In this document: piece by piece, positions 1-64,000 of the stretch
Layout: every line of letters starts with the position of its first letter
How positions within the stretch are numbered: position 1 is the first letter of the stretch
Assembly (NCBI RefSeq): GCF_003122215.1
Contig: NZ_QEYD01000003.1
Location: 310,001 to 374,000, forward strand
Reading direction: 5' to 3'
Source: Pararhodobacter marinus
Lineage (GTDB): Bacteria; Pseudomonadota; Alphaproteobacteria; Rhodobacterales; Rhodobacteraceae
DNA: 64,000 nt
Program-made: the position numbers and the translations under genes
Notes under the pieces: generated by a model
Seen by the model: only the letters and a program-made list of their open reading frames with translations
What the model was told of the DNA's origin: nothing
The model's database searches: none

Positions 1-96
1 GTCTTGTGGGAAAGCCGCCGCACGGGCGTCAATCTGCCGCGCGCGATGATCAGCGGTGACAAGATCGTTCCCGATACGCTAACCACTCAGGAATGA
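1..96 (+). CDS. 3' end of an unidentified protein gene (partial)
   Basis: An open frame enters from the left edge and runs 31 codons to a TGA at 94-96. Its C-terminus reads ...SGDKIVPDTLTTQE. The stop overlaps the ATG of the next gene (ATGA), which indicates translational coupling and a shared operon. The fragment is too short for me to name a family. Confidence 0.6.
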   Translation, partial: VLWESRRTGVNLPRAMISGDKIVPDTLTTQE

Positions 97-611
97 CCCA
101 GCCCGCCCCCGACCGCCCCGCCGTCGTCGCCGTGCTTATCGCGGTTCAATCGCTCTGCGCGGCGTATTTCCTTGTCGACGTGCTGCACGATGTGCAGGCC
201 GGCGGGCACGGACCGTTCGAAGCCTTCCTTCTGGCCGAATCCGTCGCCACGCTGGCACTGATCGCGGGGATCGCCTTCGAAATCCGGGTGTTGTTCCGGC
301 TGCTCGAGCGCAAGGCGCATCTGGAACACCAGGTGAGCCTTGCCGCCCGCGCCTTTCACGACGTGGTCGATGCGCGCTTCCTGCAATGGGGTCTGACCGC
401 GGCCGAGCGGGACGTGGCGCATTTCTCCGTCAAGGGCCTGTCGATCAGCGAGATCGCCGCCCTGCGCCAATCCGCCACCGGGACGGTGAAATCGCAACTC
501 AACGCGATCTATCGCAAGGCCGGGGTCGGCAATCGCGGTGAACTTCTGAGCCTGCTGATCGAAGATCTGGTCGCGACCGGCATCGAACCGGGCACCGCCG
601 CACCGGCCTGA
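93..611 (+). CDS. membrane-anchored LuxR-type helix-turn-helix regulator
   Basis: This 172-residue protein has two hydrophobic segments near residues 10-29 and 44-62. They are followed by a short linker and a C-terminal LuxR/GerE-type helix-turn-helix at about 105-160 (GLTAAERDVAHFSVKGLSIS..., then the TGTVKSQLNAIYRKAGV recognition region). There is no receiver or autoinducer-binding domain, so it resembles small membrane-tethered HTH proteins of Rhodobacteraceae. It overlaps the preceding gene by ATGA. A role as a DNA-binding transcription factor is well supported; its signal and targets cannot be read from sequence. Confidence 0.8.
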   Translation: MTQPAPDRPAVVAVLIAVQSLCAAYFLVDVLHDVQAGGHGPFEAFLLAESVATLALIAGIAFEIRVLFRLLERKAHLEHQVSLAARAFHDVVDARFLQWGLTAAERDVAHFSVKGLSISEIAALRQSATGTVKSQLNAIYRKAGVGNRGELLSLLIEDLVATGIEPGTAAPA

Positions 612-714
612 GCGCCCCTGCACAATGCTGCACCAGGGGTCCCGGCGCCGTGCGGAAATGGCGGGCCGCCCGGATGAATTTTTCGCAACGCGGGCCCCGT
701 TGACACGCGAAACG

Positions 715-751
715 TTGACTTTTCGCGCAATATGTGCTGTTAGCGCAAACA
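715..751 (+). promoter_or_regulatory. gap promoter region with LacI-like operator
   Basis: A TTGACT (715-720) could be a -35 element; a second TTGACA lies at 700-705. Positions 738-751 read TGTTAGCGCAAACA, a 14-bp inverted repeat with a central GC and a single mismatched pair, the form bound by LacI-family repressors. It falls where the -10 element would be, about 40 nt before the gap start codon. From memory it resembles the motif of CceR, the LacI-type central-carbon regulator of Rhodobacter; that match is not checked. Confidence 0.55.
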
Positions 752-790
752 TACGCCTCGGCCACAGCAACCCCGGGGCAAGGAGCCTCC

Positions 791-1795
791 ATGACCACCA
801 CGCTTGCCATCAACGGCTTCGGTCGCATCGGACGCCTCGTGCTGCGCGCGCTGATGGACCAGAACCGCAGTGATCTCGAAGTCGTCGCCATCAACGATCT
901 CGGCCCGGTCGAAACCAACGCCCACCTGATGCGCTTCGACAGCGTGCATGGCCGCTACGACCGCGAGGTGACGACGGGCGAGTCCTGGATGAATGTCGGC
1001 GGCGGCGAGATCCGCGTCACCGCGCTGCGCAACCCGGCGGAACTGCCGTGGAAGGATGTCGACGTGGTGCTCGAATGCACGGGCGTCTTCACCGATGCGG
1101 AAAAGGCGAAGATCCACCTTGAAAACGGCGCCACGCGGGTGCTGGTCTCGGCGCCGTCCAAAGGTGCGGATGCGACGATCGTGTACGGCGTCAATCACGG
1201 CACGCTGAAGCCCGCGCACCGGGTCATCTCGAACGCGTCCTGCACCACCAACTGCCTTGCGCCGGTGGCGAAGGTTCTCAATGACAGCGTGGGCATCGTC
1301 AAAGGTTTCATGACGACGATCCATTCCTATACCGGCGACCAGCCGACGCTGGACACGATGCACAAGGACATGTACCGCGCCCGCGCCGCCGCGCTCAGCA
1401 TGATCCCCACCTCGACCGGCGCCGCGCGTGCCGTGGGGCTGGTTCTGCCGGAACTCGACGGCAAGCTCGACGGCGTGGCGATCCGGGTGCCCACGCCGAA
1501 TGTCTCGGCGGTCGACCTGACCTTCGAGGCGGCGCGCGACACCACGGTGGACGAGATCAACGCGGCCCTTTCCGCCGCTGCGGCCGAAGGCCCGCTCAAG
1601 GGCATTCTGGGCGTGACCGGCGACAAGAACGTGTCGATCGACTTCAACCATGACCGGCGCTCGTCGATCGCGGCGCTGGACCAGACCAAGGTGCTGGGCG
1701 GCACGATGGTCCGCGTGCTGGCGTGGTATGACAACGAATGGGGCTTTTCCAACCGGATGCTCGACACGGCTGCCGAGGTCGCAAAGCTGGGCTGA
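791..1795 (+). CDS. gap: glyceraldehyde-3-phosphate dehydrogenase, type I
   Basis: The product (334 residues) oxidises and phosphorylates glyceraldehyde-3-phosphate with NAD(P) in glycolysis, the Entner-Doudoroff pathway, gluconeogenesis or the Calvin cycle. It has the N-terminal Rossmann motif INGFGRIGR, the active-site SNASCTTNC with catalytic C151, and the STGAARAVG and [12 protein letters not shown] signatures, at normal family length. The ATG at 791 has AAGGAG just upstream (779-784); a longer open frame begins further upstream but lacks support. It is a single-gene unit with its own operator-bearing promoter and a downstream terminator. Confidence 0.97.
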
Positions 1796-1832
1796 GTGCC
1801 AATTGTTTCAAACTCTGTCGTAAAGTTGCATT

Positions 1833-1876
1833 CCCGGCGCGCCTGCCCCCCTGTGCGCCGGGAGTTTTTGTTTTTA
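1833..1876 (+). terminator. Rho-independent terminator of gap
   Basis: CCCGGCGC (1833-1840) pairs with GCGCCGGG (1855-1862), an 8-bp perfect stem, followed by AG and a T-rich tract to about 1876. It lies between gap and the antiporter gene. Confidence 0.85.
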
Positions 1877-1886
1877 TTCTAGACAG

Positions 1887-4487
1887 ATGGATATCGTCAC
1901 TATCGTCGCGGTCACCGCCGCCCTGTTCGTCGTCATCGGCTTGTCAGAGCCGCTGGCCTCGCGCACGCGGCTGCCGGCGACGGTGATCCTGGCCCTGCTG
2001 GGCATCCTGATCGGCGCGGCCTCGACCTCGCTTCTGGTATTCCGCGATTCCGAGATGCTGACCAGCGCGGCCGAGCTGATCCACAACCTGCCGATCCGGT
2101 CGAATTTCTTCCTTTACGTCTTCCTGCCCACGCTGATCTTCCAGGTTTCGCTGACCATCGACCTGCGGCGGATGCTGGACGACTGGGTGCCGATCCTGAT
2201 GATGGCGGTGGTGGCCGTCGTGCTCAGCACCATGGCCGTGGGCTGGGCGCTGTATCCGGTGGCGGGGCTGCCGCTCATGGCCTGCCTGATGATCGGCGCC
2301 ATCGTCTCCACAACCGACCCCTCGGCCGTGGTCAGCATCTTCCGCGCGACACCCGCGCCCTTGCGGCTGGCGCGCATCGTCGAGGGCGAGAGCCTGCTGA
2401 ACGACGCCGCCGCTATCGCGCTGTTCTCGCTGTTCTTCGCCTTCGTGGCCTTCGGGATTCCCAATCCGCAACTGTCCGACGTCGTGGTCCAGTTCCCGTG
2501 GCTGGTGCTGGGCGGCAGCGTGACGGGCTGGCTGGCCGGGCGGCTGGCTCTGGCGGCGATGGCGCGGTTCGACAATCACCCGATGGGGCAGGTCTCGCTC
2601 AGCGTGGCCCTGCCCTATCTGACCTATGTCGTGGCCGAGGTGTTCCTTGGCACGTCGGGCGTGATCGCGGTGGTCGCGGCGGGGCTGTCGCTGAATTTCA
2701 ACGCGCCCGGCACGCTGTCGCCCGCCAATCAGGCCAAGCTGCAGGATACCTGGGACCTGCTGGGCTACTGGGCCGGGGGGCTGATCTTCGTTCTGGCGGC
2801 GATCCTGATCCCGCGTCTGGTCTCGGACGCGCAGCCCTGGGACATCGTGCTGGTGGTGATCACGGTGCTGGCCTCGCTGGCGGCGCGGGCGCTTGTACTG
2901 TTCGCGCTCCTGCCGCTGCTCACGCGGATGCAGCTGTCGCCCAAGGTCGAGACGCATCAGCGTACCGCGATCCTGTGGGGCGGCCTGCGCGGGGCGGTGA
3001 CGCTGGCGCTGGCGCTGGCGGTGACCGAAAGCTTCCGCATTCCCGCCGACATCAAGCGCACCGTCGGCATCGTCGCCACGGGCTTCACGCTGTACACGCT
3101 GATCGTGCAGGGCACGACGCTGCGCTGGGTCATCCACCGGCTGGGGCTGGACAAGCTGTCGACGCTGGATCTGGCGCTGTCGGCGCAGGTCGTCGCCGTG
3201 GCGCTGCAGAGCGTGCGCGAAAACGTGGCCGATACCGCGCGCGATTTCGGGCTGGCCCGCGAGACCGTGCGCGACGAGGCCAAGCGCTTCGCCGAGCGCG
3301 TCGATCTGGCCGTCAGCCATGCCGACGAGGGTGCAGGCATCCCCGACCGCGACCGCATCACGCTGGGCCTCGTGGCGCTGGCGGGGCGCGAACGCGACCT
3401 GATCCTCGAAGCGTTCCGCGATGGTGTCCTGCCTGCTCGGCTGGCCACCCGGATGGTCTCCGATGCCGACCGCCTGATCGAGCGCACGCGCACCGGCGGG
3501 CGTCTGGCCTATCTCAGCACCGCGCGGCGGGTGCACAAATCCGGGCGCGAGCACCGGGTGGCAAGCTTCCTGCACAACCGGCTGCGGATCTCGGCGCCGC
3601 TGGCGCGGCAGACCGCCGACCGGTTCGAATATCTGGTGGCCGAAGCGCCGATCCTGCGCGAGCTTCACGATTTCATCGACACCCGCATTCGCCGCATCCA
3701 CGGCAAGCGCGTAGCCGAGTTGCTGCACGACCTGCTGGAGCGCCGCATGGACGAGGCCGACCGCGCGCTCGACGGTCTGCGGCTGCAATTCCCCGGCTAT
3801 GCCGAAGAGCTGGAACGCCGCCTGATCCGGCAGATGGTGCTGTCGCAGGAAGAGCGGGAATATGCCGCGCTGGTCGATGACGGCCTGATCGGGCCCGAGC
3901 TGCGCCACGCGCTGGATGCCGGGATCGCCCGCCGGCGCAAGCAACTGGCCAAGCGCCCGCCTCTGGATCTGGCGATTCAGCGCAAGGCGCTGGTGGCGGC
4001 CTTTCCGCTTTTCGCCGACATGCCCGCCGACCGTCGCAAGATGCTGATGCGGCAGATGCGGACGGTCTATGCGGCGCCCGGCACCGTCCTGCTGCGCCGC
4101 GACGAGGCGCCGCGCCGGGTGTGGTTCATCGCCTCGGGCGCGGTCGAGCAGGTGCGCGCGGGACAGGTGCTCAGGCTGGGCCCGGGCGAGATGTTCGGCC
4201 ACCTCGCCATGCTCAAGCGCAATCTGCGGCGGGGCCAGACGACGGCCATCGCCCATTCCACCCTGCTGACGCTGGACGAGGCGCATTTCGTCAAATTGCT
4301 GAACTCCGACCAGACCTTGCGGGACGCGGTGATCAACTCGGCCCGCACGCGCGGCGTGCCGCTCGACGAGGTGGCGGTCGTGGCGGGGGTCAGCACGCCC
4401 GCCGATCCCGGTACCGCGCCAAAGAAGAAGGGCACCGCCGAGATCAAGGCCGCGCCCCGTGAACCTGAGGTCCGAAGCGACGCCTGA
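1887..4487 (+). CDS. CPA1-type Na+/H+ antiporter with C-terminal cyclic-nucleotide-binding-like domain
   Basis: An inner-membrane cation/proton antiporter of 866 residues. The first ~410 residues form about 12 hydrophobic helices with NhaP/CPA1 motifs, including STTDPSAVVS and the EGESLLNDAAA motif that carries transport acidic residues. A long charged, helical cytoplasmic region (about 420-690) follows, then a cNMP-binding-like beta-roll near 690-820. In that roll the phosphate-binding cassette reads GEMFGHLAML rather than the usual G-E-L-A form, so nucleotide binding is doubtful. The architecture matches long SOS1/NHE-like prokaryotic antiporters. The start ATG has only a weak ribosome-binding site. 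It is convergent with coaD. Confidence 0.88.
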   Translation: MDIVTIVAVTAALFVVIGLSEPLASRTRLPATVILALLGILIGAASTSLLVFRDSEMLTSAAELIHNLPIRSNFFLYVFLPTLIFQVSLTIDLRRMLDDWVPILMMAVVAVVLSTMAVGWALYPVAGLPLMACLMIGAIVSTTDPSAVVSIFRATPAPLRLARIVEGESLLNDAAAIALFSLFFAFVAFGIPNPQLSDVVVQFPWLVLGGSVTGWLAGRLALAAMARFDNHPMGQVSLSVALPYLTYVVAEVFLGTSGVIAVVAAGLSLNFNAPGTLSPANQAKLQDTWDLLGYWAGGLIFVLAAILIPRLVSDAQPWDIVLVVITVLASLAARALVLFALLPLLTRMQLSPKVETHQRTAILWGGLRGAVTLALALAVTESFRIPADIKRTVGIVATGFTLYTLIVQGTTLRWVIHRLGLDKLSTLDLALSAQVVAVALQSVRENVADTARDFGLARETVRDEAKRFAERVDLAVSHADEGAGIPDRDRITLGLVALAGRERDLILEAFRDGVLPARLATRMVSDADRLIERTRTGGRLAYLSTARRVHKSGREHRVASFLHNRLRISAPLARQTADRFEYLVAEAPILRELHDFIDTRIRRIHGKRVAELLHDLLERRMDEADRALDGLRLQFPGYAEELERRLIRQMVLSQEEREYAALVDDGLIGPELRHALDAGIARRRKQLAKRPPLDLAIQRKALVAAFPLFADMPADRRKMLMRQMRTVYAAPGTVLLRRDEAPRRVWFIASGAVEQVRAGQVLRLGPGEMFGHLAMLKRNLRRGQTTAIAHSTLLTLDEAHFVKLLNSDQTLRDAVINSARTRGVPLDEVAVVAGVSTPADPGTAPKKKGTAEIKAAPREPEVRSDA

Positions 4488-4497
4488 GCGCGCTCAG
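4484..4497. other. palindrome spanning two convergent stop codons
   Basis: CTGAGCGCGCTCAG is a perfect 14-bp palindrome. It contains the TGA stop of the antiporter gene on the + strand and the TGA stop of coaD on the - strand, so the two genes are only 6 nt apart. There is no T-tract, so simple intrinsic termination is not supported. Confidence 0.5.
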
Positions 4498-5000
4498 CGT
4501 TCCAGCTTGGGGCCGAACTTGCCGCGCAGCGCGGTGTTCACCGGAGCCGGCACGAACTTGGTGACGTCGCCGCCCAGCCGGGCGATTTCCTTGACCAGTT
4601 TCGACGCGATCGCCTGACGCCGGGCATCGGCCATCAGGAACACCGTCTCGATCCGGTCGTCGAGCGCGCGGTTCATGCCGACCATCTGGAACTCGTATTC
4701 GAAATCCGCAACCGCACGCAGGCCGCGGATGATGACCCCGGCGCCCACGTCGCGCGCGCAGTCGATCAGCAGGTTTTCGAACGGATGCACGATGATTTCG
4801 GTGCCGGTGCGCTCGGTCAGGGCGGCGGTTTCGCCCTCGACCATCGCCACGCGCTCGTCGAGCGAAAAAAGCGGTCCCTTGTCGCGGTTGATCGCGACGC
4901 CGATCACCAGCCTGTCGACCAGCGCGCAAGCCCGGGTGATGATGTCCATATGCCCAAGCGTGAGCGGATCGAAAGTGCCAGGATAAAGGCCGATGCGCAT
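4494..5000 (-). CDS. coaD: phosphopantetheine adenylyltransferase
   Basis: It catalyses the penultimate step of coenzyme A synthesis, joining 4'-phosphopantetheine and ATP to give dephospho-CoA. The 168-residue protein begins MRIGLYPGTFDPLTLGHMDI, with the nucleotidyltransferase T-x-G-H-type motif, and contains the conserved RGLRAVADFEYEFQMVGMNR block of CoaD. Length is normal for the family. It reads leftward as a single gene, ending next to the antiporter stop. Confidence 0.97.
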   Translation of the reverse strand: MRIGLYPGTFDPLTLGHMDIITRACALVDRLVIGVAINRDKGPLFSLDERVAMVEGETAALTERTGTEIIVHPFENLLIDCARDVGAGVIIRGLRAVADFEYEFQMVGMNRALDDRIETVFLMADARRQAIASKLVKEIARLGGDVTKFVPAPVNTALRGKFGPKLER

Positions 5001-5118
5001 CGCGTCCCCCTTCCGGATGTCATGTCCGCGTCACGCAACAATATTGCGCCGGATTATGCAAGCGCAGAAATTCAGATCGCGGCGGCGCGCGAGGGACGGC
5101 GGGGGACCGGGACGGGGC

Positions 5119-5550
5119 TCAGTTCCCCATGATCATCCCGGTCAGGGCGTCTTTCTCCATCTGCAGCTCGCTCAGCCGGGCGGCGACGACGTCCCCGATC
5201 GAGATGAAGCCGACCATCACGTTGTCCTCCATCACCGGCATGTGGCGAAAGCGCCGCGTGGTCATGGTTTCCAGAACCGTGTCGGTATTGTCGCCCGGTG
5301 CGCAGCCATAGATCGCGCGGGTCATCACCTTTTCCACCGGCTGGTTCAGCGCCTCGGGGCCCGCGCGCCCCAGCTCGCGCACGATGTCGCGCTCGGACAC
5401 GATGCCCTTGACCTTCTTGCCATCCGTCGACACCACGACCGCGCCGATCCGCCGGGTCGACAACAGGTCGACGACCTCGCGCAGCGTGGCCTTCGGGCCG
5501 ATGGTGACGATTCCGGCGGCCTTGTTTTTCAGGATCTGGCTAACAAGCAT
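5119..5550 (-). CDS. tandem CBS-domain protein
   Basis: A small soluble protein of 143 residues made of two CBS domains (about 5-60 and 75-130), with RRIGAVVVSTDGKKVKGIVS and RRFRHMPVMEDNVMVGFISI as the paired cores. CBS pairs usually bind adenosyl ligands and report energy state, but no partner is fused here. I prefer the ATG at 5550, which has GGGAGG five bases upstream, over a GTG six bases earlier. The ligand and target are unknown. Confidence 0.85.
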   Translation of the reverse strand: MLVSQILKNKAAGIVTIGPKATLREVVDLLSTRRIGAVVVSTDGKKVKGIVSERDIVRELGRAGPEALNQPVEKVMTRAIYGCAPGDNTDTVLETMTTRRFRHMPVMEDNVMVGFISIGDVVAARLSELQMEKDALTGMIMGN

Positions 5551-5672
5551 GGGCACCTCCCGCTTCCATGTATGTCCTTGAAATCGGACACCGCGCCCGC
5601 GACCCTGTCAAGATTTCATTTGGCGATAATCCGTCCGCGACGAAGCGCCGCCCGGCGCGTTTCCGCCACCCT

Positions 5673-6584
5673 TCACGCCGTCGCCTGCTGGTGGACCTGC
5701 GCTTCGAGCCGCGCGATCTCGGCGCGCATCCCGGCGACCAGCGCCTGCGAGAACCGCTCGATCCGGGGAACCTTGCGGTCATCGGCATGGCGCACGAGAT
5801 GAAAGGCGCGGGTCAGCCGGAAAGTCCGGGTCAGCACGCGGGTAATGCCCTGCGTCGCGGGCAGCGCGAAATCGTGCACGACGCCCACCCCCGCGCCCTG
5901 CCGGATCAGGTTAAGCTGCACCGAGACCGAGTTCGAGGTGACGGGCGCCTGCTCGACCCCCAGATCGGCAAGGTAATCGAGTTCCCGGTCGAAGATCATG
6001 TCGGGGATATAGCCGATCACCCGATGCGTGCGCAGATCGTCCAGCGTGTCCAGCGGCGGGGCATCGGCCAGATAGGCGGTGCTGGCGGCCAGCGACAGGT
6101 GGTAATCGGCGATCCGCGTGGCGATGACACGGCCCTGTTCGGGGCGCGAGACGGCGATGACCATATCCGCCTCGCGCCGGGTCAGACTGAAGACCCGCGG
6201 CAGAGCCACGATCTGCACCTCCAGCGCCGGGTTCTCGGCCACGATTCCGGCCACGACCTGCGGCAGCAGGTAATTCGCGCAGCCATCCGGGGCGCCGATG
6301 CGGATCTGGCCGCTGATCCCTTCGCCCGGACCGGACAACGCCTCGCGCGCGCGCTCCATCTCGGCCTCGATGGCCTCGGCATGATGCACAAGCCGCGCGC
6401 CCTCGTCCGTCAGCCCGTAGCCCTGCGGCGATCGGCTGAAGAGCCGCGCCCCCAGCGCCGCCTCCAGCCGCGTCACGCGCCGGCCGACGGTTGCCGCGTC
6501 CATTTTCAGAACGCGCCCCGCCCGCGACAGGCTGTCCCCGCGCGCCACGGCGAGAAACACTTTCAGATCGTCCCAGTCGGCCAC
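5673..6584 (-). CDS. LysR-family regulator, probable mmsA regulator
   Basis: A LysR-type regulator of about 303 residues: an N-terminal winged helix-turn-helix (DDLKVFLAVARGDSLSRAGR, GRRVTRLEAALGARLFSR) followed by a periplasmic-binding-fold effector domain. It is divergent from mmsA, the usual layout for a LysR regulator and its target. I chose the GTG at 6584, preceded by AGGGG at good spacing; an in-frame GTG at 6611 has no ribosome-binding site. A valine-pathway intermediate as co-inducer is an inference from position only. Confidence 0.85.
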   Translation of the reverse strand: MADWDDLKVFLAVARGDSLSRAGRVLKMDAATVGRRVTRLEAALGARLFSRSPQGYGLTDEGARLVHHAEAIEAEMERAREALSGPGEGISGQIRIGAPDGCANYLLPQVVAGIVAENPALEVQIVALPRVFSLTRREADMVIAVSRPEQGRVIATRIADYHLSLAASTAYLADAPPLDTLDDLRTHRVIGYIPDMIFDRELDYLADLGVEQAPVTSNSVSVQLNLIRQGAGVGVVHDFALPATQGITRVLTRTFRLTRAFHLVRHADDRKVPRIERFSQALVAGMRAEIARLEAQVHQQATA

Positions 6585-6685
6585 GTCACCCCTGCAATTT
6601 TGCAAAATCACTTTTGGGAAACTGCCTCTGTTCAGGGCATTTCTGCAAGGCTATTCTGCGCCGAGAGTTTCAGGAGGAGCGTTCC
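6585..6685. promoter_or_regulatory. divergent lysR/mmsA regulatory region
   Basis: The 101-bp gap holds a perfect 12-bp palindrome ATTTTGCAAAAT at 6597-6608 and further TTCTGC-type half-sites nearer mmsA. AT-rich dyads between a LysR gene and its divergent neighbour are typical LysR binding sites. A GGAGGAG ribosome-binding site precedes the mmsA ATG. Confidence 0.55.
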
Positions 6686-8185
6686 ATGAAGGATATCGGA
6701 CACTGGATCGACGGCAAGATGGTCGCCGGCACCTCGGGCCGCAGCGCCGACGTGATGAATCCCGCTACCGGCGAGGTTCAGGGCAAGGTCGCGCTGGCCA
6801 CGGTCGACGAGCTCAATGACGCCGTTGCGCGCGCCGCCGAGGCGCAGGTCGCCTGGGGCGCCACCAATCCGCAGCGCCGCGCGCGGGTGATGATGAAGTT
6901 CGCCGACCTGATCAACCGCGACATGGACAAGCTCGCCGAGCTGGTCTCGGTCGAACACGGCAAGACCCTGCCCGACGGACGCGGCGACGTGCAGCGCGGG
7001 CTTGAGGTGATCGAGGTCTGCATGGGCGCGCCGCATATGCTCAAGGGCGAGTACATGAACGATGGCGGCCCCGGCATCGACCTGTATTCGATGCGCCAGC
7101 CGCTGGGCGTCGTGGCCGGCATCACGCCCTTCAACTTCCCTGCCATGATCCCGCTGTGGAAAATGGGCCCGGCGCTGGCCGCGGGGAACGCGATGATCCT
7201 CAAGCCGTCCGAGCGCTGCCCGTCCACCTCGCTGGCGCTGGCCGAACTGCTGAAGGAAGCGGGCCTGCCCGACGGCGTGCTGCAGGTCGTCAACGGCGAC
7301 AAGGAAGTGGTCGACGCGATCCTCGACAACGACACGATTCAGGCCGTGGGCTTCGTCGGCTCCACGCCCATCGCGCAATACATCTATGGCCGTGCCGCCA
7401 ATAACGGCAAGCGCGCGCAGTGCTTCGGCGGTGCCAAGAACCACATGCTGATCATGCCCGACGCGGATCTCGACAAGGCCGCCGATGCGCTGGTGGGCGC
7501 GGGCTACGGCGCGGCGGGCGAGCGCTGCATGGCGATCTCGGTCGCGGTGCCGGTGGGCGAGAAGACCGCCGACGCGCTGATGGAAAAGCTGATTCCGCGC
7601 GTCGAGAAGCTGAAAGTCGGCCCCTACACGGCGGGCGAGGACGTGGATTACGGCCCCGTCATCACCGGCCAGGCGCTGGAGCGGATCAAGGGTCTGATCG
7701 GCTCGGGCGTGGAACAGGGCGCGGATCTGAAGATCGACGGCCGCGATTTCAGCCTGCAGGGCTATGAGAACGGCTATTTCATCGGCCCGTCGCTGTTCGA
7801 CCGCGTCGAGCCCGAGATGGACATCTACAAGGAAGAGATCTTCGGCCCGGTCCTGTCGGTGGTGCGCCGCAACAGCTATGACGAGGCGCTGAAGCTGGTG
7901 ATGGACAACCAGTATGGCAACGGCACCTCGATCTTCACCGCCGACGGCGACACCGCGCGCGACTTCGCGGCGAAGGTGAATGTCGGCATGGTCGGCATCA
8001 ACTTCCCGATCCCCGTGCCGCTGAGCTATTTCACCTTCGGCGGCTGGAAGAAATCGGCCTTCGGCGATCTCAACCAATACGGCCCCGACGCCTTCCGCTT
8101 CTATACCAAGACGAAGACCGTCACGGCGCGCTGGTTCTCGGGGATCAAGGAAGGCGGCGAGTTTGCCTTCAAGGCGATGGACTGA
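6686..8185 (+). CDS. mmsA: methylmalonate-semialdehyde dehydrogenase, CoA-acylating
   Basis: It converts (methyl)malonate semialdehyde with CoA and NAD to propionyl-CoA or acetyl-CoA, the last oxidative step of valine breakdown. The 499-residue aldehyde dehydrogenase has the catalytic C281 in GAAGERCMA, the GFVGSTP cofactor turn and the MmsA-typical FGGAKNHMLIMPDAD block, which replaces the usual glutamate-containing motif. The start has a strong GGAGGAG site. A divergent LysR regulator and mmsB downstream support the assignment. A Rho-independent terminator follows, so it is probably monocistronic. Confidence 0.96.
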   Translation: MKDIGHWIDGKMVAGTSGRSADVMNPATGEVQGKVALATVDELNDAVARAAEAQVAWGATNPQRRARVMMKFADLINRDMDKLAELVSVEHGKTLPDGRGDVQRGLEVIEVCMGAPHMLKGEYMNDGGPGIDLYSMRQPLGVVAGITPFNFPAMIPLWKMGPALAAGNAMILKPSERCPSTSLALAELLKEAGLPDGVLQVVNGDKEVVDAILDNDTIQAVGFVGSTPIAQYIYGRAANNGKRAQCFGGAKNHMLIMPDADLDKAADALVGAGYGAAGERCMAISVAVPVGEKTADALMEKLIPRVEKLKVGPYTAGEDVDYGPVITGQALERIKGLIGSGVEQGADLKIDGRDFSLQGYENGYFIGPSLFDRVEPEMDIYKEEIFGPVLSVVRRNSYDEALKLVMDNQYGNGTSIFTADGDTARDFAAKVNVGMVGINFPIPVPLSYFTFGGWKKSAFGDLNQYGPDAFRFYTKTKTVTARWFSGIKEGGEFAFKAMD

Positions 8186-8209
8186 CCCGCTGCCACAGAG
8201 CCCGACACG

Positions 8210-8240
8210 CGGCCGCCCTTCTGGGCGGCCGTTTGCTTTT
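8210..8240 (+). terminator. Rho-independent terminator of mmsA
   Basis: CGGCCGCCC (8210-8218) pairs with GGGCGGCCG (8223-8231) over a 4-nt loop, followed by TTTGCTTTT. Confidence 0.88.
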
Positions 8241-8380
8241 GCCTCACTTGGTCTTTGACCGGCGGGCGCGGCGGGCGCATCATCCGCCGGCGCCCCGGTC
8301 GTTCCCTGTTCCGCCGGGAACAGCCCGCACCGCCCGAACATGGCACACAGGACGTCCAAACCGCGAAACCGGAGAAACCG

Positions 8381-8716
8381 ATGACCGACCTGACCCGCCG
8401 CAAAGCCCTGATCCTGACCGCCGGCGCCCCGATCGCGCTTGGCCTTGCAACGCGCGCCAAAGCCGCCACCGCCGAGGTCACGATCCAGGGCATGGCCTTT
8501 GCCCCCGCGACGATCACCATCGCCGCCGGCGACAGCGTGCGCTGGACCAACAGCGACGCGGCGCCCCATACCGCGACCTTCCGCGCGACGGGCGCCGATA
8601 CCGGGCGCCTCAACCGCGGCGACAGCGGCGCGCTGACCTTCGACACGCCGGGCAGCTATGAATATGCCTGCGCGATCCATCCCTCGATGCGGGGGCAGGT
8701 CATCGTGACCGGCTGA
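8381..8716 (+). CDS. amicyanin-like cupredoxin with Tat-type signal
   Basis: A small periplasmic blue-copper protein of 111 residues. The N-terminus (TRRKALILTAGAPIALGLAT, ending ...RAKA) looks like a twin-arginine export signal cleaved near residue 28. The plastocyanin-like domain has a full type-1 copper ligand set: H63, C97, H100 and M103. The C-x2-H-x2-M spacing is that of amicyanin. No methylamine dehydrogenase genes are nearby, so the redox partner is unknown. A GGAG ribosome-binding site lies 10-13 nt upstream of the ATG. It lies between mmsA and the valine dehydrogenation genes. Confidence 0.87.
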   Translation: MTDLTRRKALILTAGAPIALGLATRAKAATAEVTIQGMAFAPATITIAAGDSVRWTNSDAAPHTATFRATGADTGRLNRGDSGALTFDTPGSYEYACAIHPSMRGQVIVTG

Positions 8717-8812
8717 CGCCGGAGGCCAAAAGCACTGGCAGGCAAGAACTTTGTGGTAACCAAGCGGATTCCCGCCTAACCTGACCGTCTGAACAGAGTT
8801 TTCGAGGGTTCC

Positions 8813-9235
8813 TTGCCTGCGAGTTTCCGGATCTTGCCCGCGCGTGGACTGGTCTATGTCCGCTATTGGGGTTTCGTCACCATCGACGACAGCGTCCGGC
8901 TGATCCGCGAATACCTGCCCCATCCCGACCGTTCGCCGGGACAGAAACAACTGATCGACCTGTCGGATGTCAGCGGGTTCGAATCCGATATCGTCCGGCT
9001 GATGGAAATACAGGCTCAGAAAGCCGATATCTTCCGCCCCACCGACGGGACGCAGACCCTGCTGGTCTATTACGCGCCGCATGACGAAGGCTTCGAGATG
9101 GCCAAGCTCATCATGCGCTCGTGGCAGGGCGTGGCCTCGGTGATCTCGACCATCCAGCGGCGCGAAACCGATGCGCTCGACATTCTGGGCCTGCCGGAAC
9201 GGGACGTCGAAGCTTTGGTGTCAGACGATCAGTAA
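8813..9235 (+). CDS. conserved hypothetical protein, TTG start
   Basis: A 140-residue soluble protein with no signal peptide or membrane segment. It begins at a TTG preceded by GAGGG; I see no earlier start with better support. The opening ARGLVYVRYWGFVTIDD and the central KQLIDLSDVSGF, followed by an amphipathic C-terminal half, suggest an alpha/beta fold in the STAS/SpoIIAA-like class. That is a weak structural guess. I do not recognise a named family. Its gene is unidirectional with the valine genes but separated by 117 bp from the next one. Confidence 0.7.
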   Translation: MPASFRILPARGLVYVRYWGFVTIDDSVRLIREYLPHPDRSPGQKQLIDLSDVSGFESDIVRLMEIQAQKADIFRPTDGTQTLLVYYAPHDEGFEMAKLIMRSWQGVASVISTIQRRETDALDILGLPERDVEALVSDDQ

Positions 9236-9352
9236 TCCGCCCTCGGCGTGAACGCTCGCGCCGCAGCGTCGCACTTGCACGCGGTTGCAAAACTCCTGAA
9301 ACAATCGGAATTTAACGAGTGTTCAATTCCATGAGCCAAGGGAGGGACGCGC
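9236..9352 (+). promoter_or_regulatory. upstream region of the isobutyryl-CoA dehydrogenase operon, with TetR-like operator
   Basis: The gap holds TTAACGAGTGTTCA at 9312-9325. Its reverse complement, TGAACACTCGTTAA, matches 10 of 12 defined positions of the perfect palindrome TGAACG-N2-CGTTCA found at the TetR gene near 37.4 kb. A GGGAGGG ribosome-binding site lies just before the ATG at 9353. Confidence 0.45.
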
Positions 9353-10498
9353 ATGGATTTCGCGCTGAGCGACGAGCAGATCGCCATTTTCGACATGGCC
9401 CATGCCTTCGGGCAGGAGCATATCGCGCCCCATGCGCGGGAATGGGAAGCCAAGGGCACGATCCCGCGCGATCTGTGGCCGAAGCTGGCCGAGCTGGGCC
9501 TTGGCGGGCTGTATGTCAGCGAAGAGAACGGCGGCACCGGGCTGTCGCGGCTGGACGCGGTGCTGGTCTTCGAAGCGCTCAGCATGGCTTGCCCCTCGGT
9601 CGCGTCCTTCCTGTCCATCCACAACATGTGCGCGGCGATGCTGGACAAATTCGGCTCGGACGACGTGAAGGCCCGCATCCTTGCCCCCGCCGTGACGATG
9701 GAGAAAGTCCTGTCCTACTGCCTGACCGAACCCGGCGCGGGCTCGGACGCGGCGGCGCTGAAGACGCGCGCGGCGAAGGGCAATGACGGCTACCGGCTGA
9801 ACGGGACCAAGGCCTTCATCTCGGGCGGCGGCTATTCGGACGCCTATGTCGTCATGTGCCGCACGGGCGATGACGGGCCCAAGGGCATTTCCACCGTGGT
9901 GGTCGAGCACGGGACAGAGGGCCTGTCCTATGGCGGGCTCGAGGACAAGATGGGCTGGCGGTCGCAACCCACGCGGCAGGTGCAGTTCGACGATTGCCGC
10001 GTGCCGCTGGAGAACCTTGTGGGGACCGAAGGCGACGGGTTCAAATACGCGATGATCGGGCTCGATGGCGGGCGGCTCAATATCTCGGCCTGTTCGCTGG
10101 GCGGTGCGCAGGCCGCGCTGACCCAGACGCTGGCCTATATGGGCGAGCGCAAGGCTTTCGGCAAAAGCATCGACCAGTTCCAGGCGCTGCAGTTCCGGCT
10201 GGCCGATATGGAGATCGAGCTGCAGGCGGCCCGCATATTCCTGCGGCAGGCCGCGTGGAAGCTCGACCAGAAGGCGCCCGACGCGACCAAGTTCTGCGCC
10301 ATGGCCAAGAAATTCGTCACCGAAGCCGGTTCGCGCATCGCCGACCAGTGCCTTCAGCTTCACGGAGGCTATGGTTATCTTGCCGATTACGGGATCGAGA
10401 AGATCGTGCGCGACCTGCGCGTGCATCAGATCCTTGAGGGCACGAACGAAATCATGCGTCTGATCACCGTTCGGGCGCTGCTGGCTGAGAGAGGCTGA
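9353..10498 (+). CDS. acyl-CoA dehydrogenase, probable isobutyryl-CoA dehydrogenase
   Basis: An FAD enzyme of 381 residues that would oxidise isobutyryl-CoA to methacrylyl-CoA in valine catabolism. It has the family motifs YCLTEPGAGSDAAALKT (FAD/substrate binding) and QCLQLHGGYGYLADY, and the catalytic base is probably E362 in ILEGTNEIMR. The isobutyryl-CoA specificity is inferred from context, because it overlaps a 3-hydroxyisobutyryl-CoA hydrolase gene and precedes mmsB. The ACAD fold itself is certain; a different short branched acyl-CoA substrate is possible. Confidence 0.92.
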   Translation: MDFALSDEQIAIFDMAHAFGQEHIAPHAREWEAKGTIPRDLWPKLAELGLGGLYVSEENGGTGLSRLDAVLVFEALSMACPSVASFLSIHNMCAAMLDKFGSDDVKARILAPAVTMEKVLSYCLTEPGAGSDAAALKTRAAKGNDGYRLNGTKAFISGGGYSDAYVVMCRTGDDGPKGISTVVVEHGTEGLSYGGLEDKMGWRSQPTRQVQFDDCRVPLENLVGTEGDGFKYAMIGLDGGRLNISACSLGGAQAALTQTLAYMGERKAFGKSIDQFQALQFRLADMEIELQAARIFLRQAAWKLDQKAPDATKFCAMAKKFVTEAGSRIADQCLQLHGGYGYLADYGIEKIVRDLRVHQILEGTNEIMRLITVRALLAERG

Positions 10499-11523
10499 TG
10501 GAACCCGAAATCCTCATCCGCAAGGAGGGCCGCGCCGGCCGCCTGACCCTGAACCGCCCCAAGGCGCTGAACGCGCTGACGCATGACATCTGCCTGAAAA
10601 CGACCGAGGCGCTGGAAGCGTGGCGCAACGATCCCGACGTGGCGCTGGTGATCCTGGACGGCGCGGGCGACCGCGCCTTCTGCGCGGGTGGCGACGTGGC
10701 GCAGGTCACGGCGGCGGGCAAGGCAGGCGATTACGCGATGGGCCGGGATTTCTGGCGCGACGAGTACCGCATGAACCTGCTGCTGTCGCATTATCCCAAG
10801 CCGGTCGTCAGCTTCATGCAGGGCTTCGTCATGGGCGGCGGCGTGGGTTACGGCTGCCATATTCCCTTCCGTGTGGTGGGCGAATCGACACAGATGGCGA
10901 TGCCCGAATGCGGCATCGGCATGATCCCGGATGTGGGCGGCACATGGCTTCTGGGCCGCGCCCCGGGGCAGCTGGGCCTGTATCTGGCGCTGACGGCGGC
11001 ACGGATGGGGCCGGGCGACGCGATCCATGCGCGCTTTGCCAACCGTTTCATCCCCGAGGCCGAGTGGGACGCGGTGAAGGCGCGGCTGTGCGAGACGGGT
11101 GACGTGATCGAATTGCCCGCCCATGGCACGCCCGAAAGCGCAATGGCCGCCCAGCAGCACCATATCGACGCGCTTTTCGCGGGCGAGACGATGGCCGATT
11201 TCGTCGCCGCGCTCGAAGCCGACAGCTCGGATCTGGCCGCGCGCACGCTCAAGGCGATCCGCCATAACTCGCCCCTGTCGATGGCCTCCACGCTGGCGAT
11301 GCTGCGCCCTGCCCCGGCAAGCCTGGCCGAGGCGCTGAAGCAGGAATACCGCTGGACGTGGCGCTCGATGGAGCGGTCGGATTTCATCGAGGGCGTGCGC
11401 GCGCTCCTGATCGACAAGGACCGCAATCCCCGCTGGCGCCACGACGCCCCCGACGCCGTGCCCGAGGCCGATGTCGCGGCGATGCTGGAAAGCCTTGGCG
11501 AGAACGAGCTGACATTTCCCTGA
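10498..11523 (+). CDS. 3-hydroxyisobutyryl-CoA hydrolase (crotonase superfamily)
   Basis: It releases free 3-hydroxyisobutyrate from its CoA ester, the step between the hydratase and MmsB in valine breakdown. The 341-residue protein has the crotonase oxyanion-hole segments (FCAGGDV and GFVMGGGVGYG) and the MPECGIGMIPDVGGTW block, in which E137 and D145 fit the HIBCH active site. The length exceeds a plain enoyl-CoA hydratase and matches HIBCH. Its ATG overlaps the upstream stop (TGATG), indicating coupling. Confidence 0.9.
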   Translation: MEPEILIRKEGRAGRLTLNRPKALNALTHDICLKTTEALEAWRNDPDVALVILDGAGDRAFCAGGDVAQVTAAGKAGDYAMGRDFWRDEYRMNLLLSHYPKPVVSFMQGFVMGGGVGYGCHIPFRVVGESTQMAMPECGIGMIPDVGGTWLLGRAPGQLGLYLALTAARMGPGDAIHARFANRFIPEAEWDAVKARLCETGDVIELPAHGTPESAMAAQQHHIDALFAGETMADFVAALEADSSDLAARTLKAIRHNSPLSMASTLAMLRPAPASLAEALKQEYRWTWRSMERSDFIEGVRALLIDKDRNPRWRHDAPDAVPEADVAAMLESLGENELTFP

Positions 11524-11560
11524 CGCAGCCAGCGTCCGCGGATCAAGAGGAGGACCCGCA

Positions 11561-12430
11561 ATGAACATCGCCTTTATCGGCCTTGGCAATATGGGCGCGC
11601 CGATGGCGCAGAACCTGATCAAGGCCGGCCATAGCGTGACCGGCTTCGACACCGCCGCCGCGCCCGAGGGCATCCCCATGGCCGCCTCGGCGCCCGAGGC
11701 CGTCCAGGAGGCCGATGTGGTCATCACCATGCTGCCCAACGGCGCGATCCTGCGCTCGGTCGCCAACCTGGTGATCCCGGCCATGAAACCGGGCGCCGTG
11801 CTGTGCGATTGCTCGACCGTCGACGTGGACAGCGCGAAAGCGGTGGCCGAACAGGCGGAAGCGGCGGGGCTGGGGGCGCTCGACGCACCGGTCTCGGGCG
11901 GGGTCGGCGGGGCCTCGGCGGGCACGCTGACCTTCATGGTGGGCGGTGGCGACGCGGCTTTTGCCACCGTGCAGCCGCTGTTCGAGATCATGGGCCAGAA
12001 AGCCGTCCATTGCGGCGCGGCCGGGGCGGGCCAGTCGGCCAAGATCTGCAACAACATGATCCTCGGCGTGACGATGATCGCCACCTGCGAGGCTTTCGCA
12101 CTGGCCGACAAGCTGGGGCTCGACCGGCAGAAGATGTACGATGTCGTCAGCACCTCGTCTGGCTACAGCTGGACGATGAACGCCTATACGCCCGCGCCGG
12201 GCGTCGGCGCGACCAGCCCCGCCGATAACGGCTACAAGCCCGGTTTCGCCGCCGAGCTGATGCTCAAGGACCTGCGCCTGTCGCAACAGGCAGCCGAAAG
12301 CGCCGATGCCGACACGCCGATGGGCCAGCTTGCCGCCGCGCTCTACGAGCATTTCGTCGAGCAGGAGAACGGCAAGGGCATGGATTTCTCGGCCATGCTG
12401 CCGCGCTTCGAGAAACGCGGGCGCGGCTGA
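11561..12430 (+). CDS. mmsB: 3-hydroxyisobutyrate dehydrogenase
   Basis: It oxidises 3-hydroxyisobutyrate to methylmalonate semialdehyde, the substrate of MmsA. The 289-residue protein starts with the NAD-binding FIGLGNMGAPM motif, carries the DAPVSGGVGGASAGTLTFMVGG family signature, and has the catalytic lysine K161 in GAGQSAKICNNM. An AGGAGG-type site (agaggaggacccgca) precedes the ATG. Its stop overlaps the ATG of a Crp/Fnr-type gene. Confidence 0.96.
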   Translation: MNIAFIGLGNMGAPMAQNLIKAGHSVTGFDTAAAPEGIPMAASAPEAVQEADVVITMLPNGAILRSVANLVIPAMKPGAVLCDCSTVDVDSAKAVAEQAEAAGLGALDAPVSGGVGGASAGTLTFMVGGGDAAFATVQPLFEIMGQKAVHCGAAGAGQSAKICNNMILGVTMIATCEAFALADKLGLDRQKMYDVVSTSSGYSWTMNAYTPAPGVGATSPADNGYKPGFAAELMLKDLRLSQQAAESADADTPMGQLAAALYEHFVEQENGKGMDFSAMLPRFEKRGRG

Positions 12431-13080
12431 TGGGCGCGGGCTGGGCGGCGGCGGCCTTTGCGGGGCTCGATGCCCCCGATATCGCCCGTCTCGACGCCCT
12501 GCCCGTTCACGCGCTACCGGCGGGAACAAGGCTCTTTGGTCCCGGCGAGCAGGCGCAGGGTTTCGCCGTGATCCTGTCGGGCCGGGTCGAGGTCTCGCTC
12601 ACCGGGGCCTCGGGGCGCGAGATCCTGCTCTACGCCATCGAACCCGGCCAGAGCTGCATCCAGTCCACGCTGGGCCTGATGGGCGACGAGCCCTATACCG
12701 GCGAGGCGATCACCGTCCGCGACACCCGCCTCGCGCTGATCCCCGCGCCGCTCTTCCGCGCGCTGATGGATCGCTCGGGACCGTTCCGCGCGCAGGTCTT
12801 CCACGCCTTCGCCACCCGAATGAGCGAGATGACCCAACTCCTCGAACGCGTGGCCTTCACCCGGGTCGAGGCCCGGCTGGCGCAGGCGCTGCTGGATCTG
12901 GGGCCCGAGGGCCTGGTCACGGCCACCCATGCGGAGCTCGCCGCGCGGATCGGATCCGCGCGCGAGGTGGTGTCGCGCCGGCTCGAAGCGCTGGCAAGGC
13001 GCGGACTGGTCGGCACCGAACGCGGACGCATCCTGTTGCGCGACCTGCCGGGGCTGCGACAGCTTGCCTCGGTCGGGTGA
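12430..13080 (+). CDS. Crp/Fnr-family transcriptional regulator with single cysteine
   Basis: A 216-residue regulator with an N-terminal cyclic-nucleotide-binding-like beta-roll (about 15-125) and a C-terminal helix-turn-helix (about 165-205) with REVVSRRLEAL, containing the E-x-x-S-R DNA-reading motif. There is no Fnr-type N-terminal cysteine cluster; the only cysteine is C76 in GQSC. The start overlaps the mmsB stop (TGATG). Just after the gene lies a 15-bp palindrome and a small YgaP-like gene, a probable target. Redox or sulfur sensing through C76 is only an inference. Confidence 0.88.
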   Translation: MGAGWAAAAFAGLDAPDIARLDALPVHALPAGTRLFGPGEQAQGFAVILSGRVEVSLTGASGREILLYAIEPGQSCIQSTLGLMGDEPYTGEAITVRDTRLALIPAPLFRALMDRSGPFRAQVFHAFATRMSEMTQLLERVAFTRVEARLAQALLDLGPEGLVTATHAELAARIGSAREVVSRRLEALARRGLVGTERGRILLRDLPGLRQLASVG

Positions 13081-13088
13081 CGATCCGA

Positions 13089-13103
13089 TGTGACCATGTC
13101 ACA
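13089..13103. promoter_or_regulatory. 15-bp Crp/Fnr-type palindrome upstream of the YgaP-like gene
   Basis: TGTGACCATGTCACA is a perfect inverted repeat of TGTGAC around a 3-bp centre. It is one base shorter than a canonical CRP site (TGTGA-N6-TCACA). A weak -10-like ATGTAG at 13123-13128 would put the site near -40, suitable for activation. Confidence 0.65.
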
Positions 13104-13169
13104 GACGGCAAGGACAAAGGGGATGTAGCGTCAGAGCAGATTATCCCGCTGGCCCCAAAGGAGCACCCC

Positions 13170-13376
13170 ATGTTCGCGCGCAATGAAGGCGGTCTCGACC
13201 GCGCCCTCCGGATCGTTGCAGGTCTCGCCCTGATCGCCTGCTTCTTCCTCTTTCCTGACGCGGCCTATCGCTGGGCCTTCCTTCTGGGCATCGTGCCGCT
13301 GGTGACAGGGCTCGCCGGCACCTGCCCGCTCTACTCGATCCTCGGCATCAGCACCTGCCCGGTCAAGCGCTCGTAA
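13170..13376 (+). CDS. small YgaP-type (DUF2892) inner-membrane protein
   Basis: A 68-residue protein with an N-terminal amphipathic stretch (NEGGLDRALRI) and two membrane helices at about 13-29 and 33-49. It ends GTCPLYSILGISTCPVKRS, the DUF2892 pattern in which two conserved cysteines (C52, C63) follow the second helix. The family is the membrane part of the rhodanese YgaP in E. coli and is often near sulfur genes. The ATG has AAAGGAG upstream. It sits directly behind the Crp-type gene and its palindrome. Confidence 0.85.
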   Translation: MFARNEGGLDRALRIVAGLALIACFFLFPDAAYRWAFLLGIVPLVTGLAGTCPLYSILGISTCPVKRS

Positions 13377-13411
13377 CGGGCCGGGACCGGAGGGGCCCGA
13401 AGGGCCCCGAC

Positions 13412-13460
13412 ACGCCGCGCGAAGGCTCCCCTTGCGGGGGCCTGAGCGCGGCGTTTGCCT
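13412..13460. terminator. hairpin between the DUF2892 and Atm1 genes
   Basis: ACGCCGCGC (13412-13420) pairs perfectly with GCGCGGCGT (13446-13454), enclosing a second small GC hairpin, and TTTGCCTT follows. It lies between two convergent genes, just past the YgaP-like gene. Confidence 0.65.
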
Positions 13461-13496
13461 TGCCCTTGCTCTCGCTCCGCCGGGCCACGACGGGGC

Positions 13497-15338
13497 TTAT
13501 TGCGCCGCGTCGACCAGCCGCTCGGCCGCCTGATGCGCCCACATCTGCGCATAGCGCTGGCCCTGTACCAGAAGCTCGGCATGGCTGCCCGCCTCGACCA
13601 CCTTGCCCGCTTCCAGCACCACGATCCGGTCGGCATCGACCACGGTCGACAGCCGGTGCGCGATGGTGATGACCGTGCGGCCCTGCCCGGCCGCCGCCAG
13701 CGCCTCGTGGATCGAGCGTTCCGTCTGCGTATCCAGCGCCGAGGTCGCCTCGTCCAGAAGCAGGATCGCGGGATCCTTCAGAAGCGTGCGCGCGATGCCC
13801 ACGCGCTGCTTCTCGCCACCCGACAGTTTCAGCCCCCGCTCGCCCACCTGCGTGTCATAGCCCTCGGGCAGCCCGATGATGAAATCGTGGATCCGCGCCG
13901 CCTTCGCCGCGGCCTCGACCTCGGCGCGGGTGGCGTCGTCCTTGCCGTACGCGATGTTGTAATAGATCGTGTCGTTGAACAGCACCGTGTCCTGCGGCAC
14001 GACGCCGATGGCCCGGTGCAGGCTGTCCAGCGTCACGTCGCGGATGTCCTGCCCGTCGATCTCGATCGCGCCGCCGGTCACGTCGTAGAACCGGAACAGC
14101 AGCCGCCCGATCGTGGATTTCCCGCTGCCCGAATGCCCGACCAGCGCCAGTGTCTGACCGGCGGGCACGTCCAGCGTGATCCCTTTGAGGATGGGCCGCG
14201 CCGGATCATAGGCGAAACGCACATCCTTCAGCGCGACGCGACCGCCCCGCAGGGCCAGCGCGTGGGCGCCCGGCTTCTCGTGCACATCGGGCGGCTGTTC
14301 GAGCAGGCCGAACATCTCGCCCATATCGACCAGCGCCTGCCGGATCTCGCGATAGACCGTGCCCAGGAAACCCAGGGGCATCGTGATCTGGATCATGTAG
14401 GCATTGACCATGACGAAATCTCCGACCGTCAGCGTCCCCGCCTGCACGCCGCGCGCCGCCATCACCATCACCGCGACCAGCCCCGAGGTGATCAGCGCGG
14501 TCTGGCCGAAATTCAGGATCGCCAGCGAATACGACGTCTTCAGCGCCGCCTGTTCATAGCCCGCCATGGCGGTGTCATAGCGCCGGCTCTCGCGCGCTTC
14601 GGCGTTGAAATACTTGACGGTTTCGAAATTCAGCAGGCTGTCGATCGCCTTCTGGTTGGCGTCGGTATCCTGCTTGTTCATCTCGCGCCGGATCTTCACC
14701 CGCCATTCGGTGACGATGAAGGTGAAGGCCACGTAAAGCGTGATCACCCCCAGGATCACCACCATGTACCAGATGTCGAACAGGATCGTCATGACCACGC
14801 CGATCATCAACAATTCCAGCACCAGCGGCCCGATGGAAAACAACAGGAAGCGCAGCAGGAACTCGACGCCCTTCACGCCGCGCTCGATGATCCGGCTCAG
14901 CCCGCCCGTCTTGCGCGTCAGGTGATAGCGCAGGCTCAGCTGGTGGACATGCGTGAAGGTCTCCAGCGCCAGCCGGCGCAGCGCGCGTTGCGCCACCGCC
15001 GCGAACAGCGCGTCGCGCAATTGCTGGAAGCCGTTGTTCATCAGCCGGGCAAGGCCATAGGCCACCGTCAGCCCGACCGCCCCGATCCCCACCAGCCAGC
15101 CCGCATCCAGCTCGCTCGGCGCCAGCGCATCGACCGCGCTCTTGTACAGGATGGGCGTGCCCACCGCGATCAGCTTCGAGGCCAGAAGCGCCAGCATCGC
15201 CAGCACCACGCGCGCGCGCAACGTAGTCTGTCCCTCGGGCCACAGATAGGGCGCGACCTTGGCGATCGTCGCCCAGCCCGAGGCGCGGGGTTCGCTGGGA
15301 TCGGAGGGCAGCGCGTTCGAACTGGGGCGGTATCTCAT
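13497..15338 (-). CDS. Atm1/ABCB7-type ABC exporter (fused permease-ATPase)
   Basis: A 613-residue half-transporter: six membrane helices in the first ~330 residues, then one ATPase domain. The ATPase has Walker A GHSGSGKS (401-408), signature LSGGEKQRV starting at 505, Walker B ILLLDEA (525-531) and the switch histidine H561. The cytoplasmic-loop motif NFETVKYFNAEARE is characteristic of Atm1/HMT1 proteins, which export glutathione persulfide-type or heavy-metal-glutathione compounds and support cytosolic Fe-S chemistry. It works as a homodimer. It is a single leftward gene. Confidence 0.92.
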   Translation of the reverse strand: MRYRPSSNALPSDPSEPRASGWATIAKVAPYLWPEGQTTLRARVVLAMLALLASKLIAVGTPILYKSAVDALAPSELDAGWLVGIGAVGLTVAYGLARLMNNGFQQLRDALFAAVAQRALRRLALETFTHVHQLSLRYHLTRKTGGLSRIIERGVKGVEFLLRFLLFSIGPLVLELLMIGVVMTILFDIWYMVVILGVITLYVAFTFIVTEWRVKIRREMNKQDTDANQKAIDSLLNFETVKYFNAEARESRRYDTAMAGYEQAALKTSYSLAILNFGQTALITSGLVAVMVMAARGVQAGTLTVGDFVMVNAYMIQITMPLGFLGTVYREIRQALVDMGEMFGLLEQPPDVHEKPGAHALALRGGRVALKDVRFAYDPARPILKGITLDVPAGQTLALVGHSGSGKSTIGRLLFRFYDVTGGAIEIDGQDIRDVTLDSLHRAIGVVPQDTVLFNDTIYYNIAYGKDDATRAEVEAAAKAARIHDFIIGLPEGYDTQVGERGLKLSGGEKQRVGIARTLLKDPAILLLDEATSALDTQTERSIHEALAAAGQGRTVITIAHRLSTVVDADRIVVLEAGKVVEAGSHAELLVQGQRYAQMWAHQAAERLVDAAQ

Positions 15339-15486
15339 TCAGGCTCCGGGCTGGCGGCAGCGGCGGAAGGGCGCGAAAACGCATCCGTCGACAGGGCTCG
15401 CGGAGGACACAGATAGCCATCCCGCGCCGCCGGGGCCAGTCCGAAGGCCGCATGGGCTGCGAAATGACGCGGTGCGGCGAACCGGA

Positions 15487-17634
15487 TCAGCGGTCCGGCA
15501 GCGTGAAGATCTGCCCCGGATAGATCAGGTCGGGATCGCGGATCTGGCTGCGATTGGCGCGGTAGATGATCACGTATTGCTCGCCCTGCCCGTAGCGCTC
15601 GCGCGAGATATGCCAAAGCGTGTGTCCGGGCTGGACGGTGATCAGCGACACGCTGGGTGTCGGGGGCGCCGGCATTGGTGACGGCACGGGCGAGCTTGCA
15701 GTGTCGGAAGCGTCGCCCTCGACGGACGCCGGGCGCGTGCCGTTTGCGGGCGCTTCCCCGTCGGCCGCGCGGCCAGCATCGGCGGACGAAACCGCGCGTG
15801 CCTCGGCGGTTTCGGTCCGGGTTTGCGTCGGGTCCGCGGATGGCGGCGGGACGGCGGAGGCACTGGCTTGCGCATCCGTCGCAACCGGCGCCGAGACCCG
15901 GCTGTCGCCTTGCGACGCCGGGCGGCTCTCGCCGTCGGCTTGGCCATTGCCCTGCGTCCCGGTTCCGGCCGCGTCAACCGAAGCGATCTGCGCCGGCTCT
16001 TCCGCATCGGGGGCCGGACGCTCGCCGGACGTCGTTGCAGGCTCGGTCGTGCTGGCGGGCGCGTCGCCCCCCTCGGCCTGCGCGATGTCCGGGACCGGCG
16101 ATGCGCTTGGGACGTCGCCGCCCGGCGCCTGCGCCTCGGCCTGTGCCAGCGCCGCGTTCTGCGCGTCGATCTGAGCCTGTGCTTCGGCCACGCGGGCCGG
16201 ATCCTCGCGCTGGAACGGGGTCTCGAAGCGCGAGGTCACGCCGCCCCCGTCGCTCAGTTGATCGACGCGCAGCGTGTAGACGCCCGGCGCGATGGCGGGC
16301 AGATCAAGCCGCCAGTCCCCGGCCTCGGCGGTCGCCGTCGCGATGGCGCGGTTATCCAGGTAGATCCGCAGATCCGCCCGCGGATCGACGCCCGCCGCGC
16401 GACCCGAGATCTGCACGTCCCCGCTGTCGGAATAGCTGATCGTGTCGATGACGACGTTATCCATGACATTCGGACCGGGATCGAGCACCTCGACCTGCCC
16501 GTCGCCCCGCAGAAGGAACGCGGTCGGCAGTTCGGCCGTGTCACCCGGCGCAGCGGCCTGAGCCTGCGCCAGGGCAGTTTCGGCCTGCTCCACGACTGAG
16601 GTATCGGGCGCGCTACCGGCGGGCGACGTATCGGGCGTCTCGGTCTGCGCGTCGGACGACGGGGCTTCAGCGACAATCTCGGCGTCACGCGGCGCTTCCG
16701 GTGCCGAATCCTCGCGCGGGGACGCGATTTCGGGCGTCTCGGCGGCACCCGCTTGCTCGGGTGCCGCGCCATCCGGGGCCGTTTCGGGGGTCTCGGCAGG
16801 ACGTGGGGCCGTTTCTTCGGATGAAGGCTCCTCGGCGCCGAGATCCAAGGCCAGCGCCTCGTCGCCTGCAGCGTCTTCCGTTGTCGCCGCCTCGCGGCCA
16901 GTGTCTGCCGCCGTATCGCCGGCAGGCGCCATCTCGGAGACAGGCGCGTCCGAGAGCCCCTCTACCGCCGCCTGCCCGGCCCCCTGATCGTCGGACTGAC
17001 CTGCGTCCCCGGGAGTGTCCCCCGTCTCGGCCACTGCCTGGCGCGCTGTCTCGGCACCGCTTGCGTCCCCCTCCGGCGCCAGCGCGGCCAGTTGCTCGGG
17101 TGCCTGAGGACGCGGGGTCAGGATGACGGTATCGACCGCCTGCGTGACGTTGCCCGCGCCGTCCTCCATTTCAAGCGTCATCATCTGCGCGGCATCGCTG
17201 CTGCCCAGCGAGAAGATCGCCACGAATTGCCCGGCGCTGTCGGCCATTGCCTGCGCGACCACCGCGCCATCGACGCGCAGGTTGATCGCGGCCCCCGGGC
17301 TGGCCGAGCCCGCCACCAGTGCCGCCCCGTCGCGCGCCACCCGGACGACGTCGAAGGCGGGCACGACCGGCGCCTCGGCCATCCCGGCGTCGGCGTCGGT
17401 CACCGGGGCATCTTGGTCAGCGCTTTCGGTCCCATCTTCGGCCACATCCGCGCGCGGCTCTGGCGCGGAGGCAGCCGTGTCGGCGGGCGGCGCGACCTCG
17501 CCTGTGGCCGCGATGTCATTGGCGGGGACCGGCGCGTCCAGCTCGGCCGGGCGGCCCGAGAGGATGACCCACGCCACGACCCCCGCCGCGACGATCGCAC
17601 CGCCCCCCAACCACCAAACGAGCCCCTTGATCAT
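15487..17634 (-). CDS. membrane-anchored LysM protein with Ig-like modules and acidic Ala/Pro/Glu-rich linkers
   Basis: A 715-residue protein with an N-terminal membrane anchor (about 3-27), so the rest is periplasmic. Long Ala/Pro/Glu/Asp/Thr-rich low-complexity stretches separate two short beta-rich modules (PAFDVVRVARDGAALVAGSA... and DTISYSDSGDVQISGRAAG...), which look like bacterial Ig-like repeats. The last ~55 residues form a LysM peptidoglycan-binding domain (ITVQPGHTLWHISRERYG ... IYPGQIFTLPDR). A role in spanning or organising the cell wall is inferred. It is common in roseobacters but has no named function that I know. Confidence 0.85.
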   Translation of the reverse strand: MIKGLVWWLGGGAIVAAGVVAWVILSGRPAELDAPVPANDIAATGEVAPPADTAASAPEPRADVAEDGTESADQDAPVTDADAGMAEAPVVPAFDVVRVARDGAALVAGSASPGAAINLRVDGAVVAQAMADSAGQFVAIFSLGSSDAAQMMTLEMEDGAGNVTQAVDTVILTPRPQAPEQLAALAPEGDASGAETARQAVAETGDTPGDAGQSDDQGAGQAAVEGLSDAPVSEMAPAGDTAADTGREAATTEDAAGDEALALDLGAEEPSSEETAPRPAETPETAPDGAAPEQAGAAETPEIASPREDSAPEAPRDAEIVAEAPSSDAQTETPDTSPAGSAPDTSVVEQAETALAQAQAAAPGDTAELPTAFLLRGDGQVEVLDPGPNVMDNVVIDTISYSDSGDVQISGRAAGVDPRADLRIYLDNRAIATATAEAGDWRLDLPAIAPGVYTLRVDQLSDGGGVTSRFETPFQREDPARVAEAQAQIDAQNAALAQAEAQAPGGDVPSASPVPDIAQAEGGDAPASTTEPATTSGERPAPDAEEPAQIASVDAAGTGTQGNGQADGESRPASQGDSRVSAPVATDAQASASAVPPPSADPTQTRTETAEARAVSSADAGRAADGEAPANGTRPASVEGDASDTASSPVPSPMPAPPTPSVSLITVQPGHTLWHISRERYGQGEQYVIIYRANRSQIRDPDLIYPGQIFTLPDR

Positions 17635-17770
17635 CGTGCCGTCACCCTTGGGTCAAACCAGCCGGACCGCAAAGGCCCGCGCCCTTGTTCCCGTGTGACT
17701 TCCTTTGTAACAACGCCTGTATCTATGGGCAAAAGAATTATCATCCCCAAGGTCTAGCAAGAGGTCTGCC

Positions 17771-18331
17771 ATGTCGCCTGTCCCGCCCTCGGTCTGTGTC
17801 TTCTGCGGCTCGCGTCCGGGCACCGACCCGGCGATGATGCAGGCCGCGCGCGAAACCGGGGCGATGCTGGCCAGGCGCGGCTGGCGGCTGGTTTACGGCG
17901 CGGGCGATGTCGGGCTGATGGGGGCCACGGCGCAGGCTACGCAGGAAGCGGGCGGGCGCACCTTCGGCGTGATCCCCACGCACCTGATCCATGACGAACT
18001 GGCGCGCGCGAGCCTCGATGCGCTGGTCATCACCGAGACGATGCACGAGCGCAAGAAGGTGATGTTCGCCAATTCACACGCGGCGGTGGTGCTGCCGGGC
18101 GGCGCGGGGACGCTGGACGAATTCTTCGAGGTCGTGACCTGGGCGCAGATCGGCCTGCACGGCAAACCCGTGATCCTGGTCGATACGAACGGGTTCTGGC
18201 AGCCGCTGATCGCGCTCATCGACCATGTGATCGAGCAGGGCTTCGCTCCTGCCGGTTTGCGCGATCTTGTCACCATCGTGCCCGATATCGGGATGCTTGA
18301 AGTGGCACTTGCAGCACACTTGCCCGCCTGA
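17771..18331 (+). CDS. LOG-family Rossmann protein (nucleoside 5'-monophosphate phosphoribohydrolase)
   Basis: A 186-residue TIGR00730/LOG protein. The family cleaves nucleoside or cytokinin 5'-monophosphates to base and ribose-5-phosphate. The signature PGGAGTLDE occurs at 109-117 with catalytic E117, and R94 lies in MHERKK. N-terminal VCVFCGSRPG and YGAGDVGLMG nucleotide-binding loops are present. In bacteria without plants its in vivo role is unclear, perhaps nucleotide recycling. An AAGAGG site precedes the ATG. Confidence 0.92.
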   Translation: MSPVPPSVCVFCGSRPGTDPAMMQAARETGAMLARRGWRLVYGAGDVGLMGATAQATQEAGGRTFGVIPTHLIHDELARASLDALVITETMHERKKVMFANSHAAVVLPGGAGTLDEFFEVVTWAQIGLHGKPVILVDTNGFWQPLIALIDHVIEQGFAPAGLRDLVTIVPDIGMLEVALAAHLPA

Positions 18332-18504
18332 CGCCGGCTTCGCGTCAACGCCGTCTTTACGCCTATGCGCCATGACGGCAGGGTGAAGCCGTAACCCATC
18401 CGTCACAGGATCGACCGACGCCGCAGGACGCCGGAGCGGGCCGTGTTGTGCCCTCTGCCCTTTCTCCGCGGCGCCGCAAGGCCGGTCCCAGCCAGGAGAA
18501 AGTC

Positions 18505-19527
18505 ATGACGCTTCGCCTGTTCGCCGCGACCGCCCTCCCGCTGATGCTGGGGCTGGCCCCGGCTCCGGCCCGCGCCGATCTGACGGTCGCCGAGCAGACC
18601 GAGCTGGCAAGGCTGGGTCAGTCCTTTCTCGACCAGGTGACGGAACCCGGCGCGGCGGAGCGGCTGGCGCGGATGCGGGCGCTGATCGACGAAGGGCGCG
18701 ACGGCGCTGGCGGCACCCTGTCCCTGGGCGCCTTTCCCGGCGCGCTGGCACCGCTGACCGGGCCCGTCACGGTGAACGAGGGCGGCGATTACGCGCTTGT
18801 CTGCGAGACCGTTGTCGACATCGGTCCGCCAAGCTCTGCCCCGATCCGCACCCGTGAGCGGGTGGAATTGCACCGTCTCACGCCCGAGGTCATCGACTTT
18901 TCCGTCAGCACCTCGGGCGCGGCGACCCATCTGCGACTGGATGGCCGCTCGAACGGTGCACAATCGGCGCTGGCGCGCTGGCGCTATAGCGGGCCCGAGG
19001 GACGAATGGACGTGGTGCCGATCGGACGGGGCGTGCTCTATCGCGACGACATCAGCCGGGCTGTCCTGTCGCCGCAGCAGCCGCACCGACAGGTGATCGA
19101 CGACACGCTGCTTGCCGTGGTCGCGGGCAATCCCACCTGGTTCCTGCAAACGACCCGCGTGACGCTCGGCCAGCCCTGGCTGGGGGTCGAGGCCGGGGAC
19201 ACCGCCTTGCCGCAGGTCACGGCCCTGATCGAACCCTTCACGGGCTCGGGCACCGCATTCAGCGATATCGACATCGTCTCGGCGGTGAGCGGACAATACC
19301 GGGTGAACAAGCGCGAAGGGCTGGTGGTGGAGTATGTGGGACAGCTCGCCTTCGACCGCCCGCAAGAGGGGCTGGCAGAAGCCGAAACCGTGCGCTTCGC
19401 GTTGTCGGGGCACGAAGTTTACGACCGCGAGACACTGGCACGGATGGAGGCGCATTTCGACATCCGCCTGCTTGCAACAGGCGCCGAGACCCGACTGGCA
19501 CAAAGGCGCGACTGCGTCTTCAACTGA
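18505..19527 (+). CDS. secreted protein of unknown function
   Basis: A 340-residue protein with a clear Sec signal peptide (MTLRLFAATALPLMLGLAPA, cleavage after APARA near residue 25). The mature part is mostly predicted beta structure with a short helical start, one cysteine near the middle and one in the C-terminal RRDCVFN. There is no membrane segment after the signal, so it should be periplasmic. The ATG has AGGAGAAAG upstream. I recognise no family. A bidirectional terminator separates it from the sulfur operon. Confidence 0.78.
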   Translation: MTLRLFAATALPLMLGLAPAPARADLTVAEQTELARLGQSFLDQVTEPGAAERLARMRALIDEGRDGAGGTLSLGAFPGALAPLTGPVTVNEGGDYALVCETVVDIGPPSSAPIRTRERVELHRLTPEVIDFSVSTSGAATHLRLDGRSNGAQSALARWRYSGPEGRMDVVPIGRGVLYRDDISRAVLSPQQPHRQVIDDTLLAVVAGNPTWFLQTTRVTLGQPWLGVEAGDTALPQVTALIEPFTGSGTAFSDIDIVSAVSGQYRVNKREGLVVEYVGQLAFDRPQEGLAEAETVRFALSGHEVYDRETLARMEAHFDIRLLATGAETRLAQRRDCVFN

Positions 19528-19559
19528 AGAACGCGTGACATCTGCTTGTTTAATAAAAT

Positions 19560-19583
19560 AAAAGGCGCCGGAGGGCGCCTTTT
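19560..19583. terminator. bidirectional Rho-independent terminator
   Basis: AAAAGGCGCC (19560-19569), loop GGAG, GGCGCCTTTT (19574-19583). The A-rich tract to its left gives a T-tract on the minus strand, so it can end both the secreted-protein gene and the leftward sulfur operon. Confidence 0.92.
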
Positions 19584-19615
19584 GTTGATAATTGTCTGGC
19601 TTTAGGCTCTGACGC

Positions 19616-20041
19616 TCAGCCCTTTGCCAGCCGGTCGATCAGTTCGCGGAACTGCGCGACCTGGTAGCCATATTGCGCGCCCGCCGAAATCAGCTCGTCG
19701 GTCGGCTTGCGCCCGGCATTGGCCAGCGCCCAGACGATCGACGACCGGTTGCCCGAGGCGCAATAGGCCAGAACCGGGCCGCTCGCCGCATCGATGGCGC
19801 TGCGCTGCGCGTCGACATTCTCCTGCGTCAGCGCACCGCCGATCACCGGGTTGACCACGAAGGCCATCCCCGCCCCCTCGACCAGCCCGCGCATTGCGTC
19901 GGCCTGAAGCTCGGGCGGGATCTCGCCATCGGGGCGGTTGCAGATCACCGTGGTGAAGCCTGCCGCCTTGATCGCCTCGATATCCTCGGGCTCGATCTGC
20001 GGCGTGACGCTGTATGTGTCGGAAAGCGGGCGGATATCCAT
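19616..20041 (-). CDS. TIGR01244/DUF442 sulfurtransferase-phosphatase-like protein
   Basis: A 141-residue cytoplasmic protein of the DUF442 family, the rhodanese/phosphatase-like domain that forms the N-terminus of Blh proteins. The active-site loop is C94-A-S-G-N-R99 (LAYCASGNRSSI), a six-residue rhodanese-type loop. In Blh proteins this domain handles persulfide sulfur passed on from the ETHE1-like domain. Here it is a separate gene, last in a leftward operon with two sulfur-channel genes and the metallo-hydrolase. Confidence 0.9.
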   Translation of the reverse strand: MDIRPLSDTYSVTPQIEPEDIEAIKAAGFTTVICNRPDGEIPPELQADAMRGLVEGAGMAFVVNPVIGGALTQENVDAQRSAIDAASGPVLAYCASGNRSSIVWALANAGRKPTDELISAGAQYGYQVAQFRELIDRLAKG

Positions 20042-20064
20042 GCGGGGCGTTCCTTGGCCTTAGG

Positions 20065-20505
20065 TCAGCTGATTGCCTCGGCCATCCGGTTGAAACGGAT
20101 CTTGAAGGCCGGTGCGACATACATACCGGCAAACATCGACAACAGGAAGACCGCGCCGCCGACGCCGCCCCAGCTGATCGAGGCCATGGCCGGTCCCGGG
20201 CACAAGCCGACAAGGCCCCAGCCGGCGCCGAACATCAGCGAACCGATCATCAGGTTGCGGTCGATCTGCGAGCCGGGCTTTTCCGGCAGCGGAGAGCCCA
20301 GAACCGAGCGCGCGCGCCGGGCGGCGACGTTCCACGCGACGATCATCGGCAGGATCGCTCCGCCCAGAACGAAAGCCAGCGTCGGGTCCCAGTCGCCGAA
20401 GATATCCAGCCAGCCCTGCACCTTGGTGGTGTCGGTCATGCCCGAGACAAGAAGGCCGGCCCCGAACAGGCCGCCGGCGATGAAAGCGGTAAGATTGCGC
20501 AGCAT
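20065..20505 (-). CDS. YeeE/YedE-family membrane protein (PmpB-like)
   Basis: A 146-residue inner-membrane protein with about four helices and the YeeE/YedE signature GAGWGLVGLCPGPA, whose cysteine is thought to guide sulfur species such as thiosulfate or persulfide through the membrane. It matches the PmpB half of the BigR/SqrR-type operons. Its ATG overlaps the stop of the PmpA-like gene (ATGA). It probably pairs with that protein to form one channel. Confidence 0.9.
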   Translation of the reverse strand: MLRNLTAFIAGGLFGAGLLVSGMTDTTKVQGWLDIFGDWDPTLAFVLGGAILPMIVAWNVAARRARSVLGSPLPEKPGSQIDRNLMIGSLMFGAGWGLVGLCPGPAMASISWGGVGGAVFLLSMFAGMYVAPAFKIRFNRMAEAIS

Positions 20506-20933
20506 CAGATGGATCCGAACAGGTGGCGGAAGACGATGACGGCCAGGCCGCCGGCGAAGAGGTAGAAGATGGTGGCCGCGATCCCGCGCAGCGAGAAGCG
20601 CGAGATGCCGCAGACGCCGTGGCCGGAGGTACAGCCATTGGCCATCCGCGTGCCTACCCCGACCAGAAGACCGGCCAGGACGATGGCGGGCACATTGTCG
20701 GTAATGTTGGTGCTGACCGGCGCCTCGAAGAACGGCTTGAGAACCGCAGGCACCAGCGCCAGCCCGGCAACGAATGTCAGACGTTCGGTCCAGGTGCTCC
20801 ACCCGGTCCTGTCCACAAGACCCCCGACGATCCCCGAGGCCCCCATGACCCGGCCGTTGACCAGCAGGTAGAAGGCAGCCGCGCTGCCGATCATGAGGCC
20901 CCCGACGAGGCCCCAAATCCAATCCATTGGCAT
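20505..20933 (-). CDS. YeeE/YedE-family membrane protein (PmpA-like)
   Basis: The companion channel half, about 142 residues, with the signature NGCTSGHGVCGISRFSLRG containing two cysteines and the conserved GHG. It has four to five hydrophobic helices. The start is uncertain: I chose the ATG at 20933 (MPMDWIWGL), because upstream alternatives at 20954, 20993 and a TTG at 21023 would only add a polar tail. A 147-bp gap separates it from the metallo-hydrolase gene, so a second promoter is possible. Confidence 0.87.
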   Translation of the reverse strand: MPMDWIWGLVGGLMIGSAAAFYLLVNGRVMGASGIVGGLVDRTGWSTWTERLTFVAGLALVPAVLKPFFEAPVSTNITDNVPAIVLAGLLVGVGTRMANGCTSGHGVCGISRFSLRGIAATIFYLFAGGLAVIVFRHLFGSI

Positions 20934-21080
20934 GTCAGTGTTTCCCGTTTGCATGGCGACCGGCCCGGCTTCGTTGTTGTCCGGGTCCGGCATGTTGGTC
21001 GAAAAGCTCTGGCGTGACTTCAAGTTCTTACGCCAGAACCTTGATTTATATTGCCTTCCTGAATTTCCAGAATAGGCCCG

Positions 21081-21944
21081 TCAAAGCCCGTTCACCGGCA
21101 CTTTCAGGTAGCTGACGCCGTTGTCCTCGGCCGGCGGCATCTGTCCCGCGCGCATGTTGACCTGCAGCGAGGGGATGATCAGCCGGGGCATGGCCAGCGT
21201 GGAATCGCGCGCGGTCCGCATCGACACGAATTCCTCGGCCGGCTTGCCCGCGCCCACATGGATGTTGAACGCTTTCTGCTCGGCCACCGAGGTCTCCCAG
21301 GCGTATTCGTCGCGACCGGGCGCCTTGTAATCGTGGCCCACGAAGATGCGGGTTTCGTCGGGCAGCGACAGGATCTTCTGGATCGACGCATAGAGCGTCT
21401 CGGCCGACCCGCCGGGGAAGTCGCAGCGCGCGGTGCCGAAATCGGGCATGAACAGCGTGTCGCCCACGAAGGCCGCGTCACCGATGACATAGGTCAGGCA
21501 GGCGGGGGTGTGGCCGGGCGTGTGCAGCACGTCGCCGCGCATCTGGCCGATATGGAAGCTGTCGCCTTCCTTGAACAGCGCGTCGAATTGCGAGCCGTCA
21601 CGCTGGAACTCGGTGCCTTCGTTGAACACCTTGCCGAACGTGTCCTGCACCACGGCGATGTTCTCGCCGATGGCGATCTTGCCGCCCAGCTGTTGCTGGA
21701 TATAGGGCGCGGCGGACAGGTGATCGGCATGGACATGCGATTCCAGCAGCCACTCGACCTCGAACCCCTTCTCTTTCACGAAGGCGATCACGGCATCGGC
21801 TGAGCGGGTATCGGTCCGCCCCGAGGCGTAATCGAAGTCCAGAACGCTGTCGACAATCGCGCATTTGCTGCTCGAGGGGTCGCGCACCACGTAGGTGATG
21901 GTAAAGGTCGCTTCGTCGAAGAAGCCGTAGACTTCGGGTTTCAT
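21081..21944 (-). CDS. ETHE1/Blh-type metallo-beta-lactamase-fold persulfide dioxygenase
   Basis: A 287-residue metallo-hydrolase-fold protein. Metal ligands appear in SHVHADHL (H70, H72, D74, H75), in HTPGHTPACLTY, in VGDTLF and in FVGHDY. These fit the mono-iron ETHE1 family, which oxidises glutathione persulfide to sulfite, and the C-terminal half of Blh. The start at 21944 has GGAG six bases upstream; in-frame upstream starts at 21956 and 21995 lack such a site. First gene of the leftward sulfur-detoxification operon. Confidence 0.9.
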   Translation of the reverse strand: MKPEVYGFFDEATFTITYVVRDPSSSKCAIVDSVLDFDYASGRTDTRSADAVIAFVKEKGFEVEWLLESHVHADHLSAAPYIQQQLGGKIAIGENIAVVQDTFGKVFNEGTEFQRDGSQFDALFKEGDSFHIGQMRGDVLHTPGHTPACLTYVIGDAAFVGDTLFMPDFGTARCDFPGGSAETLYASIQKILSLPDETRIFVGHDYKAPGRDEYAWETSVAEQKAFNIHVGAGKPAEEFVSMRTARDSTLAMPRLIIPSLQVNMRAGQMPPAEDNGVSYLKVPVNGL

Positions 21945-21997
21945 GGCAGGCTCCATATTCCGTTTGCTGAATGCAACATACACGTTCCGAAACACAT

Positions 21998-22010
21998 TTC
22001 AAGTTTTGAA
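21998..22010. promoter_or_regulatory. AT-rich palindrome, candidate SqrR/BigR operator
   Basis: TTCAAGTTTTGAA is a perfect 13-bp dyad with a 3-bp centre, set within imperfect CACATT/AATGTG arms. A second inverted repeat ATTC-N8-GAAT lies closer to the metallo-hydrolase gene. AT-rich dyads upstream of such operons are bound by the persulfide-responsive ArsR-type repressors BigR and SqrR; binding here is inferred. Confidence 0.45.
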
Positions 22011-22019
22011 TGTGATTAT

Positions 22020-22060
22020 TTGATGTGGATCATGCAGTATCCCGCGCCAGATCCTAGAAT
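22020..22060 (+). promoter_or_regulatory. FNR/FnrL-type site and -10 element of the DksA-like gene
   Basis: TTGAT-GTGG-ATCAT at 22020-22033 matches 9 of 10 defined bases of the FNR consensus. A -10-like TAGAAT is at 22055-22060. With a transcription start about 7 nt after the -10, the FNR dyad centre lies near -40.5, the class II activator position. Confidence 0.7.
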
Positions 22061-22087
22061 AACCCTGAAATCAGAGAGGAGAAGCCC

Positions 22088-22420
22088 ATGTCCGGCACAC
22101 CCGAACGCCCGGTTGCGGAGCGCAAGACGCAGCTTCTGGCCCGCCTGCGCGAGCTCGATTCGCGCCTGCACGACATTCAGGACGAGTTGCTGACCCACGA
22201 TTCGAAGGATTGGGAAGAGCTTGCGACCGAACGCGAGCAGGACGAGATGCTGACCTCGATGGGCGAAGAGGGCCAGCAGGAGATCCGCGCGATCCGGGCG
22301 GCCTTCAAGCGCATTGACGAGGGCGAGTACGGCTATTGCGTCACCTGCGGCACGAAGATCAGCGAAGAGCGACTCGACGTGCTGCCCGCAACACCGTTCT
22401 GCGCCGATTGCGCCCCGTGA
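22088..22420 (+). CDS. short TraR/DksA-family zinc-finger protein
   Basis: A 110-residue protein: an N-terminal coiled-coil half (about 8-78) and a C4 zinc finger C84-x2-C87-x17-C105-x2-C108. DksA-family proteins enter the RNA polymerase secondary channel and alter promoter choice with ppGpp. This one is shorter than E. coli DksA and I do not see the D-x-x-D-x-A coiled-coil tip, so it may act differently. A GAGAGGAG ribosome-binding site precedes the ATG. An FNR-type site suggests induction at low oxygen. Confidence 0.9.
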   Translation: MSGTPERPVAERKTQLLARLRELDSRLHDIQDELLTHDSKDWEELATEREQDEMLTSMGEEGQQEIRAIRAAFKRIDEGEYGYCVTCGTKISEERLDVLPATPFCADCAP

Positions 22421-22458
22421 CAGGCGGGCGACCGTAAGTCCGCCCGATACAGGAAGAA

Positions 22459-22483
22459 CACCCGCGCGTCATTCGCGCGGGTG
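22459..22483. terminator. perfect 10-bp hairpin between dksA-like gene and holC
   Basis: CACCCGCGCG (22459-22468) and CGCGCGGGTG (22474-22483) pair around TCATT, which contains the holC stop codon. It serves two convergent genes. The T-tract is poor, so termination strength is uncertain. Confidence 0.6.
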
Positions 22484-22942
22484 CTTGGCCTTGCACTCCC
22501 AGCGCCCGGATTCGCGGCTCCAGTATTCCGCGGCGATCCCGGCGCCGGTCAGCGCGCGCCACTGATCGCGCGCGCGCGCCACGGCGGATTCGTCCATGCC
22601 GTCGAACACCACGCAGAGCCGGTCCACCGCCTGCGCCTCGTCGGGCCCGATCTCGGCCCCGTCGAGCGTCACCAGACAGCCGGGACGATTGGCGAGCCCC
22701 GAGGCGGGCGTGTCTTCCCAGACCAGCAGACAGGGCTGATCCGCGTCATGCGGCCCGCCCGCCATGCCGTGCGGCAGGAAACCGTCGCCCTGCCACAGGA
22801 TGCGGTCGAGCATCTCCATCCGCGCCTTGTCGATCCCGCGCAGCGCCACGTTGAGCCCGATCTCGTTCGCCTTGCCGATCAGAAGCGGCAAGAGCGCTTC
22901 GACAGGATCGCGCGTGAGGTGATAGAACCGGGCGACGGCCAT
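22469..22942 (-). CDS. holC: DNA polymerase III chi subunit
   Basis: A 157-residue HolC protein, which links the clamp-loader complex to single-stranded-DNA-binding protein at the replication fork. The N-terminus ARFYHLTRDPVEALLPLLIGKA and the middle ILWQGDGFLPHG, followed by DQPCLLVWEDT, are the family blocks. It follows pepA with a three-base gap; pepA-holC is a widely conserved pair. The start ATG at 22942 fits the usual length. Confidence 0.93.
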   Translation of the reverse strand: MAVARFYHLTRDPVEALLPLLIGKANEIGLNVALRGIDKARMEMLDRILWQGDGFLPHGMAGGPHDADQPCLLVWEDTPASGLANRPGCLVTLDGAEIGPDEAQAVDRLCVVFDGMDESAVARARDQWRALTGAGIAAEYWSRESGRWECKAKHPRE

Positions 22943-22945
22943 GGA

Positions 22946-24397
22946 TCAGCTTTCGAACCTTGCCTTGATCAGCGCATCGAGCGTGCGCACGCCCCAGCCG
23001 CTGGCGCCCTTGGGCGCGAAGGTCGTGTCCGAGGCCGGATAGGCGGTGCCCGCGATATCGATATGCACCCAGGGCTGGTCTTTCTTGATGAAGCGCTGAA
23101 GGAACTGGGCCGCGGTGATCGCGCCCGCCCAGCGCCCGCCGGTATTCTTCATGTCGGCCATGCGGCTCTTGATCAGCTGGTCGTAAGCCGGGCCCAGCGG
23201 CAGGCGCCATGCCCCTTCATCCTGCGCCTGCGCGGCTTTCACCAGCGCGTTGCACAGATCGTCGTCGTTGGAAAACACACCCGAATTTTCATAGCCCAGC
23301 GCCACCATGCAGGCGCCGGTCAGCGTGGCAAGGTCGATGATCCCGGACGGCTTGAAGCGTTCCTGCGCGTACCAGAGCACATCGGCCAGAACCAGCCGCC
23401 CCTCGGCGTCGGTGTTGATGATCTCGATCGTGTCGCCCTTCATCGAGGTGACGACATCGCCCGGGCGCTGCGCCTTGCCGTCGGGCATGTTCTCGACCAG
23501 ACCGACCAGCCCCACGACATTGACCTTCGCCTTGCGCAGCGCGAGGGCCATCATCGTGCCCGCGACGGTACCCGCGCCGCCCATGTCCATGATCATCTCT
23601 TCCATGCCGCTCGCGGGCTTGATCGAGATTCCGCCGGTATCGAACACGACGCCCTTGCCCACCAGCGCGAAAGGCGCGCCCTCGGCGCCCTTCCAGTGCA
23701 TGACCACGACCTTGGACGGGCTGTCCGACCCCTGCCCCACGCCCAGAAGCGCGCGCATGCCCAGCGTCTCCAGCGCGGGCTCGTCGAGCACCTCGACCTC
23801 GAGCCCCAGCTTGCGCAGCGCCACGAGACGCTCGGCAAATTCCGTGGTCGTCAGGATATTGGCCGGATCGTTGACCAGGTCGCGGGTGAAATGCACGCCT
23901 TCTGCCACGGCGAGCACCTCGCTGGCCGCTGCCACGGCATGGTCAGGATCGTTGACGCAGAAAGTGATCGCGCCGGGGGCTTTCGGCGCCTCGGCCCGGC
24001 GGGCATAGCTGTAGGCGCGCAACGCGGCGCCCTCGACCAGGGGCGCGATCGACTTGACCGCCTTGGCCAGAACCAGCGCGCCCTCGGTTTTCAGCGCCTT
24101 GCCGACGCTCGCCCCCGCCTTGCGCAGCACCGAGGCCTCGGCCCGGCGCGGCAGCTTGATTAACAGGATCGCGCTGGCCGCCATGTTCGACGGATAGGCC
24201 AGCACCATCGCCTCGCCCTCGGGCACGCTGTCCCAGGCATCCGAGGTCAGCGCCCGCGTCAGCGCGCCCTTGGTGATCCGGTCGACGCGCCGCGCCTCGG
24301 CATCAAGCGCCAGATCGCCGAACACGGCGACAAGCCCGGGATGGGCAGCGATCTCGGCGGGATCGGGGGCGGTGAAGCGAATGTCGGGAAGGGCCAT
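22946..24397 (-). CDS. pepA: leucyl aminopeptidase (M17 family)
   Basis: A cytosolic two-metal aminopeptidase of 483 residues, removing N-terminal residues from peptides. The variable N-terminal domain occupies about 1-160 and the catalytic domain about 165-483. It has VGKGVVFDTGGISIKP, the family signature NTDAEGRL, and DMKNTGGRWAGAITAAQFL with metal and substrate residues. Normal length. It is translated just ahead of holC. Divergent from lptF across about 195 bp. Confidence 0.96.
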   Translation of the reverse strand: MALPDIRFTAPDPAEIAAHPGLVAVFGDLALDAEARRVDRITKGALTRALTSDAWDSVPEGEAMVLAYPSNMAASAILLIKLPRRAEASVLRKAGASVGKALKTEGALVLAKAVKSIAPLVEGAALRAYSYARRAEAPKAPGAITFCVNDPDHAVAAASEVLAVAEGVHFTRDLVNDPANILTTTEFAERLVALRKLGLEVEVLDEPALETLGMRALLGVGQGSDSPSKVVVMHWKGAEGAPFALVGKGVVFDTGGISIKPASGMEEMIMDMGGAGTVAGTMMALALRKAKVNVVGLVGLVENMPDGKAQRPGDVVTSMKGDTIEIINTDAEGRLVLADVLWYAQERFKPSGIIDLATLTGACMVALGYENSGVFSNDDDLCNALVKAAQAQDEGAWRLPLGPAYDQLIKSRMADMKNTGGRWAGAITAAQFLQRFIKKDQPWVHIDIAGTAYPASDTTFAPKGASGWGVRTLDALIKARFES

Positions 24398-24592
24398 GGT
24401 GATGCGTCCTGATCTGTGTCGCGCGAAACCTAGCCCGCGCCCGGCCGATTGGAAAGTGCACCGCGCGGGCCGTGGATCCGCCGCTTTCCGGCGGGCCGGC
24501 GCCCGCCATGCCGGGGCCTGCGGATTGACGGTTTCACTGACGCAAGGTTCTGGCTAAGTTGCGCGCAATCGTATGCAGACCCCGGAGGACGC

Positions 24593-25726
24593 GTGACGCG
24601 GCTGGATCGCTATATCCTGGCACAGCTTCTGTGGGTGTTCGGCTTTTTCTCGCTGGTGCTTGTCTCGGTCTACTGGGTCAACCGCGCGGTGCGGCTGTTC
24701 GATCAGCTCATCAGCGACGGGCAGCCGATGTCGGTGTTCCTGGAATTCACCGCGCTCAGCCTGCCGATGCTGATCCGCACGGTTCTGCCGATCTCGGCCT
24801 TCGTGGCCGCGACCTACGTGACGCTGCAATTGCTGAAGAACAGCGAGATCACGGTGATGACGGCGGCAGGGATCTCGCCCTATCGCATCGCCCGCCCGAT
24901 TGCCGTCTTCGGCCTGATCGTCAGCGCCTTCCTGATCGTGCTGATGCATTTCCTGATCCCCGAGGCGCGCACGATGCTGTCCGAACGGCGCTCGGAAATC
25001 GCGCAGAACCTGACCGCCAGCCTGTTGCAGGACGGCGTGTTCCAGCATCCGACCGACGGGATCACCTTTTTCATCACCGAGATCACGCCTGAGGGCGCGA
25101 TGCGCGGGATCTACCTGTCGGATGCCCGCAGCCAGATGACCCGGATCGACTATACCGCGCGCACGGCACTGATCGTGCCCGAGGCGACGGGGCCGAAGCT
25201 GGTGATGATCGACGGTCAGGCGCAGATCTACGACGCGCAGTCGGGCCGGCTGTCGGTCACGGGGTTCGGCGACTTCACCTATGACCTGAGCAGCATCGCA
25301 GGACCCGCGGGCGGCGGACGCTCGGTGCAGGAGCTGTCGTCGGGCGAGTTGATGAACCCCACCCCGGCCCTCCTGGCCGAGACCGGCGCGGACGAGGCGC
25401 GCTTCGCCTTCGAACTGGCCTCGCGGTTCATCGACGGCTTTGCCGCGTTGGCGGCGGCGCTCCTTGGCTTCGGGTCGCTGGTGGCGGGGGGCTTCAGCCG
25501 GCTGGGCTTCTGGAAAGAGGTGGTGCTGGCCGTGGCGCTGATGGCGGTGGCGCAGATGCTCAACAACGCGGTGGCGGGCACGGCGATGCGCCAGGTCTCG
25601 CTGGCATGGCTGGGGCTCGCGCCGCTGTTCCTTGCGCTGGGAACGGCCCTGGCCCTGATCGCCTGGGGCGCCCGCACGCGGCGGGTCCGCAGATCCGAGC
25701 CCTCCTCGCCGGAGATCGCCGGATGA
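24593..25726 (+). CDS. lptF: LPS export ABC transporter permease LptF
   Basis: One of two inner-membrane permeases of the LptB2FG complex that extracts lipopolysaccharide and passes it to the periplasmic bridge. The 377-residue protein has helices at about 10-35, 50-75 and 97-120, a periplasmic beta-jellyroll (about 130-265) and three C-terminal helices. The GTG at 24593 is chosen because GGAGG sits at ideal spacing. lptG overlaps its stop (ATGA). Confidence 0.94.
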   Translation: MTRLDRYILAQLLWVFGFFSLVLVSVYWVNRAVRLFDQLISDGQPMSVFLEFTALSLPMLIRTVLPISAFVAATYVTLQLLKNSEITVMTAAGISPYRIARPIAVFGLIVSAFLIVLMHFLIPEARTMLSERRSEIAQNLTASLLQDGVFQHPTDGITFFITEITPEGAMRGIYLSDARSQMTRIDYTARTALIVPEATGPKLVMIDGQAQIYDAQSGRLSVTGFGDFTYDLSSIAGPAGGGRSVQELSSGELMNPTPALLAETGADEARFAFELASRFIDGFAALAAALLGFGSLVAGGFSRLGFWKEVVLAVALMAVAQMLNNAVAGTAMRQVSLAWLGLAPLFLALGTALALIAWGARTRRVRRSEPSSPEIAG

Positions 25727-26823
25727 CGCTGGGCCTGTATCTTGTCCGCCGGGTGGCGCTGAGCTTTGCCATGATCGCGGCGGTGTTCTTCGGCATGCTG
25801 ATGCTGTTCGAGACGGTCGAGATGGTGCGCCGTTTCGGCGGGCGCGATGTGCCGATGCCCGAGATCCTGTGGCTGGCAGCGCTGAAGGTGCCTTCGACCT
25901 TCTACCAGATCCTGCCGCTTCTGGTGATCCTGTCATCGATGGCGGCCTTCCTGGGCCTTGCCCGCTCCAGCGAGCTTGTGGTGATCCGCTCGGCCGGGCG
26001 CAGCGCGATGCGGATGCTGCGCGAACCCTTCATCGCCACGCTTCTGTTCGGCGTCCTTGTCGTCGGCGCGTTCAATCCGCTGGTCGCCGCGGCCAGCCGC
26101 ACCTACGAGGACCGGCTGCAACGCCTGGCCTCGCCCGATCTGCTGGCCCAGATTTCGCTGGAGGGCTCGGCCCTCTGGCTGCGGCAGGGCGACGAACAGG
26201 GCCAGACCGTGATCCGCGCGCGCACGGTCTCGCCCGACGGGCTGGGTTTCGGCGAGGTCAGCTTCATGCTGTTCGAGCGCGACAGCGGCGTGCCGCTGAT
26301 CCGCATCGAAGCCCAGGAAGCCCGGCTGGTCCCCGGGCGCTGGATCCTGACCGAGGCGAAACGCTGGGATCTGCGCGCCTCGAATCCCGAGCAGGAGGCG
26401 CGGCGCTATCCCACGCTGGAACTCGACAGCGACCTCACCGGCGAGCGCATCCGCGAAAGCGTCAGCCGCGCGGGGATGCTGTCGGTGTGGGACATGCCCG
26501 CCTTCATCCGTGCTCTGGACCGGGCCGGCCTGTCCTCGCGGCTTTACCGGGCGCAGTTCCAGTCCGAACTGGCCCTGCCCACGCTCATGGCGGCGATGCT
26601 GCTGGTGGGCGCGGTTCTGTGCTTCAAGCACAGCCGCACCGGTGGCACCGGAAGTCGCGTGCTGATCACCGTTCTGGCCGGATTCGCGCTGTTCTTTCTG
26701 CGCAACTTCGCGCAAGTTCTGGGGGAGAACGGGCAAATCCCGGTGTCGCTGGCAATCTGGACACCACCGATAGCTTCCATGCTGCTGGCACTTGGGGTAT
26801 TGCTGAACCTGGAAGACGGATAG
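25723..26823 (+). CDS. lptG: LPS export ABC transporter permease LptG
   Basis: The partner permease of LptF (366 residues), with the same layout: three N-terminal helices, a periplasmic jellyroll and three C-terminal helices. It starts MTLGLYLVRRVALSFAMIAAVF and has the coupling helix region LARSSELVVIRSAGRS that contacts the ATPase LptB. The ATG overlaps the lptF stop by four bases. lptD follows immediately. Confidence 0.94.
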   Translation: MTLGLYLVRRVALSFAMIAAVFFGMLMLFETVEMVRRFGGRDVPMPEILWLAALKVPSTFYQILPLLVILSSMAAFLGLARSSELVVIRSAGRSAMRMLREPFIATLLFGVLVVGAFNPLVAAASRTYEDRLQRLASPDLLAQISLEGSALWLRQGDEQGQTVIRARTVSPDGLGFGEVSFMLFERDSGVPLIRIEAQEARLVPGRWILTEAKRWDLRASNPEQEARRYPTLELDSDLTGERIRESVSRAGMLSVWDMPAFIRALDRAGLSSRLYRAQFQSELALPTLMAAMLLVGAVLCFKHSRTGGTGSRVLITVLAGFALFFLRNFAQVLGENGQIPVSLAIWTPPIASMLLALGVLLNLEDG

Positions 26824-26834
26824 TGGCTGGCAGA

Positions 26835-29060
26835 ATGCGCATTGCACGCGCCATGAACAGGATCGGGGGCAGGATCGGCAACCGCGCGACGGGCGCGGGC
26901 TTGCGGAGCTTTGCCCTGATCGGCGCCACGTTGATGGCCACGCCCGCCATCGTCCCGGCGACCGCAGCGCTCGTGGCCAGCGCCCGGCCCGCCGCAGCAC
27001 AGGTTCCCGCCACGCTGATGGCCGACCAGGTCTATGTCGACGAGGCCGGGCGCCTGATCGCCACCGGCGCGGTCGAGATCTGGCACGGCTCGATTCGCAT
27101 GACCGCCGAGCGTGTCAGCTACGACCGCGCGAACGATTCCCTCATCCTGAACGGGCCACTGACGATTTCGGACGGCCCCGATACCGTGCTTCTGGCCGAC
27201 GCGGCCGAATTGTCGCCCTCGCTGCGGGCGGGCATCGTCACCAGCGCGCGTCTGGTGCTGGACCAGCAATTCCAGATCTCGGCCGCGCGGATCGAGCGCG
27301 GCACCAACCGGGTCAGCCAGATGGATCAGGTGCTGGCCTCCAGCTGCCCGGTCTGCGCCACCAACCCGACCCCGCTCTGGGAAATCCGTGCCGAGCGCGT
27401 GATCCATGACGAACCCGGCGGACGTCTGGCTTTCGACCATGCGCAGTTCCGCATCGCCGGCGTTCCGGTGTTCTACCTGCCGCGCCTCGTACTGCCGGCA
27501 CCGGGCACCAACCGGCTGCGCGGTTTCCTGCGGCCAGAATTCACCATGGACAGCGATCTGGGCTTCACCGCCGGGATCCCCTATTTCATCCCGCTGGGCG
27601 AGCGGCAGGACCTGACGCTGACGCCGCGCGTCTCGACCGAGGGCATGGTCTCGCTCGGTTTCCGCTGGCGGCACGCCAGCCGGCGCGGCGGGATCGAGAT
27701 CGGCGGACAGGTATCGCGCGATGACCTCACGGCGGCGGACCTGCGCGGCTACGGCTATGTGCGCGCGCTGTTCCATCTGCAGAACGACTGGGTGCTGACC
27801 GCCGATGTGCTGGCGGCGTCGGACCGGACTTATCTCGAAACCTACAGCATCACCGACGATGCGCGCCTGCATGGCCACGTCACGCTTGAGCGCATCCGCC
27901 GCAACGAGGCGCAGCGCCTGCGCGCGCTGGGCTTCTATTCGCTGCGCGCGGGCGACATCAACGCCCGGCAGCCCAATGTCGCCCTGCAGGCCGAGAGCGA
28001 GCATCACTATACGCTCGGCGGCGGCGATCTGGCCCTGTCCTATGGCGCGCGCGGCTTCGAGCGGGCCTCGACGCTGGACGGTCGCGCCGGGCGCGACGTG
28101 GCCCGCGCGCATGTCGAACTGGGCTGGCGGCGCAGCGGCGTGCTGCCCGGCGGGCTGCTGGCCACGGCGGCGCTGAACGGACGCGTGGATCACGTCCGCA
28201 TCGACGACGACATCCGCTATCTCGACCCGGTCACACGCGGCGTCGCGCAGGCGATGGTCGAATTGCGCTGGCCGTGGATGCGGGTCGATTCCGGCGGCGC
28301 GCGGCACGTGATCGAGCCGGTCGTGCAGGTGATCGGTTCCGAACGCTCGGGCGAACGGCTGCCCAATGACGACCACACCATGCCCGAACTCGATGCCGGC
28401 AACCTGTTCGCCTTTCATCGCTATGTCGGCACCGACGCGCCCGATGACGGCAGCCGCGTGAATGCCGGCCTGCGCTGGGCGCGTCACGACCCGACCAGCG
28501 GCTGGTCGACCGAGGCGCTGATCGGCCGGATCTGGCGCAGCGAGCCGCTTGCGGGCTATCATCCGGCGCATCTGCAACCCCTGGGCCGCGCGACCTCGGA
28601 CTGGCTGCTGGCGGGCCGGGTCAGCCATACGGACGGCTATGCCTTTACCCTGCGCATGGCCATCGACCCCGAAACGCGCAACCTGTCGCGTGGCGAGACG
28701 AACCTGTCGTGGACGCGGGGGCGCACCGATCTGTCGACCACCTATCTGTACGTGCCCGCCAGCCGGTTCGAGGACCGCGCCGTCGATCTGTCGGAATGGT
28801 CGGTCGATATCGGGCGGCGCTTCGGCAATGGCTGGTCGACGACGCTGGGCTGGGATTACGACATCGGCCAGAACCTGTTCGCGACCGCGCGCGCGGGCTT
28901 TGCCTTCGTCAACGAATGCCTGTCCTTCGAGCTGACCATGGCGCGCCGCTTCGTGACGGCGACGAACCCGTCCTCTTCGACCCGGTTCGACATGCGTGTC
29001 GAGCTGCTGGGCATCGGCGGAGCCGCGCCAAGCGATGCCGGGCGCACCTGCCGGACCTGA
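26835..29060 (+). CDS. lptD: LPS-assembly outer-membrane protein LptD
   Basis: The outer-membrane translocon that inserts LPS in the outer leaflet. A 741-residue protein: signal region to about residue 55 (ends ARPAAAQVP), an OstA/LptA-like jellyroll (MADQVYVDEAGRLIATGAVEI...) and a long beta-barrel. The C-S-S-C-type cysteines in SSCPVCATN and a pair near the C-terminus (VNECLSFE, RTCRT) could form the usual disulfides. The start is uncertain: an in-frame GTG at 26823 overlaps the lptG stop, and another ATG lies seven codons further in. Confidence 0.94.
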   Translation: MRIARAMNRIGGRIGNRATGAGLRSFALIGATLMATPAIVPATAALVASARPAAAQVPATLMADQVYVDEAGRLIATGAVEIWHGSIRMTAERVSYDRANDSLILNGPLTISDGPDTVLLADAAELSPSLRAGIVTSARLVLDQQFQISAARIERGTNRVSQMDQVLASSCPVCATNPTPLWEIRAERVIHDEPGGRLAFDHAQFRIAGVPVFYLPRLVLPAPGTNRLRGFLRPEFTMDSDLGFTAGIPYFIPLGERQDLTLTPRVSTEGMVSLGFRWRHASRRGGIEIGGQVSRDDLTAADLRGYGYVRALFHLQNDWVLTADVLAASDRTYLETYSITDDARLHGHVTLERIRRNEAQRLRALGFYSLRAGDINARQPNVALQAESEHHYTLGGGDLALSYGARGFERASTLDGRAGRDVARAHVELGWRRSGVLPGGLLATAALNGRVDHVRIDDDIRYLDPVTRGVAQAMVELRWPWMRVDSGGARHVIEPVVQVIGSERSGERLPNDDHTMPELDAGNLFAFHRYVGTDAPDDGSRVNAGLRWARHDPTSGWSTEALIGRIWRSEPLAGYHPAHLQPLGRATSDWLLAGRVSHTDGYAFTLRMAIDPETRNLSRGETNLSWTRGRTDLSTTYLYVPASRFEDRAVDLSEWSVDIGRRFGNGWSTTLGWDYDIGQNLFATARAGFAFVNECLSFELTMARRFVTATNPSSSTRFDMRVELLGIGGAAPSDAGRTCRT

Positions 29061-29132
29061 CCGCCCCCTTTTCATCCCGCCCCCGACCGGCTAGTCCGGG
29101 GCCATGCACGACGAACAGAACGGATCGCAGTT

Positions 29133-30416
29133 ATGAACGAGTCGCGCCTTCGGAAGACCCTCGGGTCGCTTGCCCTTTCGCTTGGCACGGCGCTGGCCAC
29201 AGCCCTTGTCGGGGCGCCCGTCCTGACCGGCTCGGCGCTGATCCCCGCGGCGCAGGCGCAATCGCCTTTCGCCGCCGCGCTCTACGTCAATGACGACCCG
29301 ATCACCAATTACGACATCACGCAGAAGATGCGGTTCCTGCAATTCATCGGCGCGGCGGGCGACAACCCGCGCGAGCGCGCGATCGAGCGGCTGATCGAAG
29401 ACCGCCTGCAAATGCAGGAGGGCCGCCGGCTGGGTGGCCGGGTTCCCCCGGACGCCATCGAAGCGGGCATCGCCGAATTCGCCGCGCGGGCCGAGATCAG
29501 CAGCGAAGAGCTGGTCTCGCGGCTGTCGCAGGCCGGGGTGGACCGAGAAACGCTGGTCAGTTTCATCAGCGCCGGCGTGATCTGGCGCGAACTGGTGCGC
29601 ACGCTTTACGCCTCGCAGATCCGCATCACCGAAGCGCAGATCGATCAGGCGCTGTCGCTCGAAGGGCTGCAGCCCACGACCGAGATCCTGCTCTCGGAAA
29701 TCTTCCTGCCCTCGGACCCGCAATTCGCAGCCCAGGTCGAGCGGATCATCCCGCAGATCCAGCGCATGCGGTCGGAAACCGAGTTCTCGAACGCCGCGCG
29801 GCAGGTCTCGGCCGCGCCGTCGGGGCCCTCGGGCGGGCGCATCGACCGCTGGGTCAACATTCAGGCCATGCCGCCGCAGGTCAGCGCGGCGATGGCCACG
29901 GCCCCGGTCGGCACCGTCATCGGCCCGATCGAGATGCCCGGCGCCTATGCCTTCTTCCAGCTTCGCGCCCGGCGTGAGGCCCGGCAGGTCCCGCCCGACC
30001 AGATCCAGGTCGAATTCCGCCGCGTGGCCCTGCCCGGCGGGCGCAGCGAGGCCAATCTCGCGCATCTGCAGCGGATCCGCGAGAACGTCGATTCCTGCGT
30101 CGATTTCGACGCCGTGGTCTATCGCGAATTCCCCGGTTTGCCGACCGGCTCGGTCGAGCAGATCACCGTCTCGCAAAGCGAGCTTTCCTCGGCCGAGCGG
30201 ACCGAGCTGGAGCGGCTGAATGCCGGTCAGATCTCGGCCGAAACGGTCGAGAACGGAGCGCTGGTCGTGCGCATCCTGTGCCGCCGCATCGTCGCCGGTG
30301 AAGGCGCCCCCTCGCGCGAAGACGTGCGCCGGGGCCTGTTGAACCGCGCTCTCGAAGGCCAGGCGATGCTCTACCTGGAACGGCTGCGCGCCGAGGCCGA
30401 TATCCGGTATCCGTGA
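29133..30416 (+). CDS. surA: SurA-like periplasmic peptidyl-prolyl isomerase/chaperone
   Basis: A 427-residue periplasmic protein with a Sec signal (cleavage after AAQAQ near residue 43). It has a SurA N-terminal helical domain (VNDDPITNYDITQKMRFLQF), one parvulin-type rotamase segment at about 170-280 that looks degenerate, and a C-terminal helical part. SurA escorts unfolded outer-membrane proteins such as LptD to the BAM complex. The lptD-surA-pdxA-rsmA order is conserved across Proteobacteria, supporting the name. Its TGA overlaps the pdxA start. Confidence 0.9.
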   Translation: MNESRLRKTLGSLALSLGTALATALVGAPVLTGSALIPAAQAQSPFAAALYVNDDPITNYDITQKMRFLQFIGAAGDNPRERAIERLIEDRLQMQEGRRLGGRVPPDAIEAGIAEFAARAEISSEELVSRLSQAGVDRETLVSFISAGVIWRELVRTLYASQIRITEAQIDQALSLEGLQPTTEILLSEIFLPSDPQFAAQVERIIPQIQRMRSETEFSNAARQVSAAPSGPSGGRIDRWVNIQAMPPQVSAAMATAPVGTVIGPIEMPGAYAFFQLRARREARQVPPDQIQVEFRRVALPGGRSEANLAHLQRIRENVDSCVDFDAVVYREFPGLPTGSVEQITVSQSELSSAERTELERLNAGQISAETVENGALVVRILCRRIVAGEGAPSREDVRRGLLNRALEGQAMLYLERLRAEADIRYP

Positions 30417-31381
30417 TGGCGGCTCCCGCGCCTCTGGCCGTCACCTGCGGCGACCCTGCGGGGATCGGCCCCGAACTGGCCGCGCGCATCGCAGCTGACG
30501 GGCCCCCCGCGCCCATGGCCTGGATCGGCGATCCCCGGCACCTGCCCGGGGGGACGCGCTGGCAGGTGGTCGATCACCCCGCGCAGGCGGTCCCCGAGGG
30601 CACGCTGGCGGTACTGCCGCTGCCCTTCGCGGCGACCGCGCAGCCCGGCCAGCCGACGCCCGAAAACGCCGCCGGCACCATCGCCGCCATCGAACGCGCG
30701 GTGGCGCTGGTCCAGGGCGGCGATTGCAGCGCGGTCGTCACGGCGCCGATCAACAAGAAGGCGCTGAAGGACGGCGCGGGCTTCGCCTTTCCCGGCCATA
30801 CCGAGTTCCTGGCCCATCTGGCGGGTGATGCGGACGTGGTGATGATGCTCGCCTGTCCCGAGCTGCGCGTCGTCCCGGCGACGATCCATATCGCGCTGGC
30901 CGATGTGCCCGGCGTCCTGACCCCCGACCTGCTGGCCCGCACGATCGAGATCACCCATGCCGCGCTGAAACGCGATTTCGGGCTGACCGAGCCGCGCCTC
31001 GCCGTGGCCGGGCTGAACCCCCATGCGGGCGAAGGCGGGGCGATGGGGCGCGAAGAGCTGGATTTCATCGCGCCGCTGATCGCCCGCTACCGGGATGCGG
31101 GGATGCGGATCGCGGGTCCCCTGCCCGCCGACACGATGTTCCACGCCGCCGCCCGCGCCCGTTACGACGCGGCGATCTGCATGTATCACGATCAGGCGCT
31201 GATCCCGATCAAGACGGTGGATTTCGCGGGCGGCGTGAACGTGACGCTGGGCCTGCCCTTCATCCGCACTTCGCCCGACCACGGCACCGCCTATGACATC
31301 GCCGGGCAAGGCGTGGCGGATCCGACCTCGATGCGCGCGGCGATGGCGATGGCGTGGGAGATGGCGGCCAGCCGTCGCTGA
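30416..31381 (+). CDS. pdxA: 4-hydroxythreonine-4-phosphate dehydrogenase
   Basis: It oxidises 4-phosphohydroxy-L-threonine in pyridoxal-phosphate synthesis, giving the precursor used by PdxJ. The 321-residue protein opens with VTCGDPAGIGPELAAR, has APINKKALKDGAGFAFPGHTEFLA (metal and substrate binding) and MYHDQALIPIKT, and ends in the usual GTAYDIAG block. The ATG at 30416 overlaps the surA stop (TGATG); a GTG one codon earlier is the alternative. Normal length. Confidence 0.96.
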   Translation: MAAPAPLAVTCGDPAGIGPELAARIAADGPPAPMAWIGDPRHLPGGTRWQVVDHPAQAVPEGTLAVLPLPFAATAQPGQPTPENAAGTIAAIERAVALVQGGDCSAVVTAPINKKALKDGAGFAFPGHTEFLAHLAGDADVVMMLACPELRVVPATIHIALADVPGVLTPDLLARTIEITHAALKRDFGLTEPRLAVAGLNPHAGEGGAMGREELDFIAPLIARYRDAGMRIAGPLPADTMFHAAARARYDAAICMYHDQALIPIKTVDFAGGVNVTLGLPFIRTSPDHGTAYDIAGQGVADPTSMRAAMAMAWEMAASRR

Positions 31382-31384
31382 GCC

Positions 31385-31993
31385 CTAATCGAACGCCGCG
31401 ACCGGCAAGCGCCCGTCGCGCAGAAGCGCCTGCATCGCATAGGCCACGCACAAGGCATCGTCGCGCGCGTCATGCGCCTGAAGCGGCGGATGCGTGACGC
31501 CATAATAGTCGGAAATCGTGTTCGAGCGCAGCTTGTGCACCGCGTCCAGCGGCGTTCCGGCGGCCAGCGTCAGGTCGCAGGCATTGCGGAACCGTGCGGG
31601 CGCCAGCGGCGGTGCGATGCCCGCGATCCAGCAACTGACACCCATCATGTTCAGCTCGTCCTTGCCCCAGGACCACAGGCATGCGCCCTCGCTGAACGCA
31701 TCGAGACAGTCGAGCGCCGCGCCCAGCGCGATCCCGTCGCGGTCAAGCACCGCTTCGTCGATGCCGGTCAGACGGGTGAAGAGAGGATCGAGGGCGACGC
31801 GCCTGCCATTGCGACCGACGGGCAGCACATGCAGGCAGAGCGTGTCGAGGATCTCGTAAGGCTCATCGAGCGACAGTTTCGCCGCGCCGATCTGGGCGAT
31901 GAGCGGGTCGGGATCGGCGGGCCCGTTCCAAAACCGCATCGGCGCGCCGGGCGCGGTCAGAAACTCGCAATCGTAGAAAACGGCGTGGGGCAT
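31385..31993 (-). CDS. DEDDh-type 3'-5' exonuclease-like protein
   Basis: A 202-residue RNase T/DnaQ-superfamily protein. Exo I is FYDCEF (D-x-E), the central RLTGID block resembles the family's I/L-T-G-I turn, Exo II is likely the aspartate in LDCLDAF, and Exo III is HDARDDA (H-x4-D). So a DEDDh nuclease is likely, with substrate unknown. It lies on the opposite strand between pdxA and rsmA, interrupting a classic gene order. The stop is 4 nt from the pdxA stop. Confidence 0.8.
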
Positions 31994-32086
31994 GGCGGCT
32001 CCTCCCAGCCCGAGACTAACCGCTCAGGGCGGGACGGCAACCCGCGCTCTCTTGCCATGCGGCTGTTTTTCCCCGATGGGAAAGGG

Positions 32087-32944
32087 ATGGCGCAGATCGA
32101 CAATCTTCCCCCCCTGCGCGCGGTGATCGCCGCGCATGATCTCCAGGCCAAGAAGGCGCTGGGGCAGAATTTTCTTCTGGACCTCAACCTGACGGCGCGG
32201 ATCGCGCGGTCGGCGGGCGATCTGACGGGGTCGGACGTGCTGGAAGTGGGGCCCGGTCCCGGCGGGCTGACGCGCGGGCTTCTGGCCGAGGGCGCGCGCC
32301 GGGTGCTGGCGATCGAGAAGGATGCGCGCTGCCTGCCCGCCCTGGCCGAGATCGAAGCCGCCTATCCCGGACGGTTGCAGGTGATCAATGGCGACGCGCT
32401 GGAGATCGACCCGCTGGCCCATCTGACACCGCCGATCAAGGTGGTGGCGAACCTGCCCTACAATGTCGGCACCGAGCTTCTTGTGCGCTGGCTTACCCCC
32501 GCCGCCTGGCCCCCCGTCTGGTCGACGCTGACGCTGATGTTCCAGAAGGAAGTGGCCGAGCGGATCGTGGCGAAACCCGGCTCCAAGGCTTACGGGCGTC
32601 TCGCTTTGCTCGCGCAATGGCGCTGCGAGGCGAAGATCGTGCTGACGCTGCCGCCCTCGGCCTTTACCCCGCCGCCCAAGATCGACAGCGCCGTCGTGCA
32701 TCTGACCGCCCTGCCCGAGCCGCGCTTTCCCGCGCCGGCCAAGATGCTCGAACGGGTCGTGGCCGCGGCGTTCAACCAGCGGCGCAAGATGCTGCGCGCC
32801 GCGCTCAAGGGCCTCGATCCGCAGATCGAGGCGCGGCTGGAACGGCTGGGCATCGCTCCGACGGCGCGGGCGGAGGAAATCGGGCTGGAATCGTTCTGTG
32901 CCCTGGCGCGCGATCTGGCCTCGCCCGGGACGAACGGGCGTTAA
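32087..32944 (+). CDS. rsmA: 16S rRNA dimethyladenosine transferase
   Basis: RsmA (KsgA) dimethylates two adjacent adenosines at the 3' end of 16S rRNA late in 30S assembly, using S-adenosylmethionine. The 285-residue protein has [13 protein letters not shown], the SAM-binding [13 protein letters not shown], and the catalytic [11 protein letters not shown] motif. The ATG at 32087 gives the usual MAxIDxLPPLR start; in-frame ATGs at 32057 and 32075 would add atypical residues. The gene is divergent from the inserted exonuclease gene. Confidence 0.96.
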
Positions 32945-33142
32945 CCTTTCGCGGCAACGGCCAACCCGGCCACAACCCGCGCGGTCGCAAACGCCCCTCT
33001 GAAACAGTCCGTTTCCGGATTACCGCTTTTCGCGCCCGATCCTTGCCACAATCGGGCGCCGCCGCGCCGTATTTCGGCCACCGCCCGGGCCTAGGTAATC
33101 CGGGTATCGTGCCGCCGTGCATATCTGTAAAAGGTGATCCGA

Positions 33143-34411
33143 ATGCTGTCCCCGCGCCAGCCCAGGGCTCTTTGGGCCAATCATCCCTTCATTGCCGGTC
33201 TCTTTCGCTTTTCCCGCCAGGAAAGCGGGACGGTGGTCGTGTTCAGCCTGTTCATCCTTGTCGCGATGATCCTCGTCGGCGGCATCGCGGTGGACATGAT
33301 GCGCTACGAAAACGAACGCCTGCGGATGCAGAACGCGGCGGATCGCGCGGTTCTGGCCGCGACGATGCTGCGCGAGAACAATTCCGACGCCACGCCCGAA
33401 GACATCCTGCGCGCCTATTTCGCCGCCGAAGGGTTCAGCGACCAGCTCGGCTCGAATTTCCGGATCGAACAGGATGACGAGGACGGGCGCGTCGTCACCG
33501 TCTTCCCCTCGGGCACCGTGCCCTCGCTGTTCACCCAGTTCGTGGGCGTCGACAACTTCGCCATGACCACCCCCGCCCGCGCCGCCGAGCAATTCGACGG
33601 CGGACCCGATGTCGAGCTGGTGATGGTGCTGGACGTTTCGGGGTCGATGAACGGGCAACAGAAGATCGTCGCGATGCGCGACGCCGCCGCAGAGCTGGCG
33701 ACCACGCTTCTCAACGACGCCGAGGAAGTCGGGGATGTCGGCATCACGCTGGTTCCCTATGACACCTGGGTTCTGCCGCCGACCGGGTTTCTCAACAGCT
33801 TCGTCAACGTGATCGGCACGGGGGCGTGCAACGACTTCAGCAACTGGAACACGATCACGAACACGCTGAGCCTGCTCAGCATCCGGCAGAATTGCGCGAC
33901 CGATCCCTGGCGCATGGCGCGTCCCTATGTCAGCGACCCGGCCCTGGCCGAGCAGTACATTCAGGATCTCCGCGCGGCGGGGACAACCTCGATCGATCTG
34001 GGCGTGCGTTTCGGGGCGATGTTCTTCGACCCGGACCTGCGCCCCGTCATCAGCGAACTGATCGCCAATGGCGAGGTCGACCCTGCCTTCGAGGGTCGGC
34101 CCTATGACTGGGACGAACCCAATGTCGTGCGCGCCCTCATCCTGCTGACCGACGGCACCAATTGCTGCGGCGAGCGCTACGGCACGCAGACCCAGGACGA
34201 CAACACGCTGAGCGTGTGCAACGCGCTGAAGGATCAGGGCGTCCTGATCTACGCCATCGCCTACCAGGCGCCCAGCGCAGGGGCCGCCCTGATGCAGGGC
34301 TGCGCCTCGTCGCCCAGCCATTACTTCAACACCTCGGCCGACGAGATCATCAGCGTCTTCGAAGGCATCACCACGTCGATCCAGACGCAGCAATTGCGGT
34401 TGACGCTGTGA
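33143..34411 (+). CDS. TadG-like pilus-assembly protein with von Willebrand A domain
   Basis: A 422-residue protein. Residues about 29-52 form a TadE/TadG-type N-terminal membrane helix (ESGTVVVFSLFILVAMILVGG). The remainder is extracytoplasmic and contains a vWA domain with the MIDAS triad start D164-x-S166-x-S168 (VLDVSGSMNG), and ILLTDGTN as the later aspartate loop. TadG proteins belong to Flp/Tad pilus systems, but no tadA, tadB, tadC, cpaB or rcpA is in the window. It is the first of three overlapping genes. Start: ATG 33143, with AAAGG upstream; a GTG at 33134 is possible. Confidence 0.87.
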   Translation: MLSPRQPRALWANHPFIAGLFRFSRQESGTVVVFSLFILVAMILVGGIAVDMMRYENERLRMQNAADRAVLAATMLRENNSDATPEDILRAYFAAEGFSDQLGSNFRIEQDDEDGRVVTVFPSGTVPSLFTQFVGVDNFAMTTPARAAEQFDGGPDVELVMVLDVSGSMNGQQKIVAMRDAAAELATTLLNDAEEVGDVGITLVPYDTWVLPPTGFLNSFVNVIGTGACNDFSNWNTITNTLSLLSIRQNCATDPWRMARPYVSDPALAEQYIQDLRAAGTTSIDLGVRFGAMFFDPDLRPVISELIANGEVDPAFEGRPYDWDEPNVVRALILLTDGTNCCGERYGTQTQDDNTLSVCNALKDQGVLIYAIAYQAPSAGAALMQGCASSPSHYFNTSADEIISVFEGITTSIQTQQLRLTL

Positions 34412-34944
34412 CAGCCCTGCCACGCCTTCTGCGCCGTTTCGCGCGCCGCGAGGCCGGCACGACCACGGTCGAATTCGTGATCGTGCTGCCGATGGTGCTG
34501 GCGCTGCTGTTCTCGTCCATCGATTACGGCATCGTCATGCTGCGGCAGGTCTTTCTGGACCGCGCCGTCGACATCGCCGTGCGGCAGGTGCGGCTGGGCA
34601 ACGTGACGGGTGCGCAATACGACAATTTCCGCCAGCTCATCTGCGACAACACCTTCCTGATCGCCGATTGCGTGAACTCGATGGCGGTCGAGATGCATCC
34701 CGTCGATACCGCGACCTGGACCGGGCTCGATACCGACGCCCAATGCGTCAACCGCGAGCTCGAGCTGCATCCCGTCGTCTCCTTCCGCCCGGGCAACGGC
34801 GCGCAGGAGCTGATGCTGATCCGCGTCTGCGCCGTGGCCGATCCCTTCATCAGGCTGACCGGGCTGGTCATGGGGATGCCCGAAGACGAATCCGGCGGCT
34901 TCTTTCTGGTGTCCCACGCCGCTTTCGCCAACGAACCCACATGA
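34408..34944 (+). CDS. TadE-family pseudopilin-like protein
   Basis: A 178-residue protein starting at a GTG that overlaps the TadG stop (GTGA). It has a pilin-like processing motif: G17 followed by TTTVEFVIVLPMVLALLFSS, with glutamate at +5, as expected for cleavage by a TadV-type peptidase. The rest is a soluble, cysteine-containing domain. Family membership is good; whether it is a minor pilin of a Tad system encoded elsewhere is inference. Confidence 0.86.
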   Translation: MTALPRLLRRFARREAGTTTVEFVIVLPMVLALLFSSIDYGIVMLRQVFLDRAVDIAVRQVRLGNVTGAQYDNFRQLICDNTFLIADCVNSMAVEMHPVDTATWTGLDTDAQCVNRELELHPVVSFRPGNGAQELMLIRVCAVADPFIRLTGLVMGMPEDESGGFFLVSHAAFANEPT

Positions 34945-34952
34945 GGTCCGCC

Positions 34953-36797
34953 ATGCTTGACCAGTGCAGAGTGTACGCCGCCGGCTTCGACCGGGTTCGC
35001 CGCCGGGCGCGGGGTTTCGTCACCGGCGCGCGGGGCTCGGTGTCGATCGAGTTCGTCCTGTCCCTGCCGCTGATGCTGTGGGGCCTCGCCGCGATGGTGG
35101 TGTTCTTCAACGGCTACCAGGCGCGCTATCACGCGCAAATGGCCGCGCAGACCGTGGCCGACATCATGTCGCGCGAAACCAACCTGTTCACGGCCAATTA
35201 CATCGAGGGCCTGAACGACGTCTACGATTTCCTTGCCGATAACACCTATGAAACCCGGCTGCGCGTGTCGTCGGTGATCTGGGATTCCGCGAACGAGCGG
35301 AACCGGCTGCAATGGTCCTATGCGACCCGCGATCTGTCCGAGCTGCCCGCCGACGTGTTCGAGCTGCTCGATAACGGCGATTATGCGGGCCTGCAGCAAG
35401 CCTTCGGCGAAGACGAGTCCGTCACCTTCGCCAATGCCGTCTACCAGATGCCGGTCGAAGACCTTGCCGACCGTATCCCGCCCGTCCTGCCCGGCGAGGC
35501 GCTGCTCCTGGTCGAGGCGTTCTCGCTGTGGGAGCCTTTCGCCAATGTAGGGATCGGCCAGCTTCGGTTTTCTCCGGTCATCGTGGTGCGCCCGCGCTTC
35601 GCGCCCTGGATCAATTTCGACGGGATCGAGCCGATCTATCCCGAAACCGATTACGAGATCGCCTGGACCGGCGGCGGCAACGAGGAACTGCCCGATCCCG
35701 GCGACGAGGTCGACGAGCCCGATCCCGATACCGGGCAGGTCGCGAGCTTCGGCTTCGACGACGGCGTCACCACGGGCTTTTCGCAAAGCACGATCACCCA
35801 GAACGGCCCCAACGGCGCCTATCTCGGGCCGTTCGGGCAGGCAACGCGCAACGCGCCGGTCACGCTGAACGTGTCCTTGCCGCAAGCGGGCAGTGTCGCG
35901 ACGATCGAGTTCGATTTTCTCAGGATCGACAGCTGGGACGGGTTCGACGCGACATGGGGCGGGACGCTGGGCGACAGTTTCACGGTGATGATCGACGGCA
36001 CACCGATCTCGATGGATCCCTTCGTGCATTCCACGCTTGCGCCCTATCCCCGGAGCCGCGCCTCGGCCGGATACCTGCGGTCGATGACCTACCGCATGAC
36101 GATGACCCCGACGAGCCCGCTGCAAAACGTCACCGGCCAGTATTACGAGGACCAGACCTGGCATGTCGTGCTGACCATCGACAACGCGCCGCAGACTTTC
36201 CAGCTGGGTTTTTCCTCGACCCTGAGCGAGGACATCAACAACGAGGCCTGGGGCCTCGACAACCTGACGATCGCGTCGGCGGGCAGTGGAACGGCGCCGA
36301 GCTTCATCGCCGACCCGGCCCGTGCGCTCGGCGCGGATCCCAACACCCGCTTCCCGCGCTATTCAGGCTGCCCCGATTACCGGATCGCCGCGCCGTGGCT
36401 GTCCATGGGACGCTCGGATCTGGCCACCGGCATTCGCATGCCGCAGCGCACCGGAACGTCGACCAACCTGAGCGCCTGTGGCAACACGCTGCGCGGATGG
36501 GGCTGGATGAATGCCTCGCCCCACCTGATCCTCAATTACGACAACGAGAATATCAGCTCGACCAGCACGGCGCTGCAATTGCGTCTGGATGACGGCAACA
36601 GCGGCTATACCTGCGACACCACGCTCGCGGTGCGCGACCCGAACGGCCAGTGGTATTTCAATGACGATTACTCGGGCTGGAACGCGGGGCTGCGGATCAC
36701 CAACGCGCCGTCGGGTCAATACGTGATCTTCACCGGAGGCTATAGCAGCACCGCTTGCAATGCCCACCTGATCATCGATGAGTGGACCAACCGCTGA
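34953..36797 (+). CDS. TadE-like protein with large beta-rich C-terminal extension
   Basis: A 614-residue protein, about four times a normal TadE. The N-terminal processing motif is G28 followed by SVSIEFVLSLPLMLWGLAAM (glutamate at +5). A helical/mixed region (about 70-250) leads to an acidic linker (PDPGDEVDEPDPDTG), a predicted jellyroll-like region (about 260-450; SFGFDDGVTTGFSQS, EAWGLDNLTIAS) and a last domain with four cysteines and repeated D/N-G turns (LDDGNSGYTCDTTLAVRD, YFNDDYSGWNAG). The extension resembles lectin- or adhesin-type modules. The ATG at 34953 has GAGG six bases before it; an ATG at 34941 overlaps the previous stop. Confidence 0.83.
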   Translation: MLDQCRVYAAGFDRVRRRARGFVTGARGSVSIEFVLSLPLMLWGLAAMVVFFNGYQARYHAQMAAQTVADIMSRETNLFTANYIEGLNDVYDFLADNTYETRLRVSSVIWDSANERNRLQWSYATRDLSELPADVFELLDNGDYAGLQQAFGEDESVTFANAVYQMPVEDLADRIPPVLPGEALLLVEAFSLWEPFANVGIGQLRFSPVIVVRPRFAPWINFDGIEPIYPETDYEIAWTGGGNEELPDPGDEVDEPDPDTGQVASFGFDDGVTTGFSQSTITQNGPNGAYLGPFGQATRNAPVTLNVSLPQAGSVATIEFDFLRIDSWDGFDATWGGTLGDSFTVMIDGTPISMDPFVHSTLAPYPRSRASAGYLRSMTYRMTMTPTSPLQNVTGQYYEDQTWHVVLTIDNAPQTFQLGFSSTLSEDINNEAWGLDNLTIASAGSGTAPSFIADPARALGADPNTRFPRYSGCPDYRIAAPWLSMGRSDLATGIRMPQRTGTSTNLSACGNTLRGWGWMNASPHLILNYDNENISSTSTALQLRLDDGNSGYTCDTTLAVRDPNGQWYFNDDYSGWNAGLRITNAPSGQYVIFTGGYSSTACNAHLIIDEWTNR

Positions 36798-36833
36798 GCC
36801 GGGCAACCCGGATCGGGACAGGGGCGCGCGGGG

Positions 36834-37427
36834 TCAGACCCGGGCGCCCGCCGCGTTCAGCACCATATCGACATAGATATCCTCGACCCGGTCGCGGCTG
36901 AGCCGCCCGCCCTCGCGGAACCAGGTATTCACCCCGGTCAGCATGGCGATCAGCGCCATCGTCGCAAGCTTGGTGTCGGGCACGGTCAGCGTGCCTTCGT
37001 CCTGACCCGCGCGCAGGATGCTCTCGAGCTCGGCCTCGTAGCATGAGCGCAGGGCACCGATCCGCGCGAAATTCTCGGGGGTGAGGTTACGCAACTCCAT
37101 ATAGGCGATGAAGACCGCATCCGCGCGCGCGGCGTGAAAGCGGATGTGGAAGCGCGCGAAATGCTCGAGCCGGTCGCGCGCATCGCCCTTGGGCGCCTCG
37201 GCCCGCCACGCGGCCAGCAAGGCTTCCATGTGGTCGGACATCGCGTCGAACAGAAGGCTCTGCTTGTCGGCGGTGTAAAGATAGAGCGCACCGGCCTGCA
37301 CCCCCACCTCGGCGGCGATCTGGCGCATCGAGACCGCCGCGTAGCCGTCGCGCGCAAACAGCCGCAAGGCGGTCTCGCGCAGTTTGGGGCCGGTGATCTC
37401 GGCGCGGGATCCGGGTTTTCGAGCCAT
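36834..37427 (-). CDS. TetR/AcrR-family transcriptional regulator
   Basis: A 197-residue regulator: N-terminal TetR helix-turn-helix (GPKLRETALRLFARDGYAAVSMRQIAAEVGVQAGALYLY) and an all-helical ligand domain. The N-terminus MARKPGSRAEIT and overall length resemble regulators of acyl-CoA metabolism, but the ligand is unknown. A perfect palindrome lies 14-27 nt upstream of its ATG, indicating autoregulation. A similar site precedes the isobutyryl-CoA dehydrogenase gene at 9.3 kb. Confidence 0.9.
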   Translation of the reverse strand: MARKPGSRAEITGPKLRETALRLFARDGYAAVSMRQIAAEVGVQAGALYLYTADKQSLLFDAMSDHMEALLAAWRAEAPKGDARDRLEHFARFHIRFHAARADAVFIAYMELRNLTPENFARIGALRSCYEAELESILRAGQDEGTLTVPDTKLATMALIAMLTGVNTWFREGGRLSRDRVEDIYVDMVLNAAGARV

Positions 37428-37440
37428 GCCGCATTTTCAC

Positions 37441-37454
37441 TGAACGCCCGTTCA
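37441..37454. promoter_or_regulatory. perfect TetR-type operator
   Basis: TGAACGCCCGTTCA is an exact 14-bp inverted repeat (TGAACG, 2-bp centre, CGTTCA) immediately upstream of the TetR-family gene and 93 bp from the divergent lipoprotein gene. Confidence 0.78.
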
Positions 37455-37546
37455 ATTCAAGCCCGGATGCGCCCCTCGCCGCCGCTTTGCCGCTTCACAC
37501 CCAACCGGGCGGTTGTTACCATGCCGCGATCTGACCCGAGGCCCGC

Positions 37547-37855
37547 ATGACCCGCATCTCCGTCCCTTCCCTTGCCCTTGCCGCGTTGCTGGGCCTGTCG
37601 GCCTGTGCGACGGTTGCGGCCGATGCCCCGGCCCTGCTGCCGCAATCGGTGATCGACGCCCGCACGCAGGGAGCCGCGGATCCCAGCCGGGCACAGGCCA
37701 GCAGCGCGGCGCTGAACGCCCGCGCGGCCAGCCTGCGCGCCCGCGCCCAGCAAATGCGCTATCAGGGCCTGTCTTTTGCCGATTACGCCGAGATGCGCCG
37801 CCGCGCACTGGCGCTTGATGAACAGGCGACGGACGCGCAAGCGGGCAGCAACTGA
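37547..37855 (+). CDS. small putative lipoprotein
   Basis: A 102-residue protein with a lipoprotein signal, LALAALLGLSAC, lipidation at C20. The mature part is a helical, alanine/arginine-rich stretch (ARAASLRARAQQMRYQGL) ending in an acidic tail. GAGG sits six bases before the ATG. No family recognised; periplasmic, anchored to a membrane. It is unidirectional with hom but separated by 141 bp. Confidence 0.8.
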   Translation: MTRISVPSLALAALLGLSACATVAADAPALLPQSVIDARTQGAADPSRAQASSAALNARAASLRARAQQMRYQGLSFADYAEMRRRALALDEQATDAQAGSN

Positions 37856-37996
37856 ACCGCCTTTGCGAGGCAACGACAGGACCACGGGCCTTGCGCGGCC
37901 CGCATCGCCCATCGGCGCATTGCGCCTCTGGCGGCTCTCGGATAATCCAAGCGCGACGCCCGCGCCCCCGCGCGGGCAGGTAATCCGGAGCTTTTC
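37856..37996 (+). promoter_or_regulatory. hom upstream region with GC hairpin
   Basis: This 141-bp gap contains a perfect 8-bp hairpin, GCCCGCGC (37958-37965) with GCGCGGGC (37970-37977), 20 nt before the hom ATG. I see no leader peptide with repeated threonine or methionine codons and no recognisable riboswitch, so attenuation is not supported. GGAG precedes the start. Confidence 0.35.
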
Positions 37997-39295
37997 ATGT
38001 CGTCCCCTTCTTCCGCCCCCTTGCGTCTGGGCATCGCCGGTCTCGGGACCGTCGGTATCGGTGTGGTCAAGATCGTCCAGACCCATGCCGAGATGATCAT
38101 GCGCCGGGGCGGTCGGCCTATCGAGATCGTCGCGGTCAGCGCCAATTCGCGCACCAAGGAACGCGGCGCGGATATCTCGGGCTATGCGTGGGAAGACGAT
38201 CCCGTGGCTTTGGGCCGGCGCGACGACATAGACGTCGTGATCGAACTGATGGGCGGCGAGAACGGCGCGGCCAAGGCGCTTGTCGAGACCGCGCTGAAGA
38301 ACGGCAAGGATGTCGTCACCGCCAACAAGGCCCTGCTGGCCCGCCACGGCACCGAACTGGCCCGGCTGGCCGAATCCCACGACCGCGTGCTGCGCTTCGA
38401 AGCCGCCGTCGCGGGCGGCATCCCCGTGATCAAGGCCCTGACCGAGGGGCTGGCCGGCAACCGTATCACCCGCGTGATGGGCGTGATGAACGGCACCTGC
38501 AACTACATCCTGACGCGGATGGAGGCGACCGGACAGGGCTATAACGTGCTCTTCGACGAGGCGTTCAAGCTGGGCTATCTGGAAGCCGATCCCAATCTCG
38601 ACGTGGGCGGCATCGATGCGGGTCACAAGCTGAGCCTGCTGTCGGCCATCGCCTTCGGCACCGAGGTCGATTTCGACAATGTCGTTCTGCAGGGGATCGG
38701 CTCGATCTCGCTCGACGATATCCGGCTGGCGCGCGACATGGGCTATTCGATCAAGCTTCTGGGCGTGGCGCAGATGACCGGGCGGGGGCTGGAGCAGCGC
38801 ATGACGCCCTGTCTGGTGCCGGAAACGCATCCGCTGGGCCAGCTTCAGGGCGGGACCAACATGGTGGTGATCGAAGGTGACTCGGTCGGCCAGATCGTCC
38901 TGCGGGGCGCCGGAGCGGGCGAAGGCCCGACCGCCAGCGCGGTGATGGGCGATGTGCTCGACATCGCGCGCGGGTTGCGGCTGCCGGTCTTCGGCCAGCC
39001 AGCCGCGACGCTCACCGACGCGCCGCCCGCCGTCGTCAGCGCGGGCGCGCCGTGGTATCTGCGCATGACGCTCTTGGACAAGCCCGGCGCGCTGGCCAAG
39101 ATCGCCACGCTTCTGGGCGAAAGCGGGATCTCCATCGCGCGGATGCGGCAATATTCGCATGACGGCACCGACGCGCCCGTGCTGATCGTGACGCACAAGG
39201 CCTCGTCGGACGATATCAGCTTCGCGCTGGCGAAATTCGCCGAAACCGGGGTCGTCGTGGGCGACCCGGTGGCGCTGCGCATCGAAGAGGTCTGA
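37997..39295 (+). CDS. hom: homoserine dehydrogenase
   Basis: It reduces aspartate semialdehyde to homoserine, the branch point to threonine, methionine and isoleucine. The 432-residue protein has the NAD(P) motif GIAGLGTVGIGVV, VVTANKALLA, the catalytic domain with GVMNGTCNYILT and DPNLDVGGIDAGHKL, and a C-terminal ACT domain (about 350-425; LLDKPGALAKIATLLGE) for feedback inhibition by threonine. It is not fused to aspartokinase. glpX follows. Confidence 0.96.
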   Translation: MSSPSSAPLRLGIAGLGTVGIGVVKIVQTHAEMIMRRGGRPIEIVAVSANSRTKERGADISGYAWEDDPVALGRRDDIDVVIELMGGENGAAKALVETALKNGKDVVTANKALLARHGTELARLAESHDRVLRFEAAVAGGIPVIKALTEGLAGNRITRVMGVMNGTCNYILTRMEATGQGYNVLFDEAFKLGYLEADPNLDVGGIDAGHKLSLLSAIAFGTEVDFDNVVLQGIGSISLDDIRLARDMGYSIKLLGVAQMTGRGLEQRMTPCLVPETHPLGQLQGGTNMVVIEGDSVGQIVLRGAGAGEGPTASAVMGDVLDIARGLRLPVFGQPAATLTDAPPAVVSAGAPWYLRMTLLDKPGALAKIATLLGESGISIARMRQYSHDGTDAPVLIVTHKASSDDISFALAKFAETGVVVGDPVALRIEEV

Positions 39296-39517
39296 GCGTC
39301 ACCGCCCTGAGGGGGTCGGGCGGCTGGCCGCCGCCCCCTCCCTCGCTCACCGCTGAATCGCCGCATCCGCGCCATGCTCTTGCTTGAAGCGCGGCGCATG
39401 GGTTTTGACACCTTTTGCCCTCCCAAGCGGGCGTTAGCGGCACCAGCGTTGTCCCGCTCCCCCGCCCGCGCTATGCAGGTCGCGCAACCCGCGCCCGGTT
39501 TCAATCAAGGAATGATC

Positions 39518-40483
39518 ATGTCCGACTCTCCCCTGTTTCACGATCGCATGCTGTCGCTGGGCCTCGCCCGCGTGTCCGAGCAGGCGGCGATGGAATCCGC
39601 CGACTGGATCGGCCGCGGCGACGAAAAGGCGGCCGACCAGGCGGCCGTCAACGCCATGCGCAACCAGCTTAACCTGCTGGACATCAAGGGCGTCGTGGTC
39701 ATCGGCGAGGGCGAGCGCGACGAGGCGCCGATGCTCTATATCGGCGAGGAAGTCGGCAACGGGAACGGCCCCGAGGTGGATATTGCCCTCGACCCGCTCG
39801 AAGGCACCACGCTGACCGCCAAGGACATGCCGAACGCGCTGACTGTCATCGCCATGGCGCCGCGCGGCACGCTGCTGCACGCACCCGACGTCTACATGGA
39901 CAAGCTGGCCATCGGTCCGGGCTATGCCCCGGGCACCGTGACGCTGGACATGGAGCCCGCCGAGCGCGTGCGCGCTCTGGCCAAGGCCAAGGGCTGCGAG
40001 ACCACCGACATCACCTGCTGCATCCTCGAGCGTCCGCGCCACGAGGATCTGATCCGCGAAGTGCGCTCGACTGGCGCCTCGATCCGCCTGATCACCGATG
40101 GCGACGTCGCGGGCGTGATCCACTGCGCCGAGCCGCACCTGACCGGCATCGACATGTATATGGGCTCGGGCGGTGCGCCCGAGGGCGTTCTGGCCGCTGC
40201 CGCGCTGAAGTGCATGGGCGGGCAGATGTTCGGCCGGCTGCTGTTCCGCAACGATGACGAGCGCGGGCGCGCGGCCAAGGCCGGGATCACCGAACTCGAC
40301 CGCGTCTATAGCCGCGACGAACTGGTGACGGCGGACGTGATCTTCTCGGCCACCGGCGTGACCAATGGCTCGATCGTGCAGGGCATCAAGCGCGAGCCCG
40401 GCTGGATCGAAACCGAAACCCTGCTGATGCGCTCGAAAACCGGCTCGGTGCGGCGCATGATCTACCGCAACCCGGTGAAATGA
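39518..40483 (+). CDS. glpX: class II fructose-1,6-bisphosphatase
   Basis: A GlpX-type phosphatase of 321 residues for gluconeogenesis (or the Calvin cycle). It has metal- and phosphate-binding segments GEGERDEAPMLYIGEEVG and DIALDPLEGTTLTA, and DGDVAGVIHCAEP. The ATG at 39518 has AAGGA seven bases upstream; the in-frame ATG six bases earlier is too close to that site. recJ starts 10 bp after the stop. hom-glpX-recJ is a recurring order in Rhodobacteraceae as I recall it. Confidence 0.95.
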   Translation: MSDSPLFHDRMLSLGLARVSEQAAMESADWIGRGDEKAADQAAVNAMRNQLNLLDIKGVVVIGEGERDEAPMLYIGEEVGNGNGPEVDIALDPLEGTTLTAKDMPNALTVIAMAPRGTLLHAPDVYMDKLAIGPGYAPGTVTLDMEPAERVRALAKAKGCETTDITCCILERPRHEDLIREVRSTGASIRLITDGDVAGVIHCAEPHLTGIDMYMGSGGAPEGVLAAAALKCMGGQMFGRLLFRNDDERGRAAKAGITELDRVYSRDELVTADVIFSATGVTNGSIVQGIKREPGWIETETLLMRSKTGSVRRMIYRNPVK

Positions 40484-40493
40484 ACCCGGTGAC

Positions 40494-42236
40494 ATGACTG
40501 CCTATCTTGGCGTTGAAACATCGCTGACGGGCCGACGCTGGGTCGGCCCGGGCACCGAGAGGGAACGACAGGCCGAGGCGCTGGCACAAGCCACGCGCCT
40601 GCCTTTGGCGCTGTGTTCGGTTCTGGCGCATCGTCAGGTCCCCCCCGACGAGGCCGCCGGTTTCCTCGCGCCCTCGCTGCGCGCGCTCTTGCCCGATCCC
40701 CGGCTTCTGCGCGACATGGAGAAAGCCGCAGCCCGCCTTCTGTCCGCGCTGAAATCGCGCGAGAAGATCGCCGTGTTCGGTGATTACGACGTGGATGGCG
40801 GCGCGTCCTCGGCGCTTCTGCTCTGCTGGCTGCGCGCCATGGGCCACGACGCCACGCTTTATATTCCCGACCGTATCGACGAAGGCTACGGCCCCAACGA
40901 ACCGGCGATGGAAGCGCTGGCTCGCGACCACGGGCTGATCGTCTGCGTCGATTGCGGCACGCTCTCGCACGGCCCCGTCGCGGCGGCCAAGGGCGCCGAC
41001 GTGGTCATCCTCGATCACCACCTCGGCGGCGAGACGCTGCCCGAGGCGCTGGCCGTGGTGAACCCCAACCGACAGGACGAATCGGGCGATCTGGGCCATC
41101 TCTGCGCGGCGGGCGTGGTCTTCCTGCTGCTGGTTGAAGCCAATCGCCAGCTGCGCGACGACGGCGTCAGGGGCCCCGACCTGATGGGCTATCTCGACCT
41201 TGTGGCGCTGGCGACGGTGGCCGATGTGGCGCCGCTGATCGGCGTCAATCGCGCCTTCGTGCGGCAGGGGCTCAAGGTCATGGCGCAGCGCGGGCGTCCC
41301 GGTCTGGTCGCGCTCAGTGATGTGGGCCGTATCGACCAGGCGCCGACCCCCTACCATCTGGGCTTCGTTCTGGGCCCGCGCGTCAATGCGGGCGGACGGA
41401 TCGGCGCGGCCGATCTGGGCGCGCGGCTTCTGTCGACCGACAACGCGTTCGAAGCGCAAAAGATCGCGGCCCAGCTCGATCAGCTCAACGACGACCGCCG
41501 CGCCATCGAACAGGCGGTGCGCGAGGAGGCGCTCGCGCAAGCCGAGTTCCGGGGCCTCGACGGCCCGCTGGTCTGGGCCGCCGCCGAGGGCTGGCATCCG
41601 GGCGTGATCGGCATCGTCGCCGCACGGCTGAAAGAGGCCACCAATCGCCCCGCCGTGGTGATCGCGCTCGACGGGGACGAGGGCAAGGGCTCGGGCCGCT
41701 CGGTCGCGGGGGTGGATCTGGGCGCCTCGATCCAAAGGCTCGCGCTGGAGGGCCTCCTTGTGAAAGGCGGCGGTCACCGGATGGCCGCGGGCCTGACCGT
41801 GACGCGCGACCGACTCGAGTCGGCAATGGAACGGTTGGGCGAGCTCTTGGCCAAGCAGGGAGCCGGCCAGGGCGGCGCGGGCGATCTGCGGCTCGACGGG
41901 CTGTTGATGCCGGGCGCCGCGACGGTCGGGATGGTCGAAACGCTCGAACAGGCCGGACCTTTCGGACAAGGTGCCCCTGCCCCGCGATTCGCCTTCCCGT
42001 CGATGGCGATTCTCGATGCCCGCCAGATCGGCACAGGCCACCTGAAACTGCGATTCGGCGACCCGGCGGGCGCCTCGCTCGAGGCCATTGCCTTCGGCGC
42101 CTATGACGGCCCGCTGGGCGCGGCGCTGGCCCGGCGCACGCCCGGCCTTTGGCACCTCGCCGGCAAGGTCGAGATCAATTCCTGGGGCGGCCGCAACCGC
42201 GTGCAGCTTCGCCTCGACGACGCCGCGCCCGCCTGA
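40494..42236 (+). CDS. recJ: single-stranded-DNA-specific exonuclease RecJ
   Basis: A 5'-3' single-strand exonuclease for recombinational and mismatch repair. The 580-residue protein contains the DHH-family motifs GDYDVDG, VCVDCGTLSHG, ILDHHLGGE, and the DHHA1 region with VKGGGHRMAAGLTV, then an OB-like C-terminal domain. Slightly longer than E. coli RecJ (577), so complete. It is probably co-transcribed with glpX. Confidence 0.95.
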   Translation: MTAYLGVETSLTGRRWVGPGTERERQAEALAQATRLPLALCSVLAHRQVPPDEAAGFLAPSLRALLPDPRLLRDMEKAAARLLSALKSREKIAVFGDYDVDGGASSALLLCWLRAMGHDATLYIPDRIDEGYGPNEPAMEALARDHGLIVCVDCGTLSHGPVAAAKGADVVILDHHLGGETLPEALAVVNPNRQDESGDLGHLCAAGVVFLLLVEANRQLRDDGVRGPDLMGYLDLVALATVADVAPLIGVNRAFVRQGLKVMAQRGRPGLVALSDVGRIDQAPTPYHLGFVLGPRVNAGGRIGAADLGARLLSTDNAFEAQKIAAQLDQLNDDRRAIEQAVREEALAQAEFRGLDGPLVWAAAEGWHPGVIGIVAARLKEATNRPAVVIALDGDEGKGSGRSVAGVDLGASIQRLALEGLLVKGGGHRMAAGLTVTRDRLESAMERLGELLAKQGAGQGGAGDLRLDGLLMPGAATVGMVETLEQAGPFGQGAPAPRFAFPSMAILDARQIGTGHLKLRFGDPAGASLEAIAFGAYDGPLGAALARRTPGLWHLAGKVEINSWGGRNRVQLRLDDAAPA

Positions 42237-42472
42237 CCGGGCGCCCGGGACGGCCTGAAACGCTTTGGAAATCCGCCCGTCAGTGCCCTCTCAAGGCGCT
42301 GAGATGCCTGTCACAACCGTGAAACGAGGCGGCCCGAAACGCTCGGTCGTGCACGACGAAAAAAGTTGTCACGAAGGCGAAAAATTCCCCTTGCGCCCGC
42401 CCGGACGCTGGCCTAAACACCGCCTCACGCCGGAAGCGAAACGCTGACAAGCATCGCAGAAAGCGCAAAGGT
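42237..42472 (+). promoter_or_regulatory. intergenic region with probable tRNA promoter
   Basis: No gene is seen in these 236 bp. A promoter-like pair, TTGCGC (42391-42396) and TAAACA (42414-42419) with a 17-bp spacer, lies about 55 bp before the tRNA. Confidence 0.45.
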
Positions 42473-42547
42473 GGCCCGTTCGTCTATCGGTTAGGACGCC
42501 AGGTTTTCAACCTGGAAAGAGGGGTTCGACTCCCCTACGGGCTGCCA
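42473..42547 (+). tRNA. tRNA-Glu (anticodon TTC)
   Basis: A 75-nt cloverleaf with encoded CCA. The acceptor GGCCCGT pairs with ACGGGCT (the first pair is G-U). The D-loop has TCGGTTAGGA, the anticodon arm is CCAGG-TTTTCAA-CCTGG with TTC at the centre, and the T-arm is GGGG-TTCGACT-CCCC. The TTC anticodon reads GAA/GAG glutamate codons. Confidence 0.96.
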
Positions 42548-42782
42548 CTTTTCCTTATACAGACACGTTTTCAAGTGCCTTTCGGGGCGCTCCTTTGCGT
42601 ATGCGTGCGCCCCCTTCACCCGCAGTCGAGCCCCCTTCCCGGGCAAGCTGTTGCAGATCGGCACCCCCGGCGCGCAGCGATCCGGAGAGTATTTTCCGCT
42701 GTGAAAGAACCGTGTACTGCTTGACCCGATCGGGACTTGCGCAACCATTGTCCCAGACTGCCTTTTCGGAACCGGGGGTTTC
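42548..42782 (+). other. intergenic region, no gene recognised
   Basis: These 235 bp follow the tRNA with a short T-rich stretch (CTTTTCCTT). They contain no convincing open frame with a ribosome-binding site. The promoter of the downstream lipoprotein gene should lie here but no clear -35/-10 pair stands out. Confidence 0.4.
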
Positions 42783-43079
42783 ATGACACTCTATCGCAGA
42801 CTTTCAGCGGGTTCGCTGCTGGTGCTTTCCGTCGCTCTTGCCGGCTGCGTCAGCACCACCGCGCCAGACCCGACCAACGAATCCCAGTTCCTGCCGGAGC
42901 TGCCCGAAGGCATCATGAACGTGGTGGCCCCGAACCAGGACCTGACCGCCGTGCGCATCATGCCTTCGGATGGCTGCTACTGGTACCGTCACAGCAATGT
43001 CGTCGAAACGACCTTCGTGCCGCTGCGCACGCGCGACGGGCGGATGATCTGCACCAATGCCGGGGCACCCGCGGCGTAA
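42783..43079 (+). CDS. small putative lipoprotein
   Basis: A 98-residue protein with a lipobox signal, LLVLSVALAGC, lipidation at C22. The mature domain has two further cysteines, in SDGCYWYRH and MICTNAG, that could form a disulfide. It resembles small roseobacter envelope lipoproteins of unknown function. A hairpin terminator follows. Confidence 0.82.
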   Translation: MTLYRRLSAGSLLVLSVALAGCVSTTAPDPTNESQFLPELPEGIMNVVAPNQDLTAVRIMPSDGCYWYRHSNVVETTFVPLRTRDGRMICTNAGAPAA

Positions 43080-43104
43080 CGCCGGCAGGGGATGGGAAAT
43101 GACA

Positions 43105-43131
43105 AAGGGCGCCGCGATTGCGGCGCCCTTC
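43105..43131. terminator. terminator between lipoprotein and L,D-transpeptidase genes
   Basis: AAGGGCGCCGC (43105-43115) and GCGGCGCCCTT (43120-43130) form an 11-bp perfect stem with a GATT loop, between two convergent genes. The trailing T-run is short. Confidence 0.78.
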
Positions 43132-43164
43132 TGCATGTCGGGTCTGCGGGGTCGGTCTGCGCAG

Positions 43165-43812
43165 TCACGCCGCGTAGAGATGCGCCGTGGCGCCGACCTC
43201 GACCTGGTCGTACAGGTTGATGATATGCGGCATCACCATCCGCACGCAGCCCGAGCTGGCACGCGAGCCGATCGACCAGGGCTGCGGCGTGCCGTGGATG
43301 CGCAGATAGGTGTCGCGGTTGCCCACATAGAGATAGAGCGCGCGCGCGCCCAGGGGGTTCTCGGGGCCGCCCGGCATGCCGCCGGCGAATTCCTGGTATT
43401 CCGGGTTGCGGCGGATCATGTTCGCCGTGGGCGTCCAGGAGGGCCAGCGCGCCTTGCGGCCGATGCGGAAGGTCCCCGCTTCGTACAGGTCGTCCTGGCC
43501 GATGGCGACGCCGTAGCGCATTGCCGTCCCGTCGCCCTGGATGTGGTAGAGATAGCGCGCCACCGCGTCGACATGGATGTCGCCCGCGCGCAGGCCGTCA
43601 TTGGCCTCGACCCGGCGCGGCAGGAAGCGCGGATGCAGATCCCAGGGGTTGGAAAAGGACGGGTCGTAGCCCGCGGGCGTGACCTGCGCGTCCCAGCTGT
43701 CCCACTGGCTTTCCTGAGCGGTCTGGGCGAAGAGCTGGCGCGGGCCAGCGACAAAGGGCGCGGCCAGGGCAGCGGCGGCGCTTTTGGCGATGAAAGAGCG
43801 TCTGGACGTCAC
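43165..43812 (-). CDS. L,D-transpeptidase (YkuD domain), Tat-type signal
   Basis: A 215-residue periplasmic enzyme. The N-terminus TSRRSFIAKSAAAALAAPFV resembles a twin-arginine signal. The YkuD domain (about 77-213) has H173 in IHGTPQPWS and the catalytic C189 in SSGCVRM with R191. Such enzymes form 3-3 cross-links in peptidoglycan or attach envelope proteins to it. The GTG start at 43812 has AGAGGA upstream. Confidence 0.92.
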   Translation of the reverse strand: MTSRRSFIAKSAAAALAAPFVAGPRQLFAQTAQESQWDSWDAQVTPAGYDPSFSNPWDLHPRFLPRRVEANDGLRAGDIHVDAVARYLYHIQGDGTAMRYGVAIGQDDLYEAGTFRIGRKARWPSWTPTANMIRRNPEYQEFAGGMPGGPENPLGARALYLYVGNRDTYLRIHGTPQPWSIGSRASSGCVRMVMPHIINLYDQVEVGATAHLYAA

Positions 43813-44009
43813 GGAACTGTTCCTCTTGTCGGCCGGGCGAGCAGCGCCGGCAGATTATCGGTGGTCATAAGCAAAATATGCGCCGACGGGCAAGCGTGGC
43901 AAACCCGTTGCGGCCTGTTAGGGGCAGATTCGCGCTCACAGATGCGTAACCCGGAATGCTTTCGGGGCGTTTCCGGCCCGGCTGGGGTGTTTCGGACGCG
44001 TCGCGAGGT

Positions 44010-45689
44010 TCAATGCGCCGAGGGATTGTCCATCGCCCGGCTGAGCAGGATTACCGGGATGATCCCGATGGCGACGATCAGCATGGCCGAGGTCGAGGCC
44101 TCGTCCAGCCGCCCGTCCGACGCCAGTCGATAGGTCCGAATCGCCAACGTATCGAGGTTGAAGGGCCGCACGATCAGCGTCGCGGGCAGTTCCTTGAGCA
44201 CATCGGCGAAGATGAAGATCGCCGCCGACAGAAGCCCGCCGCGCAGAAGCGGGAAATGCACCGTCGCCAGCGTCCGCGCGGGCCCTGAACCAAGCCCCCG
44301 CGCGGCCTCGTCCAGCGAGGGCGGAATGCGCTGCAAAGACGCCTCGATCGTGTTGAGCGAAATGGCGAGGAACCGCACCGCATAGGCAAAGATCAGCCCG
44401 AAATAGGAGCCGGTCAGCAAAAGCCCGGTCGAGATGTCGAAGGTCTCGCGCATCCAGGCATCGAGGCTGCGATCGACCCAGCTGAGCGGCAGCAGGATCC
44501 CCACGGCGATCACCGCGCCCGGCATCGCGTAGCCGATCCCCGCAACCCCCAGCGCGCCACGCACCGCAGGCCCGCCATCGAGCCGCCGCGCATAGGCCAG
44601 GAAAACCCCGAGCGTCAGCAGCACGAGCGCGGCCAGGGCGGCCAGCATCAGCGAATTCCCGGCAAAGGCGTAGAAACGCGGGCCCCACATCGGATCCCCC
44701 ACCAGGAATGCACGGCGCGCCAGATCGGCGAAGGGAAAGACAAAGCCCGCGACGATGGGAAAGGCGCACAGCCCCATCACGATCGCCGCGCGCCAGCCGG
44801 TCAGCGGACGCCGCGCCGCCGCGCTGGCCGATTGTCCGCCCGGATCGCCCACATAGCGCCGCGAGCCGCGCAACAGCCGCTCCAGCACCAGCGCCACGCC
44901 GACGAGCCCGATCAGCAGCGCCGCGATCTGCGCCGCCGCCACCGGCTCGCCCCGCGCGAACCAGGTGCGGAAAATGCCCGAGGTCAGCGTCTGCACGCCC
45001 AGATGCTGCACGGTGCCGAAATCGGCCAGCGTCTCCATCCCCACGAAGGCGCAGCCCGCGACGATGGCCGGGCGTGCCATCGGCAGGGCCACGCGGAAGA
45101 AGGCCCCGCGCGCCGACTGGCCCAGCGCCCGGGCCGCCTCGATCAGGTGCAGCGACTGCGTGGCAAAGGCCGCGCGGGCCAACAGGTAGACATAGGGATA
45201 GAGCACCAGCGCCAGCATGATCGCCGCGCCCGGCAGGCTGGCGATGTCCGGAAACCAGTAATCCCGCCGCCCCCAACCGAACAGCGCGCGCAGGGCCGAC
45301 TGAACGGGACCGGCGAAGGTGAAGGTCTCGTAATAGACATAGGCGATGACATAGCCCGGCATCGTCATCGGCAGCATCAGCGCCCATTGCAGCACGCCCC
45401 GGCCCCGGAACTCGAAGCCCGCGATCAGCCAGCCCGCGCCCACCCCCATCGCCGCCGCCAGCGCGATGGTCAGCATCACCAGAAACAGCGAATTGCGCAG
45501 GTAAAGCGGCAGCACGGTCGAGGCCAGATGCGCCCAGGCGCCGTCCGAGGGCAGGAAGACCTGAGCCACCACCGCCAGAATCGGCAGCGCGATGAAGGCG
45601 GCGATCACCAGCGCACCCAGCGTCCAGCCGCCGGGCCTGAAGCGCCGCGACCGCGCGGTCGAAGAAAGGGTGTCGTGGGTCGTGGCCAT
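44010..45689 (-). CDS. ferric-iron ABC transporter permease (FbpB/FutB type)
   Basis: A 559-residue inner-membrane permease made of two fused six-helix units, as usual for Fe3+ ABC systems. Each half carries an EAA-type loop contacting the ATPase (LIEAARALGQSARGAFFRVALP and LDEAARGLGSGPARTLATVHFP). It is divergent from the Fe3+-binding protein gene, so both likely form one uptake system. No ATPase gene is in the window. Confidence 0.9.
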   Translation of the reverse strand: MATTHDTLSSTARSRRFRPGGWTLGALVIAAFIALPILAVVAQVFLPSDGAWAHLASTVLPLYLRNSLFLVMLTIALAAAMGVGAGWLIAGFEFRGRGVLQWALMLPMTMPGYVIAYVYYETFTFAGPVQSALRALFGWGRRDYWFPDIASLPGAAIMLALVLYPYVYLLARAAFATQSLHLIEAARALGQSARGAFFRVALPMARPAIVAGCAFVGMETLADFGTVQHLGVQTLTSGIFRTWFARGEPVAAAQIAALLIGLVGVALVLERLLRGSRRYVGDPGGQSASAAARRPLTGWRAAIVMGLCAFPIVAGFVFPFADLARRAFLVGDPMWGPRFYAFAGNSLMLAALAALVLLTLGVFLAYARRLDGGPAVRGALGVAGIGYAMPGAVIAVGILLPLSWVDRSLDAWMRETFDISTGLLLTGSYFGLIFAYAVRFLAISLNTIEASLQRIPPSLDEAARGLGSGPARTLATVHFPLLRGGLLSAAIFIFADVLKELPATLIVRPFNLDTLAIRTYRLASDGRLDEASTSAMLIVAIGIIPVILLSRAMDNPSAH

Positions 45690-45746
45690 GTGGCGTCCTG
45701 CACATCCGGCTCTTCCCCTAGCGGATGGCCGCCGGGCTGTCCAGTT

Positions 45747-45792
45747 TTCCGATTCTTATTGTCGGATTATATTCCGATTGTTATTGTCAGGA
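45747..45792. promoter_or_regulatory. 25-bp tandem repeat in the divergent iron-uptake promoter
   Basis: TTCCGATTCTTATTGTCGG begins at 45747 and recurs as TTCCGATTGTTATTGTCAG at 45772, an exact 25-bp period with two differences. It is the only AT-rich stretch in the 200-bp gap between the permease and binding-protein genes. A metal-responsive regulator site is likely; which regulator is not clear. Confidence 0.55.
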
Positions 45793-45889
45793 ATGCCGCG
45801 AGCCTTTATGCCTCGGGGCGTCCGGGTCGGAACCGACCCTTCCCCCGCCCGCCCCGCCCGGGGCGATTTTCTTACGTCCGGAGGACCTT

Positions 45890-46927
45890 ATGTTTCGCAA
45901 TCTGACGGCTCTTGGTACTGCTTTCACCGCATTGCTGACCGCCGCCGCGCCGGCCGCGCTGGCACAGGAAGTCAACCTGTATTCCTCGCGCCATTACGAC
46001 ACCGACCTGCGCCTTTACGAGAACTTCACCGCGGCCACCGGAATCCGCATCAACCTGATCGAGGGCACCGGCGAACAGCTGCTCGAACGGATCCAGACCG
46101 AAGGCGAGGCCTCGCCGGCCGATCTGTACATCACCGTCGATGGCGGCCGCCTGCACCGCGCGGTCGAAGCGGGCGTGTTCCAGCCCATCGAGAGCGAGAT
46201 CCTGGAACAGCGCGTGCCCGAGAATTTCCAGCATCCCGACAATCTGTGGTTCGGCCTGTCGTCGCGCGCACGGGTCATCTTCACCCGTGTGGGCGAGCGT
46301 CCCGACTGGCTGAACGATTACGAAGACCTCGCCGACCCGCGTCTCGAGGGCGAGATCTGCATCCGGTCCTCGTCGAATATCTACAACATCTCGCTGATGG
46401 CCGAGATGATCGAGGTCCTGGGCGCCGAAGGGGCCGAGGAATGGGCCGCGGGCGTGAACAACAACCTCGCCCGCCAGCCGCAGGGCGGCGACCGCGACCA
46501 GCTGCGCGCGCTGGCGGCCGACGAATGCTCGGTCGCGGTGTCGAACACCTATTACTGGGGCGCGCTCGCTGCGTCGGACAACCCCGATGATGTCGCCGTC
46601 GCCGAGGCGGTCGAGTTCTTCTATCCCAACCAGGGGACCGAGGACGAGCCGGGGCGCGGCGCGCATGTCAACATCTCGGGCGCGGGCGTGACCCAGCACG
46701 CTCCGAACCGCGAGAACGCGATCCGCTTCCTGGAATACCTGGTGTCGGATGAAGCACAGGCGATCTTTGCGGATTCCAACAACGAATTCCCGATCGTCCC
46801 GGGCGTCGAGATCCACGGCCCCGTCGCCCCCTTCACCGATTTCCGCAATTCGGGCGTCAACGTTTCGGTCTACGGGCTGAACGCGGGCGAGGCGACGGAC
46901 ATCTTCGACCGCGTGGGCTTCCCGTAA
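45890..46927 (+). CDS. periplasmic Fe3+-binding protein (FutA/FbpA type)
   Basis: A 345-residue substrate-binding protein with a Sec signal (LTALGTAFTALLTAAAPAALA, cleaved near 25). The mature sequence begins QEVNLYSSRHYDTD, where the tyrosine is a usual iron ligand, and contains SNTYYWGALA with the adjacent tyrosine pair that coordinates ferric iron. It captures Fe3+ and delivers it to the divergent permease. GGAGG precedes the ATG. Confidence 0.92.
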   Translation: MFRNLTALGTAFTALLTAAAPAALAQEVNLYSSRHYDTDLRLYENFTAATGIRINLIEGTGEQLLERIQTEGEASPADLYITVDGGRLHRAVEAGVFQPIESEILEQRVPENFQHPDNLWFGLSSRARVIFTRVGERPDWLNDYEDLADPRLEGEICIRSSSNIYNISLMAEMIEVLGAEGAEEWAAGVNNNLARQPQGGDRDQLRALAADECSVAVSNTYYWGALAASDNPDDVAVAEAVEFFYPNQGTEDEPGRGAHVNISGAGVTQHAPNRENAIRFLEYLVSDEAQAIFADSNNEFPIVPGVEIHGPVAPFTDFRNSGVNVSVYGLNAGEATDIFDRVGFP

Positions 46928-46990
46928 TCCGACGCCCCGGGTGACCGGGTCGTCAGGGGGGCTGTCTGCCCCCCTCGGCCTGCGGCCTCA

Positions 46991-47022
46991 CCCCCCGAGG
47001 ATATTTGCGGAACAAAGATGAA
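46991..47022 (+). repeat. putative Rhodobacteraceae intergenic repeat
   Basis: The stretch CCCCCCGAGGATATTT, then GCGGAACAAAGATGAAG, sits directly before a terminator hairpin. I recall near-identical strings between genes in many Rhodobacteraceae genomes. Only one copy is in this window, so the repeat status rests on memory. Confidence 0.4.
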
Positions 47023-47049
47023 GGGGCCTCCTCTGCGGGGCCCCTTTTG
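47021..47049 (+). terminator. Rho-independent terminator downstream of the Fe3+-binding protein gene
   Basis: AAGGGGCC (47021-47028) pairs with GGCCCCTT (47039-47046), followed by TTG and a short T-rich end. Confidence 0.75.
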
Positions 47050-47134
47050 TCATGCCCCGAGGCGGGGCGCCCTTGACCTCGGGCGATCCGTTCGCATGTT
47101 CACCAAGACGATCTCATTTAGCCAAGGATACCCG

Positions 47135-47968
47135 ATGCCGAGTGACAGCTACACGCCCCCGAAGGTCTGGACCTGGGAACAGGAGAGCGGCGGGCGCTTT
47201 GCCTCGATCAACCGGCCCATCGCCGGCCCCACGCATGACAAGGAGCTGCCGGTCGGCGAGCATCCGTTCCAGCTGTATTCGCTGGGCACGCCCAATGGCG
47301 TGAAAGTCACCATCCTGTTCGAAGAGCTGCTGGCGGCGGGCCATGCGGGCGCGGAATACGATGCCTGGCTGATCAATATCGGCGAGGGCGACCAGTTCGG
47401 CTCGGACTTCGTGGATATCAACCCGAACTCGAAGATCCCGGCGCTGATGGACCGCTCGGGGTCTGAGCCGGTGCGGGTGTTCGAATCGGCCTCGATCCTG
47501 TTCCACCTGGCCGAGAAATTCGGCGCCTTCCTCCCCGCCTCGGGTCCCGCGCGGACCGAGGTGATGAACTGGGTCTTCTGGCAGATGGGCGCGGCGCCCT
47601 ATCTGGGTGGCGGCTTCGGGCATTTCTATGCCTATGCGCCCGAGAAATACGAATACCCGATCAACCGTTTCGCGATGGAGGTGAAGCGCCAGCTCGACGT
47701 GCTGGACCGCAATCTGGCCGACCGCAAATGGATCGCGGGCCACGAGTACACCATCGCCGACATGGCGATCTATCCGTGGTACGGGCGGCTTGTCGAAGGC
47801 GGGGCCTATGACGCGGGCGAGTTCCTGTCGGTGCACGAATACAAGAACGTGGTCCGCTGGGCGGCCGACATGGCGGCGCGCCCGGGTGTCGCGCGCGGCA
47901 AGCGGGTCAACAAGCCCAGCCCCGAGGACGGCATCCGCGAACGCCACAGCGCGGCGGATCTGGACTGA
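47135..47968 (+). CDS. yghU: glutathione-dependent disulfide-bond oxidoreductase, YghU-type GST
   Basis: A 277-residue glutathione transferase-like protein with an N-terminal extension, a thioredoxin-fold domain (about 45-130; FQLYSLGTPNGVKVTILFEEL, NPNSKIPALMD, ESASILFHLAE) and an all-helical C-terminal domain with the WIAGHEYTIADMAIYPW capping motif. YghU/YfcG enzymes reduce disulfides with glutathione bound at Thr/Asn rather than Cys. The ATG at 47135 has AAGGA upstream; the longer open frame runs back through the terminator. Confidence 0.92.
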   Translation: MPSDSYTPPKVWTWEQESGGRFASINRPIAGPTHDKELPVGEHPFQLYSLGTPNGVKVTILFEELLAAGHAGAEYDAWLINIGEGDQFGSDFVDINPNSKIPALMDRSGSEPVRVFESASILFHLAEKFGAFLPASGPARTEVMNWVFWQMGAAPYLGGGFGHFYAYAPEKYEYPINRFAMEVKRQLDVLDRNLADRKWIAGHEYTIADMAIYPWYGRLVEGGAYDAGEFLSVHEYKNVVRWAADMAARPGVARGKRVNKPSPEDGIRERHSAADLD

Positions 47969-47974
47969 CGGCAG

Positions 47975-48001
47975 AAGGGCGGCCCCGGTGGCCGCCCTTT
48001 C
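47975..48001. terminator. bidirectional hairpin terminator between yghU and xth
   Basis: AAGGGCGGCC (47975-47984) and GGCCGCCCTT (47990-47999) form a 10-bp perfect stem between two convergent genes, with a short T-run to the right. Confidence 0.82.
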
Positions 48002-48002
48002 C

Positions 48003-48779
48003 TCAGGCCGCGAGCTCCACCCAGACCGGGGTGTGGTCCGACGGCTTCTCCCAGTCGCGCGGCGCGGTTTCGATCCAGCAATCGGTCAGGCGGTCGGCCG
48101 CCTTGGGCGACAACAGCCAATGATCGATGCGGATGCCGTCATTCTTCGGCCGCGCGCCCGCCTGGTAATCCCAGAAGGAATAGAGCCCCGGTTCGGGATG
48201 GCGCAGCCGCAGCGCGTCGTAGAGCCCCATCGTTTCGAGCCGGCGAAAGGCCGCGCGGCTTTGCGGCAGGAACAGCGCATCCTCGCGCCAGGCGTCGGGG
48301 CGGGCGGCATCCTCGGGCTGGGGGATGACGTTGTAATCCCCCGCGAAAGCCACCGGGATCTCGCGCGCGATCAGCGCCGCAGCACGTGCGCGCAGCCGCT
48401 CCATCCAGCTCAGCTTGTAGTCGTATTTCGGCCCCGGCGCCGGGTTGCCGTTGGGCAGGTAGAGCCCGCAGACGCGCAGCCCCGTCTCGCCGATATCGGC
48501 CTCGATATAGCGGGCCTGTTCGTCGCTCTCATCCCCTGGCAGGCCGCGCGTGACATCGTGAAGCGGCAGCTTCGACAGGATCGCCACGCCGTTGAAGCCC
48601 TTCTGCCCGTGGGTTTCCAGATGATAGCCGCGATCCTCGATCAGGGCGCGAGGAAAGGCCTCGTCCACCGACTTGATTTCCTGCAGCACCGCCACGTCCG
48701 GGGCGGAGGTATCAAGCCAGCGGCCAAGCACCTCGGCCCGGGCCTTGACACCGTTGATATTGAAGGTGGCGAGTTTCAT
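48003..48779 (-). CDS. xth: exodeoxyribonuclease III
   Basis: A 258-residue AP endonuclease/3'-5' exonuclease for base-excision repair. It begins MKLATFNINGVKARAEVL (metal-binding N), has VAVLQEIKS (metal-binding E), GVAILSK, the catalytic AFAGDYNVIPQPED (D, N), and the C-terminal SDHTPVWVEL with the active-site histidine. AGGAG precedes the ATG; longer in-frame extensions are not supported. Confidence 0.95.
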   Translation of the reverse strand: MKLATFNINGVKARAEVLGRWLDTSAPDVAVLQEIKSVDEAFPRALIEDRGYHLETHGQKGFNGVAILSKLPLHDVTRGLPGDESDEQARYIEADIGETGLRVCGLYLPNGNPAPGPKYDYKLSWMERLRARAAALIAREIPVAFAGDYNVIPQPEDAARPDAWREDALFLPQSRAAFRRLETMGLYDALRLRHPEPGLYSFWDYQAGARPKNDGIRIDHWLLSPKAADRLTDCWIETAPRDWEKPSDHTPVWVELAA

Positions 48780-48943
48780 GCGATCTCCTGCTGCGCGGGC
48801 CGCCAGAATGGCATTGCGGCGGGGGGACGGCAACCGCCCGGGCGCGCCGGAGCGATTGCAGTGCCGCGCCCTCCGCAACCGGCTTGCCCCGCGCCGCCTG
48901 AGCCAATACACAACAGCCAGCATTGACAATCGGAGCCCATTCG

Positions 48944-50803
48944 ATGGCCAAGAAATCGAGCGCGCAGAATATCGTTATGTGGATCCTGATGATCCTCCTG
49001 ATCGCCGGTCTGGGGGGCTTCGGGATCGACAGCTTTCTGGGAAGCCGCGTGACCTCGATCGGCCAGGTAGGCGATCGGAGCATCCCGGCGCAGACCTATG
49101 CCAACGCCCTGCAGCAGGAAATGAACGCCTATGGCCAGCAGATCGGCGAGCCGGTCACGCTGGCCCGCGCGCAGCAGTTGCGCATCGACGAAAGCGTGCG
49201 CTCGCAGCTGATCGTGCAGGCCGCGCTGGATAACGAGGCCGAGCGGATCGGCATCTCGGTCGGCGACGCGGCGGTGCAGGAGGCGCTGGTAGGCATCGAC
49301 GCCTTCCAGGGGCCGACCGGCGGCTTCGACCGCGAGACCTATCGCTTCCGGCTGGAAAACAGTGGCCAGACGCCCGCGCAGTTCGAGGAAGAGCTGCGCC
49401 GCGACACCGCGCGCAGCCTCTTGCAGACCGCGACCGCCGCGGGGATCGAAACCCCCGCCAATCTGCGCGCCGCGCTGATGGATTACTACGCCACGCCGCA
49501 CAGCTTCGACGTCTTCACGCTGACCGAAGAGATGCTGCCCGAGCCGGTCGCCGCGCCTTCGGACGAGGCTGTGCAGGCCTATTACGACGCCAATATCGAG
49601 AACTTCACCGCGCCCGAAATGCGCCGCATCACCTATGCGTGGCTGACGCCGGAAATGGTGCGCGACGAGGTCGTGCTGTCCGACGAGGCGATCCGCACGC
49701 TCTACGATCAGCGTATCGACGAATACGTCCAGCCCGAGCGGCGCCTGGTCGAGCGGCTGGTCTTCGGCACCGAAGACGAGGCGCAACAGGCGCTGGCACG
49801 GATCGAGGCGGGCGAAACCAGCTTCGACGCGCTGGTCGAGGCGCGTGGCCTGACGCTTGACGACGTCGATCTGGGCGATGTCAGCGAGGCTCAGCTCGGT
49901 GCCGCGGGCGAGACGGTCTTCGCGCTGGATGAGGCCGGTGCGGTGGTGGGTCCCCTGCCCTCGTCGCTGGGGCCGGCGCTCTATCGCATGAATGCCATCC
50001 TGAACGCGCAGGAAGTCAGCTTCGAGGAAGCCCGCGACGAGCTGCGCGACGAGCTGGCCGCCGATGGCGCGCGCCGCCTGATTGCCGACCGTCGCGAGGC
50101 GCTCGACGACCTGCTGGCCGGAGGCGCCACGCTCGAGGACATGGCCGACGAGACCGAGATGCAGCTGGGCACGATCACCTGGAGCGCGGAGTCGAACGAG
50201 GGCATCGCCGCCTATACCGAATTCGCCGATGCCGCCGCTGCCGTGTCCGCCGACGATTTCCCCGAACTGGGCGGGCTGTCGGATGGCGGGCTGTTCGCGC
50301 TGCGTCTTGACGAGGTGATCCCGCCCGCGCCGCGTCCGCTCGACGAGGTTCGCGAGGCGGTCGCCGCTGCCGCGCGCGAGCAGGCGGTCGAGGCCGCGCT
50401 GATGGCGCTGGGTCAGGAATGGAGCGCCGAGCTGGCCTCGGACGGCGTCGAAGCCTTTGCCGAGACGCACGAGATCGCCGCCGAAAGCTTCGAGGGTGTG
50501 ACGCGGCTGGACCGCGTGGCGCAGATCCCGAACGAGATGATGGAATCGCTGATGTCCGCCGAGCCGGGCACGCCGATTCTGAACGTCGCCGATGGCCGGG
50601 CGCTGCTGGCGCTGACCGGCCCGGTGGGTGACGCCGACCCCGAGAACCCGCAGACCGCGCAGCTGATGCAGAGCATCGACAGCCAGATCGGCCAGGCCCT
50701 GGCGCAGGACGTCTATACGTACTTCGCCCGCGCGCTGCAGGCCGAGGCGGGGATCTCGCTCGACCAGAACGCGATCAACGCCGTCCACGCCAATTTCCGC
50801 TGA
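48944..50803 (+). CDS. PpiD/SurA_N-type membrane-anchored periplasmic foldase
   Basis: A 619-residue protein with one N-terminal membrane helix (about 9-30; NIVMWILMILLIAGLGGFGI), then a SurA_N-like helical domain (VGDRSIPAQTYANALQQEM), a central PPIC-type rotamase region (about 230-350) that lacks clear catalytic residues, and a further helical C-terminus. PpiD-like proteins act at the Sec translocon exit to help secreted proteins fold. CGGAG lies 8 bases before the ATG. trpE follows after 40 bp. Confidence 0.88.
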   Translation: MAKKSSAQNIVMWILMILLIAGLGGFGIDSFLGSRVTSIGQVGDRSIPAQTYANALQQEMNAYGQQIGEPVTLARAQQLRIDESVRSQLIVQAALDNEAERIGISVGDAAVQEALVGIDAFQGPTGGFDRETYRFRLENSGQTPAQFEEELRRDTARSLLQTATAAGIETPANLRAALMDYYATPHSFDVFTLTEEMLPEPVAAPSDEAVQAYYDANIENFTAPEMRRITYAWLTPEMVRDEVVLSDEAIRTLYDQRIDEYVQPERRLVERLVFGTEDEAQQALARIEAGETSFDALVEARGLTLDDVDLGDVSEAQLGAAGETVFALDEAGAVVGPLPSSLGPALYRMNAILNAQEVSFEEARDELRDELAADGARRLIADRREALDDLLAGGATLEDMADETEMQLGTITWSAESNEGIAAYTEFADAAAAVSADDFPELGGLSDGGLFALRLDEVIPPAPRPLDEVREAVAAAAREQAVEAALMALGQEWSAELASDGVEAFAETHEIAAESFEGVTRLDRVAQIPNEMMESLMSAEPGTPILNVADGRALLALTGPVGDADPENPQTAQLMQSIDSQIGQALAQDVYTYFARALQAEAGISLDQNAINAVHANFR

Positions 50804-50843
50804 CGCCCGTCGCGGCCCTCACCCGTCTTGAAAGGCCCCGCCC

Positions 50844-52364
<1,521 letters not shown>

Positions 52365-52430
52365 GCGCCGGACGGTCCCCGTCCGCACCGTCGCGAACGC
52401 GTGGCTGCGCCTGACACCCGGAATGAAAAA

Positions 52431-52454
52431 GGCCGCGCCCTTGCAGACGCGGCC
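52431..52454 (-). terminator. terminator for the MttB-family gene
   Basis: GGCCGCG (52431-52437) and CGCGGCC (52448-52454) pair; on the minus strand the stem is followed by TTTTT (AAAAA at 52426-52430 on +). Confidence 0.72.
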
Positions 52455-52496
52455 AGGCTGTAGGGTGCGTGCTGTGCACGCACCGCCCTGCCCCTC

Positions 52497-54041
52497 TCAA
52501 CCGAAGGCGTCGGGTTCGCTCGCCTTGCGCTGGTCGACGAAGGCCTGCAGCGCTTCGACGATGGCCGGATCGATGGCCGGGGCCTGATAATCGCGCAGAA
52601 GCTTCTTCACCCGCACATTGGCAAGCTGCGAGGAATCGCGCGCGCCTTCTTCTTCCCAGGTCTCGTAGGGCTTGTAATCCAGCACCTCGGTGCGCCAGAA
52701 CGCGGTCTTGAAGTTGTTCTGCGTGTGCTGGCAGCCGAGGAAGTGACCGCCCGGCCCCACTTCGCGCAGCGCGTCCATGGCCTGCCCGTTATCGTCCATA
52801 TAGACGCCCTTGGCGAGGTGATGCAGCGTGCCCAGCTGATCGGCATCCAGCACGAATTTCTCGTAGCTCGACACCAGACCGCCTTCCAGCCAGCCGCAGG
52901 CATGAAGCATGAAGTTGACCCCCGCGAGCAACGCCATGTTGAGCGAGTTCGCGGTCTCGTAGGCGGCCTGCGCGTCGGGCAGCTTCGAGCCGCAGAACGA
53001 GCCGCCCGACCGGTAGGGCAGGTTCAGGCGGCGGGCGAGCTGGCCCACGCCATAGGTGATATGCGCGGCTTCCGGCGTGCCGAAGGTGGGCGCGCCCGAA
53101 TTCATGTCGATCGAAGTCACGAAGGCGCCCATGATCACCGGCGCGCCCTTGCGGATGAGCTGGCTATAGGCCACGCCCGCCAGCACTTCGGCCAGAACCT
53201 GCGTCAGCGTGCCCGCCACCGTCACGGGCGCCATGGCGCCGCCGACGATGAAGGGCGAGATGATCGAGGCCTGATTGTTGCGCGCATAGACTTCTAGCGC
53301 GCCCATCATCACCGAATCGAAGGTCAGCGGCGAGTTGATGTTGATGAGCGAGGTCATCACCGTGTTCTGGTCGACGAAATCCTCGCCGAACAGGATCTTC
53401 GACATCCGGACCGAATCCTCGGCCCGGACGGGTTCGGTGACCGAGCCCATATAGGGCTTGTCCGACAGCGTCATATGCGCCAGCAGCATGTCCAGATGGC
53501 GCTTGTTCACCGCGACATCGGTGGGCTCGCAGACCGTGCCGCCCGAATGGTGCAGCCATTTGGACATGTAGCCCAGCTTCACGAAGTTGCGGAAATCCTC
53601 GATCGTGGCATAGCGGCGCCCGCCTTCATTGTCGCGCACGAAGGGCGGGCCATAGACCGGCGCCAGCACCAGGTTGCGGCCACCGATCTCGACATTGCGC
53701 TCAGGGTTGCGGGCATGCTGAGTGAACGCGGAGGGCGCCGTCGCGCAAAGCTGGCGGGCCAGACCGCGGGGGATGCGCACGCGCTCGCCCTGCACATCGG
53801 CCCCGGCCTCGCGCCAGCGCTGCAGCGCTTCGGGATTCTCGACGAAATTGACGCCGATTTCTTCCAGCACCGTTTCCGCGTTGTATTCGATGATTTCGAG
53901 CGCTTCCTCGTTGAGGACCTCGAAATTCGGGATATTGCGCTGGATGAACTTGGCCGTCTCGACCGAAACGGCGGTGCGCTCCGCCCGGCGGGCGGCGCCG
54001 CCGCCTCCCCGTGTCCGACGCTCGGCCCTGACTTCGCTCAT
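52497..54041 (-). CDS. MttB-family methyltransferase, non-pyrrolysine
   Basis: A 514-residue member of the trimethylamine methyltransferase (MttB) superfamily, with a TIM-barrel core. The frame is uninterrupted by TAG, so the pyrrolysine of true trimethylamine methyltransferases is absent. Such homologues act on quaternary amines such as glycine betaine or carnitine and pass the methyl group to a corrinoid protein or folate. No corrinoid protein or MtbA is adjacent. ATG 54041 and a GTG at 54044 share a GGGAG site. The substrate is not readable. Confidence 0.88.
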   Translation of the reverse strand: MSEVRAERRTRGGGGAARRAERTAVSVETAKFIQRNIPNFEVLNEEALEIIEYNAETVLEEIGVNFVENPEALQRWREAGADVQGERVRIPRGLARQLCATAPSAFTQHARNPERNVEIGGRNLVLAPVYGPPFVRDNEGGRRYATIEDFRNFVKLGYMSKWLHHSGGTVCEPTDVAVNKRHLDMLLAHMTLSDKPYMGSVTEPVRAEDSVRMSKILFGEDFVDQNTVMTSLININSPLTFDSVMMGALEVYARNNQASIISPFIVGGAMAPVTVAGTLTQVLAEVLAGVAYSQLIRKGAPVIMGAFVTSIDMNSGAPTFGTPEAAHITYGVGQLARRLNLPYRSGGSFCGSKLPDAQAAYETANSLNMALLAGVNFMLHACGWLEGGLVSSYEKFVLDADQLGTLHHLAKGVYMDDNGQAMDALREVGPGGHFLGCQHTQNNFKTAFWRTEVLDYKPYETWEEEGARDSSQLANVRVKKLLRDYQAPAIDPAIVEALQAFVDQRKASEPDAFG

Positions 54042-54205
54042 CACTCATTCTCCCGCGTTGAGGGTCATGGAGCAGAGCAATATTGCCTTGGACCGGGCGG
54101 GGATGGCCGGGAAGCGTCCTTTGGCGACCAAAGGCGACATCCGGATGCAAAGGAGGGGCGCAAAGGGCGGGTTTCGCGTCCGCCTTCACACTCCGCGTCA
54201 GGTCG

Positions 54206-54463
54206 TCAGCGGGGACGCCGCGCGCGCAGGATCCGCTGCCAGATCGTGCCGCCCATATACCGTCCCAGCACGACGAAATAGGCGATGATCAGCACGAAAA
54301 GCGCGACGGCGGGTGCGCCCGACAGCTGAAAGCCCGTTTCGGTCAGGTTGCCGGTCAGCCGCGCGATGACGTAGCCGCCCAGCGCGAAGATCGTCAGGAA
54401 ATCGAGGATCGCCGCCAGCACGATGCGCCAGGTCGCGGGAACGGAAGATTGGGTGTCACTCAT
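54206..54463 (-). CDS. small RDD-family membrane protein
   Basis: An 85-residue protein with two membrane helices (about 13-32 and 50-67). It has the RDD pattern in part: R and D in [12 protein letters not shown], and a C-terminal [18 protein letters not shown] proteins are poorly characterised; some are ion exchangers. GGAG precedes the ATG at 54463. Confidence 0.75.
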
Positions 54464-54645
54464 ATCGGGCTCCGGATCGCGCCCGGCTGCAGGAAAGGCG
54501 GGCGCGCGGGGTTGCGGGAACGGTCGTATGCTCTGCTTATAGGCCCGCGACGCGCCGGATGCCACCATGGCGGGAACCGCCGGCAAGCCGTGCTGCGCTG
54601 CGCGATCCCTCTTGTGATTTTTGTCAACCCACGCTACGCGACGGC

Positions 54646-56229
54646 ATGACCGAGCACAATTCTCCCACCCGTCACGACCGGCTTCTCATCATCGATTTCG
54701 GCTCTCAGGTGACGCAGCTGATCGCGCGCCGCCTGCGCGAGCTGAACGTCTATTGCGAGATCCATCCCTATCAGAACGTCACCGACGCCTTCCTGCAGGA
54801 TTTCGCCCCGAAGGCGATCATCTTCTCGGGCGGCCCGGACAGCGTGACGCGCGAGGGCTCTCCCCGCCCGCCGCAATCCGCCTACAGCCTCGGCGTGCCG
54901 ATCCTGGGCATCTGCTACGGTCAGCAGGTGATGATGCAGGACCTGGGCGGCGTGGTTGAAGCGGGACAAAGCCACACCGCCGAATTCGGCCGCGCCTGGG
55001 TGAAGCCGACCGAGCTGAAGACCGATCTGTTCAATGGCTGGTTCATGGACCCGACGGGCCGCGAACAGGTCTGGATGAGCCACGGCGACCACGTCGCCAA
55101 ACTGGCCCCGGGTTTCGAGGTCTACGGCACCTCGACCGGCGCGCCCTTCGCCATGACCGCCGATCTGGAGCGTCGCTTCTACGCCGTGCAGTTCCACCCC
55201 GAGGTGCATCACACCCCGAACGGCGCCACGCTCTACGAGAATTTCGTGCGTCTCGCGGGGTTCACCGGCGACTGGACGATGGGCGCCTATCGCGAAGAGA
55301 TGATCGCCAAGATCCGCGCGCAGGTGGGCGACAAGAAGGTGATCTGCGCGCTGTCGGGCGGCGTGGACAGCTCGGTGACGGGCATCCTGCTGCACGAGGC
55401 GATCGGCGATCAGCTGACCTGCGTCTTCGTCGATCACGGCCTGCTGCGGCTGGGCGAGGCCGAGCAGGTCGTGCAGATGTTCCGCGAGAACTACAACCTG
55501 AACCTGATCCACGCCGATGAGAGCGAGCTCTTTCTCGGCGCGCTCGAAGGGGTCACCGACCCCGAGGTCAAGCGCAAGACGATCGGCAAGCTGTTCATCG
55601 ACGTGTTCCAGAAATACGCCGACCAGATCGAGGGCGCCGAATTCCTCGCGCAGGGCACGCTTTACCCCGATGTCATTGAATCGGTCAGCTTTTCCGGCGG
55701 CCCTTCGGTCACGATCAAGTCGCACCATAATGTCGGCGGCCTGCCCGAGAAGATGGGCCTGAAGCTGGTCGAGCCGCTGCGCGAACTGTTCAAGGACGAG
55801 GTCCGCGCGCTGGGGACAGAGCTGGGCCTGCCCGCGTCCTTCATCGGCCGCCACCCCTTCCCGGGACCGGGCCTGGCGATCCGCTGCCCCGGCGAGATCA
55901 CGCGCGACAAGCTCGAGATCCTGCGCAAGGCGGATGCGATCTATATCGACCAGATCCGCAAGCACGGCCTCTATGACGAGATCTGGCAGGCCTTCGCCGC
56001 GATCCTGCCCGTGCGCACGGTCGGCGTGATGGGCGACGGGCGGACCTACGATTACGCGCTGGCCTTGCGCGCCGTGACCTCGGTCGACGGGATGACAGCG
56101 GATTACTATCCGTTCACGCATGATTTCCTCGGCGAAACCTCGACCCGGATCATCAACGAGGTGCAGGGCATCAACCGCGTGTTCTATGACATCACCTCGA
56201 AACCGCCGGGCACGATCGAAATGGAATGA
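54646..56229 (+). CDS. guaA: GMP synthase (glutamine-hydrolysing)
   Basis: It aminates XMP to GMP with glutamine and ATP. The 527-residue protein has a glutamine amidotransferase domain (C90 in LGICYGQQ, with QFHPEVHHT supplying H and E), the ATP-pyrophosphatase domain with the P-loop [10 protein letters not shown], and the C-terminal dimerisation domain ending [10 protein letters not shown]. Normal length. The start ATG at 54646 gives the usual N-terminus. Confidence 0.97.
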
Positions 56230-56297
56230 CGCCAAGGGGTCGTTAACCCTTTGGCAACAAATCGGGGCCATCCTGTCCGCACGGAGAGGATGGCCCC

Positions 56298-57167
56298 ATG
56301 CATCTGGACTACCCGGACTGGCTGCGCGACGCGGTGCCCACGGACAGCACCTTTCGCACAAAGCTGTCCGAGCTGCGGCGCGTCGAAGCCGCCTATGGCG
56401 ATCTCGACGCGCTTTACGACGAAGACGAACTCGCCGCGCTGATCGACACGCTGAGCTATTCCAGCGAGGATGCGCGCCGGGGCCGGCCCAATCCCTCGCG
56501 GTTGGAAATCACCGGCGATCTGCGCAACAACCTGGCGTCCTACAAAAGCGCGGTCGCGAAATATCAGCGTTTCCGGCAGGATATGGAAAGCGAAGCCGCG
56601 CATGCCACGCTGCGCCGCATGGCACCGGACGCTTCCGATGAACCAGGCGAACCGCCCGGACGGATTCTGTCGATGGAATCCGATCTGCAGCGCGCGCTGC
56701 GTGACGCGCTGGGCGATCTGGAGCCGGGGCTGGAAGCGGTGGATGAAGGGGGCGAGAAAATCGTCCCCTCGGGCCGGATCGACATACTGGCCCGCGACGC
56801 GGCGGGCGGGCTGGTGGTGATCGAACTGAAAGCCGTCTGCGCAAGGCGCGAGGTGCTGGGCCAGATCGCGGGCTACATGGCCGATATCGAAGCCGAAACC
56901 GGCGCCCGGCCGCGCGGCCTGATCATCGCGCCCGATTTTCATCCCGCTACCGTCTCGGGCGCACGGATGATCGACGGGCTGGATCTGAAGCGCTACGCGA
57001 TCCGCTTCGGCTTCAGCGACATGAGACGCGACGCCGCCGGGCCGGGCGATTCCGGCTGCGCCACCATCGCGCGTGCCCCACCCGAAACGCAGGAAGCCCC
57101 CGCCGTGGCGGGGGCTTCCGGGATGCGACAGGCGCCGGACGTAGCGCTTACATCGGCGGCAGGCTGA
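56298..57167 (+). CDS. NucS/EndoMS-like PD-(D/E)XK nuclease-domain protein
   Basis: A 289-residue protein. The central part (about 125-240) matches the catalytic domain of the mismatch endonuclease NucS: E128, D162 in GRIDILARD, E176-x-K178 in VVIELKA and Q189 in LGQIAGYM. The NucS DNA-binding N-domain is missing; instead there is a helical region with NNLASYKSAVAKYQRF, often found beside restriction-type nucleases. The last ~45 residues are encoded across a terminator hairpin and overlap the convergent gene by 20 bp, suggesting a lost stop codon. Target DNA structure unknown. Confidence 0.8.
   Translation: MHLDYPDWLRDAVPTDSTFRTKLSELRRVEAAYGDLDALYDEDELAALIDTLSYSSEDARRGRPNPSRLEITGDLRNNLASYKSAVAKYQRFRQDMESEAAHATLRRMAPDASDEPGEPPGRILSMESDLQRALRDALGDLEPGLEAVDEGGEKIVPSGRIDILARDAAGGLVVIELKAVCARREVLGQIAGYMADIEAETGARPRGLIIAPDFHPATVSGARMIDGLDLKRYAIRFGFSDMRRDAAGPGDSGCATIARAPPETQEAPAVAGASGMRQAPDVALTSAAG
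57092..57119 (-). terminator. strong hairpin inside the 3' end of the NucS-like gene
   Basis: GGAAGCCCCCGCC is followed by GTGGCGGGGGCTTCC, giving an 11-bp or longer GC-rich stem. It lies about 30 bp past the stop of the leftward phytase-like gene, so it is its probable terminator, yet the rightward reading frame passes through it. Confidence 0.65.
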
Positions 57168-59292
57168 AGAACATCGTCTCGCCCGAATGGTCATCAACGC
57201 CGTCATTGTCGGTGGCGATCCACATCGTGCCGTCCTGCGTGATGGCAAGGCTTTCGACCTTGTCCAGCACATAGCCCCCCGTCGCGGTCAGATACGGCAG
57301 CAGGTCGATGACGACTTCCGGCGTCACCACCGGCAGATCGCCCCCCAGCGGTGCGGGCTGCAGATCGGCCAGCGCCACGCGGGTGATCTGCTTCACCGAG
57401 GCGAGATCGCCCAGCTGGTTGTCGCGCTCGACCAGATACAGATAGCCGTCATGCGCCGTGATCTCGGACAGGCCGACCCAGCCCCGCTCATGCGCGGCCA
57501 GCGGGTAATGCACCGCGCCCCATTCGCCGGTGGCGGGCGTATAGGCGACCAGCTTCACCATCCCCTCGGGATCGTCGGCCCATTCGCGCTGCACGGCCAT
57601 CCACAGCGTGCCGTCAACCATCGTTACGCCCTCGAAGCCGAAGCGGCGTTCTTGCGACAGCAGGGCCTCGGGCAACGTCACCTCTTCGGTGATCGCGCCT
57701 GACGCGTCGACATGGTAAAGCGCATGCGGGATGTCGCGGTCGGTGCGGCCCTCATTGGCGATCCAGAAACCGCCCTGCCCGTCCAGCGTGATGCCCTCCA
57801 TATCCATCTGCGCGGCGGGCGCGCCATCGCGGGCGACGCGAATCGCGCGGATGATGCGGGCGGGCTGCTGCGACGGGTCGATCACGAAGATCGTCGGCTG
57901 CGCGCCATAGGCCGAATCGTTCACGGCATAGAGCATCCCGTCCTCGCCCGCGACGAGCCCCGAGATCGCGCCCCAGCCGGTCAGCGCCTCCATTCCCGCC
58001 GAGGTGAGCTGCGGATAGGCGGCGGGCGCGTCCTGCCATTCGTAGATAATCACATGCGAGCGCGCGGCACCATCGGCGCCCAGATCGGTCTCGTTCGCGG
58101 TGACGAAAAGCCCGCGCGACGGGATCGGCAGCAACCCTTCCGGCCCGATGCCCGAGGGCAGAAGCTGGCGCAGGACAGGCGCCGACGGATCGGTCGCGTC
58201 ATAGACGCCGATCACAGAGCCGCGCTCGGAGCCCACGAACAGCATCGGCGTGCCGTCGAAGGTGGCGGCGACGATGGATTCCAGCTCGGTCCCCTTCTTG
58301 CCCGACCGGCCTTCGGGATAATGGCCGATCTCGACGATCGCATGTTCCAGCGAGGCGCCGCTGTCATGGACCAGCGTGCCGTCCTGCGCGAAGATCGACC
58401 AGGTGCGGCTGCCGCCGTTCCAGTCGCCTTCATTGGCGATGGCGACATGGTCCGCGTCGAGCCAGGTGATCGCGTCGGGCTCGCGCAGGCGGGTGACGGT
58501 CTGATCGAAGACCAGCTGGCCGTCCCTGGCCGTGTCGACGCCCTCGGCCGTCGCCTCACCCGCTGAGAAGTGGCTCAGCACGGTGCCGGCGCGGTCGAGG
58601 ATGACGATATGGTTGTTTTCCTGAAGCGTGAGCGCGATCTCGCCCTCGGCATTGATGGCGACGAATTCGGGCTCGGGATCGTCGGACGCGATGTCGGCCA
58701 GGCCCGTGACATCGGCGCGGATCATCCCGGCGCAATCGATTGCACCCTCGGTCATCGGCAGGATCGCCACGAAGCCCGCCGGCATCTGCGGCAGCGCGCC
58801 CTCGTTCAGGTCCTCGTCGCGTTCGTTCTCGATGGCGACGGCAAGGAAGCTCTGATCCGGGGCGATGGCGATGGAATCGGGCTGGCCGCCCAGATCGCAG
58901 CTTTCGGTGACGCTGCGGGTCGCCACGTCGAGCGTCAGAAGCGCCCCGGCGGTCTCGACGTAATCCGCCGAGCGATTGACGGCCACGAAAGCGCTCGCCC
59001 CGGCGATCGCGACCGAGGTCGGCTCGCCCTCGAGCGTCAGCGCGCCGAGCGGCGCGGGGGTGGCGGGATCGGTGATGTCGATGAAGCCGACCGCGCCCGC
59101 CGGGCTGTCGGTATAGACCAGCGTCATCCCGTCTTCGGTAGCGGCGATGATCTCGGACGAGGTTTCCTCGGCCCCGGGCAGGTTCTGCGCGACGGGGAAC
59201 GAGGCGATGCGGTTGAAATGCGCGTCTTGCGCGATGGCGGGCGTGGCGCAGATCAGCGCAAGCGCGCTGGTGGAAAGCAGGCGGGCGGACAT
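57148..59292 (-). CDS. secreted esterase-like phytase-family protein with choice-of-anchor beta-propeller
   Basis: A 714-residue secreted protein with a Sec signal (cleaved after PAIAQ near 22). Residues about 25-380 look like a beta-propeller of the choice-of-anchor I type (IIAATEDGMTLVYTDSPAGAVGFID...), and about 400-714 resemble the phytase-like esterase domain (MDMEGITLDGQGGFWIANEGR, VESLAITQDGTMWIATDNDG, with acidic calcium-site residues). It probably hydrolyses organic phosphoesters outside the inner membrane. A Pho-box-like array lies upstream. Confidence 0.85.
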   Translation of the reverse strand: MSARLLSTSALALICATPAIAQDAHFNRIASFPVAQNLPGAEETSSEIIAATEDGMTLVYTDSPAGAVGFIDITDPATPAPLGALTLEGEPTSVAIAGASAFVAVNRSADYVETAGALLTLDVATRSVTESCDLGGQPDSIAIAPDQSFLAVAIENERDEDLNEGALPQMPAGFVAILPMTEGAIDCAGMIRADVTGLADIASDDPEPEFVAINAEGEIALTLQENNHIVILDRAGTVLSHFSAGEATAEGVDTARDGQLVFDQTVTRLREPDAITWLDADHVAIANEGDWNGGSRTWSIFAQDGTLVHDSGASLEHAIVEIGHYPEGRSGKKGTELESIVAATFDGTPMLFVGSERGSVIGVYDATDPSAPVLRQLLPSGIGPEGLLPIPSRGLFVTANETDLGADGAARSHVIIYEWQDAPAAYPQLTSAGMEALTGWGAISGLVAGEDGMLYAVNDSAYGAQPTIFVIDPSQQPARIIRAIRVARDGAPAAQMDMEGITLDGQGGFWIANEGRTDRDIPHALYHVDASGAITEEVTLPEALLSQERRFGFEGVTMVDGTLWMAVQREWADDPEGMVKLVAYTPATGEWGAVHYPLAAHERGWVGLSEITAHDGYLYLVERDNQLGDLASVKQITRVALADLQPAPLGGDLPVVTPEVVIDLLPYLTATGGYVLDKVESLAITQDGTMWIATDNDGVDDHSGETMFFSLPPM

Positions 59293-59346
59293 GGGGAGCT
59301 CCGATTGACGACTTGTTACCTGGTCCGCGCGGGCTTACGTCGCTTT

Positions 59347-59387
59347 CGTCACGGCCGCGTCACGGTTCGGTGACGGAACGATGACGG
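59347..59387 (-). promoter_or_regulatory. Pho-box-like array of four 11-bp units
   Basis: Units start at 59347, 59358, 59369 and 59380: CGTCACGG, CGTCACGG, GGTGACGG and GATGACGG, each 11 bp apart. On the minus strand the first two units read CCGTCATC-GTT-CCGTCACC, very close to the PhoB direct repeat (CTGTCAT, 4 bp, CTGTCAC). They end 74 nt upstream of the phytase-like start codon. Confidence 0.7.
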
Positions 59388-59397
59388 GGAGAGGGTG

Positions 59398-59670
59398 ATG
59401 AGCATTCGTCTGACGGGGAAACTGATCTGCGCCACCGAGGCGCAGGCGGCCATCGTGCGGGAATACCTGCCCGAGCACGTGCGGCTGACACTGGCCGAGC
59501 CCGGCTGCCTGGAATTCGAGGTCAGCCATGCGGGTGCGATGACCTGGGACGTGACCGAGCGTTTCACCGACCGCGCGGCTTTCGAGGCGCATCAGGCGCG
59601 GACCGGGGCCAGCGCCTGGGGCCAGGCGACGGCAGGGATCGCAAGGGAATACGAGGTCCGCGAGGGCTGA
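59398..59670 (+). CDS. small ABM-family (antibiotic biosynthesis monooxygenase-like) protein
   Basis: A 90-residue ferredoxin-fold protein of the ABM/quinol monooxygenase type: ICATEAQAAIVREYLPEHV, EPGCLEFEVSHAG, WDVTERFTDRAAFEAHQAR. Such proteins dimerise and oxidise quinols or act without an evident cofactor; the substrate here is unknown. The ATG at 59398 has GAGAGG upstream. It is divergent from the phytase-like gene and could share the Pho-box region. Confidence 0.85.
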   Translation: MSIRLTGKLICATEAQAAIVREYLPEHVRLTLAEPGCLEFEVSHAGAMTWDVTERFTDRAAFEAHQARTGASAWGQATAGIAREYEVREG

Positions 59671-59868
59671 CGCTAACCCGGTGTTAATATACCTGTGGTC
59701 TGATACGCCCGGGAGCGCTGTATTAGCCGATCCGGCGCAGGTTTCGCCCTCGCCCGGCATGCCGCTGGCATGCAGGTCTTGCGCGACCGGGCGCGCCGCC
59801 TTCGGCGGCGCGCGGGGCTGGCTACAGACGGAGAGGCCGCGCGCCCGCAGCCCCCGTCTTGTCCCCGT
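59671..59868. other. intergenic region with two perfect inverted repeats
   Basis: No gene seen in 198 bp. GCATGCC-GCT-GGCATGC (59757-59773) and GCGCGCCGCC-TTC-GGCGGCGCGC (59791-59813) are perfect hairpins lying downstream of hypE. Neither has a T-tract on the hyp strand, so they may protect the 3' end or aid Rho-dependent termination. Confidence 0.5.
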
Positions 59869-60906
59869 TCAGCAGATCCGCGGCAGCTGTTCGCCCACCA
59901 GCATGTCGACGATCCGGCTGCCGCCAAACGCCGTGCGCAGGGTGACGGGGACCGCCCCCGCTTCGGTCGCGCGACCGATGATGCAGGCGCCCTGCCCGGC
60001 CTTGGTCGCGCGCATTGCGGCGAGCGCGGCCTCGGCCTGATCGGCGGGGACGAAGGTGACGAGCGTGCCCTCGTTGGCAAGGTAAAGCGGGTCGAGGCCC
60101 AGGATCTCGCACATGCCTTTCACCTCGGGGCGCAGCGGCAGCGCGGTTTCGTCGAGCTCGACCGACACGCCCGCTGCCTCGGCCAGCTCGTTGAGGGTCG
60201 AGGCCAGTCCGCCGCGCGTCGCGTCGCGCGCGCACCGCGTATCGGGGGCAGCCCGAAGCACGGCTTCCATCAATGCGCCCAGCGACTGGCAATCGGATTG
60301 CAGATCCGCCGAAAGCATCATGTCGCCGCGCGCGGCCAGGATCGTGGCGCCGTGGTCGCCCAGCACACCGTTCACAAGGGCCACATCGCCGGGCCGGATC
60401 CGCCGCGCATCAAGGTCACGCCCCGGCGCGATCACACCGATCCCCGAGGTGGTGATATAGACCTGATCGCAGGCGCCGCGATTGACGACCTTGGTGTCGC
60501 CGGTGACGATGCGCACGCCCGCCACCGCTGCCTCGGCCGCCATCGAGGCGACGAGCCGGCGCAGCAGGGCGATCTCGCAGCCCTCTTCGATGATGAAACT
60601 GGCCGACAGCCAGAGCGGCCTTGCGCCACCCACGGCAAGGTCGTTCACCGTGCCGCAGACGGCGAGCTTGCCGATATCGCCGCCGGGAAACTCGACCGGG
60701 GTGACGACGAAACTGTCGGTGGTAAAGGCCAGCCGCGCGCCGGGTTCCTGAAGCGCCGCCTCGGTCAGGCGGGCCTGATCCTCCATGCCCGGGGGGGCGA
60801 AGACGCTGAGGAAAACGCTCTCGATCAACTCGCGCATCGCCTTGCCGCCCCCGCCATGGGCGAGCGTGACGCGCTCTTCGCGCAGGGTCATGACTGTATC
60901 CTTCAT
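59869..60906 (-). CDS. hypE: hydrogenase maturation protein HypE
   Basis: HypE dehydrates its carbamoylated C-terminal cysteine to a thiocyanate, the source of cyanide ligands for the [NiFe] site. The 345-residue protein has the N-terminal LAHGGGGKAM, ATP-binding FTTDSFVVTP and VNDLAVGGARPLWLS, ARDATRGGLA, and ends in PRIC with the essential terminal cysteine. Its ATG at 60906 overlaps the hypD stop (ATGA). Last visible gene of the leftward hyp operon. Confidence 0.97.
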   Translation of the reverse strand: MKDTVMTLREERVTLAHGGGGKAMRELIESVFLSVFAPPGMEDQARLTEAALQEPGARLAFTTDSFVVTPVEFPGGDIGKLAVCGTVNDLAVGGARPLWLSASFIIEEGCEIALLRRLVASMAAEAAVAGVRIVTGDTKVVNRGACDQVYITTSGIGVIAPGRDLDARRIRPGDVALVNGVLGDHGATILAARGDMMLSADLQSDCQSLGALMEAVLRAAPDTRCARDATRGGLASTLNELAEAAGVSVELDETALPLRPEVKGMCEILGLDPLYLANEGTLVTFVPADQAEAALAAMRATKAGQGACIIGRATEAGAVPVTLRTAFGGSRIVDMLVGEQLPRIC

Positions 60907-62057
60907 TGCGCCGCGACCTCCGGCGTCACCCGTGGCAGCACCCGCGCGCCCCCATAGGTCCAATAGGCCGCGCAAGCCCCTTCGGACGAGACCATGAGCG
61001 CACCGAGCGGCGTCTCGGGCTTGCAGCCCAGACCGAATTGCGGGCAGGCGGTCGGCTTGATGCGCCCTGTCATCACCGCCGAACAGGCACAGCCCTCGGG
61101 CTCGTCATCGGGCGAGGCGGCGTAACCGATGCCGAATTTCTCTTCGGCGTCGAAAGCGAGATACTTCTCGCGGATCCGCAGGCCCGAGGCGTCGATCTCT
61201 CCAAGCCCGCGCCAGGCGAAACGCGGGCGGCGTTCATAGACATCGGCGATGGCGGCAAGGCTGACGGGGTTGCCGTGCTCGGGCACGACGCGGGCATACT
61301 GGTTTTCCACCTCGGCCCGTCCGTCGCGGATCTGTTCCAGCACCATCAGCACCGATTGCAACAGGTCGATCGGCTCGAAGCCGGCGACGACGATCGGCTT
61401 GCCGTAATCGCGCGCGATGAAATCGTAAGCATGGACACCAATCACCATGGACACATGGCCCGGCCCGACGAACCCGTCGAGCACCATATGCGGATCGTCC
61501 AGCAGCGCCCTGATAGGCTCGGGCACGGTGATATGGTTGCAGAATACGCTGAAATTCGTCAGCACCTCGCGCGCAGCCTGCTGGATCGACAACGCGGTCG
61601 ACGGAGTTGTCGTCTCGAAACCCAGGCCGAAGAACACGACCTCGCGCTCCGGATTGCGCCGGGCCAGTTCCAGCGCGTCGAGCGGCGAATAGACCATGCG
61701 GATATCGGCGCCGTCGGCCTTGGCCTGCAAGAGCGATTTGCGCGTGCCGGGCACCCGCATCGCGTCGCCGAACGTGGTAAAGATCACGCCCTCGCGCTCG
61801 GCGATGGTGACGCAATCGTCGACTCGCGACATCGGCAGCACGCAGACCGGACAGCCGGGGCCGTGGATGAACTCGATCCCCTCATGCACCAGCTTGTCCA
61901 GCCCGTACCGGAAGATCGCATGCGTGTGGCCGCCGCAGACCTCCATGATATGCACGGGTCGTGCCTTCTTTGCGCCGATCTGGTCGGCGACGCGGCCGAT
62001 GGCGGAAAGCAACGCTTTCGCGGCTTTCGGATCGCGGAACTCTTCGACGTATCTCAT
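60903..62057 (-). CDS. hypD: hydrogenase maturation protein HypD
   Basis: HypD is a [4Fe-4S] scaffold that, with HypC, holds Fe(CN)2CO before insertion. The 384-residue protein has the conserved cysteine motifs MEVCGGHTHAI, HGPGCPVCVLP, GFETTTPSTA, and the C-terminal cluster ligands in CACSAVMTGRIKPTACPQFG and LGCKPETPLG. The start overlaps the hypC stop (ATGA). Normal length. Confidence 0.97.
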   Translation of the reverse strand: MRYVEEFRDPKAAKALLSAIGRVADQIGAKKARPVHIMEVCGGHTHAIFRYGLDKLVHEGIEFIHGPGCPVCVLPMSRVDDCVTIAEREGVIFTTFGDAMRVPGTRKSLLQAKADGADIRMVYSPLDALELARRNPEREVVFFGLGFETTTPSTALSIQQAAREVLTNFSVFCNHITVPEPIRALLDDPHMVLDGFVGPGHVSMVIGVHAYDFIARDYGKPIVVAGFEPIDLLQSVLMVLEQIRDGRAEVENQYARVVPEHGNPVSLAAIADVYERRPRFAWRGLGEIDASGLRIREKYLAFDAEEKFGIGYAASPDDEPEGCACSAVMTGRIKPTACPQFGLGCKPETPLGALMVSSEGACAAYWTYGGARVLPRVTPEVAAQ

Positions 62058-62341
62058 TGTTCCTCCAGCGCTTTCGCACCCTCCGCCATCGCGTCCAGGG
62101 TTTCCTGCGCCTCGCCCAGCCCGCGCAGGGCCTCCAGCGTGTCGGCGGCTTCCTGCGCGTCGATCACCGCCATCGCAAAGCCCACATGGATGAGCACCCA
62201 TTCGCCCACCAGCGCCTCGAGCGGCCGGTCGGCCACCGGCGCCAGCGAGACCTCGCGCCGCACGCCCGAGACATCCGCCATCGCCATCTGGCGCGCCGGG
62301 TCGGTGATGGCCACGATCTGGCCGGGAATTCCCAGGCACAT
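62054..62341 (-). CDS. hypC: hydrogenase maturation chaperone HypC
   Basis: A 95-residue chaperone starting MCLGIPGQIV; after Met removal C2 binds the iron centre, with H52 (GEWVLIHVGFAM) as the second ligand. It binds HypD and the hydrogenase large-subunit precursor. The C-terminus is an acidic helix typical of HupF/HypC proteins. It starts two bases after the hupR stop. Confidence 0.96.
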   Translation of the reverse strand: MCLGIPGQIVAITDPARQMAMADVSGVRREVSLAPVADRPLEALVGEWVLIHVGFAMAVIDAQEAADTLEALRGLGEAQETLDAMAEGAKALEEQ

Positions 62342-62343
62342 GG

Positions 62344-63813
62344 TTAATCCTCCTCGCTCATCGCATGCGGCTCAATGCCGTAGCGGTCCAGTTTCGAGCG
62401 CAACCCGACGCGGCTGAGACCCAGCTCGGCGGCGGCGCGGCTCTTGTTCCATTTGAGCCGCGTGAGCGTCTCTCGCAGGATGCGCATTTCCATCACCTCG
62501 ACCCGTTCCTTGAGCGTGCCTTCAAGGTTACCCACCAGCGTGGCGGTGCGGTCGGCGCTGTCCTCGCCGGGCGCGGACATCAGGATATGGCGCGAGATGA
62601 TCTCGGGGCCGATGGTCACGTTCTGGGCGAGGATCAGCATCCGCGTGACCTCGTTCCTGAGTTCGGGCAGATTGCCGGGCCAGTCGTAATTTTCGAGAAA
62701 ATCAAGGGCCGCTTGCGTAAAACCCCGCGCAGCCTTGCCGTGTTCGGCGGCCAGGTCGAGCAAGTAGCGCTCGGCCATCAGCGCGATGTCGCCCTGGCGC
62801 GCGCGCAGCGGCGGAACCTGCAGCGTGGTTACCGCCAGCGCGTAATACAGATCGGCGCGAAACAGCCCGTCGGCGACCAGATCCATCAGGTCGCGATGCG
62901 CCCCGACGATGATCCGCGCGCCCGAGGACAGCGTCTCGCGCGCGCCGACGGGCTGGAACGCGCCCTCGGTCACCACGCGCAGAAGCGCGATCTGCAGCGC
63001 CGGGCTGAGGCTGTCGACCCCGTTCAGAAAGAGCGTCCCGCGATCGGCTTTCTGCAGCAGGCCGATCTTTGTCTGCGTCACCCCCTGCGCGGCGCCCCGT
63101 TTCAGACCGAACAGTTCGGTCAGGAGCACCTCGTCGGGCAGGCCGGTGCAATTGAGCTCGAAGAACGGCCGGTCGCCGCGCAGAGAACCGTAATGCATCG
63201 CCCGCGCGAGGTCGGTCTTGCCGGTGCCCGCCTCGCCCGTGATCAGGACGGGGACGTCAAAAGCGGCGAAATGGCGGGCCAGCGCGATTGTGGCGTTGAG
63301 GCCGGAGCTGGGGCTGCGCAGGAGCTTGTCGAAGCCCAGCCCCGCCTGCAGCACGCGCCGCCGCTCTTCGAGCCGCGCCGAGGCGGTCGAACCGAGATAG
63401 CGCATCTCGAGCGTCATGCGTTCGTGTTCGCGGTTCAGCTCGAACAACCGCGCCGCGTTGCGCACTGCCATCAGAAGCTGATCAGGATGCCAGGGTTTCG
63501 TGATGAACTGGTAAATGCCGGCCTTGTTGATCGCCTCGATCATGTCGTTGGTTTCGGTATAGCCGGTGACGATCAGGCGCACGGTTTCGGGCCAGCGATC
63601 GCGGATCGCGGTCAACAGCTCGATCCCGGTGCGCCCCGGCATCCGCTGGTCGCTGACCACGACATGGACCCAGTTATCCTCCATCAGCGCCCAGGCCTGA
63701 TCGGCATCCTGCGCTTCGAGCACGGTGAAATCGTCCTCGAGCGCCATGCGCATGGCGGCTACCGAATGCGGCTCGTCATCGACGACAAGCACGGTCGGAA
63801 GCGACTTGGCCAT
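62344..63813 (-). CDS. hupR: HupR/HoxA-type NtrC-family response regulator
   Basis: A 489-residue regulator: receiver domain (1-125) with phosphoacceptor D55 ([10 protein letters not shown]), AAA+ domain (about 165-400) and Fis-type helix-turn-helix (about 445-480; [20 protein letters not shown]). Walker A GEAGTGKT (193-200) is intact. The sigma-54 contact loop reads GAAQGV (240-245) instead of GAFTGA, and Walker B reads LFLNGVD instead of LFLDE. This fits R. capsulatus HupR, known to act with sigma-70 RNA polymerase on hydrogenase genes. Its ATG overlaps the hypB stop. Confidence 0.95.
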
Positions 63814-64000
63814 CAGACCGCCCTCTTGGCGTCGCGGCGCGCCTGCAGCCAGTCGATCCAGCGGTCCATGCCCTCGCCGGTCCGGGCGCTGAGCGCGATG
63901 ATCTCGATATCGGGATTCACGCGTTTCAGATTGGCGGCATAGAGATCCAGATCGACGTCGCAATGCGGCGCAAGGTCCGTCTTGTTCAGGATGGCGAGCC
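63813..64000 (-). CDS. hypB: hydrogenase nickel-insertion GTPase HypB (3' end, partial)
   Basis: Only the C-terminal 61 residues are inside the window; the 5' part lies beyond 64000. It reads [19 protein letters not shown]..., where NKTD is the GTPase guanine-specificity motif, then [17 protein letters not shown], both typical of HypB. HypB delivers nickel to the hydrogenase large subunit with HypA. The stop overlaps the hupR ATG (ATGA). Confidence 0.93.

Follow-up and report, generated by a model that had tools for sequence, protein, structure and literature searches.

The window analysed here is a stretch of 64,000 nucleotides from Pararhodobacter marinus (G000:C24:310001-374000 in the source genome). 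The gene under study is the third and last of an overlapping trio that encodes a TadG-like VWA protein, a TadE, and a fusion protein in which a TadE-like pilin is extended by further domains. The features of the locus, in positions of the window, are as follows.

33134 to 34411, forward strand: TadG/CpaL-like protein with Tad N-terminal and VWA domains (Pfam PF13400, 43.4 bits; PF00092, 30.8 bits)
34408 to 34944, forward strand: TadE minor pilin of 178 aa (Pfam PF07811, 40.3 bits), in which the leader Gly is followed by TTTVEF, with Glu at +5
34953 to 36797, forward strand: open reading frame of the modular TadE-like minor pilin (the fusion protein), 614 aa
34953 to 35036, forward strand: prepilin leader of the fusion protein, residues 1-28, ending with Gly28, as read from the sequence
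35037 to 35618, forward strand: pilin core, residues 29-222, comprising the helix and a TadE-like soluble part
35619 to 35738, forward strand: acidic Asp/Pro/Gly linker, residues 223-262
35739 to 36275, forward strand: middle domain, residues 263-441, about ten-stranded and jellyroll-like
36360 to 36788, forward strand: C-terminal domain, residues 470-612, a PPC-like beta-sandwich with four cysteines
36834 to 37427, reverse strand: TetR-type regulator, convergent neighbour of the trio, assigned by eye

The start of tadE overlaps the stop of the TadG-like gene (GTGA). The fusion gene has another possible start, an in-frame ATG at 34941 that overlaps the tadE stop (ATGA), but the start at 34953 is favoured because a GAGG is located 6 nt upstream of it. 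The TadG/CpaL-like protein carries the DxSxS (MIDAS) motif in its VWA domain (D167-S171), and its leader motif is G-X4-F, with Phe instead of Glu at +5. A frameshift, mis-assembly, or chance as the origin of the fusion ORF was ruled out, the same architecture being present in seven genomes of two genera. In every domain of the fusion protein dN was lower than dS, all parts being under purifying selection. The TetR-type protein is a possible regulator of the trio. Its gene also adjoins the fusion gene in G222 and, in the other genus, in G505, with the remaining neighbours differing.

The pilin identity and the modular make-up of the fusion protein are well supported. The leader reads MLDQCRVYAAGFDRVRRRARGFVTGARG / SVSIEF, with the cut predicted between Gly28 and Ser29, by which Glu33 takes position +5, and a single hydrophobic stretch (helix) follows the predicted cut, just as the preliminary description of this locus had it. 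Among the seven distinct fusion proteins, the residue at -1 is Gly in five and Ala in two, and the Glu at +5 is invariant. Pfam TadE (PF07811) was matched above cut-off at 26.7 bits in the whole-genome scan and just under the 22.9 cut-off in hmmscan (residues 28-69, 21.8 bits). Short TadE-like orthologues align with the fusion protein over the pilin core, which stops where the unfused orthologues stop (RPRFAP...). The earlier estimate of about four times a normal TadE was too high, the protein being about three times as long as unfused orthologues with clean starts (179-224 aa) and 3.4 times as long as the neighbouring TadE. The acidic linker described at the time is indeed present (14 of its 40 residues are D/E), and so are the four cysteines of the final domain; these (473, 509, 554, 602) are exactly the cysteines of the mature protein, a fifth, Cys5, being located in the leader. 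What had been read as one extension of about 350 residues is in fact two separate domains.

Of the family's 295 genomes, 227 gave a match to some part of the fusion query, in most cases to its pilin part (residues 14-128). Full-length relatives are limited to two genera, namely Pararhodobacter with its close kin (L004-L006, with L005 identical in sequence to G222) and one further genus (G179, G476, and G505). The four cysteines, the Glu at +5, and the domain order are all kept in the alignment of the fusion proteins. In quick trees, the pilin parts of the fusions formed one clade (SH-aLRT 99), as did the middle domains (98) and the C domains (99); the window's own row, L001, fell inside the fusion clade of the pilin-part tree, though it was not labelled there as a fusion. 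With one clade for each of the three parts, the three-part fusion probably arose once and was inherited as a unit, as far as these sequences indicate.

Both modules of the extension were found to recur, recurrence being a check proposed in the preliminary description, and the middle one does so on Flp-type pilins as well. The middle domain, for which the Pfam scan returned no family, recurs in 30 of the 292 genomes of the order. In 11 of these 292 it is placed after the N-terminus of an Flp-type prepilin, the genes encoding about 230-270 aa (L074, L082, L083, L087, L088, L092, L093, L095, and L096, with weaker cases in L091 and L094), and this N-terminus matches that of the genome's own tad-operon Flp (ESGAVTVDWVVLTA). 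Where their surroundings were inspected the Flp-middle-domain genes are solitary, for instance beside aroC, and a literature search retrieved no description of Flp-type prepilins fused to this domain. In plasmid searches the pilin part drew just two weak matches and the Flp fusion drew none. The middle domain also occurs inside long RTX-repeat proteins, the one scanned adding PA14 and Hint domains, and on two jumbo-phage contigs of 277 and 462 kb, each time as part of a large protein that looks structural (L124:2475-6509 and L126:2001-2555). Beside one Flp-middle-domain gene, a second protein combines a middle-like domain with a membrane anchor of another kind and has no prepilin motif (L120:9624-10226). 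The middle domain is a mobile module that links TadE-type and Flp-type pilins.

The search with the C domain gave matches in 58 of the 292 genomes of the order, and no relative was found with it among viral contigs. In small secreted proteins it follows what look like signal peptides, and secreted proteins contain it as single, double, or six-fold copies, some with LCCL domains; it is likewise a mobile module. In the window's genome and its sister species, secreted proteins carry the four-cysteine domain in up to six copies together with LCCL (L100:4805-5998, L106:1886-3106, and L106:3254-6412; LCCL was tested in two of the three), and two adjoining small secreted proteins consist of the C domain alone, in one copy and in two (L098:7743-9393, corresponding to G000:C24:207.7-209.4 kb). 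Over 78 C domains, the cysteine pattern was CCCC in 65 and CC-- in 9, the third and fourth cysteines always being lost together; disulphides 473-509 and 554-602 are therefore expected, and the domain would be braced by both. The Pfam PPC family (PF04151) matched at 16.1-16.7 bits, under the curated cut-off of 25.9, which is why the domain is called PPC-like only.

Structure prediction and a fold search had also been suggested at the outset; the disordered fold that would have spoken against a binding domain was not seen, but confidence in the model is low. Single-sequence AlphaFold of the whole fusion protein reached a pLDDT of 34, and an AlphaFold-type model of the extension, built on eight alignment rows (four proteins and pieces of two phage proteins), had a mean pLDDT of 48 and a pTM of 0.46, with the core strands of the middle domain at 70-80. 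The C-domain model aligns with the C-terminal domains of the subtilases KP-43 (Z 9.5) and SubHal (Z 9.4) at about 20% identity, with the ColG collagen-binding domain at Z 8.0, and with a Bacillus PPC domain at Z 7.5; these scores against PPC-type domains (Z 7.5-9.5) concern model residues 523-610, where the local pLDDT is only about 44-59. A PPC-like fold is thus suggested by a low-confidence model, in agreement with the weak Pfam PPC match. Some PPC domains bind, as in clostridial collagenase, and others are just accessory domains of proteases; the C domain of the fusion differs from PPC domains such as that of ColG (PF04151) in having a conserved C-P start and, probably, two disulphides. The middle-domain model matched many jellyroll modules, mostly at Z 6-8, with none standing out, and Z values of about 6-8 are the level of a common arrangement that is frequent by chance. 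The model supports a jellyroll-like middle domain, and its fold does not indicate a ligand. The likeness extends to jellyroll carbohydrate-binding modules (CBM35 and similar, and BcsB) at Z about 6-8, although no sequence relation between these and the middle domain was found. No CBM or lectin family gave a sequence match above cut-off for the extension domains, and PDB sequence searches with the protein and both domain profiles returned nothing meaningful, no solved binding domain being matched.

The genome possesses a tad operon on another contig (L122:4574-15590, G000:C4), encoding an A24 prepilin peptidase, TadC, TadB, TadA, a TadZ-like ATPase, a secretin, RcpC/CpaB, and an Flp pilin; no tadE, tadF, or tadG was seen in it. 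The Pfam Flp_Fap scan of the genome detected no Flp, and it was a motif scan that found the one beside the tad operon, which has Asp for Glu at +5 (Gly followed by AVTVDW). The best-scoring T2SSE-type ATPase, on contig C30, was rejected as TadA, for it sits in a type II secretion operon; the TadA is the one on C4. A second TadE/TadG pair is located at C24:195-197 kb. Only three TadE domains in the genome score above cut-off, so the genome encodes no other protein of the fusion's type, and the fusion takes the place of the short form rather than supplementing it. The VWA/TadG-like protein and two TadE-like minor pilins are co-encoded, with a Tad system in the same genome, and, the trio not being linked to the tad operon, its use by that Tad machine is a matter of inference.

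We consider it reasonably probable that the fusion protein is a modular Tad (type IVc) minor pilin in a tip complex akin to CpaJ/CpaK/CpaL or KilLMN, where it would display ligand-binding or surface-sensing modules. Its TadE-like N-terminus would be cut by the TadV-type prepilin peptidase of the tad operon, and the cut protein, sitting in the inner membrane, would pack with its operon partners, the TadE and the VWA-bearing TadG-like protein, to form a minor-pilin complex that may start the pilus and finish at its tip. The two beta-sandwich modules, of which the C-terminal one would be braced by two disulphides, would then be held out by the acidic linker and could act outside the cell as heads that bind a ligand (most likely glycan or matrix) or sense surfaces. 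This reading is carried by the leader motif, the operon, the apparent single-origin fusion, the modularity, and the presence of a Tad machine, all sequence-level evidence. Filament assembly is initiated by tip complexes, whose capping subunit lacks Glu5 (PMC10191384), and the TadG-like partner with Phe at +5 fits this; on the strength of published precedents for modular tips, we infer that the trio forms such a complex, with the fusion protein holding the modules out. Its pilin module is followed by added domains that are not specific to pilus biology, both recurring in non-pilin proteins. The minor pilin with grafted beta-rich modules envisaged in the preliminary description has gained ground in its anchor, its modules, and a Tad system with prepilin peptidase in the same genome; adhesin is the leading, yet unproven, role.

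The extension might instead have a structural or regulatory role in the tip complex (spacer, cap, or mechanosensor), its modules contacting the VWA partner or stabilising the tip and any binding being left to the VWA domain. That partner has a MIDAS motif of its own, PPC-like domains can be accessory, and the fusion is rare across a family in which the pilin core is common. In Caulobacter, moreover, attachment rises and surface sensing is altered when cpaL is deleted (PMC12607857). Such a role nevertheless strikes us as rather unlikely, given that both modules also belong to proteins that have no VWA partner (solitary Flp-type pilins, RTX-repeat, small secreted, and phage structural-looking proteins) and are therefore not adapted to one tip partner, and that the dN of the middle domain between relatives is about three times that of the pilin core, more like an outward-facing part.

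It is improbable that the fusion protein acts outside the Tad pilus, either by staying in the inner membrane or periplasm or by serving another filament such as the T2SS of this genome. TadE/TadG-type pilins go with Tad systems, which we count against this, and TadA kin were present in all five of the fusion genomes tested. The separation of the trio from the tad operon and the T2SS operon on C30 would favour it, but the pseudopilin-like genes of that system sit within the T2SS operon itself (by eye); the Ala at -1 in two relatives points the same way, yet it lies within the G/A-X4-F/E consensus given for CpaL (PMC12607857). Very improbable indeed is a function of the modules as an enzyme or protease-associated part in place of a binding or sensing head, for which the alignments to KP-43 and SubHal speak. 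No catalytic domain was detected in the fusion protein by the Pfam scan, and the part of the two subtilases matched is their C-terminal and, we take it, non-catalytic domain. The tip-complex reading has its own counterpoints in the weak model with its unremarkable middle-domain matches, the fruitless PDB sequence searches, the Ala at -1 in two relatives, the distance of the trio from the tad operon, and the fact that PPC-like domains do not always bind.

A wider suggestion, offered tentatively, is that the middle domain serves as a display module, not described before, which Rhodobacterales have moved between pilin classes (Flp-type and TadE-type) and secreted RTX-repeat proteins, thereby equipping Tad pili with a receptor-binding head at the tip, and perhaps along the shaft too; its occurrence in jumbo phages may hint at a shared kind of ligand, for example a surface polysaccharide. 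Other type IV pilins have a globular head that Tad pilins lack, and Tad pili must therefore gain specificity elsewhere. To our knowledge, few module-bearing Tad minor pilins have been described, and a literature search returned no paper on a TadE with such an extension.

Among known systems, CpaL of Caulobacter crescentus joins a pilin to a VWA domain and has a G/A-X4-F/E site, and CpaJ and CpaK are proposed to pair with it (PMC12607857). The window's trio likewise comprises a pilin-like protein bearing a VWA domain and two pilins of the small TadE type, with G/A-X4-F/E leader sites and a MIDAS in the VWA partner, but here one of the CpaJ/K-type partners bears two extra modules, and the likeness drawn is one of gene set and motifs. 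By this analogy CpaJ and CpaK would be the closest functional counterparts of the fusion protein, with 'TadE' remaining correct by domain. In the Tad-like Kil pilus of Myxococcus xanthus, TadE/F/G-type minor pilins with C-terminal modules are proposed to functionalise the tip (PMC12075869), although the large modular subunit among KilL, KilM, and KilN is KilN, which is likened to TadG, and the KilN4 domain is of another make-up. The S. sanguinis PilB (VWA) and PilC (ConA-like lectin) demonstrate that modules grafted on pilins serve adhesion, and there too the domains are not pilus-specific and are placed behind the pilin module (PMC8179133); those are T4aP pilins of a Gram-positive, however, and the accompanying survey of 264 architectures began with IPR012902 pilins, not with TadE or Flp pilins. 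Set beside these systems, the fusion protein is ordinary in kind, a modular pilin, and new in what it combines: the carrier is of TadE type, one module, so far undescribed, is also found on Flp-type pilins, and the other is PPC-like with its cysteines in pairs. As a TadE-type module-bearing pilin with two defined, recurrent modules and close kin in the cultured Pararhodobacter aggregans, it renders the specificity of Tad pili directly testable.

Follow-up and report, generated by a model that had tools for sequence, protein, structure and literature searches.

A probable four-unit Pho box upstream of a phytase-like gene in Pararhodobacter marinus

The intergenic array and its neighbours

We analysed a 64,000-nucleotide stretch of the Pararhodobacter marinus genome (the window), in which the DNA between a phytase-like gene and a divergently oriented gene for an ABM-domain protein carries four consecutive 11-bp units (Table 1). 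On the minus strand, from 59387 to 59344, these read CCGTCATCGTT CCGTCACCGAA CCGTGACGCGG CCGTGACGAAA and are followed by GCGACGTAAGC. The 7-base cores succeed one another at a step of exactly 11 bp, confirming the four phased units that had been described here from the sequence-only reading. Elsewhere in the window, a gene at 56298-57167 that encodes a NucS C-terminal-like domain (PF01939 at 30.6 bits) lies directly downstream of a guaA-like gene (identified by eye), and hydrogenase maturation genes occupy 59869-62341, comprising hypE (TIGR02124, over the cut-off) and adjoining hypD- and hypC-like ORFs (by eye).

Table 1. Positions of the array units, the predicted promoter element and the flanking genes within the window
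Feature	Position	Strand	Basis or remark
Predicted Pho-box unit 1, CCGTCATCGTT	59377..59387	-	Sequence; within the only phased-pattern match of the window; core CCGTCAT, 59387-59381
Predicted Pho-box unit 2, CCGTCACCGAA	59366..59376	-	Sequence; phased-pattern match; core CCGTCAC, 59376-59370
Predicted Pho-box unit 3, CCGTGACGCGG	59355..59365	-	Sequence; phased pattern; core CCGTGAC, 59365-59359; NCGTGAC type, like unit 3 of the P. marinus pstS array (L055)
Predicted Pho-box unit 4, CCGTGACGAAA	59344..59354	-	Sequence; phased pattern; core CCGTGAC, 59354-59348; last unit ahead of the predicted promoter; R1 match 59339-59375
-10-like element, GTAAGC	59333..59338	-	TA 17-18 nt past the unit 4 start; same distance in the P. 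marinus pstS promoter (GTACCC)
Phytase-like gene, 714 aa, predicted secreted	57148..59292	-	Signal-like start; N-terminal part resembling choice-of-anchor I; PF13449 in the C-terminal part
Divergent ABM-domain gene, starting at GTG 59395 or ATG 59398	59395..59670	+	PF03992, E = 3.7e-9; not a likely target

The pattern CNGTCAY-N4-CNGTCAY has four matches genome-wide, among them units 1 and 2, and a control pattern has none. A phased three-unit pattern, CCGTSAY(N4) with ≤2 mismatches, has the array as its only place in the window (two overlapping matches) and was found in 0 of 100 dinucleotide shuffles of the window. The strict E. coli consensus (CTGTCAT-N4-CTGTCAT) differs from the first pair at three bases in all; at three mismatches it has four matches in the window, a number reached by 22 of 100 shuffles and thus not significant, so that this consensus alone is insufficient to establish the array. 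The single mismatch per half-site previously counted against the PhoB consensus holds if either C or T is accepted as the last base and fails against the strict form, given the pair total of three. Judged from the DNA sequence, the array is established by its phasing, a lineage matrix and conservation, and not by the E. coli consensus.

Comparison with pstS promoters

To obtain this lineage matrix, we searched for PF12849 in 22 genomes (P. marinus and 21 relatives that have the phytase-like gene) and read the DNA 5′ of each best match. An 11-bp phased array was present upstream in 22 of 22 genomes, some units being degenerate. The resulting matrix has 45 columns and was built from 21 pstS promoters of P. 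marinus and its relatives; one promoter (L035), whose locus was clipped by a contig end, was left out, and its box was matched as a held-out case (E = 7.5e-7) by a separate model of pstS boxes (R1; 39 columns, using sequence only and likewise built without L035). Promoters of phnC loci were considered as additional training material and dropped, boxes lying within the fetched flanks in only 3 of 17 loci.

A scan with a PhoB matrix from alphaproteobacterial promoters had been proposed as a check, and the array passes it. With the pstS matrix, whose alignment to the array is shifted by one unit from the register that we prefer, the site scored 27.3 bits, the best of 7302 other positions (local background) scored 6.5 and 0 of 1000 Markov shuffles reached the score of the site. 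With matrices built from other genera only (18.1 versus 8.7) or from the same genus only (19.5 versus 6.4), the score of the site was also reached by 0 of 1000 shuffles.

The closest comparison is the pstS promoter of P. marinus itself, CTGTTACAGAA GTGTCATGCAG ACGTGACAGAA GCGTCATGCAA followed by GTACCC, ahead of a pstS gene that is succeeded by pstC, pstA and pstB. Both arrays have four units in 11-bp phase with an NCGTGAC third unit, and both have a TA 17-18 nt past the start of the last unit, a distance also found at E. coli phoA. Phased CNGTNAY units at 11 bp are common to the studied site and the pstS boxes of the genome and family, with four units in the genus. In contrast to the pstS box, the studied site has GC-richer units and spacers, opens with CCGTCAT rather than CTGTTAC and has a lower R1 score (13.4 versus 27.8 bits).

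The R1 model has a single match in the window (E = 0.0053) and four sites at E ≤ 10 over the 4.49-Mb genome: the pstS box, a site at a PHO4-family transporter gene (13.8 bits), the studied site and a site at metallophosphoesterase and GT21 glycosyltransferase genes (12.3 bits). Taken by itself, the studied site is weak genome-wide (E = 0.37), and the PHO4 site scores slightly higher. The latter (CTGTCACAAAAGTGTCAC, G000:C2:78213-78234) lies between a NUDIX gene and the transporter gene and is oriented away from the transporter; a similar site occurs at the PHO4 gene in two other genomes (G009 and G016). Possibly this is a low-affinity transporter repressed by PhoB, for which the orientation of the site would be suitable. 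The fourth site (G000:C11:109651-109673), at a locus separate from the studied array, is ahead of the metallophosphoesterase gene, which is followed by the GT21 gene. From domain type and gene order only, this is likely to be a PlcP/Agt-like pair of lipid-remodelling genes under phosphate control; PMC4796936 describes plcP-glycosyltransferase lipid-remodelling genes as carrying Pho boxes, and the P. marinus R1 match concerns a metallophosphoesterase-glycosyltransferase pair.

Across the 21 relatives, R1 gave 63 matches at E ≤ 2, of which 21 were pstS sites, one in each genome, and 42 lay elsewhere. We inspected nine of these 42 loci: six were at genes for PhoA, PhoX (two), PPK2 with a divergent solute-binding protein, or PHO4 (two), five of the six having been checked with Pfam and the remaining one (L154) by near identity to another (L153), and in three a phosphate link was not clear. 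Because six of the nine adjoin PhoA, PhoX, PPK2 or PHO4 genes, the pstS matrix behaves as a PhoB matrix, and a working PhoB matrix for this bacterial group is a by-product of the analysis.

Conservation and predicted regulation

Of 147 genomes searched, 35 matched the phytase-like protein; 27 loci with full-length or near full-length orthologues were taken (the match at L027 covers residues 3-535), and eight genomes with short or distant matches were omitted. In 25 of the 27 loci, the 260 bp ahead of the gene contain a matrix score higher than that of any position tested elsewhere in the locus (naive binomial 3e-36, which is overstated because the loci are related). The local test was not passed at L003, which has one higher position elsewhere, and at L026; L019 and L025 passed it, yet with negative scores. 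With R1 genome-wide at E ≤ 2, the box before the phytase-like gene was recovered in only 3 of the 21 relatives (G070, G051 and G037; three of the 42 further matches) and in 0 of 4 congeners, the gene being present in 21 of 21. In the other 18 relatives the box falls short of this threshold, which speaks against the site being strong there. Among the five genus members, conservation is seen at the unit-core columns and at the TA, and most of the leader varies. Beyond the genus, the box accompanies the phytase-like gene despite a differing upstream flank.

We consider it very probable that the array is a four-unit Pho box through which PhoB drives the phytase-like gene under phosphate scarcity. 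The earlier proposal of a Pho box before this gene gains support from the pstS matrix, the architecture shared with the pstS promoter of P. marinus and the family-wide conservation with the gene, and a genuine Pho box is well supported by the DNA sequence, the layout of the units, the genome context and conservation; it would be an ordinary example of known PhoB sites. When phosphate is scarce, phosphorylated PhoB, whose gene is elsewhere in the genome (TIGR02154 equivalog, 335 bits against a cut-off of 296), would occupy the minus-strand direct repeats of 11 bp in head-to-tail fashion, stand in for a -35 element and bring RNA polymerase to GTAAGC, a weak -10-like element. Transcription would then start at about 59326, leading to expression of the exported phytase-like protein, which may act outside the cytoplasm to free phosphate from its organic forms. 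A TA at -10 distance toward the phytase-like gene, its position relative to a transcription start being predicted, is present in five of five genus members including P. marinus, and scans of 59200-59900 for sigma-70 consensus promoters and terminators found none.

The same DNA might instead be read in both directions: units 1 and 2 would serve the phytase-like gene and units 3 and 4, as CGTCAC repeats of the plus strand, the ABM gene, a role for two of the units that had been suggested from the sequence alone. Alternatively, PhoB bound there would repress ABM. We regard this as unlikely. Although units 3 and 4 do present GTCAC half-sites on the plus strand, no TA lies at the required distance toward ABM, and the NCGTGAC type of unit also occurs inside the P. 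marinus pstS array. The array ends 8-11 bp from the ABM start, and bound PhoB would therefore overlap any ABM promoter. Matrix scores toward ABM exceed those of the other orientation in one genome (G009; 19.1 versus 10.8) and are lower in another (G016; 13.2 versus 19.6), whereas a congener (G015) has an ABM orthologue at 76% identity and lacks both a match to the phytase-like protein and a box before the ABM gene (scores of -23.4 and -21.8). The phytase-like gene, in contrast, keeps its box in other genera in which the upstream flank differs. Matches to the ABM protein were found in 20 of 60 genomes searched. Service of the ABM gene by the other two units is thus not supported, and regulation of ABM by the array is unlikely. 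An improbable variant is a lineage-specific Pho-box grammar in the genus, in which NCGTGAC units could also be read on the opposite strand and PhoB may bind some of them reversed, so that a single array could activate the phytase-like gene and block ABM.

Binding of the array by another response regulator of the OmpR/PhoB family that uses 11-bp direct repeats is very unlikely: several PhoB-like regulators are encoded in the genome (the PhoB model matches 37 times, only once over the cut-off), yet the matrix derives from pstS promoters only and its other matches are phosphate genes. That the array is a functionless chance repeat in GC-rich intergenic DNA is extremely improbable and already contradicted by conservation, since the weak match to the strict E. 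coli consensus, equalled in the shuffles, stands against a phased pattern that the shuffles never produced, unit cores better conserved than the leader and the best local matrix score lying upstream of the gene at nearly all loci.

The phytase-like protein and its parallels

Regulation by PhoB would place an uncharacterised secreted phytase-like protein in the predicted phosphate-starvation regulon, with organic phosphate as a hint to its substrate. The PF13449 match of the protein is strong (200.7 bits, cut-off 27.6, E = 6e-59), the likeness of its N-terminal part to choice-of-anchor I (NF038117) is below the cut-off and its N terminus appears signal-like by eye; phosphatase activity is presumed. 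The AlphaFold2 model (mean pLDDT 85) is dominated by beta strands. A comparison with PDB sequences gave no match at E ≤ 0.01, and Foldseek with the model returned only multi-domain proteins at low TM-scores, with no functional clue beyond a repeated beta-strand architecture.

A literature search found no paper linking 'esterase-like activity of phytase' with phosphate starvation, or, among the papers listed, 'phytase-like' with the Pho regulon, a result confined to these terms that carries no wider claim of an unpublished link. Induction of phytase-like genes by phosphate limitation, or their co-expression with it, is described for the cyanobacterium Nodularia (nsp7010; PMC9846622), a diatom (PtPhos2; PMC7283521) and S. 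meliloti (SMc00620; PMC8829014). As these sources present them, each is a phytase-type protein whose gene is tied to the phosphate-starvation response, as we propose for the studied gene; they belong to other lineages, have other domain arrangements and are likened to the P. marinus protein by description. In Caulobacter, a phytase is listed among the genes of the PhoB regulon (PMC11208175).
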